Source: Mesorhizobium sp. | GTDB lineage: Bacteria; Pseudomonadota; Alphaproteobacteria; Rhizobiales; Rhizobiaceae | Assembly (NCBI GenBank): GCA_004020545.1 | Contig: SAQE01000050.1 | Span: 1 to 47,764 of the forward strand | Reading direction: 5' to 3' | Length of the DNA stretch: 47,764 nt | Shown: positions 1 to 47,764 of the stretch, piece after piece | How the letters are laid out: each line of letters begins with the position of its first letter | Numbering within the stretch: the stretch's first letter is position 1 | The notes under the pieces: model-generated | The model's input: only the letters and a program-made list of their open reading frames with translations | Told to the model about the DNA's origin: nothing | Database searches by the model: none | Program-made: the position numbers and the translations under genes

Positions 1-39
1 GCCAACTATTTCAAGGCCGCTGGATATGACCCGGATTAA
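1..39 (+). mobile_element. 3' end of an IS630-type transposase gene
   Basis: The first 13 codons read ANYFKAAGYDPD followed by TAA. This resembles the usual C-terminal tail of IS630-family transposases (an NYF-x-AAGY ending). Only the tail is inside the window, so neither the DDE catalytic core nor the left end can be examined. The assignment rests on one short motif recalled from the family. An inverted terminal repeat should lie shortly after the stop, but I could not pair it without the other end. It marks the left side of the decayed region that follows. Confidence 0.5.
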
Positions 40-509
40 ATCGGACGTGCTCTAGGTTCGCCAGGCGATACGAAAGAATGCGAAGGAAACGGGCTGGCGA
101 ACCAACCGCTAACGTCTTGATTTCCTGTCGAAAACGATGACCCTCAGCGACTAGCATAATCGTTATTCGCCAATGGGTTACGAAACAGTTCGCCAACGTT
201 GATTCACAAAGCTGATCCAGCCACTCAGCGATCTCATTTATCTCCGGAATGGCAGCTTTGCGTTTAAAGTCGGTCGTAGGGGTGCGTTTGCCGTTTCCTG
301 AAACAGTCATCGCCGGCTATCACGCCGGGAGTTGAGTTCGCGCCATTTCCCGGGGAATCCGGATGATGTAGAGAAACGGAGCGAGCGGTGTTGATCGACG
401 ACCTTCCGGTCATCGCATGTACCGTGTACCCACTCCGACGGAGGGCCTTGAGTTGGCAGTGGCATTCGGCCACCGTTCGATCAGGAGGTGCTCGCGAGGT
501 TGAGAGAGA
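40..509. other. no supported gene
   Basis: This stretch lies between the transposase tail and the first small minus-strand gene. A 99-codon minus-strand frame covers most of it (11-310), but it runs antisense across the transposase tail, has no clear ribosome binding site and shows mixed third-position usage, so I do not call it. The region probably contains the right end of the IS630-type element and sequence flanking it. Confidence 0.4.
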
Positions 510-809
510 TCAACGTCTAGAACGCTCATCCGCTAAGGCCTCTTCAACAGCCGAGATTAGTGGCTGCAGTTTGCTGATGTCGATCGCTCTGCCCATATAC
601 ACGATAGAGTGCTTATAGGCGTCGAACGCTAATTGGCGACGTCTTGTCAAAAGTTTGCCTCTGAGATCTTCAAGGTGCTTGATGTAATCATCATGGCTCA
701 GTTGTTCTTCGCCAATTGCATAAGATCCCGACATTGCGAGAAAGTTATGCTGCTCTGGTGGCTTTGGTGCCTGCAAGTCGTCCACTTCGGCGCGCTTTTT
801 GTTAGCCAT
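510..809 (-). CDS. small hypothetical protein downstream of cupin gene
   Basis: A 99-residue, charged, soluble protein without signal peptide or membrane segment. The second half is predicted-helical in style (KHLEDLRGKLLTRRRQLAF and later ISKLQPLISAVEEAL). I do not recognise the family. It starts 2 nt after the stop of the cupin gene on the same strand, so the two are almost certainly co-transcribed. With the truncated hydroxyproline enzyme upstream it may be the end of a former three-gene operon. No function is proposed. Confidence 0.6.
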   Translation of the reverse strand: MANKKRAEVDDLQAPKPPEQHNFLAMSGSYAIGEEQLSHDDYIKHLEDLRGKLLTRRRQLAFDAYKHSIVYMGRAIDISKLQPLISAVEEALADERSRR

Positions 810-811
810 TT

Positions 812-1306
812 CTACCTCCAGGTTTCTGCGAGCGGACCATCCAGTCCACCCAGCGGATCTGCTGCGGGCGAAGGGACGCTCAAGGTATTTGCCAGACAGT
901 TGGCATACTCTCCCATGTCACCCAGTCGAAAATCGTGAATTGCGTAACCAGATGGATAGCCTCCGACTGTCCAAAGATCTGCGGATACCGCTAAGCCGAT
1001 ATGTGCCACACCTGCGGGCAACACTATGACGTCGCCGCTCCCCATAACGACTTCCACGCCATCGGGCCCGCCTACCTTCCCCCGCAGTTTGCCTTTCAAT
1101 ACCGCGATGATCTCATGAGCGTCGCTGTGGAAGTGATGATAAGGAAACATCCCCTCAGCGCTGTACCAATCGGGAATCCAGCCGTTTGATCGAAGCCGAT
1201 GTTCAAGCTCCTTGCTGTCTGTGAAGCAGTTTCGATAAAGGATTACTGGGAGAGCCGAATTGGGAAAAGGAGGGGCGGGGTTGAGGCGAATCGTTTGCGT
1301 CTCCAT
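812..1306 (-). CDS. cupin-domain protein (YjlB-like)
   Basis: A 164-residue single-domain cupin. The metal-binding motif is visible as YHHFHSDAHEIIAVLKG (His, His and Glu ligands) and the second cupin motif as GDVIVLPAGVAHIGL with its His. After the barrel comes a VGGYPSGYAIHDFRLGD segment, like that of the YjlB group of small cupins. I chose the ATG at 1306 because GGAGG sits 7 nt upstream; an upstream in-frame ATG at 1348 lacks this. Substrate is unknown; related cupins are metal-dependent isomerases or oxygenases, or have no known activity. It lies just downstream of the broken hydroxyproline epimerase/dehydratase gene, in the same direction. Confidence 0.8.
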   Translation of the reverse strand: METQTIRLNPAPPFPNSALPVILYRNCFTDSKELEHRLRSNGWIPDWYSAEGMFPYHHFHSDAHEIIAVLKGKLRGKVGGPDGVEVVMGSGDVIVLPAGVAHIGLAVSADLWTVGGYPSGYAIHDFRLGDMGEYANCLANTLSVPSPAADPLGGLDGPLAETWR

Positions 1307-1354
1307 CGGGGGGCCTCCAAATTGGTGGGTCACGTTACGGTGCTCCATCAGTTA

Positions 1355-2272
1355 CTAATTCGGCATCGACGGCCACGTGTCTGAAAGTCTGTAACCGCTC
1401 TGAAAGGGGTCATCTGGATCGACCAGGAGTTGGCTGTTACCGATAATCCAGCCACGGCCTGAAATGACCGGCTCAATTCCGGATTTAGAGCCAACTGTGG
1501 CAAGTGCAGCGATCTTGCAGTGGAATTCGGTGTCAAGGAGTGACCTGCCGACAAAGGGCTGCCCGACTTTGAGCAAACCCCTTGCATGCAGCACCGCCAT
1601 ACGCGCTGAACACCCCGTGCCGCATGGTGATCGATCGATTTTGCCCGGTCTGATTGTAACCGCGCTCTTGCCGTAAATCGTCCCATCGGTCTCAAAGGTC
1701 GGATCTGTCATTTGACAAAAAGAAATGTGCTTCCAGCTTCGAAGAGGGTGGTCAAATCCAAGTTGCGCATTCGCTGCTGCCGTGATCAATCCTCCGACCT
1801 CTGCGATCTCCCGCGCATTGGACGAGATGAGCTCGACGCCAATGCTCGCGGCGTCGACCAAAACAAAACTGTCGCCGCCATATGCAGTGTCGACCTTCAG
1901 CGTTCCAATGCCTGGGACTTCGATCTCTGCATCCAGCTTGTCGGCAAAAGACGCGACGTTTCGGATGGCAATTCGTTCCGCTTTGCCGTTCCGGCAATGC
2001 GCCTCGACAGATATTAGTCCACCGGGCGCCTCCAGCGTGAGGTAGGTAACGGGCTCCACCATCTGCACGATGCCGGAGTCCAAGAGCACTGTCGCCACGC
2101 AGATAGCATTGGAACCGGACATCGGAGGCGTGTCCTCCGGCTCCATAATTATCCAGCCAAACTGAGCGGAAGGATGCTTCGGCGGAACGAGTAGGTTGAC
2201 ATGTCTGAACACACCGCCTCGAGGCTCGTTTAGCACGAACGATCGCAACTTCGGTCGGTATTGATGTTTGCG
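1355..2272 (-). pseudogene. 5'-truncated proline racemase family gene (hydroxyproline 2-epimerase / trans-3-hydroxyproline dehydratase)
   Basis: About 300 codons match the proline racemase superfamily from [11 protein letters not shown] to a C-terminal GYRLSDTW. The two active-site positions are visible: MSGSNAIC carries Ser in place of the first Cys, and [13 protein letters not shown] carries the second Cys. A Ser/Cys pair is known in 4-hydroxyproline 2-epimerases and bifunctional epimerase/trans-3-hydroxy-L-proline dehydratases. Family members are about 335-345 residues. Here the first 40 or so, with the usual HAEGE-type start, are gone: the frame meets TGA at 2273-2275 and has no ATG, only a TTG at 2248. 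Upstream sequence belongs to an unrelated LuxR remnant on the other strand, so a rearrangement removed the 5' end. The rest of the frame is intact, so the break may be recent. Confidence 0.8.
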
Positions 2273-2587
2273 TCAAGGCGATCCGCTTGGCTATCGCGGG
2301 GGGCACCTTCGTGCCGGCCACGAGCCTGCTTGGGATGAAGCAGGCCTTGCGCTCAAACTCCAATGAAGTCCCTTCGCTCACCACTTTATTTTCGACGCGC
2401 GAGGCAGCCGTTGCCGAGGACCTTGTGCCGTGGCAAGCCTAAGAAGATCATCGGCTATGAGCTCAACATGTGCGAGAACACGGTGAAGGCACATATCCGC
2501 AGCATCATGAAGAAACTAAAAGCGACAAACCGCACCCAGATCGCCTACAGGATCGGCGACCTGTTCGGATCGGGTTCCCAATTTTGA
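2266..2587 (+). pseudogene. LuxR-type response regulator, 3' remnant with frameshift
   Basis: Read on the plus strand, the linker of a NarL/FixJ-type regulator appears (AIRLAIAGGTFVPATSLLG, then STREAAVAEDL). It runs into a TAA after codons for VPWQA. One frame over, the rest of the LuxR helix-turn-helix continues (RGKPKKIIGYELNMCENTVK, then AHIRSIMKKLKATNRTQIAY) to TGA at 2585. A small indel near 2425-2435 therefore breaks the gene inside its DNA-binding domain. The receiver domain is missing: homology stops where the truncated hydroxyproline gene begins on the opposite strand. It is a dead fragment that marks one side of a recombination junction. Confidence 0.75.
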
Positions 2588-2698
2588 TGGCCGGCTGTGT
2601 CGCAAAAGAAAAATCGCAACGATACGCTAGCTGTCCATAACAGGCTCGCAGCCGCCGACCGCCAAACCCCTACCCCGGTCCGTTTCTGCGAGTGAATT

Positions 2699-2731
2699 GA
2701 GGGCCAGTCGTGTCCCTTGCGGCTGGTCCTC
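2699..2731. repeat. stem-loop, first of two related copies
   Basis: GAGGGCCAG pairs with CTGGTCCTC (one G-T pair) across a 15-nt loop and is followed by the pyrimidine-rich run TTCCTTCCTTT. The same two arms recur 112 nt downstream with a shorter loop. The similarity of arms and flanks suggests a short duplicated element rather than chance. Confidence 0.4.
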
Positions 2732-2810
2732 TTCCTTCCTTTGATGTGCTATCCTCACCACCAGCCCGCCAGCCTGGGAAGTCCCCTCCTTGGAACAGCG
2801 CTGCGGGCTA

Positions 2811-2846
2811 GAGGGCCAGCCGGGCAGACTGGTCCTCATCTTTTTT
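2811..2846 (+). terminator. probable rho-independent terminator, second copy of the repeated stem-loop
   Basis: Arms GAGGGCCAG (2811-2819) and CTGGTCCTC (2829-2837) form a 9-bp stem with a 9-nt loop, followed by ATC and six T residues. This has the shape of an intrinsic terminator on the plus strand. The remaining sequence from 2588 to 2889 holds no gene I can support. Confidence 0.45.
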
Positions 2847-2889
2847 GGCAATTGCTAAAGCATCTGCTAATCAACCAACCTGCGGAGCC

Positions 2890-3138
2890 ATGCGCACCCA
2901 TGGTACGCTATGGTTCTATCCTCCGGTCTCGGTGAAGACCCGTCAGCCAGGCACCCGCTATGAGGTGAACAACGTGCAGGCGGCGGCTGAGAACCTACTT
3001 GAGTGGCCCAAACTCGGTCGCAACTGGAACTAGGCCGTGCAAGCTTGCTTAGCTGCATTAGCCGGCGATTTGTCCCCAGATGACGTGCGCATCGCATTCG
3101 AGGCTGCCGCCAGGGAAGAAGGCATACTACTCGACTGA
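2890..3138 (+). pseudogene. DUF982 protein gene interrupted by an amber codon
   Basis: From the ATG at 2890 the frame reads a DUF982-type protein: WFYPPVSVKTRQPGTRYEV, then NVQAAAENLLEWPKLGRNWN, a TAG at 3031-3033, and in the same frame AVQACLAALAGDLSPDDVR and AFEAAAREEGILLD before TGA. DUF982 proteins are small (about 80 residues), of unknown function and expanded in rhizobia. The total length of 82 codons fits the family exactly, so a single point mutation seems to have broken the gene. A suppressed stop cannot be excluded from sequence alone but nothing supports it. Confidence 0.8.
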
Positions 3139-3146
3139 GGTGCGGC

Positions 3147-3353
3147 CTAATGGGGCTTTGATATCGGTACGATGCCAGCGGCCAAGCTCTCCTCTTCGAG
3201 TATATCGGTGACATCACCGACGCTGGCCCCCGCGTTGGGGTGAGCCTTCGCCAGTTCCCTTGCCTTGGATTTCACATCAAACGAAGATTGCCGCCGCTTC
3301 TTTGCTGCTGCTACCGTGTCTGCAATCTCGACTGCTAGGGTGAGTGCCGGCAT
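3147..3353 (-). CDS. small hypothetical protein
   Basis: A 68-residue soluble, helix-rich protein. The ATG at 3353 is preceded by GGGAG with 6-nt spacing, a good ribosome binding site; the motif GGGAGAAATCC is nearly duplicated just upstream. It reads AVEIADTVAAAKKRRQSSFD and then a region with alternating charged residues (VGDVTDILEEESLAAG). No domain recognised. It converges on the DUF982 pseudogene, whose stop is 8 nt away. Presence of a good start signal in a decayed neighbourhood suggests it may still be expressed. Confidence 0.5.
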   Translation of the reverse strand: MPALTLAVEIADTVAAAKKRRQSSFDVKSKARELAKAHPNAGASVGDVTDILEEESLAAGIVPISKPH

Positions 3354-3742
3354 TGGATTTCTCCCGGATTTCTCCCGAATGCCCTAGCCTCTACACCAAA
3401 TGTGGCAGACATTCGGCCAGCCCGACATACTCGGGATACTTGGAACCTTGAGTAGAATGATTCGTTTCTCCACACGGCCCGAGAGTTGCAGCCCCACCGT
3501 GCGCGCTCCTGGCCTACCTGGCGGGGGCAACCCGCCTCGACCTCTTTCGAGCGTTGGGGCAGGTTCTAATTTGAGGCTGGGGGCGCAATCCGCCTGTATG
3601 CAACTACTAGCGACCGGCTCTCGCTACGAGACGCCGTTCCCCATAGAACGCCAATCCCGCAACGCTGCGAAGGGCGATCACATCTGGGAACCATTACCTT
3701 GCAGATGGGTTTGCAGACCGAAAGCTTATGGGAAGCTCGACT
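3354..3742. other. no supported gene
   Basis: Both strands show only short frames with unbiased codon use. The upstream signals of the minus-strand gene that ends at 3147 lie at the left edge (duplicated GGGAGAAAT). I see no recognisable protein fragment or repeat in the rest. Confidence 0.4.
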
Positions 3743-3934
3743 ATGCCGACGTCTAGCAGAGCAGAGAAGGAGTCTGCCCAAGCTTTCCGGCGGCTGATCG
3801 CTTCAGAAGACTACCGTCGGATTTTGCGCGGGCGGTTAGGTTTGAATGTCGAACCGAGGCTGCCGGAGTCGTTCACTAAATTGCTAGAGGCGCTGGATCA
3901 GCGAGAACACGAAACCGGCGACACAGGCTCGTAA
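3743..3934 (+). CDS. small hypothetical protein
   Basis: A 63-residue charged protein (RRLIASEDYRRILRGRLGLN, then LPESFTKLLEALDQREHE). I prefer the ATG at 3743, which has GGGAAG about 7 nt upstream, over an in-frame ATG at 3728. There is no membrane segment or signal peptide. The sequence has the even helical heptad look of a real small protein, but I do not recognise a family. Confidence 0.45.
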   Translation: MPTSSRAEKESAQAFRRLIASEDYRRILRGRLGLNVEPRLPESFTKLLEALDQREHETGDTGS

Positions 3935-4073
3935 GGAAGGCTCTCGCTGGGCTTCGCGGATGGCGTGGAGGCAGGCGGGGCAAGGGTGGTGGCGGCGCTG
4001 GAGCTGGCCATTTTTTGGCAATGGTTTGACTTCGCATTGATGGTAGCCTTGTGCCGCAGACGGAGACCTGACC

Positions 4074-4208
4074 ATGCACGATGACTTGGTGGCGCTGTTC
4101 GTCTGCTCGAAGTGCGGCGGTAAGAATCTCGGTCTTATATACGCGGCCGGCGATCATGCGGTGATGACAACCTGGCTCCCTTCGCCATTCCCGCCTCCAA
4201 AAATTTGA
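4074..4208 (+). pseudogene. partial copy of a zinc-ribbon-like small protein gene
   Basis: Forty-four codons starting MHDDLVALFVCSKCGGKNLG match the middle of the better preserved copy at 4421-4729 (MHDDLVPLFRCSTCGGKNLG). The first half of the family, with its own Cys-x-x-x-Cys part and an LGPDHG motif, is missing; stops precede the ATG in frame. The similarity at DNA level ends soon after the Cys-x-x-Cys-Gly-Gly motif. It is most simply read as a decayed duplicate. Confidence 0.6.
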
Positions 4209-4350
4209 CGTAGCGCAAGGCTGCCTCATCGCCGATCCCTTAGAACAACCATCGCGGGGGCTAAGGTCAAAACCGAACCGATCCACACCTCCCTTAGTGG
4301 TGAGGCTACCGGCAATGGCTGCCACCAATTGCCCCCGTGGCTCCCAGACT

Positions 4351-4370
4351 CCGCTGCGCAGCGGTTTTTA
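4351..4370 (+). terminator. possible rho-independent terminator
   Basis: The perfect palindrome CCGCTGCGCAGCGG (4351-4364) is followed directly by TTTTTA. The stem is short (6-7 bp) but GC-rich. It sits between the two zinc-ribbon-like copies. Confidence 0.4.
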
Positions 4371-4420
4371 GTTGTTCCCACAGATTGACGCGATAGGACA
4401 ATGTTCCTATTTCGTTCCAC

Positions 4421-4729
4421 TTGGGCTCAACCACCATCCAATCCATGATTGATGACGGCACGCGGCTATCGCTCCACTGCTTCACATATCTGTGCCACCA
4501 TTCTGCAATGTTGGACCTTTGCGACCTGCGTGAGAGGCTGGGACCGGACCATGGAACGATGCATGACGATCTCGTCCCGCTATTCCGCTGCTCGACGTGC
4601 GGTGGCAAGAACCTCGGTCTGATCCTTCATGTCGATACGCGGCCACAGGCTATGCGGCGATACCTGGCCTCTCTGGCTGGGCCGCTCGTCGTGCAGTCGT
4701 GTGCAGCGGACCGGCTCGCGCCGCTCTGA
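4421..4729 (+). CDS. small zinc-ribbon-like hypothetical protein
   Basis: About 100 residues. Visible features: a first half ending in LDLCDLRERLGPDHG, the MHDDLVPLFRC segment, and a CSTCGGKNLGLI knuckle that looks like one half of a zinc ribbon; an earlier HC-x6-CHH stretch could supply the other ligands. Small proteins of this layout are frequent in rhizobia; their function is unknown to me. The start is uncertain: TTG at 4421 keeps the family-like TIQSMIDDG start, while the first ATG is at 4445; neither has a clear ribosome binding site. The last 30 residues look divergent, so the gene may be decaying like its partial copy at 4074. Confidence 0.5.
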   Translation: MGSTTIQSMIDDGTRLSLHCFTYLCHHSAMLDLCDLRERLGPDHGTMHDDLVPLFRCSTCGGKNLGLILHVDTRPQAMRRYLASLAGPLVVQSCAADRLAPL

Positions 4730-4747
4730 GCGTGAGTCTCCCCGCAT

Positions 4748-4952
4748 CTATCGCAGGTATGGCAGGAAGATAGGGGCGAGATATACAATCAGTGCGGCTG
4801 CACCGTACGCCACGGCCAATTTGGCGGCGACATATGCGCTGATGAGTGGCGGCGACATATACGCCGATGACCAGAAACCAAGCGATATAACCGGCCAACC
4901 TCCATTGGACTGCTTCGTCAGGTGACAGCGGAATGGGGCCCGGTCCATACAC
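4748..4952 (-). pseudogene. small two-helix membrane protein gene broken by a 25-bp duplication
   Basis: From the ATG at 4952 the frame reads MYGPGPIPLSPDEAVQWRLA followed by a hydrophobic helix (GYIAWFLVIGVYVAA) and then loses sense. A second frame continues with KLAVAYGAAALIVYLAPIFL and PYLR to a stop at 4748. The switch coincides with two imperfect 25-bp tandem copies (4823-4872). Deleting one copy joins the halves exactly as ...VIGVYVAAKLAVAYG..., giving a 59-residue protein with two membrane helices. I do not know its function. The lesion is clear from the sequence. Confidence 0.75.
4823..4872. repeat. 25-bp imperfect tandem duplication
   Basis: Two adjacent 25-nt units start GGCGGCGACATAT and differ at about five positions. 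The period is not a multiple of three, so the insertion shifts the reading frame of the small membrane protein gene it lies in. Confidence 0.8.
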
Positions 4953-5045
4953 GAGCCGCTGTCAAACGCCATCCGGAACTGCCCCCTTTGCGTCATGAAG
5001 AACTGCCCCCACCTTCGGGTTCATGATGTCGGTTGAAGGTTAGTT

Positions 5046-5100
5046 CCGTCGGTGACGGGCCGGAGGGAGGCGGAGCCGACCGGAGGCCTGTCACCGACGG
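5046..5100. repeat. long GC-rich inverted repeat
   Basis: CCGTCGGTGACGGGCC (5046-5061) pairs with GGCCTGTCACCGACGG (5085-5100): 16 bp with one G-T pair and a 23-nt loop. There is no T-run after it on either strand. It could be a short palindromic (REP-like) element or the tip of a lost mobile element. Confidence 0.5.
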
Positions 5101-5129
5101 GCGGCCTGATGAGGCCGCTGTTTCGCTTG

Positions 5130-5293
5130 GCGCGGAGCCGGTAGCTGTCGCCGCGGAAGGTCCGGCGGATGGCGGCGATCTAGACCGTGAGGTTGCTGTC
5201 TTCGATCGCCTGTCCCGGCCAGGCGGCCGCGATCAGCGCTTCCTTGACCACCGGTGAACGGAACTGCAGCGCCCATATCAAGTCGAAAGGGAC
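5130..5293 (-). pseudogene. winged-helix (Trans_reg_C type) DNA-binding domain fragment
   Basis: On the minus strand one frame reads VVKEALIAAAWPGQAIEDSN and LTV, then TAG, then IAAIRRTF. This matches the recognition-helix region of OmpR/CadC-type winged helices (K-E-x-L-x-x-x-W-P-G-x-x-V-E-D-x-N-L-T-V-x-I-x-x-L-R-R). Sequence on both sides does not continue the family, and the internal TAG breaks it. The likely source is a winged-helix regulator of the ATPase/TPR kind. Only about 35 residues are recognisable, so the edges are approximate. Confidence 0.5.
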
Positions 5294-5332
5294 CAACCCT
5301 AAGCAGGACAGATCCGGCCACTGTCGATACCT

Positions 5333-6231
5333 TCAAATGGCTTGGCCAAGCCAGTTGACAAATGTCTCGATCCCAGCGCGGCGCGGGTGATCTGATGAAT
5401 AGACTGGATAAAAGCCGTAGCCCGGGAGAGCGAGCTCGAGCACCTTGACGAGATTGCCGGCGGCAAGCTCATCGGCAATCACCACGTCGCTCAAGATTGC
5501 AACGCCGTCGGGGCGAGGGCGGCGTCGATCGCGTGCGATTCTTCGCGGAAGCTGAGCGTAGCGCTCCCCAGATCGCGCGCCCGGGGATCAGCCGCGGAGG
5601 CCATTTCCTGCCACCGCGCCCAGTTCGGAGCACTTTGATCGTTTGCGAACCAGTCGAAATGGATAAGGGGCAGGCCTGCGAGATCGCCGGCACGCCGGAT
5701 CGGCGCGCGCCCAGCCAACAGCTTTGGGCTGCAGGTCGGGTAAAACCGGTCGCGAAAGATTTCGCGAGAAGCGCCCCGCGGCGCTGAGCGTGCGTACCGG
5801 ATAGCGAGATCCGCCTCATCGGCTTCGAGCCTCACCAGCCGGTCTGCCCCAATGATCGACAGCGCCACGTCTTCGTGTGCCTTGCGCCAGAGCTTGAGCC
5901 TGGGAATCAGCCAGCGACTCGCGAAGGCATTGGTCGTGGTAACGCGAAGGGGCCGTGTGTCCGCTTTGGCGTCCAGCGACGAGAGCGCCGTCGCGAAAGT
6001 CTGGAATCCGGTCCGAATTGACGGGAACAGCCTCTCCCCGGCGTCCGTCAGTGCGAGCGGACGCGGTCGGCGGCGGAACAGCTTCTTGCCGCAATGCTCC
6101 TCGAGAAGCCGGATCTGGTGGCTGATGGCCGTCGGTGTGAGGCCAAGCTCGTCCGCCGCCTCTTTGAAGCTGAGTCGCCTCGCTGCAGCCTCGAATGCGC
6201 GCAGGGTAGTCAGAGGTGGCAACCGTGTCAT
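5333..6231 (-). pseudogene. LysR-family regulator (GcvA-like) with a late frameshift
   Basis: The first 240 codons are a normal LysR regulator: helix-turn-helix LSFKEAADELGLTPTAISHQ and an effector domain of the GcvA type (IIGADRLVRLEADEADLAIR). At about 5505 the frame changes: it reads APTALQS and stops at 5491. With a one-base shift it continues DGVAILSDVVIADELAAGNL to a natural LysR ending (ETFVNWLGQAI) and TGA at 5333. Full length would be near 298 residues. The missing piece is only the last 55 residues, so DNA binding could survive, but the dimer and effector fold would be incomplete. It is divergent from the FAD oxidase gene it would be expected to control. A sequencing error at a C-rich run (CTCGCCCCGAC) is possible. 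Confidence 0.75.
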
Positions 6232-6233
6232 CG

Positions 6234-6259
6234 TTCACATCCTAGGTGAATTTCATTCA
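6234..6259. promoter_or_regulatory. palindromic operator candidate between lysR and the oxidase gene
   Basis: Two overlapping dyads lie at the lysR start side of the divergent intergenic region: TTCAC-N7-GTGAA (6234-6250) and TGAAT-TTC-ATTCA (6247-6259). LysR-type regulators usually bind interrupted palindromes of T-N11-A form in such positions. Assignment to this regulator is inferred from location only. Confidence 0.4.
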
Positions 6260-6342
6260 TCCTGCAGCTGATGATTTCGATTTTGCCTTCCTGACGCAAT
6301 CGCCACAGTCTGTCGCAACAATATCCGTGGAGGAGCAATGCG

Positions 6343-7734
6343 ATGGCGGTGGTCGAGTCCAAAGGCCGGTACGCAGGATTCCTGGAGGGAAACAACGTCG
6401 AGGAGCTCCGGCGGCGCTTGGCCGGCACCATCGTTCGGCCTGGAGATTCCGAGTATGATAGGGCACGGGCGGTCTGGAATGGCATGATCGACCGGCGCCC
6501 TGCGATCATCGCGTATTGCGCGAGTGTGGATGACGTCATCCAGTCGATCGCTTTCGCACGAGAGACCGGCATTCTGGCATCAGTGCGCAGCGGCGGGCAC
6601 AACATAGCGGGAAGCTCGCTTTGCGACGGTGGGCTGGTAATTGACCTGTCGCGAATGAACAAGGTGACGGTCGATCCAGAAAACCGTATTGCTCGTGCCG
6701 AGGGCGGAGCGTTTCTCGCCGATCTCGACGCCGCTACGCAAGCGCATGGCCTAGCGACGACGACCGGCGTCAACAGTGACACCGGGCTCATCGCCCTTAC
6801 GCTCGGAGGCGGGATCGGCCGGCTTGGCCGCAAGCACGGGCTGAGTTGCGACAACATGCTGTCGGCTGAGATCATCACGGCGGATGGCCAGTTGCTTTTC
6901 GTCTCGGAGAAGGAGAATGCGGAGCTTTTCTGGGGCCTCCGCGGCGGCGGGGGGAATTTCGGCATCGTCACGGCAATCACCTATCGACTGCATCCGCTCG
7001 GGCCAACGGTGCTCGCCGGCTCGCTCGTTTACGACTGGAAGCGGGTGCGCGACGCGTTGCGGCTCTATGCCGAATTCTCAGCCGCCGCGCCGGACGAGCT
7101 TTGCACGGACGCAGCGCTGGTGACCCTGCCCGATGGAGGCCATGGGTTCGCGATTTCGGCCTTCTACGCCGGCCCGATGGATGAAGGAGAGCGCATCCTT
7201 CGGCCGCTGCGTGATGCGCTGCCTCTGGTTCAAGATCGGATCGGCGCCATTTCATACGTTCAGCTGCAGAGGGCTGGCGACGCGTCTTTCCCCCGCGGCC
7301 ATCGCTTCTATTGGAAGGCGCAATTTCTGCGCAAGATCACCTACGCGGCGGCCGATGCGCTGATTGATCGCTTCCCCTCGGTTCCTTCGCCAAAGTCATT
7401 CTTTGTATTTCAGCAAGTCGGTGGGGCGATCGCCAGGGTGTCGCCGACGGCTACCGCCTACGTCAACCGTAACGCCGCCTACGATAGTTTTCCCGTGTGC
7501 ATATGGACGGACCCCGCAGATGACCAAGCCAACATCTCCTGGGCGCGCGAGATGTATGCAGCTTTGCAGCCATTTGCGATGGACGGTGTGTACGTCAACA
7601 ATCTAGGCGACGAGGGGGACGACAGGGTGAAGGCGGCCTATGGAGCCAACTACACTCGTCTGGTGGCACTTAAGCGCAAATACGACCCCGACAATCTGTT
7701 CCGCCTGAACCAAAACATTCGGCCCGCGGTCTGA
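6343..7734 (+). CDS. FAD-binding oxidoreductase, berberine-bridge (BBE) type
   Basis: A 463-residue intact protein with an N-terminal PCMH-type FAD domain and a C-terminal BBE motif (YGANYTRLVALKRKYDPDNL followed by FRLNQNI). The His that attaches FAD in this family is present in RSGGHNIAG (His86). The position that carries the second, cysteinyl, link in plant-type enzymes reads GVNSDTG, so FAD should be held by His alone. LGGGIGRLGRKHGLSCDN and LRGGGGNFGIVT are further FAD-contact motifs. No signal peptide, so it is probably cytoplasmic. GGAGG lies 9 nt before the ATG. Such enzymes oxidise sugars, phenols or alkaloids; substrate cannot be told. Its divergent LysR neighbour is broken, so expression may be constitutive or lost. 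Confidence 0.85.
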   Translation: MAVVESKGRYAGFLEGNNVEELRRRLAGTIVRPGDSEYDRARAVWNGMIDRRPAIIAYCASVDDVIQSIAFARETGILASVRSGGHNIAGSSLCDGGLVIDLSRMNKVTVDPENRIARAEGGAFLADLDAATQAHGLATTTGVNSDTGLIALTLGGGIGRLGRKHGLSCDNMLSAEIITADGQLLFVSEKENAELFWGLRGGGGNFGIVTAITYRLHPLGPTVLAGSLVYDWKRVRDALRLYAEFSAAAPDELCTDAALVTLPDGGHGFAISAFYAGPMDEGERILRPLRDALPLVQDRIGAISYVQLQRAGDASFPRGHRFYWKAQFLRKITYAAADALIDRFPSVPSPKSFFVFQQVGGAIARVSPTATAYVNRNAAYDSFPVCIWTDPADDQANISWAREMYAALQPFAMDGVYVNNLGDEGDDRVKAAYGANYTRLVALKRKYDPDNLFRLNQNIRPAV

Positions 7735-7953
7735 AATCCAAGACGCGGATCGGATTGAATGCGAGGGTCTTGCCATGGAGCGTGAGAGGATACCTTTCGC
7801 AGCTTTTTCGCAATCATTTCGGAACGGCGTCAGGACTTGTGCGGCAACCCGTTTCACCGTGTTGTAGCGCGACAATCTGGGAGAGAGGTCGCACTCTCAC
7901 CTTGATTGCCGCGCCGCACCGTGTCTCCACTGAGCGACAAAGGAGATAGGGTC

Positions 7954-8208
7954 ATGAAGGAACCGATACCCCAGGCCGTCATTCGCATGCCGGACGACAA
8001 CACTGGCGTCGTGCTTAGCGGCGAGCCGATGCCCTTCCTCGTGACCGGCGTCGGAGGAGCACTGCTGGCAATACAGCGCTTCGATCGAGACCACTTGTCA
8101 GGCAAGCGCCCGGGTCATCACCGGGCGGTTGATCTTGGGCCGTCTTCGCGGCACATTAAATCTGCAGATCCTTCAGGACGGAGGCTGAACTTGGGTGGGA
8201 TTTGCTAG
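7954..8208 (+). pseudogene. N-terminal remnant, possibly of a cupin-like protein
   Basis: A strong AAGGAG site precedes the ATG at 7954. The first 32 residues (AVIRMPDDNTGVVLSGEPMP then FLVTG) look like the start of a real protein and recall the lead-in strand of cupin-type quercetinase-like proteins. The following 50 residues (HLSGKRPGHHRAVDLGPSSR and onwards) look like random translation, with no cupin metal motif. I therefore read it as a gene whose body was lost. The family link is weak. Confidence 0.35.
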
Positions 8209-8243
8209 CGTAACAACCTCAGCCCTGCCTGAAATTTCAGCCC

Positions 8244-8810
8244 ATGATTCCGGAAATCGTCGACGCGCTTTATGAAGCTGCGTTCATAGCGGAAAAGCGG
8301 CCCGCTGTGTTCTCGGCCAGATCACCAATCTGTCGGCATCAAAAGGCGGTGCGCTCTTTGTCTTCGCGGACGGCACGCCAATTCGGGGAAAGGCCATTGC
8401 GCCATTGCAAGGCCTGATGGACGAGGTTCTTGCCGACGAGGCGCTGCGGTTCTCCACCGCCGCCACACGCATGAGCACTGTTCGTCCGGCGAGCTTCGTC
8501 GATGTGGACAGCTTCATGACGCCAAAGGAGATAAGGGATGATCCGGTGCGCATCGGTTGCGCGCTCGCGGTCTGGGCGCGCATGCCTGCGCAGCCATCCC
8601 AATGCCGAGCGGGGAGATCGCTATGTTCGTCTTCCAGCGCGGCCTGGACGATAGAGCCTACAGGGAAGAGCATTTTGCTCTGCTCGATCGCATGAGGCCT
8701 GACATGGCGCGTGCCAGCCTCGCGACCATGCGATTGGGGCTGGAGCGCGCACGTGGCACCGTCGAGGCTATGGCCATGATCGGGCTTCCGGCTGGATCGC
8801 CCGGGCGCTT
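8244..8810 (+). pseudogene. LuxR-type transcriptional regulator, frameshifted and lacking its HTH
   Basis: Three frames in turn carry one protein: MIPEIVDALYEAAFIAEKRP in the first; GQITNLSASKGGALFVFADG through FVDVDSFMTPKEIRDDPVR in the second; ACAAIPMPSGEIAMFVFQRG through RMRPDMARASLATMRLGLER and ARGTVEAMAMIGLPA in the third. This is the sensor half of a family of rhizobial LuxR regulators in which a PAS-like part and then a C-terminal HTH would follow. There are at least two frameshifts (near 8310 and 8555) and homology ends near 8800, before the HTH. It is thoroughly dead. Confidence 0.7.
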
Positions 8811-9220
8811 GGCGGCGCCCGGGTTTACATCCGTTTGTAGCGAGGTGAATACGCCGCGTGCGCGATCCTTATGGCATCGCTGTCGCCGCCGATAGCGCTG
8901 TGACTCGACATCGACGGACCTGGCGTCGATCCGGGCCATGGTGATGAGGCTGCGACGTTCGGCACAGTTCCCCGGGGGGCCGCCGCGGTGCCTTTTAGTG
9001 TGGCCTAGCAACGCGCTTGCCGAAGCCGGGATGAAAACCCCCAAACGCTGCTCACTCGAAACAGCTTTGGTGAAGACAGAGCCGGGCTTGCCCCTGCGGC
9101 GCAACGAGGAAAGAACCAGCTAGCCAACTTTTAGTTTGAGAACCGTTCTGAAGAATCGAATACGACTTCGTTCTGCTCCCCTCGAACGGGAAGCCACGAC
9201 ACGGCGAGAAGTGAGGGCTT
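8811..9220. other. decayed sequence, no supported gene
   Basis: Short plus-strand frames here (for example one ending GAAAVPFSVA before a TAG near 9008) look like scraps of further genes, but none is long enough to name. No repeat, tRNA or terminator is apparent. Confidence 0.35.
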
Positions 9221-9925
9221 CTATTTGACGCTGAAGCCGCCATCGGCCATGAGGACCGCCCCGTTGATGATTCCGGCCTCCTCCGAGGCGAGGTAACGAG
9301 CCGCAGCGGCGATTTCGGCAGGCCTAGCAAAGCGTCCGACGGGGATATCCCTTCTGGCCCTTTCTCCCTTTTCTCCCGTCCACCCGACAAGGGCCATCGG
9401 CGTTTCGACTACCGTCGGCGCGATTGCGTTGGTGGTGATGCCGAACTTGGCCCATTCAACGGCCATCACCTTTGTCAGGTTGATCAGCGCCGCCTTGCTG
9501 GCGCCGTAAGGAGCATGCTCCTCGATGGCTATGACGCCGGCTTGCGAAGAAATGTTGATGACACGGCCGCGGCCCGAAGCCTTGAGATAGGGCAGGGCAG
9601 CAGCAGCGACGAGCCAAGGACCCCGCAGGTTGATCCGCATCGTCTTGTCCCAGGCTTCGCAATTTGGTTCCTCGGCAGGGAAAACAATGCCCAGCCCGGC
9701 ATTGTTGACGAGAATGTCAATGCCCATCGCCGCACCGATTTGATCGACTACCGAAGCGATAGCGCCAGCGTCTTCGAGATCGAGCACGAAGCCTTTGTGG
9801 TCAGCCCCGAGGCGCGATGCCAGCTCCGAAGGATCATGCATGTCAACAAGGGCCTGTCGTGCCCCGGTCGCTGCGAAACATTCCGCCATCGCCTTGCCAA
9901 CCTTGGTTCGCCCTAACGGCTTCAT
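9221..9925 (-). pseudogene. short-chain dehydrogenase/reductase gene lacking the glycine-rich cofactor motif
   Basis: The body is a classical SDR: NNAG (ILVNNAGLGIVF), catalytic Ser in NISSQAGV, YGASK with Tyr and Lys, and a C-terminal NGAVLMADGGFSVK. From the ATG at 9925 the protein starts MKPLGRTKVGKAMAECFAAT. Classical SDRs have a V-T-G-x-x-x-G-I-G stretch exactly between the first strand and GKAMAE; about ten codons with this motif seem to be deleted in frame. Without it the Rossmann fold should not bind NAD(P). There is also no ribosome binding site before the ATG. I treat it as a pseudogene of 234 codons, though the frame itself is open. Confidence 0.65.
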
Positions 9926-9987
9926 GCATAGGGGCAGGGGAGGGGGCTCTTGAACCCGCCTCGCCGCAATGAAGCAGGAGGTTTGCA

Positions 9988-11154
9988 CTATGCTTCGTCA
10001 AGCAGCGCCCGGCCCAGATCCTGCAAGGGCATCGCTTCGATGCCATGTTGGAGCGGAAAACGCTCCGATCCCGGGAAAACGACGATGCGCCGCTCCGGAG
10101 CGAGATCCTCGCAGGCCTGGTGGAAGCCTTTTTCCACCTTTGGTGTCAGACTTCGCTTGATTTTTATGGCCCAGAGGCGCTGGCCCGGCAACGTGAGCAG
10201 CAGGTCGATCTCCGCGCCCGCGGCGGTTCGGTAGAAATTGCTTTGCGTCCCGGCGGGGGGGACCGCGGCAAGGGTTTCGATCACGAAGCCTTCCCAGGAG
10301 GCGCCGGCCACCGGATGTCCAAGCACATCCTCCTGCGTGGCAAGCCCAAGCAGCGCATGGGTAATGCCGCTGTCGCGGACATAGACGCGTGGGGATTTGA
10401 CCAGGCGCTTGCCGACATTGGCGTGCCAGGGTTCCAGCCGGCGAACCAGGAGGAGATCGACGAGCAGGTCGAGATAAGACGCGACTGTCTTGCCATCGAC
10501 GCCGAGCGCGCGGGCGAACTCGGCGGCGTTGAGCAGGCGGGCCTGGTGGTGCGCCAGCATGGTCCAGAAACGGCGCAGTGTCTCGGCCGGGATGCGCGGG
10601 CCGAGGAGGGGGACGTCACGCTCCAGATAGGTGCGGATGAAATCCTGCCGCCACCGCTGACTGGCCCGGTCGCTGGCGGCCAGGAAGCTGTCGGGGAAGC
10701 CGCCGCGCACCCATAGTGGACCAAGATCGGCGGTGCCGACTTCGAGGCCGTCGATCGGCCGCATTTCGAGATAGGCGATGCGGCCGGCAAGGGTCTCGCC
10801 GGACTGCTTCAGGAGGTCGATCGATGCCGATCCCAAGAGAAGGAAGCGACCGGCCTTCCGACCGGCGCGCCGGCCGTGGTCGATCAGCCCGCGTAGGTTC
10901 TGGAACAGGTTCGGCAGCCGGTGGACCTCATCCAGGATGACCAGCTTGTCCTCATGCTCGGCCAGATAAAGCTCCGGTTCGGCAAGCCGGGCGCGGTCGG
11001 CGTCGGATTCAAGGTCGAGGTAAATCGATGGCCGCCGTTCGGCTATTTCGAGCGCAAGTGTGGTCTTGCCGACCTGACGCGGCCCGAGCAGCGCCACGGC
11101 GGGCATGCTGTCCAGCAGTTCGGTGAGTTCGGTCGCGATGCGGCGCTCAATCAT
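9988..11154 (-). CDS. COG1373-type ATPase (AAA_14 + DUF4143)
   Basis: A 388-residue protein. The N-terminal AAA_14 domain has Walker A LLGPRQVGKTTLA and Walker B KLVILDEVHRLP; a sensor-like LLLGSAS follows. The C-terminal DUF4143 domain (LARALGVDGKTVASYLDLLV winged-helix part, then the GAEIDLLL nuclease-like fold) is complete. In this fold the usual E-x-K of the nuclease-like site reads AIKIKRS here, with Lys where Glu is common. The ATG at 11154 (MIERRIATELTELL) is the standard start for the family; an upstream extension to 11217 is not conserved in style. Function of the family is not settled; such genes are often solitary and horizontally mobile. The start codon sits inside an inverted repeat. 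Confidence 0.85.
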   Translation of the reverse strand: MIERRIATELTELLDSMPAVALLGPRQVGKTTLALEIAERRPSIYLDLESDADRARLAEPELYLAEHEDKLVILDEVHRLPNLFQNLRGLIDHGRRAGRKAGRFLLLGSASIDLLKQSGETLAGRIAYLEMRPIDGLEVGTADLGPLWVRGGFPDSFLAASDRASQRWRQDFIRTYLERDVPLLGPRIPAETLRRFWTMLAHHQARLLNAAEFARALGVDGKTVASYLDLLVDLLLVRRLEPWHANVGKRLVKSPRVYVRDSGITHALLGLATQEDVLGHPVAGASWEGFVIETLAAVPPAGTQSNFYRTAAGAEIDLLLTLPGQRLWAIKIKRSLTPKVEKGFHQACEDLAPERRIVVFPGSERFPLQHGIEAMPLQDLGRALLDEA

Positions 11155-11195
11155 CCTTGCAATAATGGAGTAGAGTTCCAATTTTGCAAGGATGA
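11151..11195. promoter_or_regulatory. 12-bp inverted repeat spanning the ATPase start codon
   Basis: TCATCCTTGCAA (11151-11162) and TTGCAAGGATGA (11184-11195) are perfect reverse complements separated by 21 nt. The left arm contains the ATG of the ATPase gene. The spacing of about three helical turns centre to centre and the position make it a good candidate for an autoregulatory operator. Confidence 0.5.
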
Positions 11196-11236
11196 TTCGG
11201 GCCCTGACGATATGCAAGACCCGCAGAAGAAGAGCG

Positions 11237-11480
11237 TTAGAGTCCGCTTGCCTTGGTGAGGTTGATCCGGAACCGATCGCGCCGGCGCTGGTATTTCCGG
11301 GTCATCTCGGCACTGGCATGGCCAAGCTGTTTCTGCACATAGCGCTCGTCGACCTCGGCCGAGGAGGCGAGGCCAGATCGTAGCGAATGTCCGGCAAAGA
11401 GATTTTCGCTCGCCGGCAGGAGTGAAATCTGCAAAACCCCGGCTCCGTCCCAGCCGATCTTGCCGCGAGCCGAAGTTTCC
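11237..11480 (-). pseudogene. tyrosine recombinase (phage-type integrase), C-terminal fragment
   Basis: On the minus strand the last 60 residues of a tyrosine recombinase are readable: GHSLRSGLASSAEVDERYVQ with the His-x-x-Arg box, then KQLGHASAEMTRKYQRRRDR with the LGH box and the candidate nucleophile Tyr. The core-binding domain and the first catalytic Arg are absent; sequence upstream (beyond about 11430-11480) belongs to a plus-strand enolase-family remnant. The enzyme is inactive but records a mobile element that once entered here. Confidence 0.7.
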
Positions 11481-11481
11481 T

Positions 11482-12106
11482 GAGGTCGGTTGCGGGGCGC
11501 AACCTCGAGGAGGATGTCGCCACGATTTACAAGGTCTGGGAAGCGGTCGGCTTCAAGGCGCGCATCGCGGTCGACGGCAACAGGGGCCTGACGGTCGCCG
11601 CCGCGATCCATCTCGACCGCCTCTGCCAGGCGATCCCGTTCGTCTTCGAGCAGCCCTGCAACACGATGGACGAGATCGCAACGCTGAAAGGCAGGGTCAC
11701 GCACCCGGTCTATCTCGACGAGAGCACCGAGGACCAGAATGCGGTGCTGCGGGCGATCTCCATGGGCATCGCCGACGGCTTCGGCTTCAAGGTCACGCGC
11801 CTCGGCGGTCTCACCAGGATGACGACGGTGCGCGACCTCTGCGCCATACGCTCGCTGCCGCACAGCTGCGACGACGCCTGGGGCGGCGACATCATCGCCG
11901 CGGCCTGCGTCCATCTCGCCGCGAGCGTGGAGCCGCGCCGCATGGAAGGCGCCTGGATCGCTCAGGAATACATCAAAGGGCATTTCGACGCGAAGAATCC
12001 GGTCGTCATCCGCCAGGGTCATATCGCCGTGCCGCAGCGGCCTGGGCTGGGCATCAAACCGGAATCCGGCATGTTCGGCAAGCCGGTGACCACTTACGGG
12101 GACTGA
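11482..12106 (+). pseudogene. mandelate racemase/muconate lactonizing enzyme family, 5'-truncated
   Basis: An open frame without any start codon until 11666 encodes the barrel half of an enolase-superfamily enzyme. Visible metal and catalytic positions: AVDGNRG (Asp), FVFEQPC (Glu), VYLDEST (Asp/Glu) and DGFGFKVTRLGG (Lys). It ends normally (SGMFGKPVTTYGD, TGA at 12104). About 150 N-terminal residues, including the capping domain and the first catalytic Lys motif, are gone at the junction with the integrase fragment. The subgroup resembles enzymes acting on proline betaine or cis-3-hydroxyproline, which is only a guess from general similarity. The next gene overlaps as TGATG, so these two were an operon. 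Confidence 0.7.
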
Positions 12107-12372
12107 TGAACGCGCCGGCCAACTTCCGCGCATTGAAGGCGCTGACCACGCCGGAAACGGCGGTGACGGCCGTCCGCCCGTTCGAGGTCGCGGTGCTAGT
12201 ATTGCCCGGCTTTTCCCACCTCGCGCTTCACGCCTATGTCGAGCCGTTCCGCATCGCCAATGCGGTCTCCCGGTTGCCGCTGTTTGGCTGGCAGATCGTG
12301 GGGACGAGCAGGCAGCCCGTCGAAGGGGCAAACGGGCTTTTGGTCGCGGTCGATGCTTCGATGGACGAACTC
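12107..12372 (+). pseudogene. GlxA-family (DJ-1/PfpI + AraC) regulator, N-terminal fragment
   Basis: The frame starts at the ATG that overlaps the enolase-family stop and encodes the first strand of a GlxA-type amidotransferase-like domain: PFEVAVLVLPGFSHLALHAY, then VEPFRIANAVSRLPLFGWQI and an SMDELSAGI segment. After codon about 88 the family pattern vanishes and the reading becomes non-homologous. The nucleophile-elbow region and the AraC DNA-binding domain are absent. It would have controlled the neighbouring catabolic gene. The gene is clearly truncated by a rearrangement. Confidence 0.65.
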
Positions 12373-12832
12373 TCGGCCGGCATCGGCGACCGGAGGGCCG
12401 ATCAACTCGCCATGATGAAATTGACCGCCGGATTCGCAGCTACCACTTGCGGCACAGTCGCGACCGTGCGCGAACCGAACATGGCATTGTTCAGCGTCCT
12501 CGCCACCTGCTTCTTTATCAGGTGGGGTTCCTTTCATCGGCATTGGCCGCGTTCTACATGATGCGATGGAACTCGAACGCCATTTGCCGACAAGCTACGG
12601 CGAAGATTGACGGTGCGGCGGAAGACATGCGGCGTGATATCGGTGCGGAGGACGCGCTCACATCGAAACGCCGGATAGGCCGATCTGATTCCGAAAGCCG
12701 TAAAATTGTACTGCGGTCCGTTACCGATCCTTAGGCATGGTTGAAACTGGCCGGCGGCGTTAACGCCACGGTTGCGCTGCTTCTGCGATATTGCCGCCTG
12801 CACGGCATATAAACGCAAGGGTGGGGCCCTCC
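12373..12832. other. junction and upstream region of the ACP operon
   Basis: No gene supported. A 27-codon tail (IGIGRVLHDAMELERHLPTS, then YGED and TGA at about 12606) looks like the end of a real protein I do not recognise. The perfect palindrome GGCGTTAACGCC lies at 12756-12767, some 65 nt before the ACP start, and could be an operator. The promoter of the six-gene operon must lie in the right part of this stretch; I see no convincing -35/-10 pair. Confidence 0.4.
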
Positions 12833-13078
12833 ATGATCGACCAGATTCGCTCGCTGCTCGAGCAGCATCCGATGATTCCGCTGAATTTCGGCGCGCTCGC
12901 CGACGACGCCAATCTCTACGACGCGGGGCTGACCTCCTTCGCCTCGGTGCAGATGATGCTGGCACTCGAAGAGGAGTTCGACATCGAATTCCCCGAGACG
13001 ATGCTGACCCGGCGCACCTTCTCTTCGCTTGCCAACATCGCGGACGCCGTTTCGCAATTGACGCGCAAGGCGGCGTAG
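12833..13078 (+). CDS. stand-alone acyl carrier protein, partner of the amino acid:carrier-protein ligase
   Basis: An 81-residue acidic four-helix carrier protein. The phosphopantetheine attachment site reads DAGLTSFASVQMMLALE, with Ser35 at the start of helix II in a GLTSF context instead of the GxDSL of fatty-acid ACPs. Helix III follows as DIEFPETMLTRRTFSS. The ATG at 12833 begins a MIDQIRSLLE helix; in-frame codons upstream look non-coding. It is first in a six-gene operon and is followed after 2 nt by the flavoprotein gene. In characterised relatives the dedicated carrier encoded beside the ligase is the substrate that receives glycine or alanine. Here it is expected to carry an aminoacyl thioester in the cytoplasm after priming by a phosphopantetheinyl transferase encoded elsewhere. 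Confidence 0.9.
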   Translation: MIDQIRSLLEQHPMIPLNFGALADDANLYDAGLTSFASVQMMLALEEEFDIEFPETMLTRRTFSSLANIADAVSQLTRKAA

Positions 13079-13080
13079 CC

Positions 13081-14283
13081 ATGAACGTGTTGAGAAAGAT
13101 AGAGGCTTCGGTCGCGCAGGCGCCGGAAGCCGCAATCGAACGCATGCGTCGCGTCGCCGAGATCGCCGCCGGCCATGCCGATCCTGTCGACAAGGAAGGC
13201 CGTTTCCCGGCGGAGACGATCGAGGCGCTGAAGCGCGAGCGCCTGCTCGGCGTGGCGATCCCGATCGAGCATGGCGGCGAAGGGCTCGGTACGATGCAGA
13301 TCGCCGACCTCATCGTCCAGCTCGGCCAGGCCTGCGGCTCGAGCGCGATGATCTATGCCATGCACCAGATCAAGACGTCGAGCTTCGTCACTCACGGCGG
13401 CGCCAGCGACTGGCATCGCGCCTATATGCGGCGCATCGCCGACGAGCAGCTTCTGATGGCTTCCGCGACGACCGAGGCCGGCATCGGCGGCAATTTGCGC
13501 AATTCGATCTGCGCGGTCGAGGTCGCCGGCGGGCGCTTCGCGCTGACCAAGGAAGCCACCGTCATCTCCTATGGCGACTATGCCGACGCCATCCTCGCCA
13601 CGGCGCGTCGCGCCCCCGATGCGGCAAGCTCCGATCAGGTCATGGTGGTGATCCCGGCCGATGGCAACCGCACGCTGGAACGCACTTCGGTGTGGGACAC
13701 ACTCGGCATGCGCGGCACCTGCTCCGACGGCTTTCATCTGGTCGCCACGGGTGAGGCGACGCAGATATTCCCGAAGCCGTTCTCCGAGATCGCGGCGCAG
13801 TCGATGCTGGCCAGCTCGCACATCTTCTGGGCGGCGACCTGGTTCGGCATCGCCGCCGACGCCTTCAATCGCGCGCAGGCCTTCGTCAAGGCGGCGGCGC
13901 GCAAGCAGCCCGAGGCCATGCCGCCGGGCGCGCTGAGGCTGGCCGAGGCGGCCGCCCTTTTGCAGGAGATGAAAGGCCACCTGACGGCCGCCATCCACCG
14001 CTTCGAAGCGGCCAAGGGCGACGACGATGCTTTGTCTTCGATCGGCTTCGCCGCCGAGATCAACGCGCTGAAGGTCGCGGCCAGCGAGAAGGCAGGCGCC
14101 GTGGTGCGTCTGGCCATGCTGGTCAACGGTATCCTTGGCTACAAGAACGGCACCCCGTTCAGCGTCGGCCGGCACTTGCGCGATGTGACCTCGGCGCCGG
14201 TGATGATCTCCAACGACCGCATCCTTTCCAATACCGCGACGCTCATGCTGATGAGCCGCTTCGACACTGGCCTGGGGGGCTGA
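13081..14283 (+). CDS. acyl-CoA dehydrogenase-like flavoprotein
   Basis: A 400-residue protein of acyl-CoA dehydrogenase fold. The order is normal: N-terminal helices ([20 protein letters not shown]), the FAD-binding strand region ([20 protein letters not shown]), the beta barrel, and the C-terminal helical bundle ([20 protein letters not shown], then [19 protein letters not shown]). At the position of the usual catalytic Glu (pattern Y-E-G-T) the sequence reads PVMISNDRI, so the canonical base seems absent. This fits a group of carrier-protein-linked flavoproteins more than a fatty acyl-CoA enzyme. A role in oxidising an aminoacyl group held on the neighbouring ACP is an inference from position. 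It starts 2 nt after the ACP stop, and the ligase gene starts 1 nt after its own stop. Confidence 0.85.
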
Positions 14284-14284
14284 G

Positions 14285-15208
14285 ATGGACGCCAAGACAT
14301 TCGATTCCAAGTCGCTGCTCGACAGCCTGTTCGAGAACGGCATCCTGTTCGAATCCGGCATCGACGGCCTCTATGGCCGCTCGGGCGCATTCGAGGAAGT
14401 GATCGAGCGGTTCGAGCGTCTCGTCACCCGGCTCGGTGCGCCCGACAAGGCCACCCGCATCCATTTTCCGCCGGGCATGAGCCGCGCGACGCTGGAGAAG
14501 AGCGGCTACATGAAGAGCTTTCCGCAGCTTGCCGGCTGTGTGCATTCCTTCATGGGTGGCGAGCGGGAGCATGCGCAACTGCTCGGCATGATCGCGGATG
14601 GCGGGGACTGGACGGAGCTGCAGAAGGCGACGGACGTCGCGCTGACACCGGCCGCTTGCTATCCGCTCTATCCCACCATCGCCGCGCGTGGCCCGGTGCC
14701 GGCGCAGGGCCTGCTTTTCGAGCTCTCCTCGTACTGCTTCCGCCACGAGCCGTCGAAGGACCCGGCGCGCATGCAGCTCTTCCGCATGCGAGAGTTCGTC
14801 AAGATCGGCACGGCCGAGCAGGTGCGCTCGTTCCGCGAAAGCTGGCTGAAGCGCGGCAAGGCGATGATCGAATCGCTCGACCTGCCCTGCGAGGTCGATC
14901 TTGCCAACGATCCGTTCTTCGGCCGCGGCGGCAAGATGATGGCCAACAACCAGCGCGATCAGGGCTTGAAATTCGAGCTGCTGATCCCCGTGACCAGCAT
15001 CGAGAAGCCGACGGCCTGTTTGAGCTTCAATTATCACCAGGACCATTTTGGCCGGACCTGGGGCCTGAAGTTCGCCGACGGGGAGTTCTGCCATTCGGCC
15101 TGCGTCGGCTTCGGGCTGGAGCGTGTGGCGCTGGCGCTGTTTCGCCATCACGGGCCGGACGCGGACGCCTGGCCGGCGGCGGTCCGCGACGTGCTGTGGA
15201 GCGTGTGA
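14285..15208 (+). CDS. amino acid:[carrier protein] ligase (truncated seryl-tRNA synthetase homologue)
   Basis: A 307-residue class II aminoacyl-tRNA-synthetase catalytic core without a tRNA-binding arm. Motif 2 is seen around residues 148-171 ([15 protein letters not shown] then QLFRMREF) and motif 3 as [12 protein letters not shown]. The three zinc ligands of this family are in place: Cys125 (TPAACYP), Glu170 (MREF) and Cys273 (HSACVGFG), the set also found in archaeal-type methanogen SerRS. Enzymes of this group from Bradyrhizobium and Agrobacterium were shown to activate glycine or alanine with ATP and pass it to the phosphopantetheine of a small carrier protein, not to tRNA. Substrate choice here cannot be read from sequence. 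It lies third in the operon, directly after ACP and flavoprotein genes, as in known cases. Confidence 0.92.
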
Positions 15209-15209
15209 C

Positions 15210-16208
15210 ATGATGAGAGCTATCGCCGGCCTCGATCCGGCCAGCTACCGGCCGCACTGGCTGCACGATCCGCAAAGGCGCTGGCCGCAGACCAATTGCT
15301 ATGTCGATCTCGTGATCGAGGTTCTGCACGCGACCGGCCACGATCCGGTCGCGGCGCTCGGCTTCACCGTGGCGCAGGATTTCGAGGGTGATCAGTTCAC
15401 GTTCTTCAAGTTCCCGACCGCCGACCTGCAGAGGCTGGCGGGGCTGGACATCCAGGAACTGGCGATCTTCGATCGGCTGGAGACGCATGTGCTGGCACAA
15501 ATCGAACTCGGCCGGCTGCCGCTGGTCGAGGTCGACGCCTTCTACCTGCCCGACACCACGGGCATCACCTATCGCAATGGCCATTCCAAGACCACGGTCG
15601 GCATCGATGCGCTCGATCCCGAGGGGCGGCGGATGCGCTACTTCCACAATGACGGCTACTTCGCGCTCGAGGGCGAAGACTATGACGGCATCTTCGGCCA
15701 GCGGGATGGTGTGTCGGCCGGCGACCTGCCGCTGTTTCCTTACGCGGAATTCGTGAAGTTCGACGCCACGCGCCCGGCCCGTGACACGGTCGGGACCGCG
15801 GCGGCGTTGCTTGCGCATCACTTGAAGCGGCGGCCGAAGCGCAATCCGCTCGGCGCCTATGCGGCCGCGTTCGGTCGCCACGCTGAAACGCTGGCGACGC
15901 GCTCGCCGGACTATTTCCATACCTATGCCTTCAACTCGCTGCGCCAGGTCGGCGCGAATTTCGAACTCCTCGGCAGCCATCTCGAATGGCTGGGGCAGCA
16001 CGGCGAAACCTGCCTGGCGGAGGCTGCGCAAGCCGCCGGCAACATTGCCGACGGCGCCAAGGTCATGCAGTTCAAGCTCGCCCGCGCGATGGCGCGGCAG
16101 CGCTTCGACGGCCTGGCCGAGGCAATCGCGCCAATGGCGCAGGCCTACGACGCGGTGATGGACGTGCTGGACGCCCGCATGGCGGGTGTCGCCTCCAAGG
16201 CGGCCTAG
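15210..16208 (+). CDS. DUF1839 family protein
   Basis: A 332-residue soluble protein covering a whole DUF1839 domain. Conserved-looking stretches are QTNCYVDLVIEVLHATGHDP near the N-terminus, DQFTFFKFPTADLQRLAGLD, VDAFYLPDTTGITYRNGHSK and SLRQVGANFELLGSHLEWLG. The NCYVD and ATGH residues suggest a Cys/His pair that could form an active site, but this is a guess. The ATG at 15210 comes 1 nt after the ligase stop. DUF1839 genes commonly sit next to amino acid:carrier-protein ligase genes, which suggests a role in taking the aminoacyl group from the ACP or attaching it to an acceptor. No signal peptide is present. Confidence 0.85.
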   Translation: MMRAIAGLDPASYRPHWLHDPQRRWPQTNCYVDLVIEVLHATGHDPVAALGFTVAQDFEGDQFTFFKFPTADLQRLAGLDIQELAIFDRLETHVLAQIELGRLPLVEVDAFYLPDTTGITYRNGHSKTTVGIDALDPEGRRMRYFHNDGYFALEGEDYDGIFGQRDGVSAGDLPLFPYAEFVKFDATRPARDTVGTAAALLAHHLKRRPKRNPLGAYAAAFGRHAETLATRSPDYFHTYAFNSLRQVGANFELLGSHLEWLGQHGETCLAEAAQAAGNIADGAKVMQFKLARAMARQRFDGLAEAIAPMAQAYDAVMDVLDARMAGVASKAA

Positions 16209-16244
16209 GGCCGGCCGAGGCGCATTTGAGCATAGGGTGGGGGA

Positions 16245-18788
16245 ATGGACGCCACAGTGTCGATCGCCGACACAGCCGGATTGCTGGATCGGGGTTGGCG
16301 GATGGCCGTCTCGGCGGCCGGCGCCTGGGCTTCGCCGGACGATATCGACGCAAGCGCCGAATGGCTGGACGCGGCCTGTCCCGGCACGGCGGCGGGCACG
16401 TTGGAAAAGCATGGCCGCTGGGACCGCAAGCAGCCGACCCGGCTGCACGACCGCGATGTCTGGTACAGCCGCCGGCTCGACGCGACCGGTCCGGTGCGGC
16501 TGGTGTTCGAGGGTCTGGCGACTATCGCCGAGGTCTGGCTTGACGACCGGCTACTGCTCACCTCGACCTCGATGTTCGAGCGCCATGAAGCTGCGGTAAT
16601 CCTTTCAGGTGGCGAGCGGCTCGCTATCGTCTTTCGCAGTCTCGACCGCCGTCTGGAGACGGCGACCGGTCCACGCGCCCGCTGGCGTCCACGCATGATC
16701 GACGATCAGCGGCTGCGGTTGGTGCGCACCACCCTGATCGGACACATGCCGGGCTGGTGCCCGAACTTCGATGTCGTCGGGCCGTGGCGTCCCGTCAAGT
16801 TGATCCGCGGCGGGCAGCGCATCCTCGATGCCGACATGCGCGCCGAACTCGACGGCACTACCGGGCATCTTGCGGTCGCGATCACCCTCGCTGAGCCCTT
16901 CGACGATGCGGAAACGGCGCATGTCAGCTGCGCTGGAGTGCGTGCGCGCCTCAAGGTCGAGACACCCACCCGGCTGACGGCGGAACTGGACATTGCCGAT
17001 GTCGCCCCATGGTGGCCGAACAGTCATGGCGAGCCGGCGCTGCACGACGTGATGGCGACGCTCGGCACGATGCGCAACCGGCTCGGCCGGGTCGGGTTTC
17101 GCCGCATCGAGATCGATCGTGGCGCTGACGGACGCGATTTCCGCCTGGTCGTCAACGGCGTGCCGGTATTCTGCCGCGGCGCGGTCTGGACGCCGTCAGA
17201 TCCTGTGCGGCTGCCATGCGGGCGGGCCGAAATCGAACCCGATCTCGACCTCGTGCGCCAAGCCGGCGTCAACATGCTGCGGGTCGGCGGCACCTTCGCC
17301 TATGAGGGCGATGCTTTCCACGAGTTGTGCGACGAGATGGGCATTCTCGTCTGGCAGGACCTGATGCTCGCCAATTTCGACTATCCGGCGAAGAGCGAGG
17401 CTTGGCGGGCGGCGCTGTCGCGCGAGGTGGAAAACCTGTTGAAGCGGCTTCGGCATTCGCCGTCACTGGCGGTGCTGTGCGGCGGCAGCGAGGTGGCGCA
17501 GCAGGCTGCGATGCTCGGCATGCCGCCGGTGATGGATCCGACACCCTGGTTCGACGCGGTCGTGCGTCCGGCCACGCAGGCGATCCTGCCCGATCTCGCG
17601 CTGGTGTCTTCTTCGCCCTCCGGCGGCAGCCTGCCTTTCGCCGCGGATGGCGGCCCGACGCATTATTATGGCGTCGGCGCCTACTGCCGGCCGCTCGAGG
17701 ACGCGCGCCGCGCGGAGGTGCGTTTCGCCAGCGAGTGCCTCGCCTTCGCCAACGTGCCGGAACAGGCGACGCTGGATGAGCATCTGCCCGTTCCGCCCGG
17801 CCACGATCCGCACTGGAAGGCCGGTGTGCCGCGCGATGCAGGTGCGTCGTGGGATTTCGAGGATGTGCGCGAGCACTATCTCGAGGCGCTGTTCGGCGTC
17901 GATGCGCGCCGGCTGCGCATGGAAGATCCCGCGCGCTACCTCGACCTCTCACGCGCCGTCACCGCCGAGGTGGTTGAGCGCACGATCGACGAATGGCGCA
18001 GACCAGCCTCGCCGACGGCGGGTGCGCTGCTGTTTTTCTGGAAGGATCTGCGCCCGGGCGCAGGGTGGGGCATCATCGATTCCACCGGACGGCCGAAATC
18101 GGTCTGGCATGCGCTGAGACGCGCCTTCGCGCCGCTCAGGCTGACGCTGAGCGACGAGGGCGTCAACGGGCTGGGCGTCCATCTCGTCAATGACGGAGCA
18201 AAGGCGGTCGAGGCGACGCTGTCGCTTGCCTGTTTGCGCGATGGCGTCACCCCAGTGGTGACGGCGCGCCAGCCTGTCACCGTGCAGGGGCGCGGGGCGC
18301 AGTCCCTGTCGGCGTTTTCGCTGCTCGGCGCTTTCTTCGACCTGTCCTATGCCTATCGCTTCGGCCCGGCGGGTCACGAGGTAACCGTGGCAAGGCTGGA
18401 AGGCCACGACGGCGAGATCCTGGCCGAAGCCTTTCATGTGCTTCCAGGCGCCATGACCGCACGGCACGATGTCGGCTTGTCGGCGCGGTTGGTGCGCGCA
18501 GAAGACGGCTGGCGCCTGCGGCTCGCCTGCAGGCGAGCCGCCTATCACATCGCCATCAAGGATGGACTGTTCCTCCCGCGTGAGAACGGCTTCCACCTGA
18601 TGCCGGGCACGGTGAAGGAAATTGGCCTTGACGGGCCGGTCTCGGCCACGCCGGCCGGCATCGTGACGGCGCTGAATGGCGATCGCGACGCAGCCTACGA
18701 TGCACCACAAGCGGACATTGCTGAAATCGGGGCAGAAACCAGGGCAGAGATCATGCGAGCGTTGCAGCCCGCAAGGAGCATGGCATGA
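16245..18788 (+). CDS. glycoside hydrolase family 2 protein (beta-mannosidase-like)
   Basis: An 847-residue protein with the GH2 layout: an N-terminal jelly-roll sugar-binding domain ([30 protein letters not shown]), an immunoglobulin-like domain, a TIM barrel ([40 protein letters not shown]) and C-terminal beta domains. The acid/base Glu is present as LCGGSEVAQ (Glu416), where mannosidases read W-x-G-N-N-E; the nucleophile is FASECLAF (Glu497). Both catalytic residues therefore remain. There is no signal peptide, so it acts in the cytoplasm. The gene begins 36 nt after DUF1839 and overlaps the next gene as ATGA. A GH2 enzyme beside an aminoacyl-ACP system suggests that a glycoside is either the acceptor or a later intermediate, which is inference. 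Confidence 0.88.
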
Positions 18789-20575
18789 AGGGGATAGTCT
18801 TCGCCGACACGATCGGCTGGCTTCATGAAGGCAAGGGCACCATTGGGCGCGGCCGAGGCGTCGTCATCGCCGGGGCGCATGGCCACGAGGACCTGTGCAG
18901 CCGGCGTTTCCTGAGGCTGCTGGCCGACAAGGTGGCCGAAAACGGTCTGCCGGCGCTGCAGTTCGACTATCCCGGCTGTGGCAATGCCGCAGGGGATCAT
19001 TCAACGCCTGGTCAGGTGCAATGGTGGATAGAGAGCGTAGGCGCTGCGATCGATCGGCTGAAGCAGGATTGCGGCGTGGCGGACGTCATTTTGGTCGGCT
19101 TCCGGCTTGGCGCTCTGCTGGCGCCACTGGCGGCGGCCGGACGAGACGACGTGGCCGGTCTCGTGTTGCTCGCGCCGCCGTCCTCCGGCAAGGCCTATGT
19201 CCGCGAGATCACGGCCATGTCGCGCATGATCGACGCGCCGCTGGCCAGCCGTTCGGCGGGCGAAGCGCTTTTTACGGAGGGGCGCGAGGCCGCCGGCTTC
19301 CGGGTTTCGCATGAGACGCTGGCCGACCTTTCGGCGCTCGACTGGCGGCATTCCGCGGCAAGCCTTCCACCCTTGCCGATGCTGGTGCTTGCAAACGGCA
19401 AGCCGCTCGCCGCCGCCGAAATCCGTGGCGGCGGGGCGGGCGCCGCGGATATCGCCGAGGCCGAGTTCGATGGCTATCCTCTCTTGATGTGCGACCCGAC
19501 CGCCAACCGGATTCCGGCCGCCGCTCTTGACTGCTGCGCAGGCTGGATAGCCGACCATGCCGGCGAGGCGGTCGCAGGAAAGGCCATTCCGCACGATGCG
19601 TCGGAGTCCCTGGACGGTCCGCACTACACGGAAAAGCCGGTTCTGATCGGACCGGAGCCGATGATCTGCGGCGTGCTTTGCCGGCCGCGCGGACGCCAGA
19701 CCGCGGCCGAGCCGGTTATCTTCCTCAATGCTGGCGGCGTGCCGCATGTCGGCTGGGCGCGTGGCACGGTGGAAGCGGCGCGGGAGCTTGCGGCGGAAGG
19801 CGTAGCTTCGCTGCGCGTCGACCTGCCCGGACTTGGCCTCAGCGATCGGGCCGAGGAAGGGCGCCTGTTCCTCTATGACGGGCGCACGCGCCATGATGTC
19901 AGCCGTGCAATCGACTGGATGGAACGAGCCGGCTACCCCTCTGTCGGCTTGGTCGGCACCTGCGCCGGCGCATTCCAGGCTTTTCACACGGCACGGGCCG
20001 ATCGGCGGGTGCGGACGCTGACCATGATCAACCCGCTCTGCTTCGCCTGGAACAGTTCCTACGCGCTGGAGATGGCGGTCTGGAAGACTTACGAGACGTC
20101 CAAGGCCATGCTTGGGCAGAACGCCGCCGCCATTGAGGAGAGCCGCGAACCGGATGCCCCGACATGGCGCGGGATCGCTTCGCGCAGCGCCCGGCTGATT
20201 GTCCGGCGCGGGCTGGAGGTGATCAAGTCCACATTGTCGATGTTGCATCCGGCCGCTCTATTGGGGCAGCGGCGGGTGGAACGCTGGATGCGCGACCTTT
20301 GCGGCCGCGGCGTGCGGGTTCTCCTGGTGACCTCGGAAGGTGACCTGAGCCTGAAGGAGATCGCCCGCCATTTTGGGTCGGGCGAAGAGCGGCTCGGCAG
20401 CATTCGCGGCGTGACCAGGGTCTCGCTGCCGAATGCCGACCATACGTTGACGCCGTATCACGCACGGCGCGCCGTGATCGCGCGCCTGATCGATCACGGC
20501 GGCATCAGGCGTGACGGCCACGCTCGTTCCGAGCCGGTGCGCGCGACGACAAGCCCGTCCTTCCTGGCGCCATAG
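18785..20575 (+). CDS. tandem alpha/beta hydrolase protein
   Basis: A 596-residue protein with two alpha/beta-hydrolase units. The first (about 1-250) has [20 protein letters not shown] and the elbow [13 protein letters not shown], where Arg107 replaces the nucleophile Ser. The second (about 285-570) has [28 protein letters not shown] and the elbow [12 protein letters not shown], with Cys393 as possible nucleophile, and the late His in [13 protein letters not shown]. The first unit resembles the hydrolases of exosortase systems that carry an Arg at this point. The second could be a Cys acyltransferase or thioesterase. It is the last gene of the six-gene operon and overlaps GH2 by 4 nt. It may release or transfer the product from the ACP; that is inference. 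Confidence 0.8.
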
Positions 20576-20795
20576 GGCGGTCGCTGATTCGGCTGCAGCA
20601 TTGGCATGTGTGGCAAGCGCATCGACATCAGTCTGAGCCTCGCCAGCGCAGCACCAACAGCGGTCGTGTCTAGTTTCTCACATGAGACTTGAGACTGGCA
20701 TCCAGGACACTGGGTGCCAGAGTTCCCGCGTAGGCCTTCCGGTCAGCGCTTCGAACTGTCAGCGAAAATTTGAAGATTTTCGGGAAACTCCGGAC

Positions 20796-20872
20796 TGGTC
20801 GGAGTGGCAGGATTTGAACCTGCGACCCCATCGTCCCGAACGATGTGCGCTACCAGACTGCGCTACACTCCG
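20796..20872 (-). tRNA. tRNA-Pro, anticodon CGG
   Basis: On the minus strand a full cloverleaf folds: acceptor arm CGGAGTG/CACTCCG, D arm GCGC/GCGC, anticodon stem CATCG/CGATG with loop TTCGGGA (anticodon CGG), and T arm GCAGG-TTCAAAT-CCTGC. The 3' ACCA is encoded. It reads proline codon CCG. It is isolated between the ACP operon and the NmrA-like gene, and convergent with the operon. I find no duplicate of its 3' end nearby that would mark an integrated element. Confidence 0.95.
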
Positions 20873-21113
20873 CGACCAGACGGCGGGCTTATAGCCGCCA
20901 CTTTCCGATCCTGCAAGCGGGAATGGTTGCACTTGTGTCGCATTTCTTTTGCTTTCACCAAGGTTGTCCGGAAGGCATGGGATTTGGCCATCGGACAAAG
21001 ACCGGTTCAAAGGACAAGCTGCGCCGTCTATAGATCGGTATCCCGGCCTTCGACGCCGTGCTGCGCCGCAGTCCGGCCCTGCAACCAGACTTTCCAGCGC
21101 AGCGACCGCACAG

Positions 21114-21995
21114 TCATCCGGCCGACCGGTTGAGGACGCTCCAGTCGAATGCTTTCGCCCAATCGGCGAAACTATGCCAGCGCACCTCCGGGAAATCCCT
21201 GCGCAAAGCGGCGATGTCGACGTCGTAGCCGACGCGGTCGAACCATTCGAACATCGCCGCCGCATCCTCGCTCTGTTGGCGGGCGACGGCGATCGGGATT
21301 TCCTGATAGGTGATCGGCCGGCCGATAGCCCGCGACAGGATCCTAGCCTGCTCTTCGCCTGACAACTCGTCGCCTGCGAAATCGAAGCGTCTGCCGAACA
21401 CGCTTTCGCGGCGCTCGGCCAGCGCTGCGACGAAGGCGCCGATGTCCGCGAGCGCAACCAGTTGCAGGGGCCGTTTGGCGGGCAAGGCAAAGGCATGGGT
21501 GCCCTGGCTGAGCACGCCGGCCGACCATGGCGCGACGGCATTCTCCATGAACGCGACCGGCGCGCTGATCGTGTAGGGAATGCCGAGGCCGGCGACATGC
21601 CGCTCGACAAGATATTTGCTTTCGAAATGCGGGATGCCGGTCTTCTTATCGGCGTCGGCGACCGACGAGTAGATCAGATGCCCGATGCCGGCAGCCTTCG
21701 CCGCATCGGCGGCGATGATGCCTTGGCTCGTCTCTTCCTCCAACCCGGCCTCGTAGCTGTTGCCCATCAGGAACATGGTGTCGATGCCCTTCGCGGCGCC
21801 GACAACCGATGCCGCGTCGCCAAGATCGCCGGCGACAATGTCCGCGCCCGCCGATGCCAGTCGCCGGGCGGCATCGCTGTCCGGCCTGCGCGTCAGCGCC
21901 TTCACGCTGTAGCCTCTTGAAAGAAGGGCGCGCGCGACGGCGCCGCCTTGCTGGCCCGTGGCGCCCGTTACGAGAACGGTTCGTTTGCTGGTCAT
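21114..21995 (-). CDS. NmrA-family NAD(P)-binding protein
   Basis: A 293-residue atypical short-chain dehydrogenase. The cofactor motif is intact (VLVTGATGQQGGAVARALL), and the NmrA/HSCARG pattern continues with FLMGNSYEAGLEEETSQGII, HLIYSSVADADKKTGIPHFE and SKYLVERHVAGLGIPYTI. The usual Tyr-x-x-x-Lys catalytic pair is not evident, as is common in this family, so it may be a redox sensor or a quinone-type reductase. It is transcribed away from an adjacent LysR gene with about 100 nt between them, the common layout for a regulator and its target. Confidence 0.85.
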   Translation of the reverse strand: MTSKRTVLVTGATGQQGGAVARALLSRGYSVKALTRRPDSDAARRLASAGADIVAGDLGDAASVVGAAKGIDTMFLMGNSYEAGLEEETSQGIIAADAAKAAGIGHLIYSSVADADKKTGIPHFESKYLVERHVAGLGIPYTISAPVAFMENAVAPWSAGVLSQGTHAFALPAKRPLQLVALADIGAFVAALAERRESVFGRRFDFAGDELSGEEQARILSRAIGRPITYQEIPIAVARQQSEDAAAMFEWFDRVGYDVDIAALRRDFPEVRWHSFADWAKAFDWSVLNRSAG

Positions 21996-22093
21996 TTATC
22001 TGGTCCTTCGGTTTCAATGGAGCAAAGTTAGGGATTGCCAGATTGATGCGTAATTGCCGATAATTGAGAAACTTTGTCCCACCGAGGTATACA

Positions 22094-22993
22094 ATGTTCG
22101 ACCTCAACGATGTCGTCGTGTTCGCTCGTGTCGTGGAAGCGGGCAGCTTCACCGCGGCCGCGCGATTGCTCGCCATGCCCAAGACGACAGTCAGTCGCCG
22201 TGTCGCCGCGCTTGAGAGCGAGGTCGGCGTGCGGCTGCTGCAGCGCACGACCCGCAGCCTCGGCATGACGGATGCCGGCCGCCTCTATTACGAGCAGAGC
22301 AGTCAGGCGCTGCGCATGATCGAGGAGGCAAACCTGCGTCTTGCCGAAGCGAGAGCGGAGCCGTCGGGCACGATCCGCATTTCTGCTCCCGTCGGCTTCG
22401 GGGCCTATTTCCTCAACCGCGCGGTGATCGAGTTTCTGGAGACGTATCCGAAAACCAAGGTCGAGCTCCGTCTTACCGACGACAGGCTGAACCTGGTCGA
22501 GGATGGTATCGATCTCGCCTTCCGGACCGGGGTTCTTGAGGACTCGACTTTGATCGCCCGCAAGCTCGGCGCCACGCACAGGCTGCTCTGCGCCAGTCCG
22601 AACTATCTTGCACGCCACGGAAAACCGGGCACGCCGTCGGACCTCGCTCAACATGACTGCGTAATCGCCGGCCCTTCGGTTATCGGCGCTCACTGGGTAC
22701 TGGATGGACCGGGCGGCCAGGAGACGGTCACAGTGGGCGGGCGCTTCGCCGCGAACGAGATGCAGGCGGTTATCGCCGCCGCCCTTGCGGATTATGGCAT
22801 CGCCCAGATGCCGCACAGCGTGGCCGAGGCGCTCATAGGCGAGGGGAGGCTATGCCGTGTTCTTAAGAATTATACCACGCCCGCAGGCGGGCTTTATGTC
22901 CTTTATCCGAGCAGCCGCCATCTTTCGCCCTTAGTCAAAGCCTTTATCGACCTGGCGACAGAGCGGATTTCCAAGCGGGTAAACACCGCTTAA
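22094..22993 (+). CDS. LysR-family transcriptional regulator
   Basis: A 299-residue intact regulator. Helix-turn-helix: SFTAAARLLAMPKTTVSRRV; linker helix to about residue 90; effector domain with GTIRISAPVGFGAYFLNRAV and LVEDGIDLAFRTG, the pattern of the CrgA/AaeR-type group. I start at the ATG at 22094 (MFDLNDVVVFARVVEAGSFT), preceded by GAGG with 6-nt spacing; an upstream in-frame ATG at 22064 adds residues outside the family. It is divergent from the NmrA-like gene and probably controls it. No stop or frameshift is present, in contrast to the LysR gene at 5333-6231. Confidence 0.88.
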   Translation: MFDLNDVVVFARVVEAGSFTAAARLLAMPKTTVSRRVAALESEVGVRLLQRTTRSLGMTDAGRLYYEQSSQALRMIEEANLRLAEARAEPSGTIRISAPVGFGAYFLNRAVIEFLETYPKTKVELRLTDDRLNLVEDGIDLAFRTGVLEDSTLIARKLGATHRLLCASPNYLARHGKPGTPSDLAQHDCVIAGPSVIGAHWVLDGPGGQETVTVGGRFAANEMQAVIAAALADYGIAQMPHSVAEALIGEGRLCRVLKNYTTPAGGLYVLYPSSRHLSPLVKAFIDLATERISKRVNTA

Positions 22994-23040
22994 GGCCATC
23001 TGTGCTACCCGGTCGGCCAACTTTTCAGCGTGAGATCCGA

Positions 23041-25287
23041 ATGAGCCAGCGTATCGTCAGTTTCGTCATGAGCGGCGGCGTCGGCTCGCGGCTCTGGCCG
23101 CTGTCGCGCGAGGACAACCCCAAGCAGTTCCACGATTTTTCCGGTGACGGCTCGATGCTGGCCAGGACCTTGCGCCGGCTGGCGGCGAGGCCCGGCGGAG
23201 AAACCCCGATCTTCCTGATCGCTTCCGAGCGCCATGCCGAGCGCGTTCATGCCGACCTTGCCGGCATCGATCTCGCGGGTGGCGGTCCGCTGTTCGAGCC
23301 GACCGGGCGCAACACCGCCGCCGCGGTCGCGCTGGCCAGTCTGCGCACGCTCTCCGAATATGGCGACGAGCTGGTGCTGGTGGTGCCGTCCGACCACGAG
23401 ATATCGACACCGCGGCAATTCTGGCTGAGCATCGAGGCGGGCGCGACGGCGGCCAACTCCGGGCGCCTGGTGGTGTTCGGCCTCAAGCCGGCGCAGCCCG
23501 AAACCGGCTATGGCTATATCGAGGTCGCGGCCGACAGGGGCGCGGCGTTCGACGTCTCGCGCTTCGTCGAGAAGCCCGATCTCGCCACTGCGCGGGCCTA
23601 TCTCGATGCCGGCACCTTCTACTGGAACACCGGCATCTTCCTGTTCCGCGCCGGCGCCATGCGCGATGCGTTCGCGGCCTTGGCGCCCGATATCTGGCAG
23701 GCGACCGAAGCGGCCTACAAGGCGGCGACCAGCGATCTTTCCGGCCTCTATATGCCGCTTGAGCTCTACTCCGAGATTCCCTCGATCTCGATCGACTATG
23801 CCATCATGGAGCGGGCGAAGGACATCGCCATGGTGCCGGCCGGCTTCCGCTGGAACGACCTCGGCTCCTGGCAGTCGCTACTCGATGTCGGCCCATCCGA
23901 CAAGGACGGCAACGTCATCGTCGGCGATGTCGTCGCCATCGATTGCGAGAATTCCTACATCCGCGGCGACGGCCGGCTTCTCTCGGCCATCGGCATGAAG
24001 GACGTCGCCATCGTTTCGACGGCCGACGCCACCTTCGTCGCGCCGGTCAGCCGTAGTCAGCACGTCAAGAAGATCGTCGAGCAACTGGAGAAATCCGGCC
24101 GTCTCGAGACGAGATTCACGCCGGCGCATGACCGCGTCATCGAAAGCGGCGCCTGGCGCCAGCGCGTCCACCACTGGCTGTTCGACGAGACGCTGCCGCT
24201 GTGGTCGACGTCGGGCGTCGACGAGCGGCATGGCGGCTTCCACGAGGCGCTGGGCTTCGATGCCTCACCGCTGATGAAGCCGAAGCGCATGCGCACGCAG
24301 GCGCGCCAAGTCTATGCCTTCGCCGTCGCCAAGGAGCGCGGCTGGGACGGCCCTGCCGACCGGCTGATCGCCCATGGCATCGACTTCATGGCGGGGCGAG
24401 GCCGCACCGACAGAGGCGGCTGGGTGCGCACGCTCAATATCGACGGCTCGGTCGCCGACCCGGTCGAGGACGCCTACGACCATTCCTGCGTGCTCCTGGC
24501 GCTGGCGCACGCCCATATCTCCGGCCATCCCGACGCCTTGCGGCTGGGGGAGGAGACCTTCGCCTTCCTCGACGCCCATCTCGAGGACAGTCGCATGACC
24601 GGCTTCCTCGAAACGTCTGACGGCGAGGGCGAGCGCCGCTCCAACCCGCATATGCATCTGCTCGAGGCCTTCCTCGCCTGGCACCAGGCAACCGGCGAGC
24701 GCGCCTATCTGCGCCGCGCCTCACGCATCATCGACCTTTTCCGCAGTCATTTCTTCGATGCCGAAAGCTGGACGCTGGGCGAATATTTCGACGACGGCTG
24801 GAAACCGGTGGCCGGCGAGAAGGGCGCCTGGACCGAGCCCGGCCATCATTTCGAATGGGCCTCGCTGCTTGTCGATTTCGCCGCCCGCAGCGGCCAGGCC
24901 GAGCTCACCGCCTTCGCCCGCAAGCTCTATGCCTCGGCCGTAGCCAACGGCCTCAACCGCGCCACCGGCCTTTCCTACGGCGCCGTCTCACGCCAAGGCC
25001 TGCCGGTCGACACGGTCTCCCGCAGCTGGCCGCAAGCCGAAGCCATAAAGGCGGCGATCGCGCTCGACGGCTCGGGTGGACCCGACCTCAAACCCGAGAT
25101 CGAGGCGCGTGTCGGCCGGCTGTTCCGCTGGCACATCGACCCGGCGCCGCTCGGCCTCTGGATCGACCGCATCGACGAGCGCGGCCGCTCCCTGGCGACC
25201 GACGTGCCGGCCAGCATCTTCTACCATCTGGTCTGCGCGCTGATGCAGTATCTGGACGGGACGGCGGGGGAAATCGGTGCGCGATGA
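23041..25287 (+). CDS. mannose-1-phosphate guanylyltransferase fused to AGE-family isomerase domain
   Basis: A 748-residue two-domain cytoplasmic enzyme. Residues 1-355 are a GDP-mannose pyrophosphorylase: signature SGGVGSRLWPLSREDNPKQF, VPSDHE, FVEKPD and FYWNTGIFLF, with an SIDYAIME substrate loop. Residues about 375-745 form an (alpha/alpha)6 barrel of the N-acylglucosamine 2-epimerase/mannose isomerase (AGE) type: RQVYAFAVAKERGW, GHHFEWASLLVDF with its catalytic-type His, and SRSWPQAEAIKAAI. In classic bifunctional ManC/AlgA enzymes the C-terminal half is a cupin phosphomannose isomerase; here an AGE domain takes its place. The product GDP-mannose would feed exopolysaccharide or LPS synthesis. 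The ATG at 23041 is chosen because the pyrophosphorylase fold begins directly after it. No sugar-pathway genes adjoin it. Confidence 0.88.
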   Translation: MSQRIVSFVMSGGVGSRLWPLSREDNPKQFHDFSGDGSMLARTLRRLAARPGGETPIFLIASERHAERVHADLAGIDLAGGGPLFEPTGRNTAAAVALASLRTLSEYGDELVLVVPSDHEISTPRQFWLSIEAGATAANSGRLVVFGLKPAQPETGYGYIEVAADRGAAFDVSRFVEKPDLATARAYLDAGTFYWNTGIFLFRAGAMRDAFAALAPDIWQATEAAYKAATSDLSGLYMPLELYSEIPSISIDYAIMERAKDIAMVPAGFRWNDLGSWQSLLDVGPSDKDGNVIVGDVVAIDCENSYIRGDGRLLSAIGMKDVAIVSTADATFVAPVSRSQHVKKIVEQLEKSGRLETRFTPAHDRVIESGAWRQRVHHWLFDETLPLWSTSGVDERHGGFHEALGFDASPLMKPKRMRTQARQVYAFAVAKERGWDGPADRLIAHGIDFMAGRGRTDRGGWVRTLNIDGSVADPVEDAYDHSCVLLALAHAHISGHPDALRLGEETFAFLDAHLEDSRMTGFLETSDGEGERRSNPHMHLLEAFLAWHQATGERAYLRRASRIIDLFRSHFFDAESWTLGEYFDDGWKPVAGEKGAWTEPGHHFEWASLLVDFAARSGQAELTAFARKLYASAVANGLNRATGLSYGAVSRQGLPVDTVSRSWPQAEAIKAAIALDGSGGPDLKPEIEARVGRLFRWHIDPAPLGLWIDRIDERGRSLATDVPASIFYHLVCALMQYLDGTAGEIGAR

Positions 25288-25336
25288 ATTTGTCAGAGCG
25301 GCGAGAATGAGGGCCCCAGGACGCCAACTCCAAGGA

Positions 25337-25540
25337 TTACAATACTTCGCCGTATTGCCGGGCAATGTCGCAATGCCAGCGCTTGACCTGCCAAGCGGGA
25401 TGCTGTTGCTGCCAGCGCGCGATTTCCGCCTGGCCAGCGACTATGCAAGTCATCAGCGACACATCATTGGCATCGTAGGTTAGCCTGCTTTCCCTGCACT
25501 CACCGGTCGCCAGACAGGCGGCGATAACGAGTTCGATCAT
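25337..25540 (-). CDS. small hypothetical protein, coupled to the 46-codon ORF upstream
   Basis: A 67-residue protein with a short hydrophobic start (MIELVIAACLATGECRES) and four Cys residues; the rest is soluble (TCIVAGQAEIARWQQQHPAW). It resembles small conserved rhizobial proteins of unknown function. The Cys residues and hydrophobic start suggest a possible exported form, but no clear signal peptidase site is visible. Its ATG overlaps the stop of a 46-codon ORF (ATGA), so translation is probably coupled. It lies between the GDP-mannose gene and the divergent winged-helix/TPR regulator. Confidence 0.7.
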   Translation of the reverse strand: MIELVIAACLATGECRESRLTYDANDVSLMTCIVAGQAEIARWQQQHPAWQVKRWHCDIARQYGEVL

Positions 25541-25677
25541 TGCCCTTCTCCATTCTTCAGCTTGCGCTGACCAAATTGGCGGGTGAGGAGCGTGAATCCG
25601 ATCGTGCCATCCGTAACGAGAACGGCATGAAAGGCAGACGAAATCAGATGAAATCTCGCCGATCGCCGGCAGAACAT
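25537..25677 (-). CDS. 46-codon ORF, paralogue of the ORF at 27885-28061
   Basis: A short frame that reads MFCRRSARFHLISSAFHAVL and VTDGTIGFTLLTRQFGQRK before a TGA overlapping the next start. It aligns with the 58-codon ORF at 27885: MF-x-R at the start, RF-x-x-ISS, LVT-x-G-x-IGFT in the core. Codon differences in the LVT...IGFT part are mostly synonymous, which argues for translation. Alternatively the shared DNA could be a regulatory box in the divergent region with the winged-helix/TPR gene. I do not recognise the family. Confidence 0.45.
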   Translation of the reverse strand: MFCRRSARFHLISSAFHAVLVTDGTIGFTLLTRQFGQRKLKNGEGQ

Positions 25678-25746
25678 CGGGCGAATTCTGGAATCGCGGC
25701 GCGTTTGGCTATAAACTAAAATACTAATATGTGGGGAGCGTTTCCA

Positions 25747-27441
25747 ATGGACAGCCCCGCGCTGACGCCGCTTCGCCTGAACGGTCGCATGGTCGATCTT
25801 CAGCGCGGGTCGGTAACGGATGCGGCCGGGAGGGTCGTGACGCTGCGGCCGCAGGCGGCGCAGGTCCTGAAGCTGCTTGCTGCGCAGCCAGGCAAGCTCG
25901 TTACCAAGGACGAGCTATCGCAGGTTGTGTGGGGCTCGATCGCGGTCACGGACGACAGCCTGGTGCAGTGTATCACCGAGATACGCAAGGCGCTCGGCGA
26001 CGAGCAGCATACGATCGTCAAGACGGTGCTCAAGCGCGGCTACCTGCTCGAGGCGACGCCAGCCGAACGGGCGCGCGTAGTGCCATGGCGACGCTGGGCC
26101 GGGCTTGCCGCCGTCGTGGTTGGGCTGGCGGCGCTGGCAAGCGTCTATTTTTGGTTCTGGCCGATGGCGAAATCCGGCGCGGAGTCGCCAGCGATTGCCG
26201 TGCTGCCGTTCGAGAACATCAGTGGCGACGAGAAATGGGCGCGATTCGCCAATGGCCTGACCGACGACATCATCACAGATCTGGCGCGCTTCCGGGATAT
26301 TCCGGTGATCGCGCGGACTTCTGCTGAGGTCTATCGTGGCGAAGCGCATGACGTGCGCGAGATCGGCAGGGCGCTGAATGTCAAATACGTGCTGGAAGGC
26401 AGCCTGCAGGTCGATGGCTATCGCATGCGCGTGACAACGCAGCTGATCAATACGGAGACGGGTACGCATGTCTGGTCGGAACGCTATGACCGGCCCGCGA
26501 CCGAATTGCTCGAAGTACAGGACGAGATCACGGAGAAGATCGCTGCGACGCTCACCGGCTGGCAGGGACAGGTGACGGAAGCTGAACGGGCGATAAGCCG
26601 GCGCAAGAACAGGGCAGATCTCAACGCCTATGACTACTGGCTGCTTGGCATCGAAGCGAAACACAGGATGACGCCGGAGAGCGTGAAGGAGGCACGCGCC
26701 TATTTCGAGAAGGGATTGAAGCTCGCTCCCGATTTCATGCCGCTGGTGCGCGACATGGCTGTCACTTACGCCGTCGAACCGGATCTCGGGTCGGTTGTCG
26801 ACTACCCGGCATTGGTCGATGCCCAGCAGAAATACGCGGAAAGGGCTCTGGCTCTTGACCCGAATGACGCCATTGCAAACAACATGATGGCCGTGGCCTG
26901 CAGCAATCGAGGCGATGAGGAACAGGCGGCGCGGTTTCAGGAGCGGGCGCTGCAACTTGCTCCCAACAACGCCGACGTGCTGATGCAACTGGCATGGATC
27001 TGGGGCGGCTGGCGGACGGAACGTGCCATAGAGCAGATAGAGCGGACGCTGAAGCTCAATCCACGGTATCCTTCTTGGTGGAACTTCCCTATCGCGCAGG
27101 CCTATTTCGCGGCGCGACGGTTCGACAAGGCTTATGCTGCTGCCAAACAGATTGGCGAGTCGCCCAACCAGGCCGCCTATCTCGCCATGAGCGCCGCGCA
27201 GCTCGGAAAGAGGCAGGAAGCGGCCGAAGCCGCCGCCAAGGTGCTGCGGATGAATCCGGACTGGACGGCGGAAAGCATGTTCCCCTATCAGAATTTCGAG
27301 GACGAGGCGCTGCTTCCTGAAAGCGCCGCAAAAGCTGGTTTGCCGGTCTGCATGACGCCGGCGCAGGCCAGGTCGTATTCCGGGATATACCGCCTTAAGC
27401 AATGCGAGGACGAGCGGGCGCGAGCCACGGCATCGAACTGA
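25747..27441 (+). CDS. membrane-bound winged-helix regulator with TolB-like and TPR domains
   Basis: A 564-residue protein. Residues about 10-100 are a CadC-like winged helix (LVTKDELSQVVWGSIAVTDD, then IRKALGDEQHTIVKTVLKRG). One membrane helix follows (AGLAAVVVGLAALASVYFWF). The outer part starts with a TolB-like strand pattern (AIAVLPFENISGDEKWARFA, NGLTDDIITDLARF) and ends in tetratricopeptide repeats (about 330-520; e.g. ALALDPNDAIANNMMAVACS). The layout is that of one-component regulators annotated as adenylate-cyclase-like in rhizobia, though no cyclase domain is present. ATG 25747 has GGGGAG about 8 nt upstream; an ATG at 25729 is also in frame. It is divergent from the small gene pair at 25337-25677. 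Confidence 0.85.
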   Translation: MDSPALTPLRLNGRMVDLQRGSVTDAAGRVVTLRPQAAQVLKLLAAQPGKLVTKDELSQVVWGSIAVTDDSLVQCITEIRKALGDEQHTIVKTVLKRGYLLEATPAERARVVPWRRWAGLAAVVVGLAALASVYFWFWPMAKSGAESPAIAVLPFENISGDEKWARFANGLTDDIITDLARFRDIPVIARTSAEVYRGEAHDVREIGRALNVKYVLEGSLQVDGYRMRVTTQLINTETGTHVWSERYDRPATELLEVQDEITEKIAATLTGWQGQVTEAERAISRRKNRADLNAYDYWLLGIEAKHRMTPESVKEARAYFEKGLKLAPDFMPLVRDMAVTYAVEPDLGSVVDYPALVDAQQKYAERALALDPNDAIANNMMAVACSNRGDEEQAARFQERALQLAPNNADVLMQLAWIWGGWRTERAIEQIERTLKLNPRYPSWWNFPIAQAYFAARRFDKAYAAAKQIGESPNQAAYLAMSAAQLGKRQEAAEAAAKVLRMNPDWTAESMFPYQNFEDEALLPESAAKAGLPVCMTPAQARSYSGIYRLKQCEDERARATASN

Positions 27442-27496
27442 GCCATGGGTAACACCTGCTTCCCGGCCCCCGTTTGGACGGCCAGGCTGTCGATCT

Positions 27497-27871
27497 TCAC
27501 TTTTCCAGCGCTCCGGGGGCCGATACCTCGCCCACAAGATCGACCGTCGCGGCGGGATCGCTGACGACAAGCGCATCGCCATTGCGCAGGATCTCGAAAT
27601 CGATGGACGGCTGGCCGACCGACCGAGGCACCGAGATGAGCAGGCGCTGCCCGGGTACCAGCGTGGAGATCACCCGGATCGGCAGCGCGTCGGCGCCGGA
27701 AGCCAAGGTCGCAACGACCCGGTATCCGTCCGGCTCGACCATGTAGTAGACCACTCCGTCGACGGCGGCGAGATGAACGTTGTGCCCGCTGCCCGGCTCT
27801 AGCTCAGCCGCAACGGAGGCGCCGGTCAAGGCAAAGCCGGTCAACAGGCATGCCGTAAAGAGCCTTGTCAT
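27497..27871 (-). CDS. small exported hypothetical protein
   Basis: A 124-residue protein with a typical signal peptide (MTRLFTACLLTGFALTGASV ending near AAELEPG). The mature part is beta-rich (VHLAAVDGVVYYMVEPDGYR, VISTLVPGQRLLISVPRS, FEILRNGDALVVSDPAATVD), suggestive of a small periplasmic beta-sandwich. I do not recognise a domain. The ATG at 27871 is preceded by GAGGAGG, so I prefer it to an upstream in-frame start at 27895. The gene follows a 58-codon ORF by 13 nt and converges on the winged-helix/TPR gene. Confidence 0.7.
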   Translation of the reverse strand: MTRLFTACLLTGFALTGASVAAELEPGSGHNVHLAAVDGVVYYMVEPDGYRVVATLASGADALPIRVISTLVPGQRLLISVPRSVGQPSIDFEILRNGDALVVSDPAATVDLVGEVSAPGALEK

Positions 27872-27884
27872 CTTCGTTCCCTCC

Positions 27885-28061
27885 TCAATCCGCAAGCGGC
27901 TTTGGGTGATCTGCTGTCTCGCCGTAGCGTTCCGATCGCTTCTCGACTTCGCTCACGGTGAACCCAATGACGCCGTTTGTAACGAGAGCTCCGCGATAGG
28001 TAGACGAAATCGGACGAAACCTTCCCGATGCCCTGCGGAAATAAGCAGGGCGCCCGAACAT
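27885..28061 (-). CDS. 58-codon ORF, paralogue of the ORF at 25537-25677
   Basis: The frame reads MFGRPAYFRRASGRFRPISS, then TYRGALVTNGVIGFTVSEVE and a charged tail to TGA just before the ribosome binding site of the exported protein gene. The core matches the 46-codon ORF 2.4 kb to the left. Both precede a small minus-strand gene, so a pair of short ORF plus small gene appears to be duplicated around the winged-helix/TPR regulator. In-frame codons continue upstream to 28133, but homology begins at the ATG at 28061. Confidence 0.45.
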   Translation of the reverse strand: MFGRPAYFRRASGRFRPISSTYRGALVTNGVIGFTVSEVEKRSERYGETADHPKPLAD

Positions 28062-28098
28062 CTTGTCTGACAAGTGTGCTTGCGAAATCGTCCGGCGC

Positions 28099-29562
28099 TC
28101 AATACGGGCTCGCCACGTCCCCCGTCTCGACATACACCGCCTTGAGCTGCGAATAGTGCGCCAGCGCCGCCAGCGAGTTCTCGCGCCCGATGCCGGACTG
28201 CTTGACGCCGCCGAAGGGCATTTCCACCGGCGTCAGATTGTAGGCGTTGATCCAGCAGGTGCCGGCCTGCAGCTCAGCGATGACACGATGCGCGCGTGGC
28301 AGATCACGCGTGAATACGCCCGCCGCCAGGCCGAATTCTGTGTCGTTGGCGCGCTCGATCACCTCGTCCTCGCTGTCGAACTTGAGCACGCTCATCACCG
28401 GCCCGAAGATTTCCTCGCGCGCGATGCGCATGCCGTCGGTGACGCCGGTGAAAATCGTCGGCTCGATGAAGAAGCCGCCCTGAAAACCCTGCAGCGACGG
28501 CACGTTGCCGCCGCAGGCGAGCGTCGCGCCGTCCTGCTTGCCGGCCGCGATATAAGAGACGACCTTGTCCTGCTGCGCCTTATTGACCATCGGCCCCATC
28601 TGCGTTTCCGGATCGAGCGGATCGCCGATGCGGATTTTCTTGGTGCGCTCGATCAGCCGCTCGACGAAGCGATTATGGATGCCGCTCTGCACGAAGACGC
28701 GCGTGCCGTTGGAGCAGATCTGACCGGTGGAGTAAAAGTTGCCGAGCATGGCGCCGCCAATGGCGTTCTCGAGATCGGCATCGTCGAAGACGATCAGCGG
28801 CGACTTGCCGCCGAGCTCCATCGTGGCGTGCTTCATCTTCGAGCCGGCGAGCGACAGCACCTTGCGGCCGGTCGGCACCGAGCCGGTCACCGAGACCTTG
28901 GCCACCACATCGTGGCCGACGAGGCCGGCGCCGACATCGCCATAGCCCTGGACGACGTTGAACAGCCCGTCGGGCAGGCCCGCCTCTGAATAGATCTCGG
29001 CCAGCGCCAGTGCCGACAGCGGCGTGTTCTCCGACGGCTTGAACACCATGGCGTTGCCCATGGCCAAAGCCGGCGCCGATTTCCAGCCAGCGATCTGGAT
29101 CGGATAGTTCCAGGCGCCGATGCCGACGCACACACCGAGCGGCTCGCGCCGCGTATAGGCGAACGGCCCGCCGAGATCGATCATCTCGCCGTTGAAGGTG
29201 GCAACCGCGCCGGCGAAATATTCGAGGCAATCGGCGGCCGAAGGCGCATCGGCCACCAGCGTCTCCTGGATCGCCTTGCCGGTGTCGAGCGTCTCGATCC
29301 GCGCCAGATCGGCATTGCGCGCGCGCAGAATGTCGGCGGCGCGGCGCAGGATGCGCCCGCGCTCGACCGGCTTCAGCCGCGCCCAGGCCGGCTGCGCGGC
29401 GCGCGCGGCCTCGATCGCCAGCTCCAGCACGTTGGGCGTCGCCGAATGCAGCGTCGCGATGGTCTCGCCCGTCGCCGGATAGATCACCGGCAGGCGCGCG
29501 CCGCCTTCGTCCTCGATGTAGCGGCCGTTGACATAATGCGATGCCGTTGGCTGGGCGCGCAT
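28099..29562 (-). CDS. betB: betaine aldehyde dehydrogenase
   Basis: A 487-residue NAD-dependent aldehyde dehydrogenase that oxidises betaine aldehyde to glycine betaine. Catalytic Glu in [15 protein letters not shown], catalytic Cys in [12 protein letters not shown], cofactor Asn in [20 protein letters not shown], and C-terminal [17 protein letters not shown]. The start [20 protein letters not shown] at 29562 fits the family; an upstream in-frame ATG at 29613 would run nearly into betA. It is the last gene of the bet operon, 54 nt after betA. It works in the cytoplasm with BetA to build the osmoprotectant from choline. Confidence 0.95.
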
Positions 29563-29616
29563 GGGCGGTTCTCCAGTTCTCTTTCGAGGGGCGAAGCGAT
29601 CCGCTCGGATCATGCT

Positions 29617-31269
29617 CTATCTGTCGGCCACCTGCCAGCGCGGATTGATCCAGGGCTCCTGGTTGGACGGTGCAAGCGGCGTGCGGCCGAGGATGTGGTC
29701 GGACGCCTTCTCGCCGGTCATGATCGAGGGTGCGTTGAGATTGCCGTTGGTCACGCGCGGGAAGATCGAGGAGTCGGCGACACGCAGGCCTTCGACGCCA
29801 ATGACCCGGCATTCCGGATCGACGACGCTCGTCAGATCGTCGGCGCGACCCATCCTGCAGGTGCCGCAGGGGTGGTAGGCGCTCTCGGCGTGGTCGCGGA
29901 TGAAGGCGTCGAGCTCGTCGTCGGACTGCACATGGCTGCCCGGCGAGATCTCCTTGCCACGGAACCCATCGAACGCCTTCTGGCCAAAAATCTCGCGCGT
30001 CAGCCGGATGCAGTGGCGGAACTCGCTCCAGTCGTCCGGATGCGACATGTAGTTGAAGCGGATAACCGGCTTGGCAAGGGCGTCGGGGGAGCGCAGCGTC
30101 ACCGAGCCGCGCGACTTGGAACGCATCGGCCCGACATGCGCCTGGAAGCCATGCGACTTCGCCGCCGCCTTGCCGTCATAGCGCACCGCAGCCGGGATGA
30201 AGTGATACTGGATATCGGGATAGTCGACGCCGGACTGCGAGCGCACGAAGGCCGCCGCCTCGAAATGGTTGGTGGCGCCAAGGCCAGACTTGAAGAACAG
30301 CCACTGCGCGCCGATCATCGCCTTGGAGAACGGATTGAGCACCGAATTCAGCGTGATCGGCCTGGTCGCTTCCTGCTGGATGTAGAGTTCCAGATGGTCC
30401 TGCAGATTGGCGCCGACGCCCGGCCGGTCGGCGATGACCTTTATGCCGTTTTCCTGCAGATGCGCGCCGGGACCGATGCCCGACAGCATCAGGATCTTCG
30501 GCGAATTGATCGACGATGCCGCGACGATCACTTCGCGTCGCGCCTTAACGACCTGAATCCTTTTGTTAGCTTCGATCTCGACGCCGATGGCGCGTTGATT
30601 CTCGATCACCACACGTCGGGCGAAGCCCTTGACCAGCCTCACATTCTTTCGCTTGAGAGCCGGCTTCAGATAAGCGTTGGCCGCCGACCAGCGGCGGCCA
30701 CCCCAAATGGTTTGCTCCATCGGGCCGAAACCTTCCTGCTTCGATCCGTTGTAGTCGTTGGTGAGTTCGAAACCGGCCTGGCGGCCTGCCTCCATGAAGG
30801 CGCCGTAGAGCGGGTTCTTGCGCGTGCCGCGCTGCACATGCAGCGGGCCGCCGTGGCCTCGCCAGCCGTCCTCGCCGCCGTCGGAATCCTCCATGCGCTT
30901 GAAATAGGGAAGCACATCAGTGAAGCCCCAGCCGGTCGCGCCCTGTTCGGCCCAGTGATCGAAGTCGCGTGCATGGCCGCGCACATAGACCATGCCGTTG
31001 ATCGAGGACGAGCCGCCGATCACCTTGCCGCGCGGCGTGGCAAGCACGCGGCCGCCGAGATGCGGCTCAGGCTCGCTGGCGAAGCCCCAGTCATAGAGGC
31101 TCATATTGAGCGGGATCGACAGCGCCGACGGCATCTGGATCAGCGGTCCGATATCGGTGCCGCCGAACTCGATGACGATCACCGAGTGCTTGCCGTCCTC
31201 CGACAGCCGATAGGCAATGGCCGAACCGGCGGAGCCGGAGCCGATGATGACGAAATCCGCTTCAAGCAT
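29617..31269 (-). CDS. betA: choline dehydrogenase (GMC oxidoreductase)
   Basis: A 550-residue flavoprotein that oxidises choline to betaine aldehyde. The FAD-binding beta-alpha-beta motif is at the start ([20 protein letters not shown]), GMC signatures follow ([37 protein letters not shown]), and the active-site region [10 protein letters not shown] and [15 protein letters not shown] closes the protein. Length is typical. It is probably attached to the inner side of the membrane, as in other BetA. Its ATG overlaps the end of the dehydratase gene by 8 nt, which indicates translational coupling inside the bet operon. Confidence 0.95.
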
Positions 31270-32266
31270 TGTTCATATGAGCCATGAAATCGGCGAGCGA
31301 GACATTGCCGCCGGTTGCAACCACAAGGACGGTTTTGTCCTTCACATCCACCTTGCCGCCCAGCAGCGCGGCGAGCGATGCCGCGCCCGACGGCTCCAGC
31401 ACCAGCTTCATCCGCTCGAAGGCGATCCTCATCGCGCGCCGCACCGCGGGGTCGTCCACGGTCACGCCGCGAACGCCGGCCGTGCTCACCGCCGCGAACG
31501 GCGCCTCGCCGGGTTTGCGCGCCATCAGCCCGTCGCAGATCGATTTCGGCCCGATCGGCATCGTCTCGATCGCGCCATGCGCCAGCGACGAGCCCATGCC
31601 GTCGAAACCTTCCGGCTCGACGGCGATGATCTCGGTCCTCGGCGACAGATAATGGAAGGCGAGCGAGACGCCGCCGATCAGCCCGCCGCCGCCGACCGAG
31701 CAGAAAACCAGGTCGGCGCGAGCCTTCTTGGCCGCCAGTTGGTCGAGCGCTTCCAGCCCGGCGCCGGCCTGGCCGGCGACGATTTCGGGATCGTCGAAGG
31801 GATGGAGCAAGGTGAGCCCCTCGGTCTCGGCGATCTCGCGCGCCTTGGCGGCCGCGACTTCCTCGCGGGCGCGATCGCCATGGTCGGTGAGCACCACGCG
31901 CGCGCCATAACCGGCGGTCGCGTCACGCTTGGCGGCCGGCGCATCGATCGGCATGACGATGGTGACAGGAATGCCGAGCGCCTGGCCGGCGGCAGCCAGC
32001 CCTTGCGCGAAATTGCCTGAGGAATAGGCGACGACGCCCTTCTTCGCTTCGTCGGGCGAGAGCCGCGTCAGCCGCCAATAGGCCCCGCGCACCTTGAAGG
32101 AGCCTGCCCATTGCAGCGATTCCGGCTTGACGAAGACGCGCGCTGCGCCCGTCTCCCTGGCAAGGGCAGCCGACTCCAGCAGCGGCGTCACCTGCGTTGC
32201 CGCGGACGTCACGGCATAGGCCCGTTTCAGGTGGTCCAGGGTGGGAACGAGAATGTCAGCCATCAT
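31262..32266 (-). CDS. PLP-dependent threonine/serine dehydratase family protein inside the bet operon
   Basis: A 334-residue fold-type II PLP enzyme. The Schiff-base Lys is in [17 protein letters not shown], the substrate Ser/Asn loop reads YSSGNFAQG, and the phosphate-binding loop is [10 protein letters not shown]. It lacks a C-terminal ACT domain, so it is the short, non-allosteric type (catabolic dehydratase or racemase). Start: the ATG at 32266 overlaps the betC stop (ATGATG; a second ATG at 32263 is equally possible). The overlap at both ends with betC and betA shows it belongs to the operon. One reading is that serine or threonine made during betaine breakdown is removed by it; that is inference. 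Confidence 0.85.
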
Positions 32267-33792
32267 TCGCCTCGCGGATAGCGTTTGCTTTCCTCGAGAT
32301 TGTCGAGGTTCATGTGATTGCGCATGTAACGCTCCGAGGCCTTCTGCAGCGGCTGGAAGTCCCACGGGTAGTAGGCGCCGTTGCGCAGCGCCGGGTAGAC
32401 GACCCAGCGGCGCGCCTGGCTTTCGCGGACCGCGGCATCGAACCCGGCCATGTCCCAGCGCGCCCGGACCTTGTCCATGAAAGCGGCCACCAGGGCTGCG
32501 TTCGTCGCATCGTCGGCGAGGTTGTCACGCTCGAACGGGTCGGCTTCGAGATCGAACAGTTGCGGCGCGTCGAGCTCGCAATGGACGAATTTGTATTTGC
32601 CGTCGCGGATAGCGACCAGCGGCGCGTAGGAGCCTTCGGCCGCATATTCCATCAGCACCGGCGCGGTGCGCGGCTTGCCGTCAAGCAGCGGCAGCAGCGA
32701 TTGGCCGTCCGTCCACGGCGCGATTTCAGCAATGTCGATGCCGGCGAGGTCGCAGAGCGTCGGGGTCACGTCGAGGTTGGAGACAGGCGCCTTGACCAGC
32801 CGGGCCGGTACGCCCTTGCCCGCGATCATCAGCGGCACGCGCGCGGAATCCTCGAAGAAGCTCATCTTGAACCACAGGCCGCGCTCGCCCAGCATGTCGC
32901 CGTGATCCGAGCAGAACAGGATGGTGGTGTCGTCGAGCATGCGGGTACGCTTGAGAACGTCCAGAAGCTCGCCAAGCTTGTCGTCGACATAGGAAATGTT
33001 GGCGAAATAGCCACGCCGCGAGCGGCGCACCTGTTCATCGGTGATCTCGAAAGACGCATAGTCGCTGGCGCGGTAGAGCCGTTGGGAATGCGTGTCCTGC
33101 TCGTCATACGGGATGAACGGTGTTTCCGGATCGAGCGCCTGGCAGTGTTCGTAGAGATCCCAGTACTGCTTGCGCGCGACATAGGGATCGTGAGGGTGGG
33201 ACAGCGAAACGGTGAGGCACCAGGGCCGGCGGCCCGCATCACCCTGTTCGCGTGAAAGCTGGTAGAGTTTTTGCGTGGCCAGGAAGGTGACCTCGTCGTC
33301 ATATTCCATCTGGTTGGTGGTCTCGGCGATGCCGGCGCCGGCGACGGACCCTAGATTGTGGTACCACCATTCGATGCGCTCGCCGGGCTTGCGATAGTCC
33401 GGTGTCCAGCCGAAATCGGCGGGATAGATGTCGGTGGTCAGCCGCTCCTCGAAGCCGTGCAACTGGTCCGGCCCGACGAAATGCATCTTGCCGGACAGGC
33501 AGGTGTAGTAGCCGGCTGCGCGCAGATGATGCGCGAAGGTCGGGATCGAGGAAACGAACTCGGCCGCGTTGTCATAGACCCCCGTGCGCGACGGCAACTG
33601 GCCGCTCATGAATGAAGCCCGGCCCGGCGCGCAGAGCGGCGAGGCCGTGTAGTTGTTGGCAAAGCGCGCCGAGCGGGAGGCCAGCGCTTTCAGATGCGGC
33701 GCATGCAGGAAATCGGCGGGGCCGTCCGGGAACAGCGTGCCGTTGAGCTGATCGACCATGACGATCAGGAAATTGGGTCGTCGGGTCGTCAA
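32263..33792 (-). CDS. betC: choline sulfatase
   Basis: A 509-residue type I sulfatase that cleaves choline-O-sulfate to choline and sulfate. The formylglycine signature C-x-P-x-R is seen in [20 protein letters not shown]; metal residues are in IVMVDQLNG and [15 protein letters not shown] choline-sulfatase-type C-terminal segment with YPWDFQP follows. No signal peptide, so it acts in the cytoplasm and needs a formylglycine-generating enzyme or equivalent from elsewhere. Its ATG overlaps the betI stop by 4 nt, and its own stop overlaps the dehydratase start. Confidence 0.95.
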
Positions 33793-34379
33793 GGCAGGCT
33801 CCGTCCGTTGAGCTTGGTTTCGAGATAATCTTCGACCAGCGCGATCGCGCTCTGCGCGTTAGGCACGCCGTCCTTCAGCGCGCGCCGGATGTAGAGTCCG
33901 TCGATCAGCGCCGCCGTCGCTTCCGCGACGCGGTCCGCCTCGGCTTTCGGAAGGATGCCGGTCAGCCCGCTCATCAGGTTGGAATGCAGGCGCCGCGCAT
34001 AGATGCGGAGCAGCCGCCGCAAGGCGGAGGACTTCTGCGCCTCGACATAGAAGGCGAGCCAGGCCGCGATGGTCTCCGGCTGGAACTGCTCGTCGGAGAA
34101 GCTGACCGCGACGACGGCCGAGACGCGCTGGCGCGGCGTGGCGGTGGGGCGAAACGCGCGCCTCGTGTCGGTATTCAGCTCGGCGAGGATGTGCCGCATC
34201 GTTGCGAACAGCAGCTCGTCCTTGGCGCCGAAATAATGATGCGCGAGCGCGGACGACACGCCGGCGCGGCCGGCGATCTCCGACATGGTCACATCCAGCG
34301 AGCCACGCTCGCCGATCGCCGAGATCGTCGCGTCGATGAGCGCCTTGCGGCGCAGCGGTTCCATTCCGATTTTCGGCAT
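33789..34379 (-). CDS. betI: TetR-family repressor of the bet operon
   Basis: A 196-residue TetR regulator. The helix-turn-helix is in [20 protein letters not shown] followed by [16 protein letters not shown], which is the BetI pattern; the C-terminal TetR_C domain has [16 protein letters not shown]. BetI represses the bet genes and is released by choline. It is the first gene of the operon and overlaps betC by 4 nt. A palindromic site lies upstream at 34413-34426. Confidence 0.93.
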
Positions 34380-34412
34380 CTGGGGGGTCCGTTTGGAGAG
34401 AGATTATTTTTT

Positions 34413-34426
34413 ATTGACGGATCAAT
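34413..34426. promoter_or_regulatory. candidate BetI operator
   Basis: ATTGA-CGGA-TCAAT is a perfect dyad 34 nt before betI, in an AT-rich stretch. BetI sites known in other bacteria also carry TTGA/TCAA half-sites. The site lies in the intergenic region shared with the divergent thiolase gene, so it might affect both. Confidence 0.5.
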
Positions 34427-34565
34427 CAACAAAAATTCCGACCTGGGATCAACCGATCGTGTCGTTCTGGCCCATCCATGGGGCTGGAAAAAAGTTCACC
34501 ATTGAACAATATTGAGTAACCGGCCGCGACAGGACGTGCTAGGCTCGCGGCAAATGGAGGCTGCC

Positions 34566-35732
34566 ATGACCGCATGCATTGTCGGCTGGGCGCATTCGCG
34601 CTTCGGCAAGCTCGAAGGAGAGACGCTGGAAGGCCTGATAACCAAGGTCGCCGTGGACGCGCTCGACCATGCCGGCATCGGTCCCGACGACGTCGACGAG
34701 ATCGTGCTTGGCCATTTCAACGCCGGCTTTTCCCCGCAGGATTTCACCGCGAGCCTGGTTCTGCAGGCTGACGACCGGCTGCGCTTCAAGCCGGCGACGC
34801 GCGTCGAGAATGCCTGCGCCACCGGCTCGGCCGCCGTCAGGCAGGGCATCCGCGCCATCGATGCCAACGCCGCCCGCATCGTGCTGGTTGTCGGCGCCGA
34901 GCAGATGACGACCACGCCCGGTCCGGAGATCGGCAAGAACCTGCTCAAGGCGTCCTATCTGCCGGAGGAGGGTGACACGCCGGCGGGTTTCGCCGGTGTC
35001 TTCGGCAAGATCGCCCAGGCCTATTTTCAACGCTATGGCGACCAGTCGGATGCGCTCGCCATGATCGCCGCCAAGAACCACAAGAACGGCGTCGACAACC
35101 CCTATGCTCAGATGCGCAAGGATTTCGGCTATGAGTTCTGCCGCCAGGAAAGCGAGAAGAACCCGTTTGTCGCCGGTCCGCTGAAGCGCACCGATTGCTC
35201 GCTGGTCTCGGACGGCGCCGCGGCGCTGGTGCTCACCGACACCGCGACGGCGCTGAGAATGCGCCGCGCCGTCACCTTCCGCGCCAATGAGCACGTCCAG
35301 GATCTCCTGCCGATGTCGAAGCGCGACATCCTTGCCTTCGAAGGCTGCGAGCGGGCCTGGGAACAGGCGCTGAAGAAGGCCGGCGTCACGCTCGACGACC
35401 TTTCCTTCGTCGAGACGCATGACTGCTTCACCATTGCCGAACTAATCGAATATGAGGCGATGGGGCTGGCCAAGCCCGGTGAGGGCGCCAAGCTTGCGCT
35501 CGACGGCACGACGGCAAAGGACGGCCGGCTGCCGGTCAACCCTTCCGGCGGATTGAAGGCCAAGGGCCATCCGATCGGCGCCACCGGTGTGTCGATGCAT
35601 GTGCTCACCGCCATGCAGCTCACGGGCGAGGCCGGCGGCATCCAGGTGCCGAACGCAAAGCTCGGCGGCATCTTCAACATGGGTGGCGCGGCGGTGGCCA
35701 ACTACGTTTCCATCCTCGACCGGATCAGGTAG
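34566..35732 (+). CDS. thiolase family protein (acetyl-CoA acetyltransferase, SCP-x-like)
   Basis: A 388-residue thiolase. The acyl-binding Cys is in VENACATGSAAVRQG, and the His of the second motif in NPSGGLKAKGHPIGATG. In place of the usual C-terminal Cys-x-Gly loop the protein reads IFNMGGAAVANYVSIL, the form seen in sterol-carrier-like (SCP-x) thiolases and lipid-transfer proteins; condensing or degradative direction cannot be told. The ATG at 34566 (MTACIVGWAHSRFGKLEGET) lies after GGAGG; an in-frame ATG at 34512 is less likely. It is divergent from the bet operon and followed by the asparaginase gene after 53 nt. Confidence 0.85.
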   Translation: MTACIVGWAHSRFGKLEGETLEGLITKVAVDALDHAGIGPDDVDEIVLGHFNAGFSPQDFTASLVLQADDRLRFKPATRVENACATGSAAVRQGIRAIDANAARIVLVVGAEQMTTTPGPEIGKNLLKASYLPEEGDTPAGFAGVFGKIAQAYFQRYGDQSDALAMIAAKNHKNGVDNPYAQMRKDFGYEFCRQESEKNPFVAGPLKRTDCSLVSDGAAALVLTDTATALRMRRAVTFRANEHVQDLLPMSKRDILAFEGCERAWEQALKKAGVTLDDLSFVETHDCFTIAELIEYEAMGLAKPGEGAKLALDGTTAKDGRLPVNPSGGLKAKGHPIGATGVSMHVLTAMQLTGEAGGIQVPNAKLGGIFNMGGAAVANYVSILDRIR

Positions 35733-35785
35733 AAGCGGCCCGCAATGAAGCGGCGCTCTCTGGGCGCGCGCGTGCGGGAGACAGC

Positions 35786-36790
35786 ATGACAAATCCGGTT
35801 CTGGTCGAGGTTCTGCGTGGCGCCGTGGTCGAGAGCGCCCATCGCGGCGCGGTCTCCGTCTTCGATGCCGACGGCAAGCCCGTCTTGGAAATCGGCGACA
35901 CGGCGCGCCCGGTTTTTCCGCGCTCGGCGGTGAAGGCGATCCAGGCGCTGCCGCTGGTCGAGAGCGGCGCGGCTGACGCCTACGGCTTCGGCAACCGCGA
36001 ACTGGCGCTTGCCTGTGCCTCGCATTCCGGCGAGCCGGCGCATGTCGAACTGGCTATGGCGATGCTTGCCAAGGCCGGTCTCGACAAGTCGGCGCTCGAA
36101 TGCGGCGCGCACTGGCCGTCGAGCCACGACGCGACAATTGCGCTGGCACGTGCCGGCGACTTGCCGAATGCCCTGCACAACAACTGCTCGGGCAAGCATT
36201 CCGGTTTCCTCTGCACCTGCGTGCATTCCGGCATCGCGCATCGCGGCTACGTCAAGGCCGGCCATGCGCTGCAGGAGATGGTGCGCGACGCCATGCAATC
36301 GGTGACCGGTGCCGCGCATGATATCGACCATTGCGGCACCGATGGCTGCTCGATCCCCACCTATGCCGTGCCGCTAAAGAGCTTTGCGCTCGGCTTTGCC
36401 CGCATGGCGACGGGCAGGGGCTTTGCGCCCGAGCGCGCCAAGGCGGCGAAGCGGCTGCTCTCGGCCTGCATGGCCGAGCCGTTCCTGGTGGCCGGCACGG
36501 GCAAAGCGGATCTCGCGCTGATGCAGGCCGCGCCCGGCCGCATCTTCGTCAAGACCGGCGCCGAGGGCGTCTATTGCGCCGCCATTCCCGAACTCGGCCT
36601 CGGCATTGCGCTGAAATGCGATGACGGCGCCGGCCGCGCCTCGGAAGTGATGATCGCGGCGGTACTCGCAAAACTGCTGCGCAGCGACGAAGCGCTCGCG
36701 GCAAAACTCACCGAGATCGCCCATCCGCCGGTCGAAAGCCGCATCGGCGCCAAGGTCGGCTCGCTGCGACCCACGGCGGCGCTGCACTAG
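35786..36790 (+). CDS. L-asparaginase, Rhizobium etli type (class 3)
   Basis: A 334-residue enzyme of the asparaginase II family typified by R. etli, unrelated to E. coli AnsA/AnsB. Visible: FPRSAVKAIQALPLVESGAA with the Ser-x-x-Lys pair, ACASHSGEPAHVELA, LHNNCSGKHSGFLCTCVHSG and DHCGTDGCSIPTYA; the Cys residues and Lys of the last two make up the zinc site in that family. It hydrolyses asparagine to aspartate and ammonia in the cytoplasm. It is probably co-transcribed with the thiolase and converges on the TAT-exported protein gene. Confidence 0.9.
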   Translation: MTNPVLVEVLRGAVVESAHRGAVSVFDADGKPVLEIGDTARPVFPRSAVKAIQALPLVESGAADAYGFGNRELALACASHSGEPAHVELAMAMLAKAGLDKSALECGAHWPSSHDATIALARAGDLPNALHNNCSGKHSGFLCTCVHSGIAHRGYVKAGHALQEMVRDAMQSVTGAAHDIDHCGTDGCSIPTYAVPLKSFALGFARMATGRGFAPERAKAAKRLLSACMAEPFLVAGTGKADLALMQAAPGRIFVKTGAEGVYCAAIPELGLGIALKCDDGAGRASEVMIAAVLAKLLRSDEALAAKLTEIAHPPVESRIGAKVGSLRPTAALH

Positions 36791-36797
36791 AGTTTGT

Positions 36798-38174
36798 TCA
36801 GCTCACTTTGTTGCCCTCGACGGTGAGATGCGCGTAGCCCGTATCGGCTGATCGGGCGAGGTCGCCGGTCACCGGATCGGCCCAGCGCTGGCCGATTATG
36901 GCGCCGTTCTGTGCGCCCTCGATGACGTTGTCCGAGATGACGGCGGTGCCGGAACCTTCGACCACGCTGACGACGATGCCGGTCCCGGCTTTGCGGATGA
37001 TGTTTCCCGTCGCCACGACATTGCGCAGATACGGTCCCCAGCCGAGCTGCATGCCGTAGAACGGTGCGTTCTCGACCACATTGCCCGAAACCGTGGTGTC
37101 GGCCTCGGCGCTGATGCCGACGCCGAAGCCGGGCGGGTCGGCGGTGTAGGGGCCGACCGTCGAGAGATTTCGCACGATGTTGTTCGAGCACACGGCCATG
37201 CGGCCGCCCTCGTTGAAGTTGACGATCGAGATGCCGTTGGCGGCGCCATCGACGAGATTGTTGCTGAGGATCGCGCCCTCGAAGGAGAATTCGGAATAGA
37301 TCCCCGTCTCCCCCGAGCGCGAGCAGGTGTTGCCGGTGATCTGCAGGTTGCTCGAGCTGTTGGCGCGGACCGCCGAGAAGGCGCAATCCGAGACGACGTT
37401 GCCCGAGATGATGACATTTCCGGCGCGAAAGGCATTGATGCCGTTGCCGTTCTGGCCGGTGCCGCCGCTGCGCGCCCCGATGCGCTGCACGCGGTTGCCG
37501 CTGACGATGGTGCCGTCCTCCGCCTGTTGCCAGCGATGCACCAGTATGCCGCCATTGGCGCAATCGGACACTGTATTGCCCGAGATCTCGAGCCCACCGG
37601 CCTCGACGGAATAGATGCCGGCATCCGCCGCGCCGGAAATGTCGGAGCGGCCGATGCGGCCGGCGACATGCTCCAGCGCCAGCCCGTTCTTGCCGCTGCC
37701 CGTGACCTGGCAATTGTCGACGGCGAGATGCGCGACGCGGCGCAAATCCAGCAGCCCCTGGGCATAGTCGGCCAGCCAGCGGTTGCTGCCGTCGAAAACC
37801 AGCCCGCTGAGCTCGATATGTTCGGCCTGTTCGGCCATCATCAGGTGGCCGCTGCCGCCATAGACGATGCGGGTCGCGCCGGGCACGCCAGACAGGCGAA
37901 CGCGCGCCGGCAGCTTCAGGTTGGAGACCAGATAGGTGCCGGGCGGCAGGAACACCGGCGCGATGCGATCGCTGGCGTCAGTGAGCATCTTGGTGAAGGC
38001 CTTGCTCTGGTCGTCCAGCGCGCCCGGCTGCACGCCGATCTCGATGGCGTTGATCGAACCGCGCATTGCGGCCATTTCGATGCCGGGCAGCACCTTCGCC
38101 GACGCCTTGCCGGCAAGGAGCCCGGCCGCGGCAAAGCCTGCACTCCGGGCAAGCAGCGTTCGTCTGTTCAACAT
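36798..38174 (-). CDS. TAT-exported right-handed beta-helix repeat protein (TIGR03808 type)
   Basis: A 458-residue protein with a twin-arginine signal (MLNRRTLLARSAGFAAAGLL, then AGKASA). The body is a chain of parallel beta-helix repeats with frequent GN-x-V units (LEISGNTVSDCANGGILVHR; VIISGNVVSDCAFSAVRANS; LQITGNTCSRSGETGIYSEF). This is the fold of pectate-lyase-like proteins, but no polysaccharide lyase residues can be assigned. The family is restricted to Alphaproteobacteria and of unknown function. The start at 38174 places the RR motif at the N-terminus; an in-frame ATG at 38240 adds 22 residues without support. Confidence 0.85.
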   Translation of the reverse strand: MLNRRTLLARSAGFAAAGLLAGKASAKVLPGIEMAAMRGSINAIEIGVQPGALDDQSKAFTKMLTDASDRIAPVFLPPGTYLVSNLKLPARVRLSGVPGATRIVYGGSGHLMMAEQAEHIELSGLVFDGSNRWLADYAQGLLDLRRVAHLAVDNCQVTGSGKNGLALEHVAGRIGRSDISGAADAGIYSVEAGGLEISGNTVSDCANGGILVHRWQQAEDGTIVSGNRVQRIGARSGGTGQNGNGINAFRAGNVIISGNVVSDCAFSAVRANSSSNLQITGNTCSRSGETGIYSEFSFEGAILSNNLVDGAANGISIVNFNEGGRMAVCSNNIVRNLSTVGPYTADPPGFGVGISAEADTTVSGNVVENAPFYGMQLGWGPYLRNVVATGNIIRKAGTGIVVSVVEGSGTAVISDNVIEGAQNGAIIGQRWADPVTGDLARSADTGYAHLTVEGNKVS

Positions 38175-38280
38175 CGGCACAGGTCCTGGCGTTTCGCCCG
38201 GTCCGTCGCAGGAATCGTGCCAAGGCTGGCTCGCAGGCAAACCGCTTGTGCAGTCGCCGCGCCGGGCCTAAGTTCATCGC

Positions 38281-38763
38281 ATGAGCAGAGCTTTCACACG
38301 CGAAGAAGACAGCGAAAATGCCATTGCCGGCGTCGGCGAGCGGCCGATCAGCACGCACCGCAATCTGGTGACGGAGCGAGGCCTCGCGATGATTGAGGAC
38401 AATCTCGCCGAGCTGCGCGATCTGATGGCCAAGGCTGAAAGGCGGGGCGACCGCGAACGCCTTGCGGTCGTGTCGCGCGACCTGCGTTACTGGACCGCGC
38501 GGCGCGAGAGCGCCGAGCTTTCCGAGCCGGAGCCAGGCAGCGACGTGATCCGCTTCGGCATGGGCGTCACGCTGGAAGGCGACGACGGCAAGAAGGTGCA
38601 TTGGCGCATCGTTGGCGAGGACGAGGCCAACCCGTCGAAGGGCAGCATCTCCCACGTCTCGCCGATGGCCGTTGCGCTGTTCGGCAAGAAGGTCGGCGAG
38701 GCCGTCACCGTCAACGGCAAGGAATGGGAGATCGTCAAGCTCTCGGACAAGGCCGAGAACTAG
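38281..38763 (+). CDS. GreA/GreB family transcription elongation factor-like protein
   Basis: A 160-residue protein with a short N-terminal coiled-coil part (MIEDNLAELRDLMAKAERRG) and a C-terminal GreA/GreB domain (VIRFGMGVTLEGDDGKKVHW, RIVGEDEANPSKGSISHVSP, MAVALFGKKVGEAVTV). It would bind RNA polymerase near the secondary channel. The coiled-coil tip is less acidic than in GreA, so cleavage stimulation is not certain. It is divergent from the TAT-exported protein gene and shares the four bases CTAG at 38760-38763 with the stop of the convergent doc gene. Confidence 0.85.
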   Translation: MSRAFTREEDSENAIAGVGERPISTHRNLVTERGLAMIEDNLAELRDLMAKAERRGDRERLAVVSRDLRYWTARRESAELSEPEPGSDVIRFGMGVTLEGDDGKKVHWRIVGEDEANPSKGSISHVSPMAVALFGKKVGEAVTVNGKEWEIVKLSDKAEN

Positions 38764-39149
38764 TTTTCGACCTTGATAGTATGGTCGCGGAAGAATGCGG
38801 CGGCGCCGGCCTCGTCGATTTCACCCGCGGCAACGCCCATAACGAATTCGTAGATCGTGCCATTGTCGGCTGTAAGGCCGTAACCGTTTATGATCGGGAA
38901 GGCGCCCGCGGCCACTATAGCCGTGCGTTTGTTGCCGTCGACAAAAGCGTGGTTCCTGGCGATGCCGAAAATATAGGCCGCCGCCAGATCCTCGATTGTC
39001 GGGTCACCATAATTGGCCTTGTTCTCGGCGCGGGCGAGCGCGGATTCGAGAGCGTTCTCATCCCTCAAGCCCTGCGCGCCGCCATGTCGGCGCAACTGCT
39101 CGGCATGCATCGCTTCCACAGCGCGACGCGACAGGAACTGCCAGCTCAT
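38760..39149 (-). CDS. doc: Fic/Doc-type toxin
   Basis: A 129-residue Fic-fold protein of the Doc death-on-curing type. The active-site motif HAFVDGNKRTAIVAAG is intact (His, Asp/Gly, Asn, Lys, Arg), and the family helices LRDENALESALARAENKANY and DLAAAYIFGIARN precede it. Doc proteins phosphorylate elongation factor Tu and arrest translation. The ATG overlaps the antitoxin stop by 4 nt. The antitoxin is of AbrB/MazE type, not Phd. Confidence 0.9.
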   Translation of the reverse strand: MSWQFLSRRAVEAMHAEQLRRHGGAQGLRDENALESALARAENKANYGDPTIEDLAAAYIFGIARNHAFVDGNKRTAIVAAGAFPIINGYGLTADNGTIYEFVMGVAAGEIDEAGAAAFFRDHTIKVEN

Positions 39150-39367
39150 TCGGCGAGCTTCTGAAGCGCGACCTTGTACTTGTCCATGACCTTGCGAGCG
39201 GCTTCCATCTGCCGCTCGAAGCTGTCGTCCACGGGCTCAAGGGCAATGCCCTTGTCCGTTTCGACAATCTGAAGCTGGTCGCCGGCTTTGACGTTCAGCC
39301 GATTGAGGATTTCCTTCGGCAGGATCACACCTTCCGAATTGCCGATCTTGCGAATGGTGGTGTTCAT
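39146..39367 (-). CDS. AbrB/MazE-type antitoxin
   Basis: A 73-residue protein. Residues 1-45 form a SpoVT/AbrB swapped-hairpin DNA-binding domain (TTIRKIGNSEGVILPKEILN, RLNVKAGDQLQIVETDKG). Residues 50-73 (SFERQMEAARKVMDKYKVAL) are the helical toxin-binding tail. It should neutralise the Doc toxin and repress its own operon through the repeats upstream. Confidence 0.88.
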   Translation of the reverse strand: MNTTIRKIGNSEGVILPKEILNRLNVKAGDQLQIVETDKGIALEPVDDSFERQMEAARKVMDKYKVALQKLAE

Positions 39368-39380
39368 GACGGATCATCCT

Positions 39381-39435
39381 GTTACAACGTTAATTATAAC
39401 GCGTAACGCTCAACGTTACAACAGGAATTATAACG
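39381..39435. promoter_or_regulatory. direct repeat, likely operator of the toxin-antitoxin operon
   Basis: GTTACAAC-N3-AATTATAACG occurs twice, at 39381-39401 and 39415-39435, with a 34-nt period. Each unit contains GTTA/TAAC half-sites in opposite orientation, so it is also a dyad. AbrB-type antitoxins bind such AT-rich dyads ahead of their own genes. The promoter of the operon should overlap it. Confidence 0.6.
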
Positions 39436-39438
39436 GCA

Positions 39439-41562
39439 CTACCCGGCCGCCAGCAGCCGATTCATCAGCCGGTCCGCCGCCTGCGGGATCACGGTGCCCG
39501 GCGGGAAGATTTCCGCAGCGCCGGCCTTGAGCACCGCGTCATAGTCCTGCGGCGGGATGACGCCGCCGGCGACGATCAGCATGTCGCCATGGCCGAGCTT
39601 CCTCAGCGCTTCCTTGAGCTCGGGGATCAAAGTCAGGTGCCCGGCCGCCAGCGAGGAGGCGCCGATGATGTCGACATCGTGCTGGACGGCCAGCTTTGCG
39701 ATCTCATCCGGCGTCTGGAACATCGGCCCGACGGTTACATCGAAGCCGAGATCGGCAAAGGCGCTGGCGATCACCTTCTGGCCGCGGTCGTGGCCGTCCT
39801 GGCCCATCTTGGCGACCAGGATGCGCGGCCTGGCGCCGGATTTCTTTTCGAACGCCTCGATCTTTTCCTTGAGCCGGTCGACCACTGGATTGTCGCCGAG
39901 CGCGTCGCGATAGACGCCCGAGATGGTCTGCACCGTGGCCGCATGGCGGCCGAACACCTTTTCCAGCGCCAGCGAGATCTCGCCGACGGTTGCATTGGCG
40001 CGCGCCGCGCGGATCGCGAATTCGAGCAGGTTTTCGCCGCCCTCGGCCGCACGCGTGAGCGCGGCCAGCGCATCCTCGAGTGCAGCGACCTCGCGCGTGC
40101 CCTTGAGCCGCTGCAGCTTTGCCAATTGCCGGGCCTTCACCTCGGCATTGTCGATCTTGAGCACATCGACCTCGATATCGGCTTCCGGCCGGTGCGCGTT
40201 GACGCCGACCAGCACCTGTTCGCCGGAATCGATGCGCGCCTGGGTGCGCGCGGCTGCTTCCTCGATGCGCAGTTTCGGAATGCCTTTTTCGATCGCCGCG
40301 GCCATGCCGCCTAGGTTTTCGACCTCCTCGATATGGGCGAGCGCGCGCGCCGCCAGATCATGCGTCAGCCGCTCGACATAGGCCGAGCCGCCCCACGGAT
40401 CGATCATCCGCGTCGTGCCGGATTCCTTCTGCAGGATGAGCTGCGTGTTGCGGGCGATCCGCGCCGAATGATCGGTCGGCAGCGCCATCGCCTCGTCGAA
40501 GGAATTGGTGTGCAGCGACTGCGTATGCCCTTGCGTCGCCGCCATCGCTTCGATCATCGTGCGGGTGATGTTGTTGTAGGGGTCCTGCGCCGTCAGCGAC
40601 CAGCCGGAGGTCTGGCAATGGGTGCGCAACGAAAGCGAGCGATCGTCTTTCGGCGAAAAATTCTTCTTCATCAGGCTCGACCAGAGCAGCCGCGCGGCCC
40701 TGAGCTTGGCGACCTCCATGAAGAAGTTCATGCCGATGGCCCAGAAGAAGGAGAGACGCGGCGCGAAGCGGTCGATATCCAGGCCGGCGGCGACGCCGGC
40801 GCGCGCATATTCGATGCCGTCGGCGATCGTGTAGGCGAGCTCGAGGTCGGCCGTCGCGCCGGCTTCCTGCATGTGATAGCCGGAGATCGAGATCGAGTTG
40901 AACTTCGGCATATGCCGCGAGGTGTAGGCAAAAATGTCCGAAACGATCCGCATCGATGGCTTCGGCGGATAGATATAGGTGTTGCGGACCATGAACTCCT
41001 TCAGAATGTCGTTCTGAATGGTTCCGGCAAGATCCTTCTCGGCAACGCCCTGTTCCTCCGCCGCAACGATGTAGAGCGCCATGATCGGCAGCACGGCGCC
41101 GTTCATCGTCATCGACACCGTCATCTCGCCCAGCGGAATGCCGTCGAAGAGCTGGCGCATGTCGAGGATGGAATCGATCGCCACGCCCGCCATGCCGACA
41201 TCGCCGGCGACGCGCGGATGGTCGCTGTCATAGCCGCGATGGGTGGCAAGGTCGAAGGCGACCGATAGCCCCTTCTGGCCGGCGGCGAGATTGCGCCGGT
41301 AGAAGGCGTTGGATTCCTCGGCCGTCGAGAAGCCGGCATATTGCCGGATCGTCCAGGGCTGCTGGACATACATGGTCGGATAGGGGCCGCGCACGAAGGG
41401 CGGCAGGCCGGGATAGGTGTCGAGGTTGGCCAGGCCCTTGAGGTCGGCCTGCGTATAGAGGTGCTTGACCGCGATGCCTTCCGGCGTCATCCGCTGGCCC
41501 TTGAGATCGACCGGCATGCGGCGCGGCGCCGCCCAGCCGATTTGGCTGAAATCCGGGATCAT
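39439..41562 (-). CDS. mutB: methylmalonyl-CoA mutase, large (catalytic) subunit
   Basis: A 707-residue B12 enzyme that interconverts methylmalonyl-CoA and succinyl-CoA. The barrel is seen in [40 protein letters not shown] and [19 protein letters not shown]; the cobalamin domain has [20 protein letters not shown] with the axial His, [11 protein letters not shown] and [11 protein letters not shown]. The ATG at 41562 overlaps the mutA stop. It completes propionate, odd-chain fatty acid and branched amino acid breakdown, or works in the reverse direction. Some databases call it scpA or bhbA in rhizobia. Confidence 0.95.
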
Positions 41563-43001
41563 GATCCGGCTCCGATGGACTGATCGATGCGCACCGGAAA
41601 CAGCGGCTCGCACACGGCCACGCCCTCCGTCAGCGCCGGCCGGCGCTCGGCCTTCAATGTCTCGACCGGGCGCTCGCTGCCGGCGCGGAACAGGGTGGTG
41701 CCGATGATCGAGCGCGTCCCGGTCCGGTATGCGGCATTGCGTTTCGCGGCGGCCGTCTGCACGCGGTTCTGGATATAGCCCTGCTGCAGGCTGGCGAGCA
41801 CGCCGCCTTCGGCCTCGATGCGCTGGAATTCCTCCCAGGCCGCAGCGCAAAGATCCTCGGTCAGCGCCTCGACCGCGCCGGAGCCGCTGGCCGGATCGGC
41901 GACATGATGGAGATGGCTTTCGTGCGCCATGATCAACTGCGCATTGCGGGCGACCCGCCGCGCAAAACCGGCCGGCAGCCCATGCGCGATCGTGTGCGGC
42001 AGGATCGAGATCGAATCGGCGCCGCCGCTTGCCGCCGCGAAAGCGGCGATAGCCGTGCGCAGGATGTTGGTCTCGGGGTCCGCCATCGTCATCATGCGAT
42101 AGGAGGTCTCGGCATGGACGTTTGCCGTCGAGGCCGGGATCGAGCAGGTTTCCTGGATCCGCGCCCACAGTTTACGCAACGCCCGCACCTTGGCCATCGA
42201 CAGGAACTGGTCCTGATCGACGCTGAGCGCGAAGCCGATATAGGGCGCGGCATAGACCAGCGGCTGACGCGCCTTCTCGAACATCCTGAGATAGGAGACG
42301 GCGGACGCCATCATCGTGCCGAGCTCCTGCGCCTCGGTGGCGCCGGCATTGTGGAAGACACGGCCGTCGGCTTCGAGCAGCGCGCCCGGGACGCCCATCG
42401 AAAAGAAATGCGCCAGCGACTGCGGCATCGATTCCTGCAGCGCCTCGATCGAGGTGCGCAGTCGCCCGGTGCCGGCGAAGATCGCCGCCGGGTCGATGCC
42501 GAAGGAAAGGTTGAGCTTCGTCGGATCGGAGCGGCGCCGGGCCAGGAAGGCAAGCAGCCAGTCCGCCACGGCGCGGCTCCACGGATGCGCGTCGATGCGG
42601 ACCTGCACACGGTTAAGCGGCACGCCGTCGAGCACCGCTTCCAGCGCCTCCGCGGTTCTGGGCAGGCCGTAGCCGAAGGCATTCGGAGCGCCCTCGAAGA
42701 CAAGCGACAGCCCGGTCGCTCCCTGCGCGATGTCTTCCAAGGCTTGCGCGCTGGCGCGAGCGATATCCGGATCGTCGACGCGCTGGCTGACGATCCAGGG
42801 CAATGTCGGGTTGGTGCGCACCAGCGGCTCGGCGCCGGCCGAGCGTTCGCTGAGCGGCTCGATGCGGATGCCGTCATCGGTGTGCGAAACGAGCTTCTCC
42901 TCGAAGGAGCCGCCGGCAAGCGCCTTTTGCGCCAGCGCCAGCCAGCGTTTGGCGTCCGGGTTCAGAAGGTCGACATCCCTGGTCAAGGCGCCGGCGCCCA
43001 T
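41559..43001 (-). CDS. mutA: methylmalonyl-CoA mutase, small subunit
   Basis: A 480-residue paralogue of the mutase barrel. Family stretches: [60 protein letters not shown] and [20 protein letters not shown]. It ends before a B12 domain would begin, in agreement with a non-catalytic small subunit. The ATG at 43001 has GAGGAG 4 nt upstream; an in-frame start at 43031 is possible. It is the first gene of the mutAB operon and divergent from the HerA-like gene. Confidence 0.92.
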
Positions 43002-43254
43002 CGCACTCCTCGTCTCTTGCCGCATCAGCACCAGTCTAAGGTCCTTGGCCGGATATCACAATGCGACATCCGTCGCGGCTGCCACGGCAGCCGCTAACCG
43101 ATTGCCAAACATGCTCAAAATCCGCAAGCTTCAAAAGATCGAATTCCGCCGACGGCGCCGTTTCAACGATTGGCATTGTCGCCCGGCCACAGCGTTACTA
43201 TACCTCCGGTAAGGCCGGGCGTTTTTTGACGGAACAGATTGCGGAGACCGACAT

Positions 43255-44775
43255 ATGGCTGACGACACCAGTATCTTCATCGGCGCCAGCCGCAAGCCCG
43301 ACGATTCCTACCAGCGCGCCGAGGAATTGCTGCTGCGCTACGGCAACCGCCACGGGCTGATCACCGGCGCCACCGGCACCGGCAAGACGGTCAGCCTGCA
43401 GGTCCTGGCCGAGGGTTTTTCCAACGCCGGCGTTCCGGTCTTCTGCGCCGACATCAAGGGCGATCTGTCCGGCATCGCCATGATGGGCGAGGCCAAGGAT
43501 TTCCTGGTCAAGCGCGCCGAGCAGGTGAAGCTCGATCCCTACCGGTTCCAGGAATTCCCGGTCATCTTCTGGGACCTGTTCGGCGAGCAGGGCCATCCGA
43601 TCCGCGCCACCATCTCGGAAATGGGGCCGCTGCTCATGTCGCGGCTGATGAACCTCACGGAAGCGCAGGAAGGCGTCATGAACATCGCCTTCCGCATCGC
43701 CGACGAGGAGGGGTTGCTGCTGCTCGACCTCAAGGACCTGCAGTCTCTGCTTGCCAACATCGCCGAGCGCGCCGACGAGCTCAGCGCCCGCTACGGCAAT
43801 GTCACGAAACCGTCCGTCGGCGCCATCCAGCGCACGCTCCTGGTCCTTGAAAGCCAAGGCGCCGCGAACTTCTTCGGCGAGCCGGCGCTGCGTATTGCCG
43901 ATCTCATGCGCACCACCCGCGACGGCCGCGGCGCGGTCAGCGTGCTTGCCGCCGACAAGCTGATGATGAACCCCAGGCTCTACGCCACTTTCCTGCTCTG
44001 GCTGATGTCGGAGCTGTTCGAGGAATTGCCCGAGGTCGGCGATCTCGAGCGGCCGAAGCTGGTCTTCTTCTTCGACGAAGCGCATCTGTTGTTCGAGGAC
44101 GCGCCGAAGGTGCTGGTCGACCGCGTCGAGCAGGTGGTGCGGCTCATCCGCTCCAAGGGCGTCGGCGTCTATTTCGTCACCCAGAACCCGCTGGACATTC
44201 CGGAAAAAGTGCTGGCCCAGCTCGGCAACCGCGTGCAGCACGCGCTGCGCGCCTATACGCCGCGCGAGCAGCAGGCGGTGCGCACTGCAGCCGAGACCTT
44301 CCGGCCCAACCCCGATTTCGACTGCGCCACCGCCATCACCCAGCTCGCCACCGGCGAGGCGCTGGTCTCGATGCTGGAGGACAAGGGCGTCCCTGCCATG
44401 GTCCAACGCACGCTGATCCGGCCGCCATCCTCGCGGCTCGGCCCGATCACGCCGGACGAGCGCCGCAAGATCATCGCCGAGAGCCCTGTCGCCGGCCAGT
44501 ACGACCAGGTGGTCGATCGCGAATCGGCCTTCGAGATGCTGCAGAAGAAGGCCAAGGACGCGCAGGACGCCGAGGCGCAGGCGCAGCAGCAGAACAGCGG
44601 CGGCTCGCGCTGGACCATTCCGGGCTTCGACGACGTCCTGGGAACGGGTCGGCGGTCTTCCAACCGCCAGACGGTGGCCGAAGCCGCGATCAAGTCGGTG
44701 GTGCGCTCGGTCGGCTCGTCTGTCGGCCGCGCCATCGTGCGCGGCATCCTGGGCAGCCTGGCACGTGGGCGGTAA
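43255..44775 (+). CDS. HerA-like ATPase (DUF853 family)
   Basis: A 506-residue P-loop ATPase of the HerA/FtsK superfamily, YjgR type. Walker A GATGTGKTVSLQVLAEGF, Walker B KLVFFFDEAHLLFEDAPKVL, and a sensor-like YFVTQNPLDIPEKVLAQLGN followed by RVQHALRAYTPREQQAVRTA. The C-terminus is Gln- and Ser-rich, then basic (SVGRAIVRGILGSLARGR). No nuclease gene adjoins it. Function in bacteria is not clear. GGAG lies 8 nt before the ATG. Confidence 0.88.
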   Translation: MADDTSIFIGASRKPDDSYQRAEELLLRYGNRHGLITGATGTGKTVSLQVLAEGFSNAGVPVFCADIKGDLSGIAMMGEAKDFLVKRAEQVKLDPYRFQEFPVIFWDLFGEQGHPIRATISEMGPLLMSRLMNLTEAQEGVMNIAFRIADEEGLLLLDLKDLQSLLANIAERADELSARYGNVTKPSVGAIQRTLLVLESQGAANFFGEPALRIADLMRTTRDGRGAVSVLAADKLMMNPRLYATFLLWLMSELFEELPEVGDLERPKLVFFFDEAHLLFEDAPKVLVDRVEQVVRLIRSKGVGVYFVTQNPLDIPEKVLAQLGNRVQHALRAYTPREQQAVRTAAETFRPNPDFDCATAITQLATGEALVSMLEDKGVPAMVQRTLIRPPSSRLGPITPDERRKIIAESPVAGQYDQVVDRESAFEMLQKKAKDAQDAEAQAQQQNSGGSRWTIPGFDDVLGTGRRSSNRQTVAEAAIKSVVRSVGSSVGRAIVRGILGSLARGR

Positions 44776-45090
44776 GCACTTCGGACCTACTTTAAGCGGG
44801 GGCACCGGCTTGAGGCGCTTTCGGCTGAGAGTGCTTGGGCTGACTGCTTTGGAGTTCGCGATAGGCTTCGTCGGAGGGATAAAGGGATAAAAAGAAAACC
44901 CGGCGTGCTCAAAATTCGATAGCCGCCTTCAAAATGCCGTTCGACCTCTTCATCGGTGTCAGTCGACGGAGGGCATGTCCCGCGCGCCGTCGGTCCTGCG
45001 AAGTTCCTGTGCTTCGTCCGGGATTTATTGTATTTTAGCGGGAATGAAAATTAACGCTGTAATTTATTGGTGGAGGCGGGGGAGCGCCAG
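44776..45090. other. intergenic, no supported gene
   Basis: No coding frame with a family pattern. The AT-rich part near 45020-45070 (TTATTGTATTTTAGCGGGAA and on) is a plausible promoter for the small gene at 45091. Confidence 0.4.
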
Positions 45091-45288
45091 ATGGAGAAAT
45101 TCAGCTTCGATGGGCCGCCCGTGGGCGACGACGCCGACATCTCGGCCGAATGTCAGCGCCAATTGCTGTCTCCCATCCAAGAAATCGTCAAAGCGGCAGT
45201 TGCAGCCGGATGGAGCAGGCAGGATGTTCTTCTGGCTATGGTCGAGTTATCTTGGGATATGTATGAGAAGCGTCGGGGCGATCTTTAA
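45091..45288 (+). CDS. small hypothetical protein
   Basis: A 65-residue acidic protein: DDADISAECQRQLLSPIQEI, then VKAAVAAGWSRQDVLLAMVE and LSWDMYEKRRGDL. The regular helical pattern and good GC-rich third positions support a real gene. The ATG at 45091 follows GGGGGA with about 7-nt spacing; a GTG at 45067 is also in frame. It looks like one of the small conserved rhizobial proteins of unknown function. Confidence 0.65.
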   Translation: MEKFSFDGPPVGDDADISAECQRQLLSPIQEIVKAAVAAGWSRQDVLLAMVELSWDMYEKRRGDL

Positions 45289-45734
45289 CAACCTGCCGAT
45301 AATCGGATAGCTCTATCCTATATATTTCTATTCTATATTATGTCTTTTCATAACCGCCGGTTCGGACGGCAAGGACCAGGCCATAGGCCTGACGGATGTA
45401 GATGAAGCCGCTGTATTAGAGAACGCTCAAGTAAATCGATCGCGCTGCCGATTTTATATCAAGGTTCTTGGCTTCGGCCCGTCGATGGGAGAGCCACGCC
45501 ATCCGCGGGCCAAGAATCTCGCCAACTTTCCCCATCGACGATGTTTTTACTTTTCACCTCGCGTTAAAATTTTTCTTTACATACAAATGTTCTCTTCCCT
45601 ATCCACTTTATGCCCGCTACGCTGATCTTGGGTTAACTAAGCGGGGAATTTTTCAAGCAGCCGTCCGAACTCCTGTCTGCCTGCCGGCAGGCACGGGATT
45701 TCGATCGGCTGGCAAACGGCCGGGGCGTGGCGGG
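45289..45734. other. AT-rich intergenic region with palindromes, upstream of the AraC genes
   Basis: The stretch begins with an AT-rich tract (45306-45350) unlike its surroundings. It contains an inverted repeat CGTCGATGGG / CCCATCGACG (near 45481 and 45531) and the perfect 16-bp palindrome TGCCTGCCGGCAGGCA at 45678-45693, 41 nt before the AraC start. The frame of the AraC gene is open back to 45468, but that part has no family similarity. I take the whole as regulatory. Confidence 0.45.
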
Positions 45735-46649
45735 ATGACATATGCGGGCGAGGCTCGGAAAAGCGGCGATCACCGGGCCGCCGCTCGGGAAGGGGCGGCT
45801 CGGCATGTCCTGGACATAATTCCAGAAAGCGCGGGTCCGAGAAGGGCCACCATGCGGGGGAGCGTGATACACTCCATCCGCGCTCCCGGGTCGCAGAAGT
45901 TCCTGGCCAAGGAGCATTCCGTCGGGATCATGCTGGCGCCCGCACGCAAGTTGCGCTCCGCGCTCGGCAGCGACAGGATTACGGAATACGATGCGCCGGC
46001 CGGATGCCTCGTCATCAACCCCGCGGGCGTGGACAGCAGCTTCACCTGGTCGGTGACCAGGGAAAACGCCGTCATCTCCATTTCTCCCGAAGCGCTGTCG
46101 GACTTGGCTGCTCACGAGTTCGATTTCGCCGATGCGGAGCTTCAGCCGCCTGCGTTCGGCACGGTTGACCTCTGGGCTCTCGGCATAGCCCAGAGGGTCG
46201 CTGCCGAACTGACTGGGGAGACACCGCCGAATGAGCTTTATCTGGACTCATTGGTCACGGTGTTCGGCGTTCATCTGCTCCGCACCTACACAAGCCGCAA
46301 GCGACAGTTTGTGCCGCCTAAGGGCGGCCTCTCCGCCAATGGCGCTCGACGCGTGCGGGAATACCTCAATGAAAATTTCACGCGGAAGGTGCTGGTCACC
46401 GAACTCGCGTCGGTCGCAGGCGTTTCGCCGAATCATTTCATCGTAAGATTCACCATGACGTTCGGAATGCCGCCGCACCGGTATCTGATCAATCTGCGCT
46501 TGGACCTCGCGGACAAGCTGCTCGTCGAGGGTAGGCTGCCGGTCGCGGACATCGCCTACCTGGCCGGGTTCTCCGACCAGGCTCACCTGGCCTCAACCAT
46601 GAAGAAATACAGGGGAAAAACACCAAGCGGGATACGATTCGGAAGATAG
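45735..46649 (+). CDS. AraC-family transcriptional regulator
   Basis: A regulator of about 304 residues. The N-terminal half is a sensor region without recognisable ligand fold (VIHSIRAPGSQKFLAKEHSV; PAGVDSSFTWSVTRENAVIS). The C-terminal 105 residues hold two helix-turn-helix units: VLVTELASVAGVSPNHFIVR and ADIAYLAGFSDQAHLASTMK, ending KKYRGKTPSGIR. Start is uncertain: ATG 45735 gives a complete sensor half; ATG 45852 has a better ribosome binding site (GAAGGG). A second AraC gene follows after 73 nt with a closely similar DNA-binding domain. Confidence 0.8.
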   Translation: MTYAGEARKSGDHRAAAREGAARHVLDIIPESAGPRRATMRGSVIHSIRAPGSQKFLAKEHSVGIMLAPARKLRSALGSDRITEYDAPAGCLVINPAGVDSSFTWSVTRENAVISISPEALSDLAAHEFDFADAELQPPAFGTVDLWALGIAQRVAAELTGETPPNELYLDSLVTVFGVHLLRTYTSRKRQFVPPKGGLSANGARRVREYLNENFTRKVLVTELASVAGVSPNHFIVRFTMTFGMPPHRYLINLRLDLADKLLVEGRLPVADIAYLAGFSDQAHLASTMKKYRGKTPSGIRFGR

Positions 46650-46722
46650 CGGTTGGTGGACTCGGCGGCAGTGGCGGCATGCCCCGAGCAGGTTCCGGCA
46701 ATGGCCGTGCAGGCAGAGCGAA

Positions 46723-47109
46723 ATGCAGGACTACGCTGGTTTCCCCGAAGACGACTCCGACGCTCCGCTTCCCGGTGTGAAAGGCGGTCTCTCCCTGCGC
46801 GCCTCGGCGAGGGTGAAGGAATTCCTGGACGCCAACTTCACCCGGAAACTACCGGTGGCCAAGATCGCGGCTGTCGCCGGCCTTTCGCCGCGCCACTTCA
46901 TCCTGGCATTCACGAAGACCTTCGGGCAGCCGCCGCACCGATACATTATCGAACGGCGGCTTTCTTTCGCCGAGGCGCTGCTCAGCAAGGGCGATTTGTC
47001 GATTGCGGAAGTTGCCCATCTGAGCGGATTTTCGGACCAGAGCCACTTGACGGTCACCATGTCGAAATACCGGAACAGGACGCCTAAGCAGGTGAGGCTG
47101 CGGCGGTAG
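46723..47109 (+). CDS. AraC-type DNA-binding domain protein without sensor domain
   Basis: A 128-residue protein that consists almost wholly of an AraC DNA-binding domain: RVKEFLDANFTRKLPVAKIA, AVAGLSPRHFILAFTKTFGQ, IAEVAHLSGFSDQSHLTVTM and SKYRNRTPKQVR. The short N-terminal part (DYAGFPEDDSDAPLPGVKGG) matches the linker of the AraC protein just upstream (GGLSANGARRVREY), so it looks like a tandem paralogue that lost its sensor half. Both genes are probably co-transcribed. It could compete for the same operator. No stop or frameshift is seen. Confidence 0.75.
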   Translation: MQDYAGFPEDDSDAPLPGVKGGLSLRASARVKEFLDANFTRKLPVAKIAAVAGLSPRHFILAFTKTFGQPPHRYIIERRLSFAEALLSKGDLSIAEVAHLSGFSDQSHLTVTMSKYRNRTPKQVRLRR

Positions 47110-47300
47110 TCTCGGTGCCGCTGGGCGAAGGCGAGACGCCCATAAAACTTCAGTAACCGAAAGTTGTGTGGCGGATCGGCCACAATTGCCGCCCGGCAAT
47201 CTGAAGACCGGAATTTCCTACAAAGATTCCGGAATTTTTCAAAATACCTGCGCCGCGAATATGCCCAAGCCTTGTCGTGAGGGAAATCATTCGGTGCGCT

Positions 47301-47764
47301 GTGGAAATTTCCGGTAATCATTCGATGCGGCGTGTTGGATCGGCCACGGACATCGAGTTCGCGGAAATCGATGTCTTCGCGCCGACGGTCGAGGCAAGCT
47401 GGGCGGCATTGCAGCGTCGCTACGCCGGCAAGATCACCGACGCCGAGATCGATCATCTGTTCGCCTGTTTCATACTTGGATTGACCTCTCCGGCTTACGC
47501 CGAGGGGGAGCCGGCTCTTCACTTCGATGTCTGCCGTGCGCTGGTGTCGGCGAAGCTGCCGCCGGACCGGACGGAAGCTGCGTTGCACGCGGTTCCCGAG
47601 CCCACGCAGCCATGGGTCGCGAGCGCCTGCGACCTGATTGAAAAACAAGGCGGCAAGATAGGCCTCTCACTGAGAGGAAAGACGCGTAATCTCGAAGATT
47701 TTTTGACCGCCGAGGCGAATGATGCGGCACATCAGGGCGCCTCGGCAATTACGAGGGAAAACCA
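47301..47764 (+). CDS. unidentified protein, 3' end outside the window
   Basis: An open frame runs off the right edge. From the GTG at 47301 or ATG at 47325 it reads RRVGSATDIEFAEIDVFAPT, VEASWAALQRRYAGKITDAE, IDHLFACFILGLTSPAYAEG, and further on ACDLIEKQGGKIGLSLRGKT. Third positions are strongly GC-biased, as in the real genes nearby. No domain recognised. The region before it (47110-47300) carries near-palindromes GGAATTTCC and GGAAATTTCC and a 31-nt period repeat of AATCATTCG, possibly operators for the AraC proteins. Confidence 0.6.
   Translation, partial: MEISGNHSMRRVGSATDIEFAEIDVFAPTVEASWAALQRRYAGKITDAEIDHLFACFILGLTSPAYAEGEPALHFDVCRALVSAKLPPDRTEAALHAVPEPTQPWVASACDLIEKQGGKIGLSLRGKTRNLEDFLTAEANDAAHQGASAITREN

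What the first reader, a model, noticed from the sequence alone, without database searches (positions are those of the whole stretch)
12833..20575. Six-gene aminoacyl-ACP operon: carrier, flavoprotein, SerRS-like ligase, DUF1839, GH2 and tandem hydrolase
Seen: gaps of 2, 1, 1 and 36 nt and a 4-nt overlap join an ACP, an acyl-CoA-dehydrogenase-like protein, an amino acid:carrier-protein ligase with all three zinc ligands, DUF1839, a GH2 protein with both catalytic Glu residues and a two-unit alpha/beta hydrolase. Known: the ligase family loads Gly or Ala on its neighbouring carrier protein and not on tRNA. Inference: the six proteins form a pathway that makes an amino-acid-containing, perhaps glycosylated, metabolite by a route outside NRPS logic. 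I know of no described product.
Basis: partly seen in the sequence, partly recalled or inferred. Interest (0 to 1): 0.85.

Follow-up and report, generated by a model that had tools for sequence, protein, structure and literature searches.

The report
Aminoacyl-to-amino-sugar transfer cassette
Six neighbouring bacterial genes behave as one inherited, apparently mobile pathway that probably loads a small amino acid onto a carrier protein, oxidises it there and attaches it to an amino group on a sugar, much as one enzyme does in lincosamide antibiotics; part of this neighbourhood was noticed in 2010, but its product has not been identified.

Summary
In detail: six genes at the stated coordinates, gaps and overlap. 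In 297 genomes of the order, DUF1839 occurs in 49; all 49 have the ligase just upstream, and strong matches to the tandem hydrolase occur in exactly those 49, in at least 3 far from the ligase. All six stand in the same order in Azospirillum and Mycetohabitans plasmids. New here: the DUF1839 model matches AziU3/U2, CtaG and CcbD over its full length; CcbD moves a carrier-bound amino acid onto an amino sugar. The flavoprotein lacks the dehydrogenase Glu, and the hydrolase is fused to a flippase-like protein in rhizobia. Best reading: aminoacyl-ACP is made, oxidised, then amide-linked to an amino sugar, in many rhizobia one bound for an exported polysaccharide. The neighbourhood and an amide-forming role for Atu2574 were predicted in 2010 (PMC2922099), so the locus is not new; the mechanism is sharper, the product unknown. 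The polysaccharide link is not seen in the window itself. The cassette abuts tRNA-Pro with signs of mobility.

The parts
12833..13078 (+). ACP (carrier protein), Ser35 in G-L-T/S-S-F
   Evidence: PF00550 37 bits, NF005480 96.4 bits against 72; Ser35 in 80 of 80 rows
13081..14283 (+). ACAD-fold flavoprotein without the canonical catalytic Glu
   Evidence: Pfam domains; model pLDDT 91.0; Ile376 at the YEGT Glu place
14285..15208 (+). SerRS-like amino acid--[acyl-carrier-protein] ligase, class A
   Evidence: NF005479 above cut-off; tree
15210..16208 (+). DUF1839, papain-like fold, proposed aminoacyl-ACP:amine transferase; Cys30 (15297-15299), His146 (15645-15647)
   Evidence: PF08893; model pLDDT 90.1; Foldseek; conservation
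16245..18788 (+). GH2, beta-mannosidase-like, no signal peptide seen
   Evidence: PF22666; PDB 5n6u and 2je8; E416 and E497; hydropathy
18785..20575 (+). Tandem alpha/beta hydrolase; second unit with Cys393 (19961-19963), Asp520, His553
   Evidence: co-occurrence
20796..20872 (-). tRNA-Pro (CGG), 3' end towards the cassette, probable integration site
   Evidence: ARAGORN; 45-47 nt of its 3' part recur beside the cassette in L033 and L034

Best explanation
A six-gene pathway that puts a small, probably oxidised amino acid on the amino group of a sugar. Step 1 (strong inference from the family): the SerRS-like ligase adenylates a small amino acid (Gly or Ala, recalled for the family) and loads it on the ACP. 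Step 2 (inferred): the ACAD-fold flavoprotein oxidises the aminoacyl group on the ACP. It stays beside the ligase where DUF1839 and GH2 are absent, so its substrate is most simply the aminoacyl-ACP, and as it lacks the dehydrogenase Glu I favour oxygenation or imine formation over plain desaturation. Step 3 (inferred from fold): DUF1839 takes the group onto Cys30 and passes it to the amine of an amino sugar, as CcbD does. Step 4 (weak): the cytosolic GH2 protein makes, trims or proofreads the glycoside, and the Cys-type hydrolase does a second acyl transfer or editing where the saccharide meets a flippase. In many rhizobia the product joins an exported polysaccharide (inferred). Nothing here was shown by experiment.
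For: Co-occurrence: DUF1839 in 49 of 297 genomes, 49 of 49 with the ligase and DUF1839 31-455 nt downstream of it (profile-match ends); hydrolase at E below 1e-130 in the same 49; 16 of 16 DUF1839 genomes in 398 of the phylum have the ligase. Fold: DUF1839 model against AziU3/U2, CtaG, CcbD, E 1.8e-8 to 1.1e-4, 322-363 alignment columns, TM about 0.54-0.62. CcbD/LmbD form the amide between carrier-bound amino acid and thiooctose through a Cys thioester (PMC12945683, passages). Cys30 and His146 in 79 of 79 ungapped rows; the two operon copies that lost the Cys (L134, L161) are in genomes with a second, intact copy. Flavoprotein: no Glu at the YEGT place, same motif in classes A and B. Glycan link: hydrolase fused to a flippase-like domain in 8 loci (Pfam Polysacc_synt_3 above cut-off in the 2 fusions and 2 separate neighbours scanned); 11 of 12 hydrolases distant from the ligase have a GumC/Wzc-type gene in the stretch against 3 of 25 class B and C loci. 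Amide-linked aminoacyl groups on amino sugars exist (PMC3210612, passages).
Against: No sequence-level relation of DUF1839 to solved proteins, and rmsd of 5-7.6 angstrom in the fold matches. PMC10318531 gives DUF1839 a C(T/S)H triad, unlike the Cys-His-Glu of CcbD. The window has no polysaccharide cluster beside the operon; its genome has only an E 3.9e-4 match to the GH5 partner and none to the O-antigen-ligase-like partner. The Azospirillum and Mycetohabitans operons show no polysaccharide genes nearby in the annotated stretches, apart from glycosidases and an LTA synthase family protein. Polysaccharide genes are near only 38 of 68 named loci over 20 kb. Foldseek on the flavoprotein mixes dehydrogenases and monooxygenases.
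Confidence: 0.52

Rival explanations
1. Same chemistry, but the product is a soluble small metabolite (an aminoacyl-amino-sugar, lincosamide-like); the polysaccharide neighbours in rhizobia came later.
For: Stand-alone six-gene operons in Azospirillum and Mycetohabitans; no polysaccharide cluster in the window; closest fold relatives are natural-product enzymes.
Against: No dedicated exporter among the six; hydrolase-flippase fusions and GumC/Wzc-type genes near distant hydrolases.
Confidence: 0.27
2. DUF1839 is a thioesterase or amidase (an editing or cell-wall enzyme) and not a transferase; the oxidised amino acid is released free.
For: Papain-like superfamily, mostly hydrolases (PMC10318531, passages).
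Against: Full-length best matches are carrier-dependent amide-forming enzymes, well ahead of phytochelatin synthase and peptidases; GH2 is kept beside it.
Confidence: 0.13
3. The charged ACP feeds a non-ribosomal peptide.
For: Proposed when the ligase was discovered, as reported in PMC2922099.
Against: No NRPS domain in the six proteins or in the 20 recurrent neighbour proteins scanned; sugar-related partners instead.
Confidence: 0.03

Closest known systems
Ligase neighbourhood described in PMC2922099 (Biol Direct 2010, note in proof; passages read, supplement not seen)
   Same: ACP, redox protein, SerRS paralogue, a conserved uncharacterised protein (Atu2574), a glycosidase and liposaccharide genes; predicted amide bond to a cell-surface amino sugar after oxidation. 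That Atu2574 is DUF1839 follows from gene order (ACP = Atu2571).
   Different: The passages do not mention the tandem hydrolase, a CcbD-like fold, the ligase classes or mobility; none of the functions was tested
CcbD/LmbD (lincosamide condensation), CtaG, AziU3/U2
   Same: Full-length fold similarity; for CcbD a carrier-bound amino acid moved through Cys to an amino sugar
   Different: No detectable sequence relation; the carrier here is loaded by a tRNA-synthetase-like ligase, not an NRPS adenylation protein; gene partners differ
Bll0957 amino acid:[carrier protein] ligase of Bradyrhizobium (PDB 3mey, 4h2s)
   Same: Same ligase family, flavoprotein beside the gene in class B
   Different: Bll0957 groups with class B loci that lack DUF1839 and GH2
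Butirosin acyltransferase BtrH
   Same: Papain-like ACP:aminoglycoside acyltransferase by PMC10318531; works alike
   Different: Not among the best fold matches shown; no profile comparison was run
Dlt system
   Same: Amino acid on a carrier for an envelope polymer (works alike); closer to the class C loci with a DltB-like MBOAT
   Different: The window has no MBOAT in the operon and a cytosolic papain-like protein instead

Membership tests
Amino acid--[acyl-carrier-protein] ligase (NF005479) | Score over the curated cut-off | tested here: met
   491.8 bits against 357
Amino acid--[acyl-carrier-protein] ligase (NF005479) | Three zinc ligands and a neighbouring carrier with the phosphopantetheine Ser | tested here: met
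   C125, E170, C273 invariant (zinc role recalled); ACP Ser35
Amino acid--[acyl-carrier-protein] ligase (NF005479) | Loads an amino acid on the carrier and not on tRNA | not testable with these tools
   needs an assay
DUF1839 (PF08893) | Score over the gathering cut-off | tested here: met
   415.5 bits against 22.5
CcbD/CtaG/AziU-type carrier-dependent amide-forming enzymes | Full-length fold | tested here: met
   Foldseek E 1.8e-8 to 1.1e-4
CcbD/CtaG/AziU-type carrier-dependent amide-forming enzymes | Catalytic Cys with His and an acid | tested here: inconclusive
   C30, H125 and H146 kept, but a published C(T/S)H triad and no superposition was possible
CcbD/CtaG/AziU-type carrier-dependent amide-forming enzymes | Sequence relation to these solved proteins | tested here: not met
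   profile of 25 sequences finds none of them in the PDB at E up to 10; so filed as 'works like', not 'is'
Acyl-CoA dehydrogenase | Fold and domains | tested here: met
Acyl-CoA dehydrogenase | Catalytic Glu at the YEGT place (recalled) | tested here: not met
   Ile376 in the window; Ile or Val in 78 of 78 ungapped rows
Class D flavin monooxygenase (DszC, nitrososynthase) | Closer to these than to dehydrogenases | tested here: inconclusive
   both kinds mixed among the best matches; no flavin reductase among the six
GH2 beta-mannosidase | Domains and two catalytic Glu | tested here: met
GH2 beta-mannosidase | Asn before the acid/base Glu (recalled) | tested here: not met
   Ser415 in 77 of 77 ungapped rows
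Exosortase A-associated hydrolases (TIGR03100, TIGR03101) | Score over the curated cut-off | tested here: not met
   75.5 against 168.45 and 78.8 against 202.75
NRPS | Adenylation and condensation domains | tested here: not met
   none in the six proteins

The most novel reading that the evidence does not exclude
A general, mobile cassette for amino-acid decoration of bacterial glycans: a tRNA-synthetase-like ligase charges a carrier, a flavoprotein that is no longer a dehydrogenase turns the aminoacyl thioester into an unusual oxidised acyl group, and a papain-fold enzyme writes it onto amino sugars before export. The three ligase classes would feed different branches, one of them a Dlt-like envelope system with this ligase in place of DltA.
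Probability: 0.33. Interest if true: 0.88.

Novelty: new variant of a known kind. Interest (0 to 1): 0.66.

Why it matters
Aminoacyl-carrier ligases were described in 2010 as a bridge between translation and non-ribosomal chemistry, and what their charged carriers are for is open as far as the papers I could search show. Exact co-occurrence of the DUF1839 and hydrolase genes with the ligase, together with a transferase fold that points to amide formation on an amino sugar, makes the question testable with four purified proteins and a gene deletion in a harmless soil bacterium. If right, it gives DUF1839 a function and adds a way of decorating glycans in rhizobia, azospirilla and endofungal symbionts.

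Tried and rejected
Rejected: chance clustering; canonical acyl-CoA dehydrogenase; two working serine hydrolases in the sixth protein; exosortase A system membership by score; NRPS.

Led nowhere or stayed open: Foldseek on the flavoprotein mixes dehydrogenases with DszC-type monooxygenases. GumC/Wzc-like genes exist in the window genome (5 matches), but the two regions fetched show no clear counterpart of the clusters seen elsewhere. GH5 and O-antigen-ligase-like partners are weak or absent in the window genome. The O-antigen-ligase name is tentative: the Shinella protein so annotated is 23% identical to the rest, and Pfam finds nothing in L055. No promoter or convincing terminator pattern. No second copy of the tRNA-Pro 3' end inside the window. 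DUF1839 by name gave one paper. A search for a SerRS-like Dlt system gave 8 papers, listing and abstract starts seen only, none of which appears to describe one.

Biases: the 80 named loci are the best 80 of 584 confirmed stretches and favour the window's clade. The 297- and 398-genome draws are fairer, but related genomes are not independent, so the Fisher values overstate certainty. Nine of 49 hydrolases lie on another contig, which may be an assembly break, so only 3 are shown to be far off. Some GumC/Wzc matches are weak (58 bits), and the comparison loci include stretches shorter than 20 kb. One search used 40 of the 49 DUF1839 genomes and 40 of a random 49 of the 248 others. Neighbour families were named from one or a few members each.
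Full report
What is there. Family scans agree with its names: a phosphopantetheine carrier, an acyl-CoA-dehydrogenase-fold protein, an amino acid--[acyl-carrier-protein] ligase over its curated cut-off, DUF1839, a GH2 protein and a protein with two alpha/beta-hydrolase units. A simple hydropathy scan shows no signal peptide in the six and no evident membrane helix; the highest 19-residue mean is 1.9, in the hydrolase. The window genome has one such ligase.

Is it a unit? Yes. In 297 genomes of the order the ligase is over its cut-off in 64 and DUF1839 is found in 49. All 49 have the ligase; DUF1839 lies 31 to 455 nt downstream of it on the same strand (ends of the profile matches), and no genome of the draw has DUF1839 without the ligase. 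A profile of the hydrolase gives 50 genomes at E below 1e-20: the same 49, all below 1e-130, and G253 with weak split fragments. In 32 of the 49 the nearest hydrolase is within 10 kb of the ligase, in 5 at 10-30 kb, in 3 further off on the same contig and in 9 on another contig. In 398 genomes of the phylum, 16 carry DUF1839 and all 16 are among the 28 with an above-cut-off ligase. In 81 stretches (80 named loci and the window) ACP is seen in 80, flavoprotein in 79, ligase in 81, DUF1839 in 80, GH2 in 78 and the hydrolase in 65; several absences are contig ends, while L048 has only ACP and ligase over a full stretch. The hydrolase follows GH2 on the same strand within 400 nt in 13 of 81, lies just after it on the opposite strand in 31, and is elsewhere or not in the stretch in the rest. 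Annotated plasmids of Azospirillum lipoferum 4B, Azospirillum sp. TSH58 and Mycetohabitans endofungorum carry all six in the same order and strand; those of Rhizobium leguminosarum, Shinella and Caballeronia grimmiae carry the first five together. DUF1839 was found on 59 of 72,556 plasmid records, in nine genera.

Three classes of ligase. The tree separates class A (the window, with betaproteobacterial members inside; support 94/96, just under the threshold used), class B (96/98) and a divergent class C (100/99). Class B covers 15 of the 64 genomes of the order. In the 12 loci read, the flavoprotein is beside the ligase and no DUF1839, GH2 or hydrolase match is seen. The crystallised Bll0957 is closest to this class (664.6 bits to the L144 ligase against 333.2 to the window's). 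Class C ligases score below the cut-off; 6 of 13 loci read have a protein of an MBOAT cluster and 4 a small carrier-like protein. One MBOAT and one carrier were scanned: MBOAT 73.6 bits and a DltB match of 174.6 bits, below its cut-off of 375.

What DUF1839 does. A survey places DUF1839 in the papain-like superfamily, with a C(T/S)H triad from modelling and a guess at acyl-CoA-dependent glycan processing (PMC10318531, passages). My AlphaFold2 model (25 sequences, pLDDT 90.1) has as its 19 best solved relatives only chains of AziU3/U2, CtaG and CcbD, over nearly the whole chain; phytochelatin synthase comes next at E 0.049. A review states that CcbD and LmbD form the amide between carrier-bound proline and the thiooctose through a Cys thioester (PMC12945683, passages). 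What CtaG and AziU3/U2 do is known to me from entry titles and recall. The survey's main text does not contain CcbD, LmbD, CtaG, lincosamide or AziU. A profile search of PDB sequences finds no relation, so I say that it works like them, not that it is one of them. Cys30, His125 and His146 are kept in 79 of 79 ungapped rows. The operon copies in L134 (G588) and L161 (G521) have lost the Cys; both genomes hold a second copy with it intact, as expected if the Cys is needed. In G521 that copy is divergent from a ManC-like gene (Pfam NTP_transferase and ManC beta-helix).

The flavoprotein. Where acyl-CoA dehydrogenases have the catalytic Glu (YEGT, recalled) it has Ile376, in a motif R-D-x-x-S-A-x-x-M-I-x-N-D-R kept in nearly all 79 class A rows and, with small changes, in 4 betaproteobacterial and 12 class B rows. 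Since it stays with the ligase where DUF1839 and GH2 are absent, its substrate is most simply the aminoacyl-ACP. Foldseek matches are mixed, so its chemistry is open.

GH2 and hydrolase. The GH2 protein is nearest to beta-mannosidases. Both Glu are kept, but the acid/base motif reads Gly-Gly-Ser-Glu in all 77 ungapped rows, so its activity may be altered. In the hydrolase only the second half has a triad, Cys393, Asp520 and His553, each in 62 of 62 ungapped rows. It is fused behind another domain in 8 rhizobial loci (1103-1116 aa) and sits beside a separate protein of 504-544 aa in about a dozen. In the four of these that were scanned (two fusions, two separate) that partner is a Polysacc_synt_3 flippase-like protein above the Pfam cut-off; NCBIfam flippase matches are below cut-off.

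Polysaccharide link. Recurrent neighbours in rhizobia include GT4 glycosyltransferases, a GumC/Wzc-type protein, GH5, a GumK-like protein and flippases. With tblastn at 1e-10 such genes are near 38 of 68 named loci over 20 kb, against 4 of 12 class B and 0 of 13 class C loci. In the 12 genomes where the hydrolase is over 30 kb away or on another contig, 11 have a GumC/Wzc-type match in the stretch around it, three with a near-complete cluster; in the class B and C loci it is 3 of 25. An O-antigen-ligase-like partner occurs in 17 of 40 genomes with DUF1839 and 3 of 40 without, and not in the window genome. Against a general rule: the window has no such cluster and the Azospirillum and Mycetohabitans operons stand without one nearby. 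The nearest hint in the window is a ManC-epimerase protein at 23002-25287. Amide-linked groups on bacterial amino sugars exist, for example N-acetylglycyl and hydroxybutyryl-alanyl on 4-amino-4,6-dideoxyglucose (PMC3210612, passages).

What is known. A note in proof to PMC2922099 (passages read; supplement not seen) already described the ligase neighbourhood and predicted that a conserved uncharacterised protein, Atu2574, makes an amide on a cell-surface amino sugar while the redox protein modifies the aminoacyl group, probably by monooxygenation. My reading agrees and adds fold-level support, the hydrolase as an obligate sixth member in this order, its flippase fusion, the ligase classes and mobility. 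The founding PNAS 2010 paper is not held; Gly or Ala as substrate is recalled.

Mobility. The block from about 12.4-12.7 kb to 20.58 kb matches three Mesorhizobium records at 90-93%; the match ends at 20576, one base after the hydrolase gene, in L032 and L034, and at 20624 in L033. A tRNA-Pro(CGG) lies 220 nt further on, 3' end towards the cassette. In L033 and L034, 47 and 45 nt of its 3' part recur beside the cassette while ARAGORN finds no tRNA there. On the other side, near 11.24-11.41 kb, the minus strand has a 41-residue match to the end of the Phage_integrase profile (22.4 bits, below the cut-off of 27.1). In the genus, 23 of 146 genomes carry DUF1839. I read this as a cassette brought in at tRNA-Pro; no complete element or empty site was examined.

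Verdict. Observation confirmed; one-pathway inference strongly supported; aminoacyl transfer to an amino sugar is the best mechanism at moderate confidence; product unknown; a polysaccharide destination is likely in many rhizobia but not shown for the window.

Noticed in passing
L141, L155, L156, L157, L158 (for example L158:3250-8728): Divergent class C ligases beside an MBOAT protein with a sub-cut-off DltB match, a protein that by eye may be SGNH/DltD-like, a membrane protein and (4 loci) a small carrier-like protein: it looks like a Dlt-type system with a SerRS-like ligase in place of DltA.
   Followed up: partly
window 20796-20872 (-); L033:16428-16474; L034:16829-16873; window about 11240-11410 (-): tRNA-Pro(CGG) next to the cassette, stubs of its 3' part beside the cassette in two relatives, and a sub-cut-off phage-integrase remnant on the other side.
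   Followed up: partly
L134:9967-10851 and L161:9977-10897; second copies L134:14786-15688 and L172:127-1047: Two betaproteobacterial-type genomes have an operon DUF1839 without the active Cys and a second copy with it; one second copy is divergent from a ManC-like gene.
   Followed up: partly
window 23002-25287 (+): Fused ManC-like guanylyltransferase and N-acylglucosamine 2-epimerase-type protein (GMP_PMI 364.5 bits, just under its cut-off of 372.95; PF07221 303 bits).
   Followed up: no
window 11666-12103 (+): Fragment of an enolase-superfamily protein (MR_MLE_C, 79 bits, profile positions 86-215 of 219) between the integrase remnant and the operon, probably a truncated gene.
   Followed up: no
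PDB 4h2w_A against 3mey_A: The 4h2w chain differs from Bll0957 in the stretch that in class A reads AGKMLANNQRD, and its entry holds a carrier as close to the window's ACP as Atu2571 is: it looks like a ligase with a class A carrier-binding segment.
   Followed up: no
G253:C1:1694274-1695609: Split, weak hydrolase fragments in a genome with a ligase but no DUF1839: perhaps a relic of a lost operon.
   Followed up: no
L060, L067, L073 and other rhizobial loci, upstream of the ACP: EpmA-like, EF-P and lysine-2,3-aminomutase-like genes sit beside the operon in over 20 named loci (clusters 7, 8, 10; one member of each scanned), so another aminoacyl-modification system is its neighbour there.
   Followed up: no
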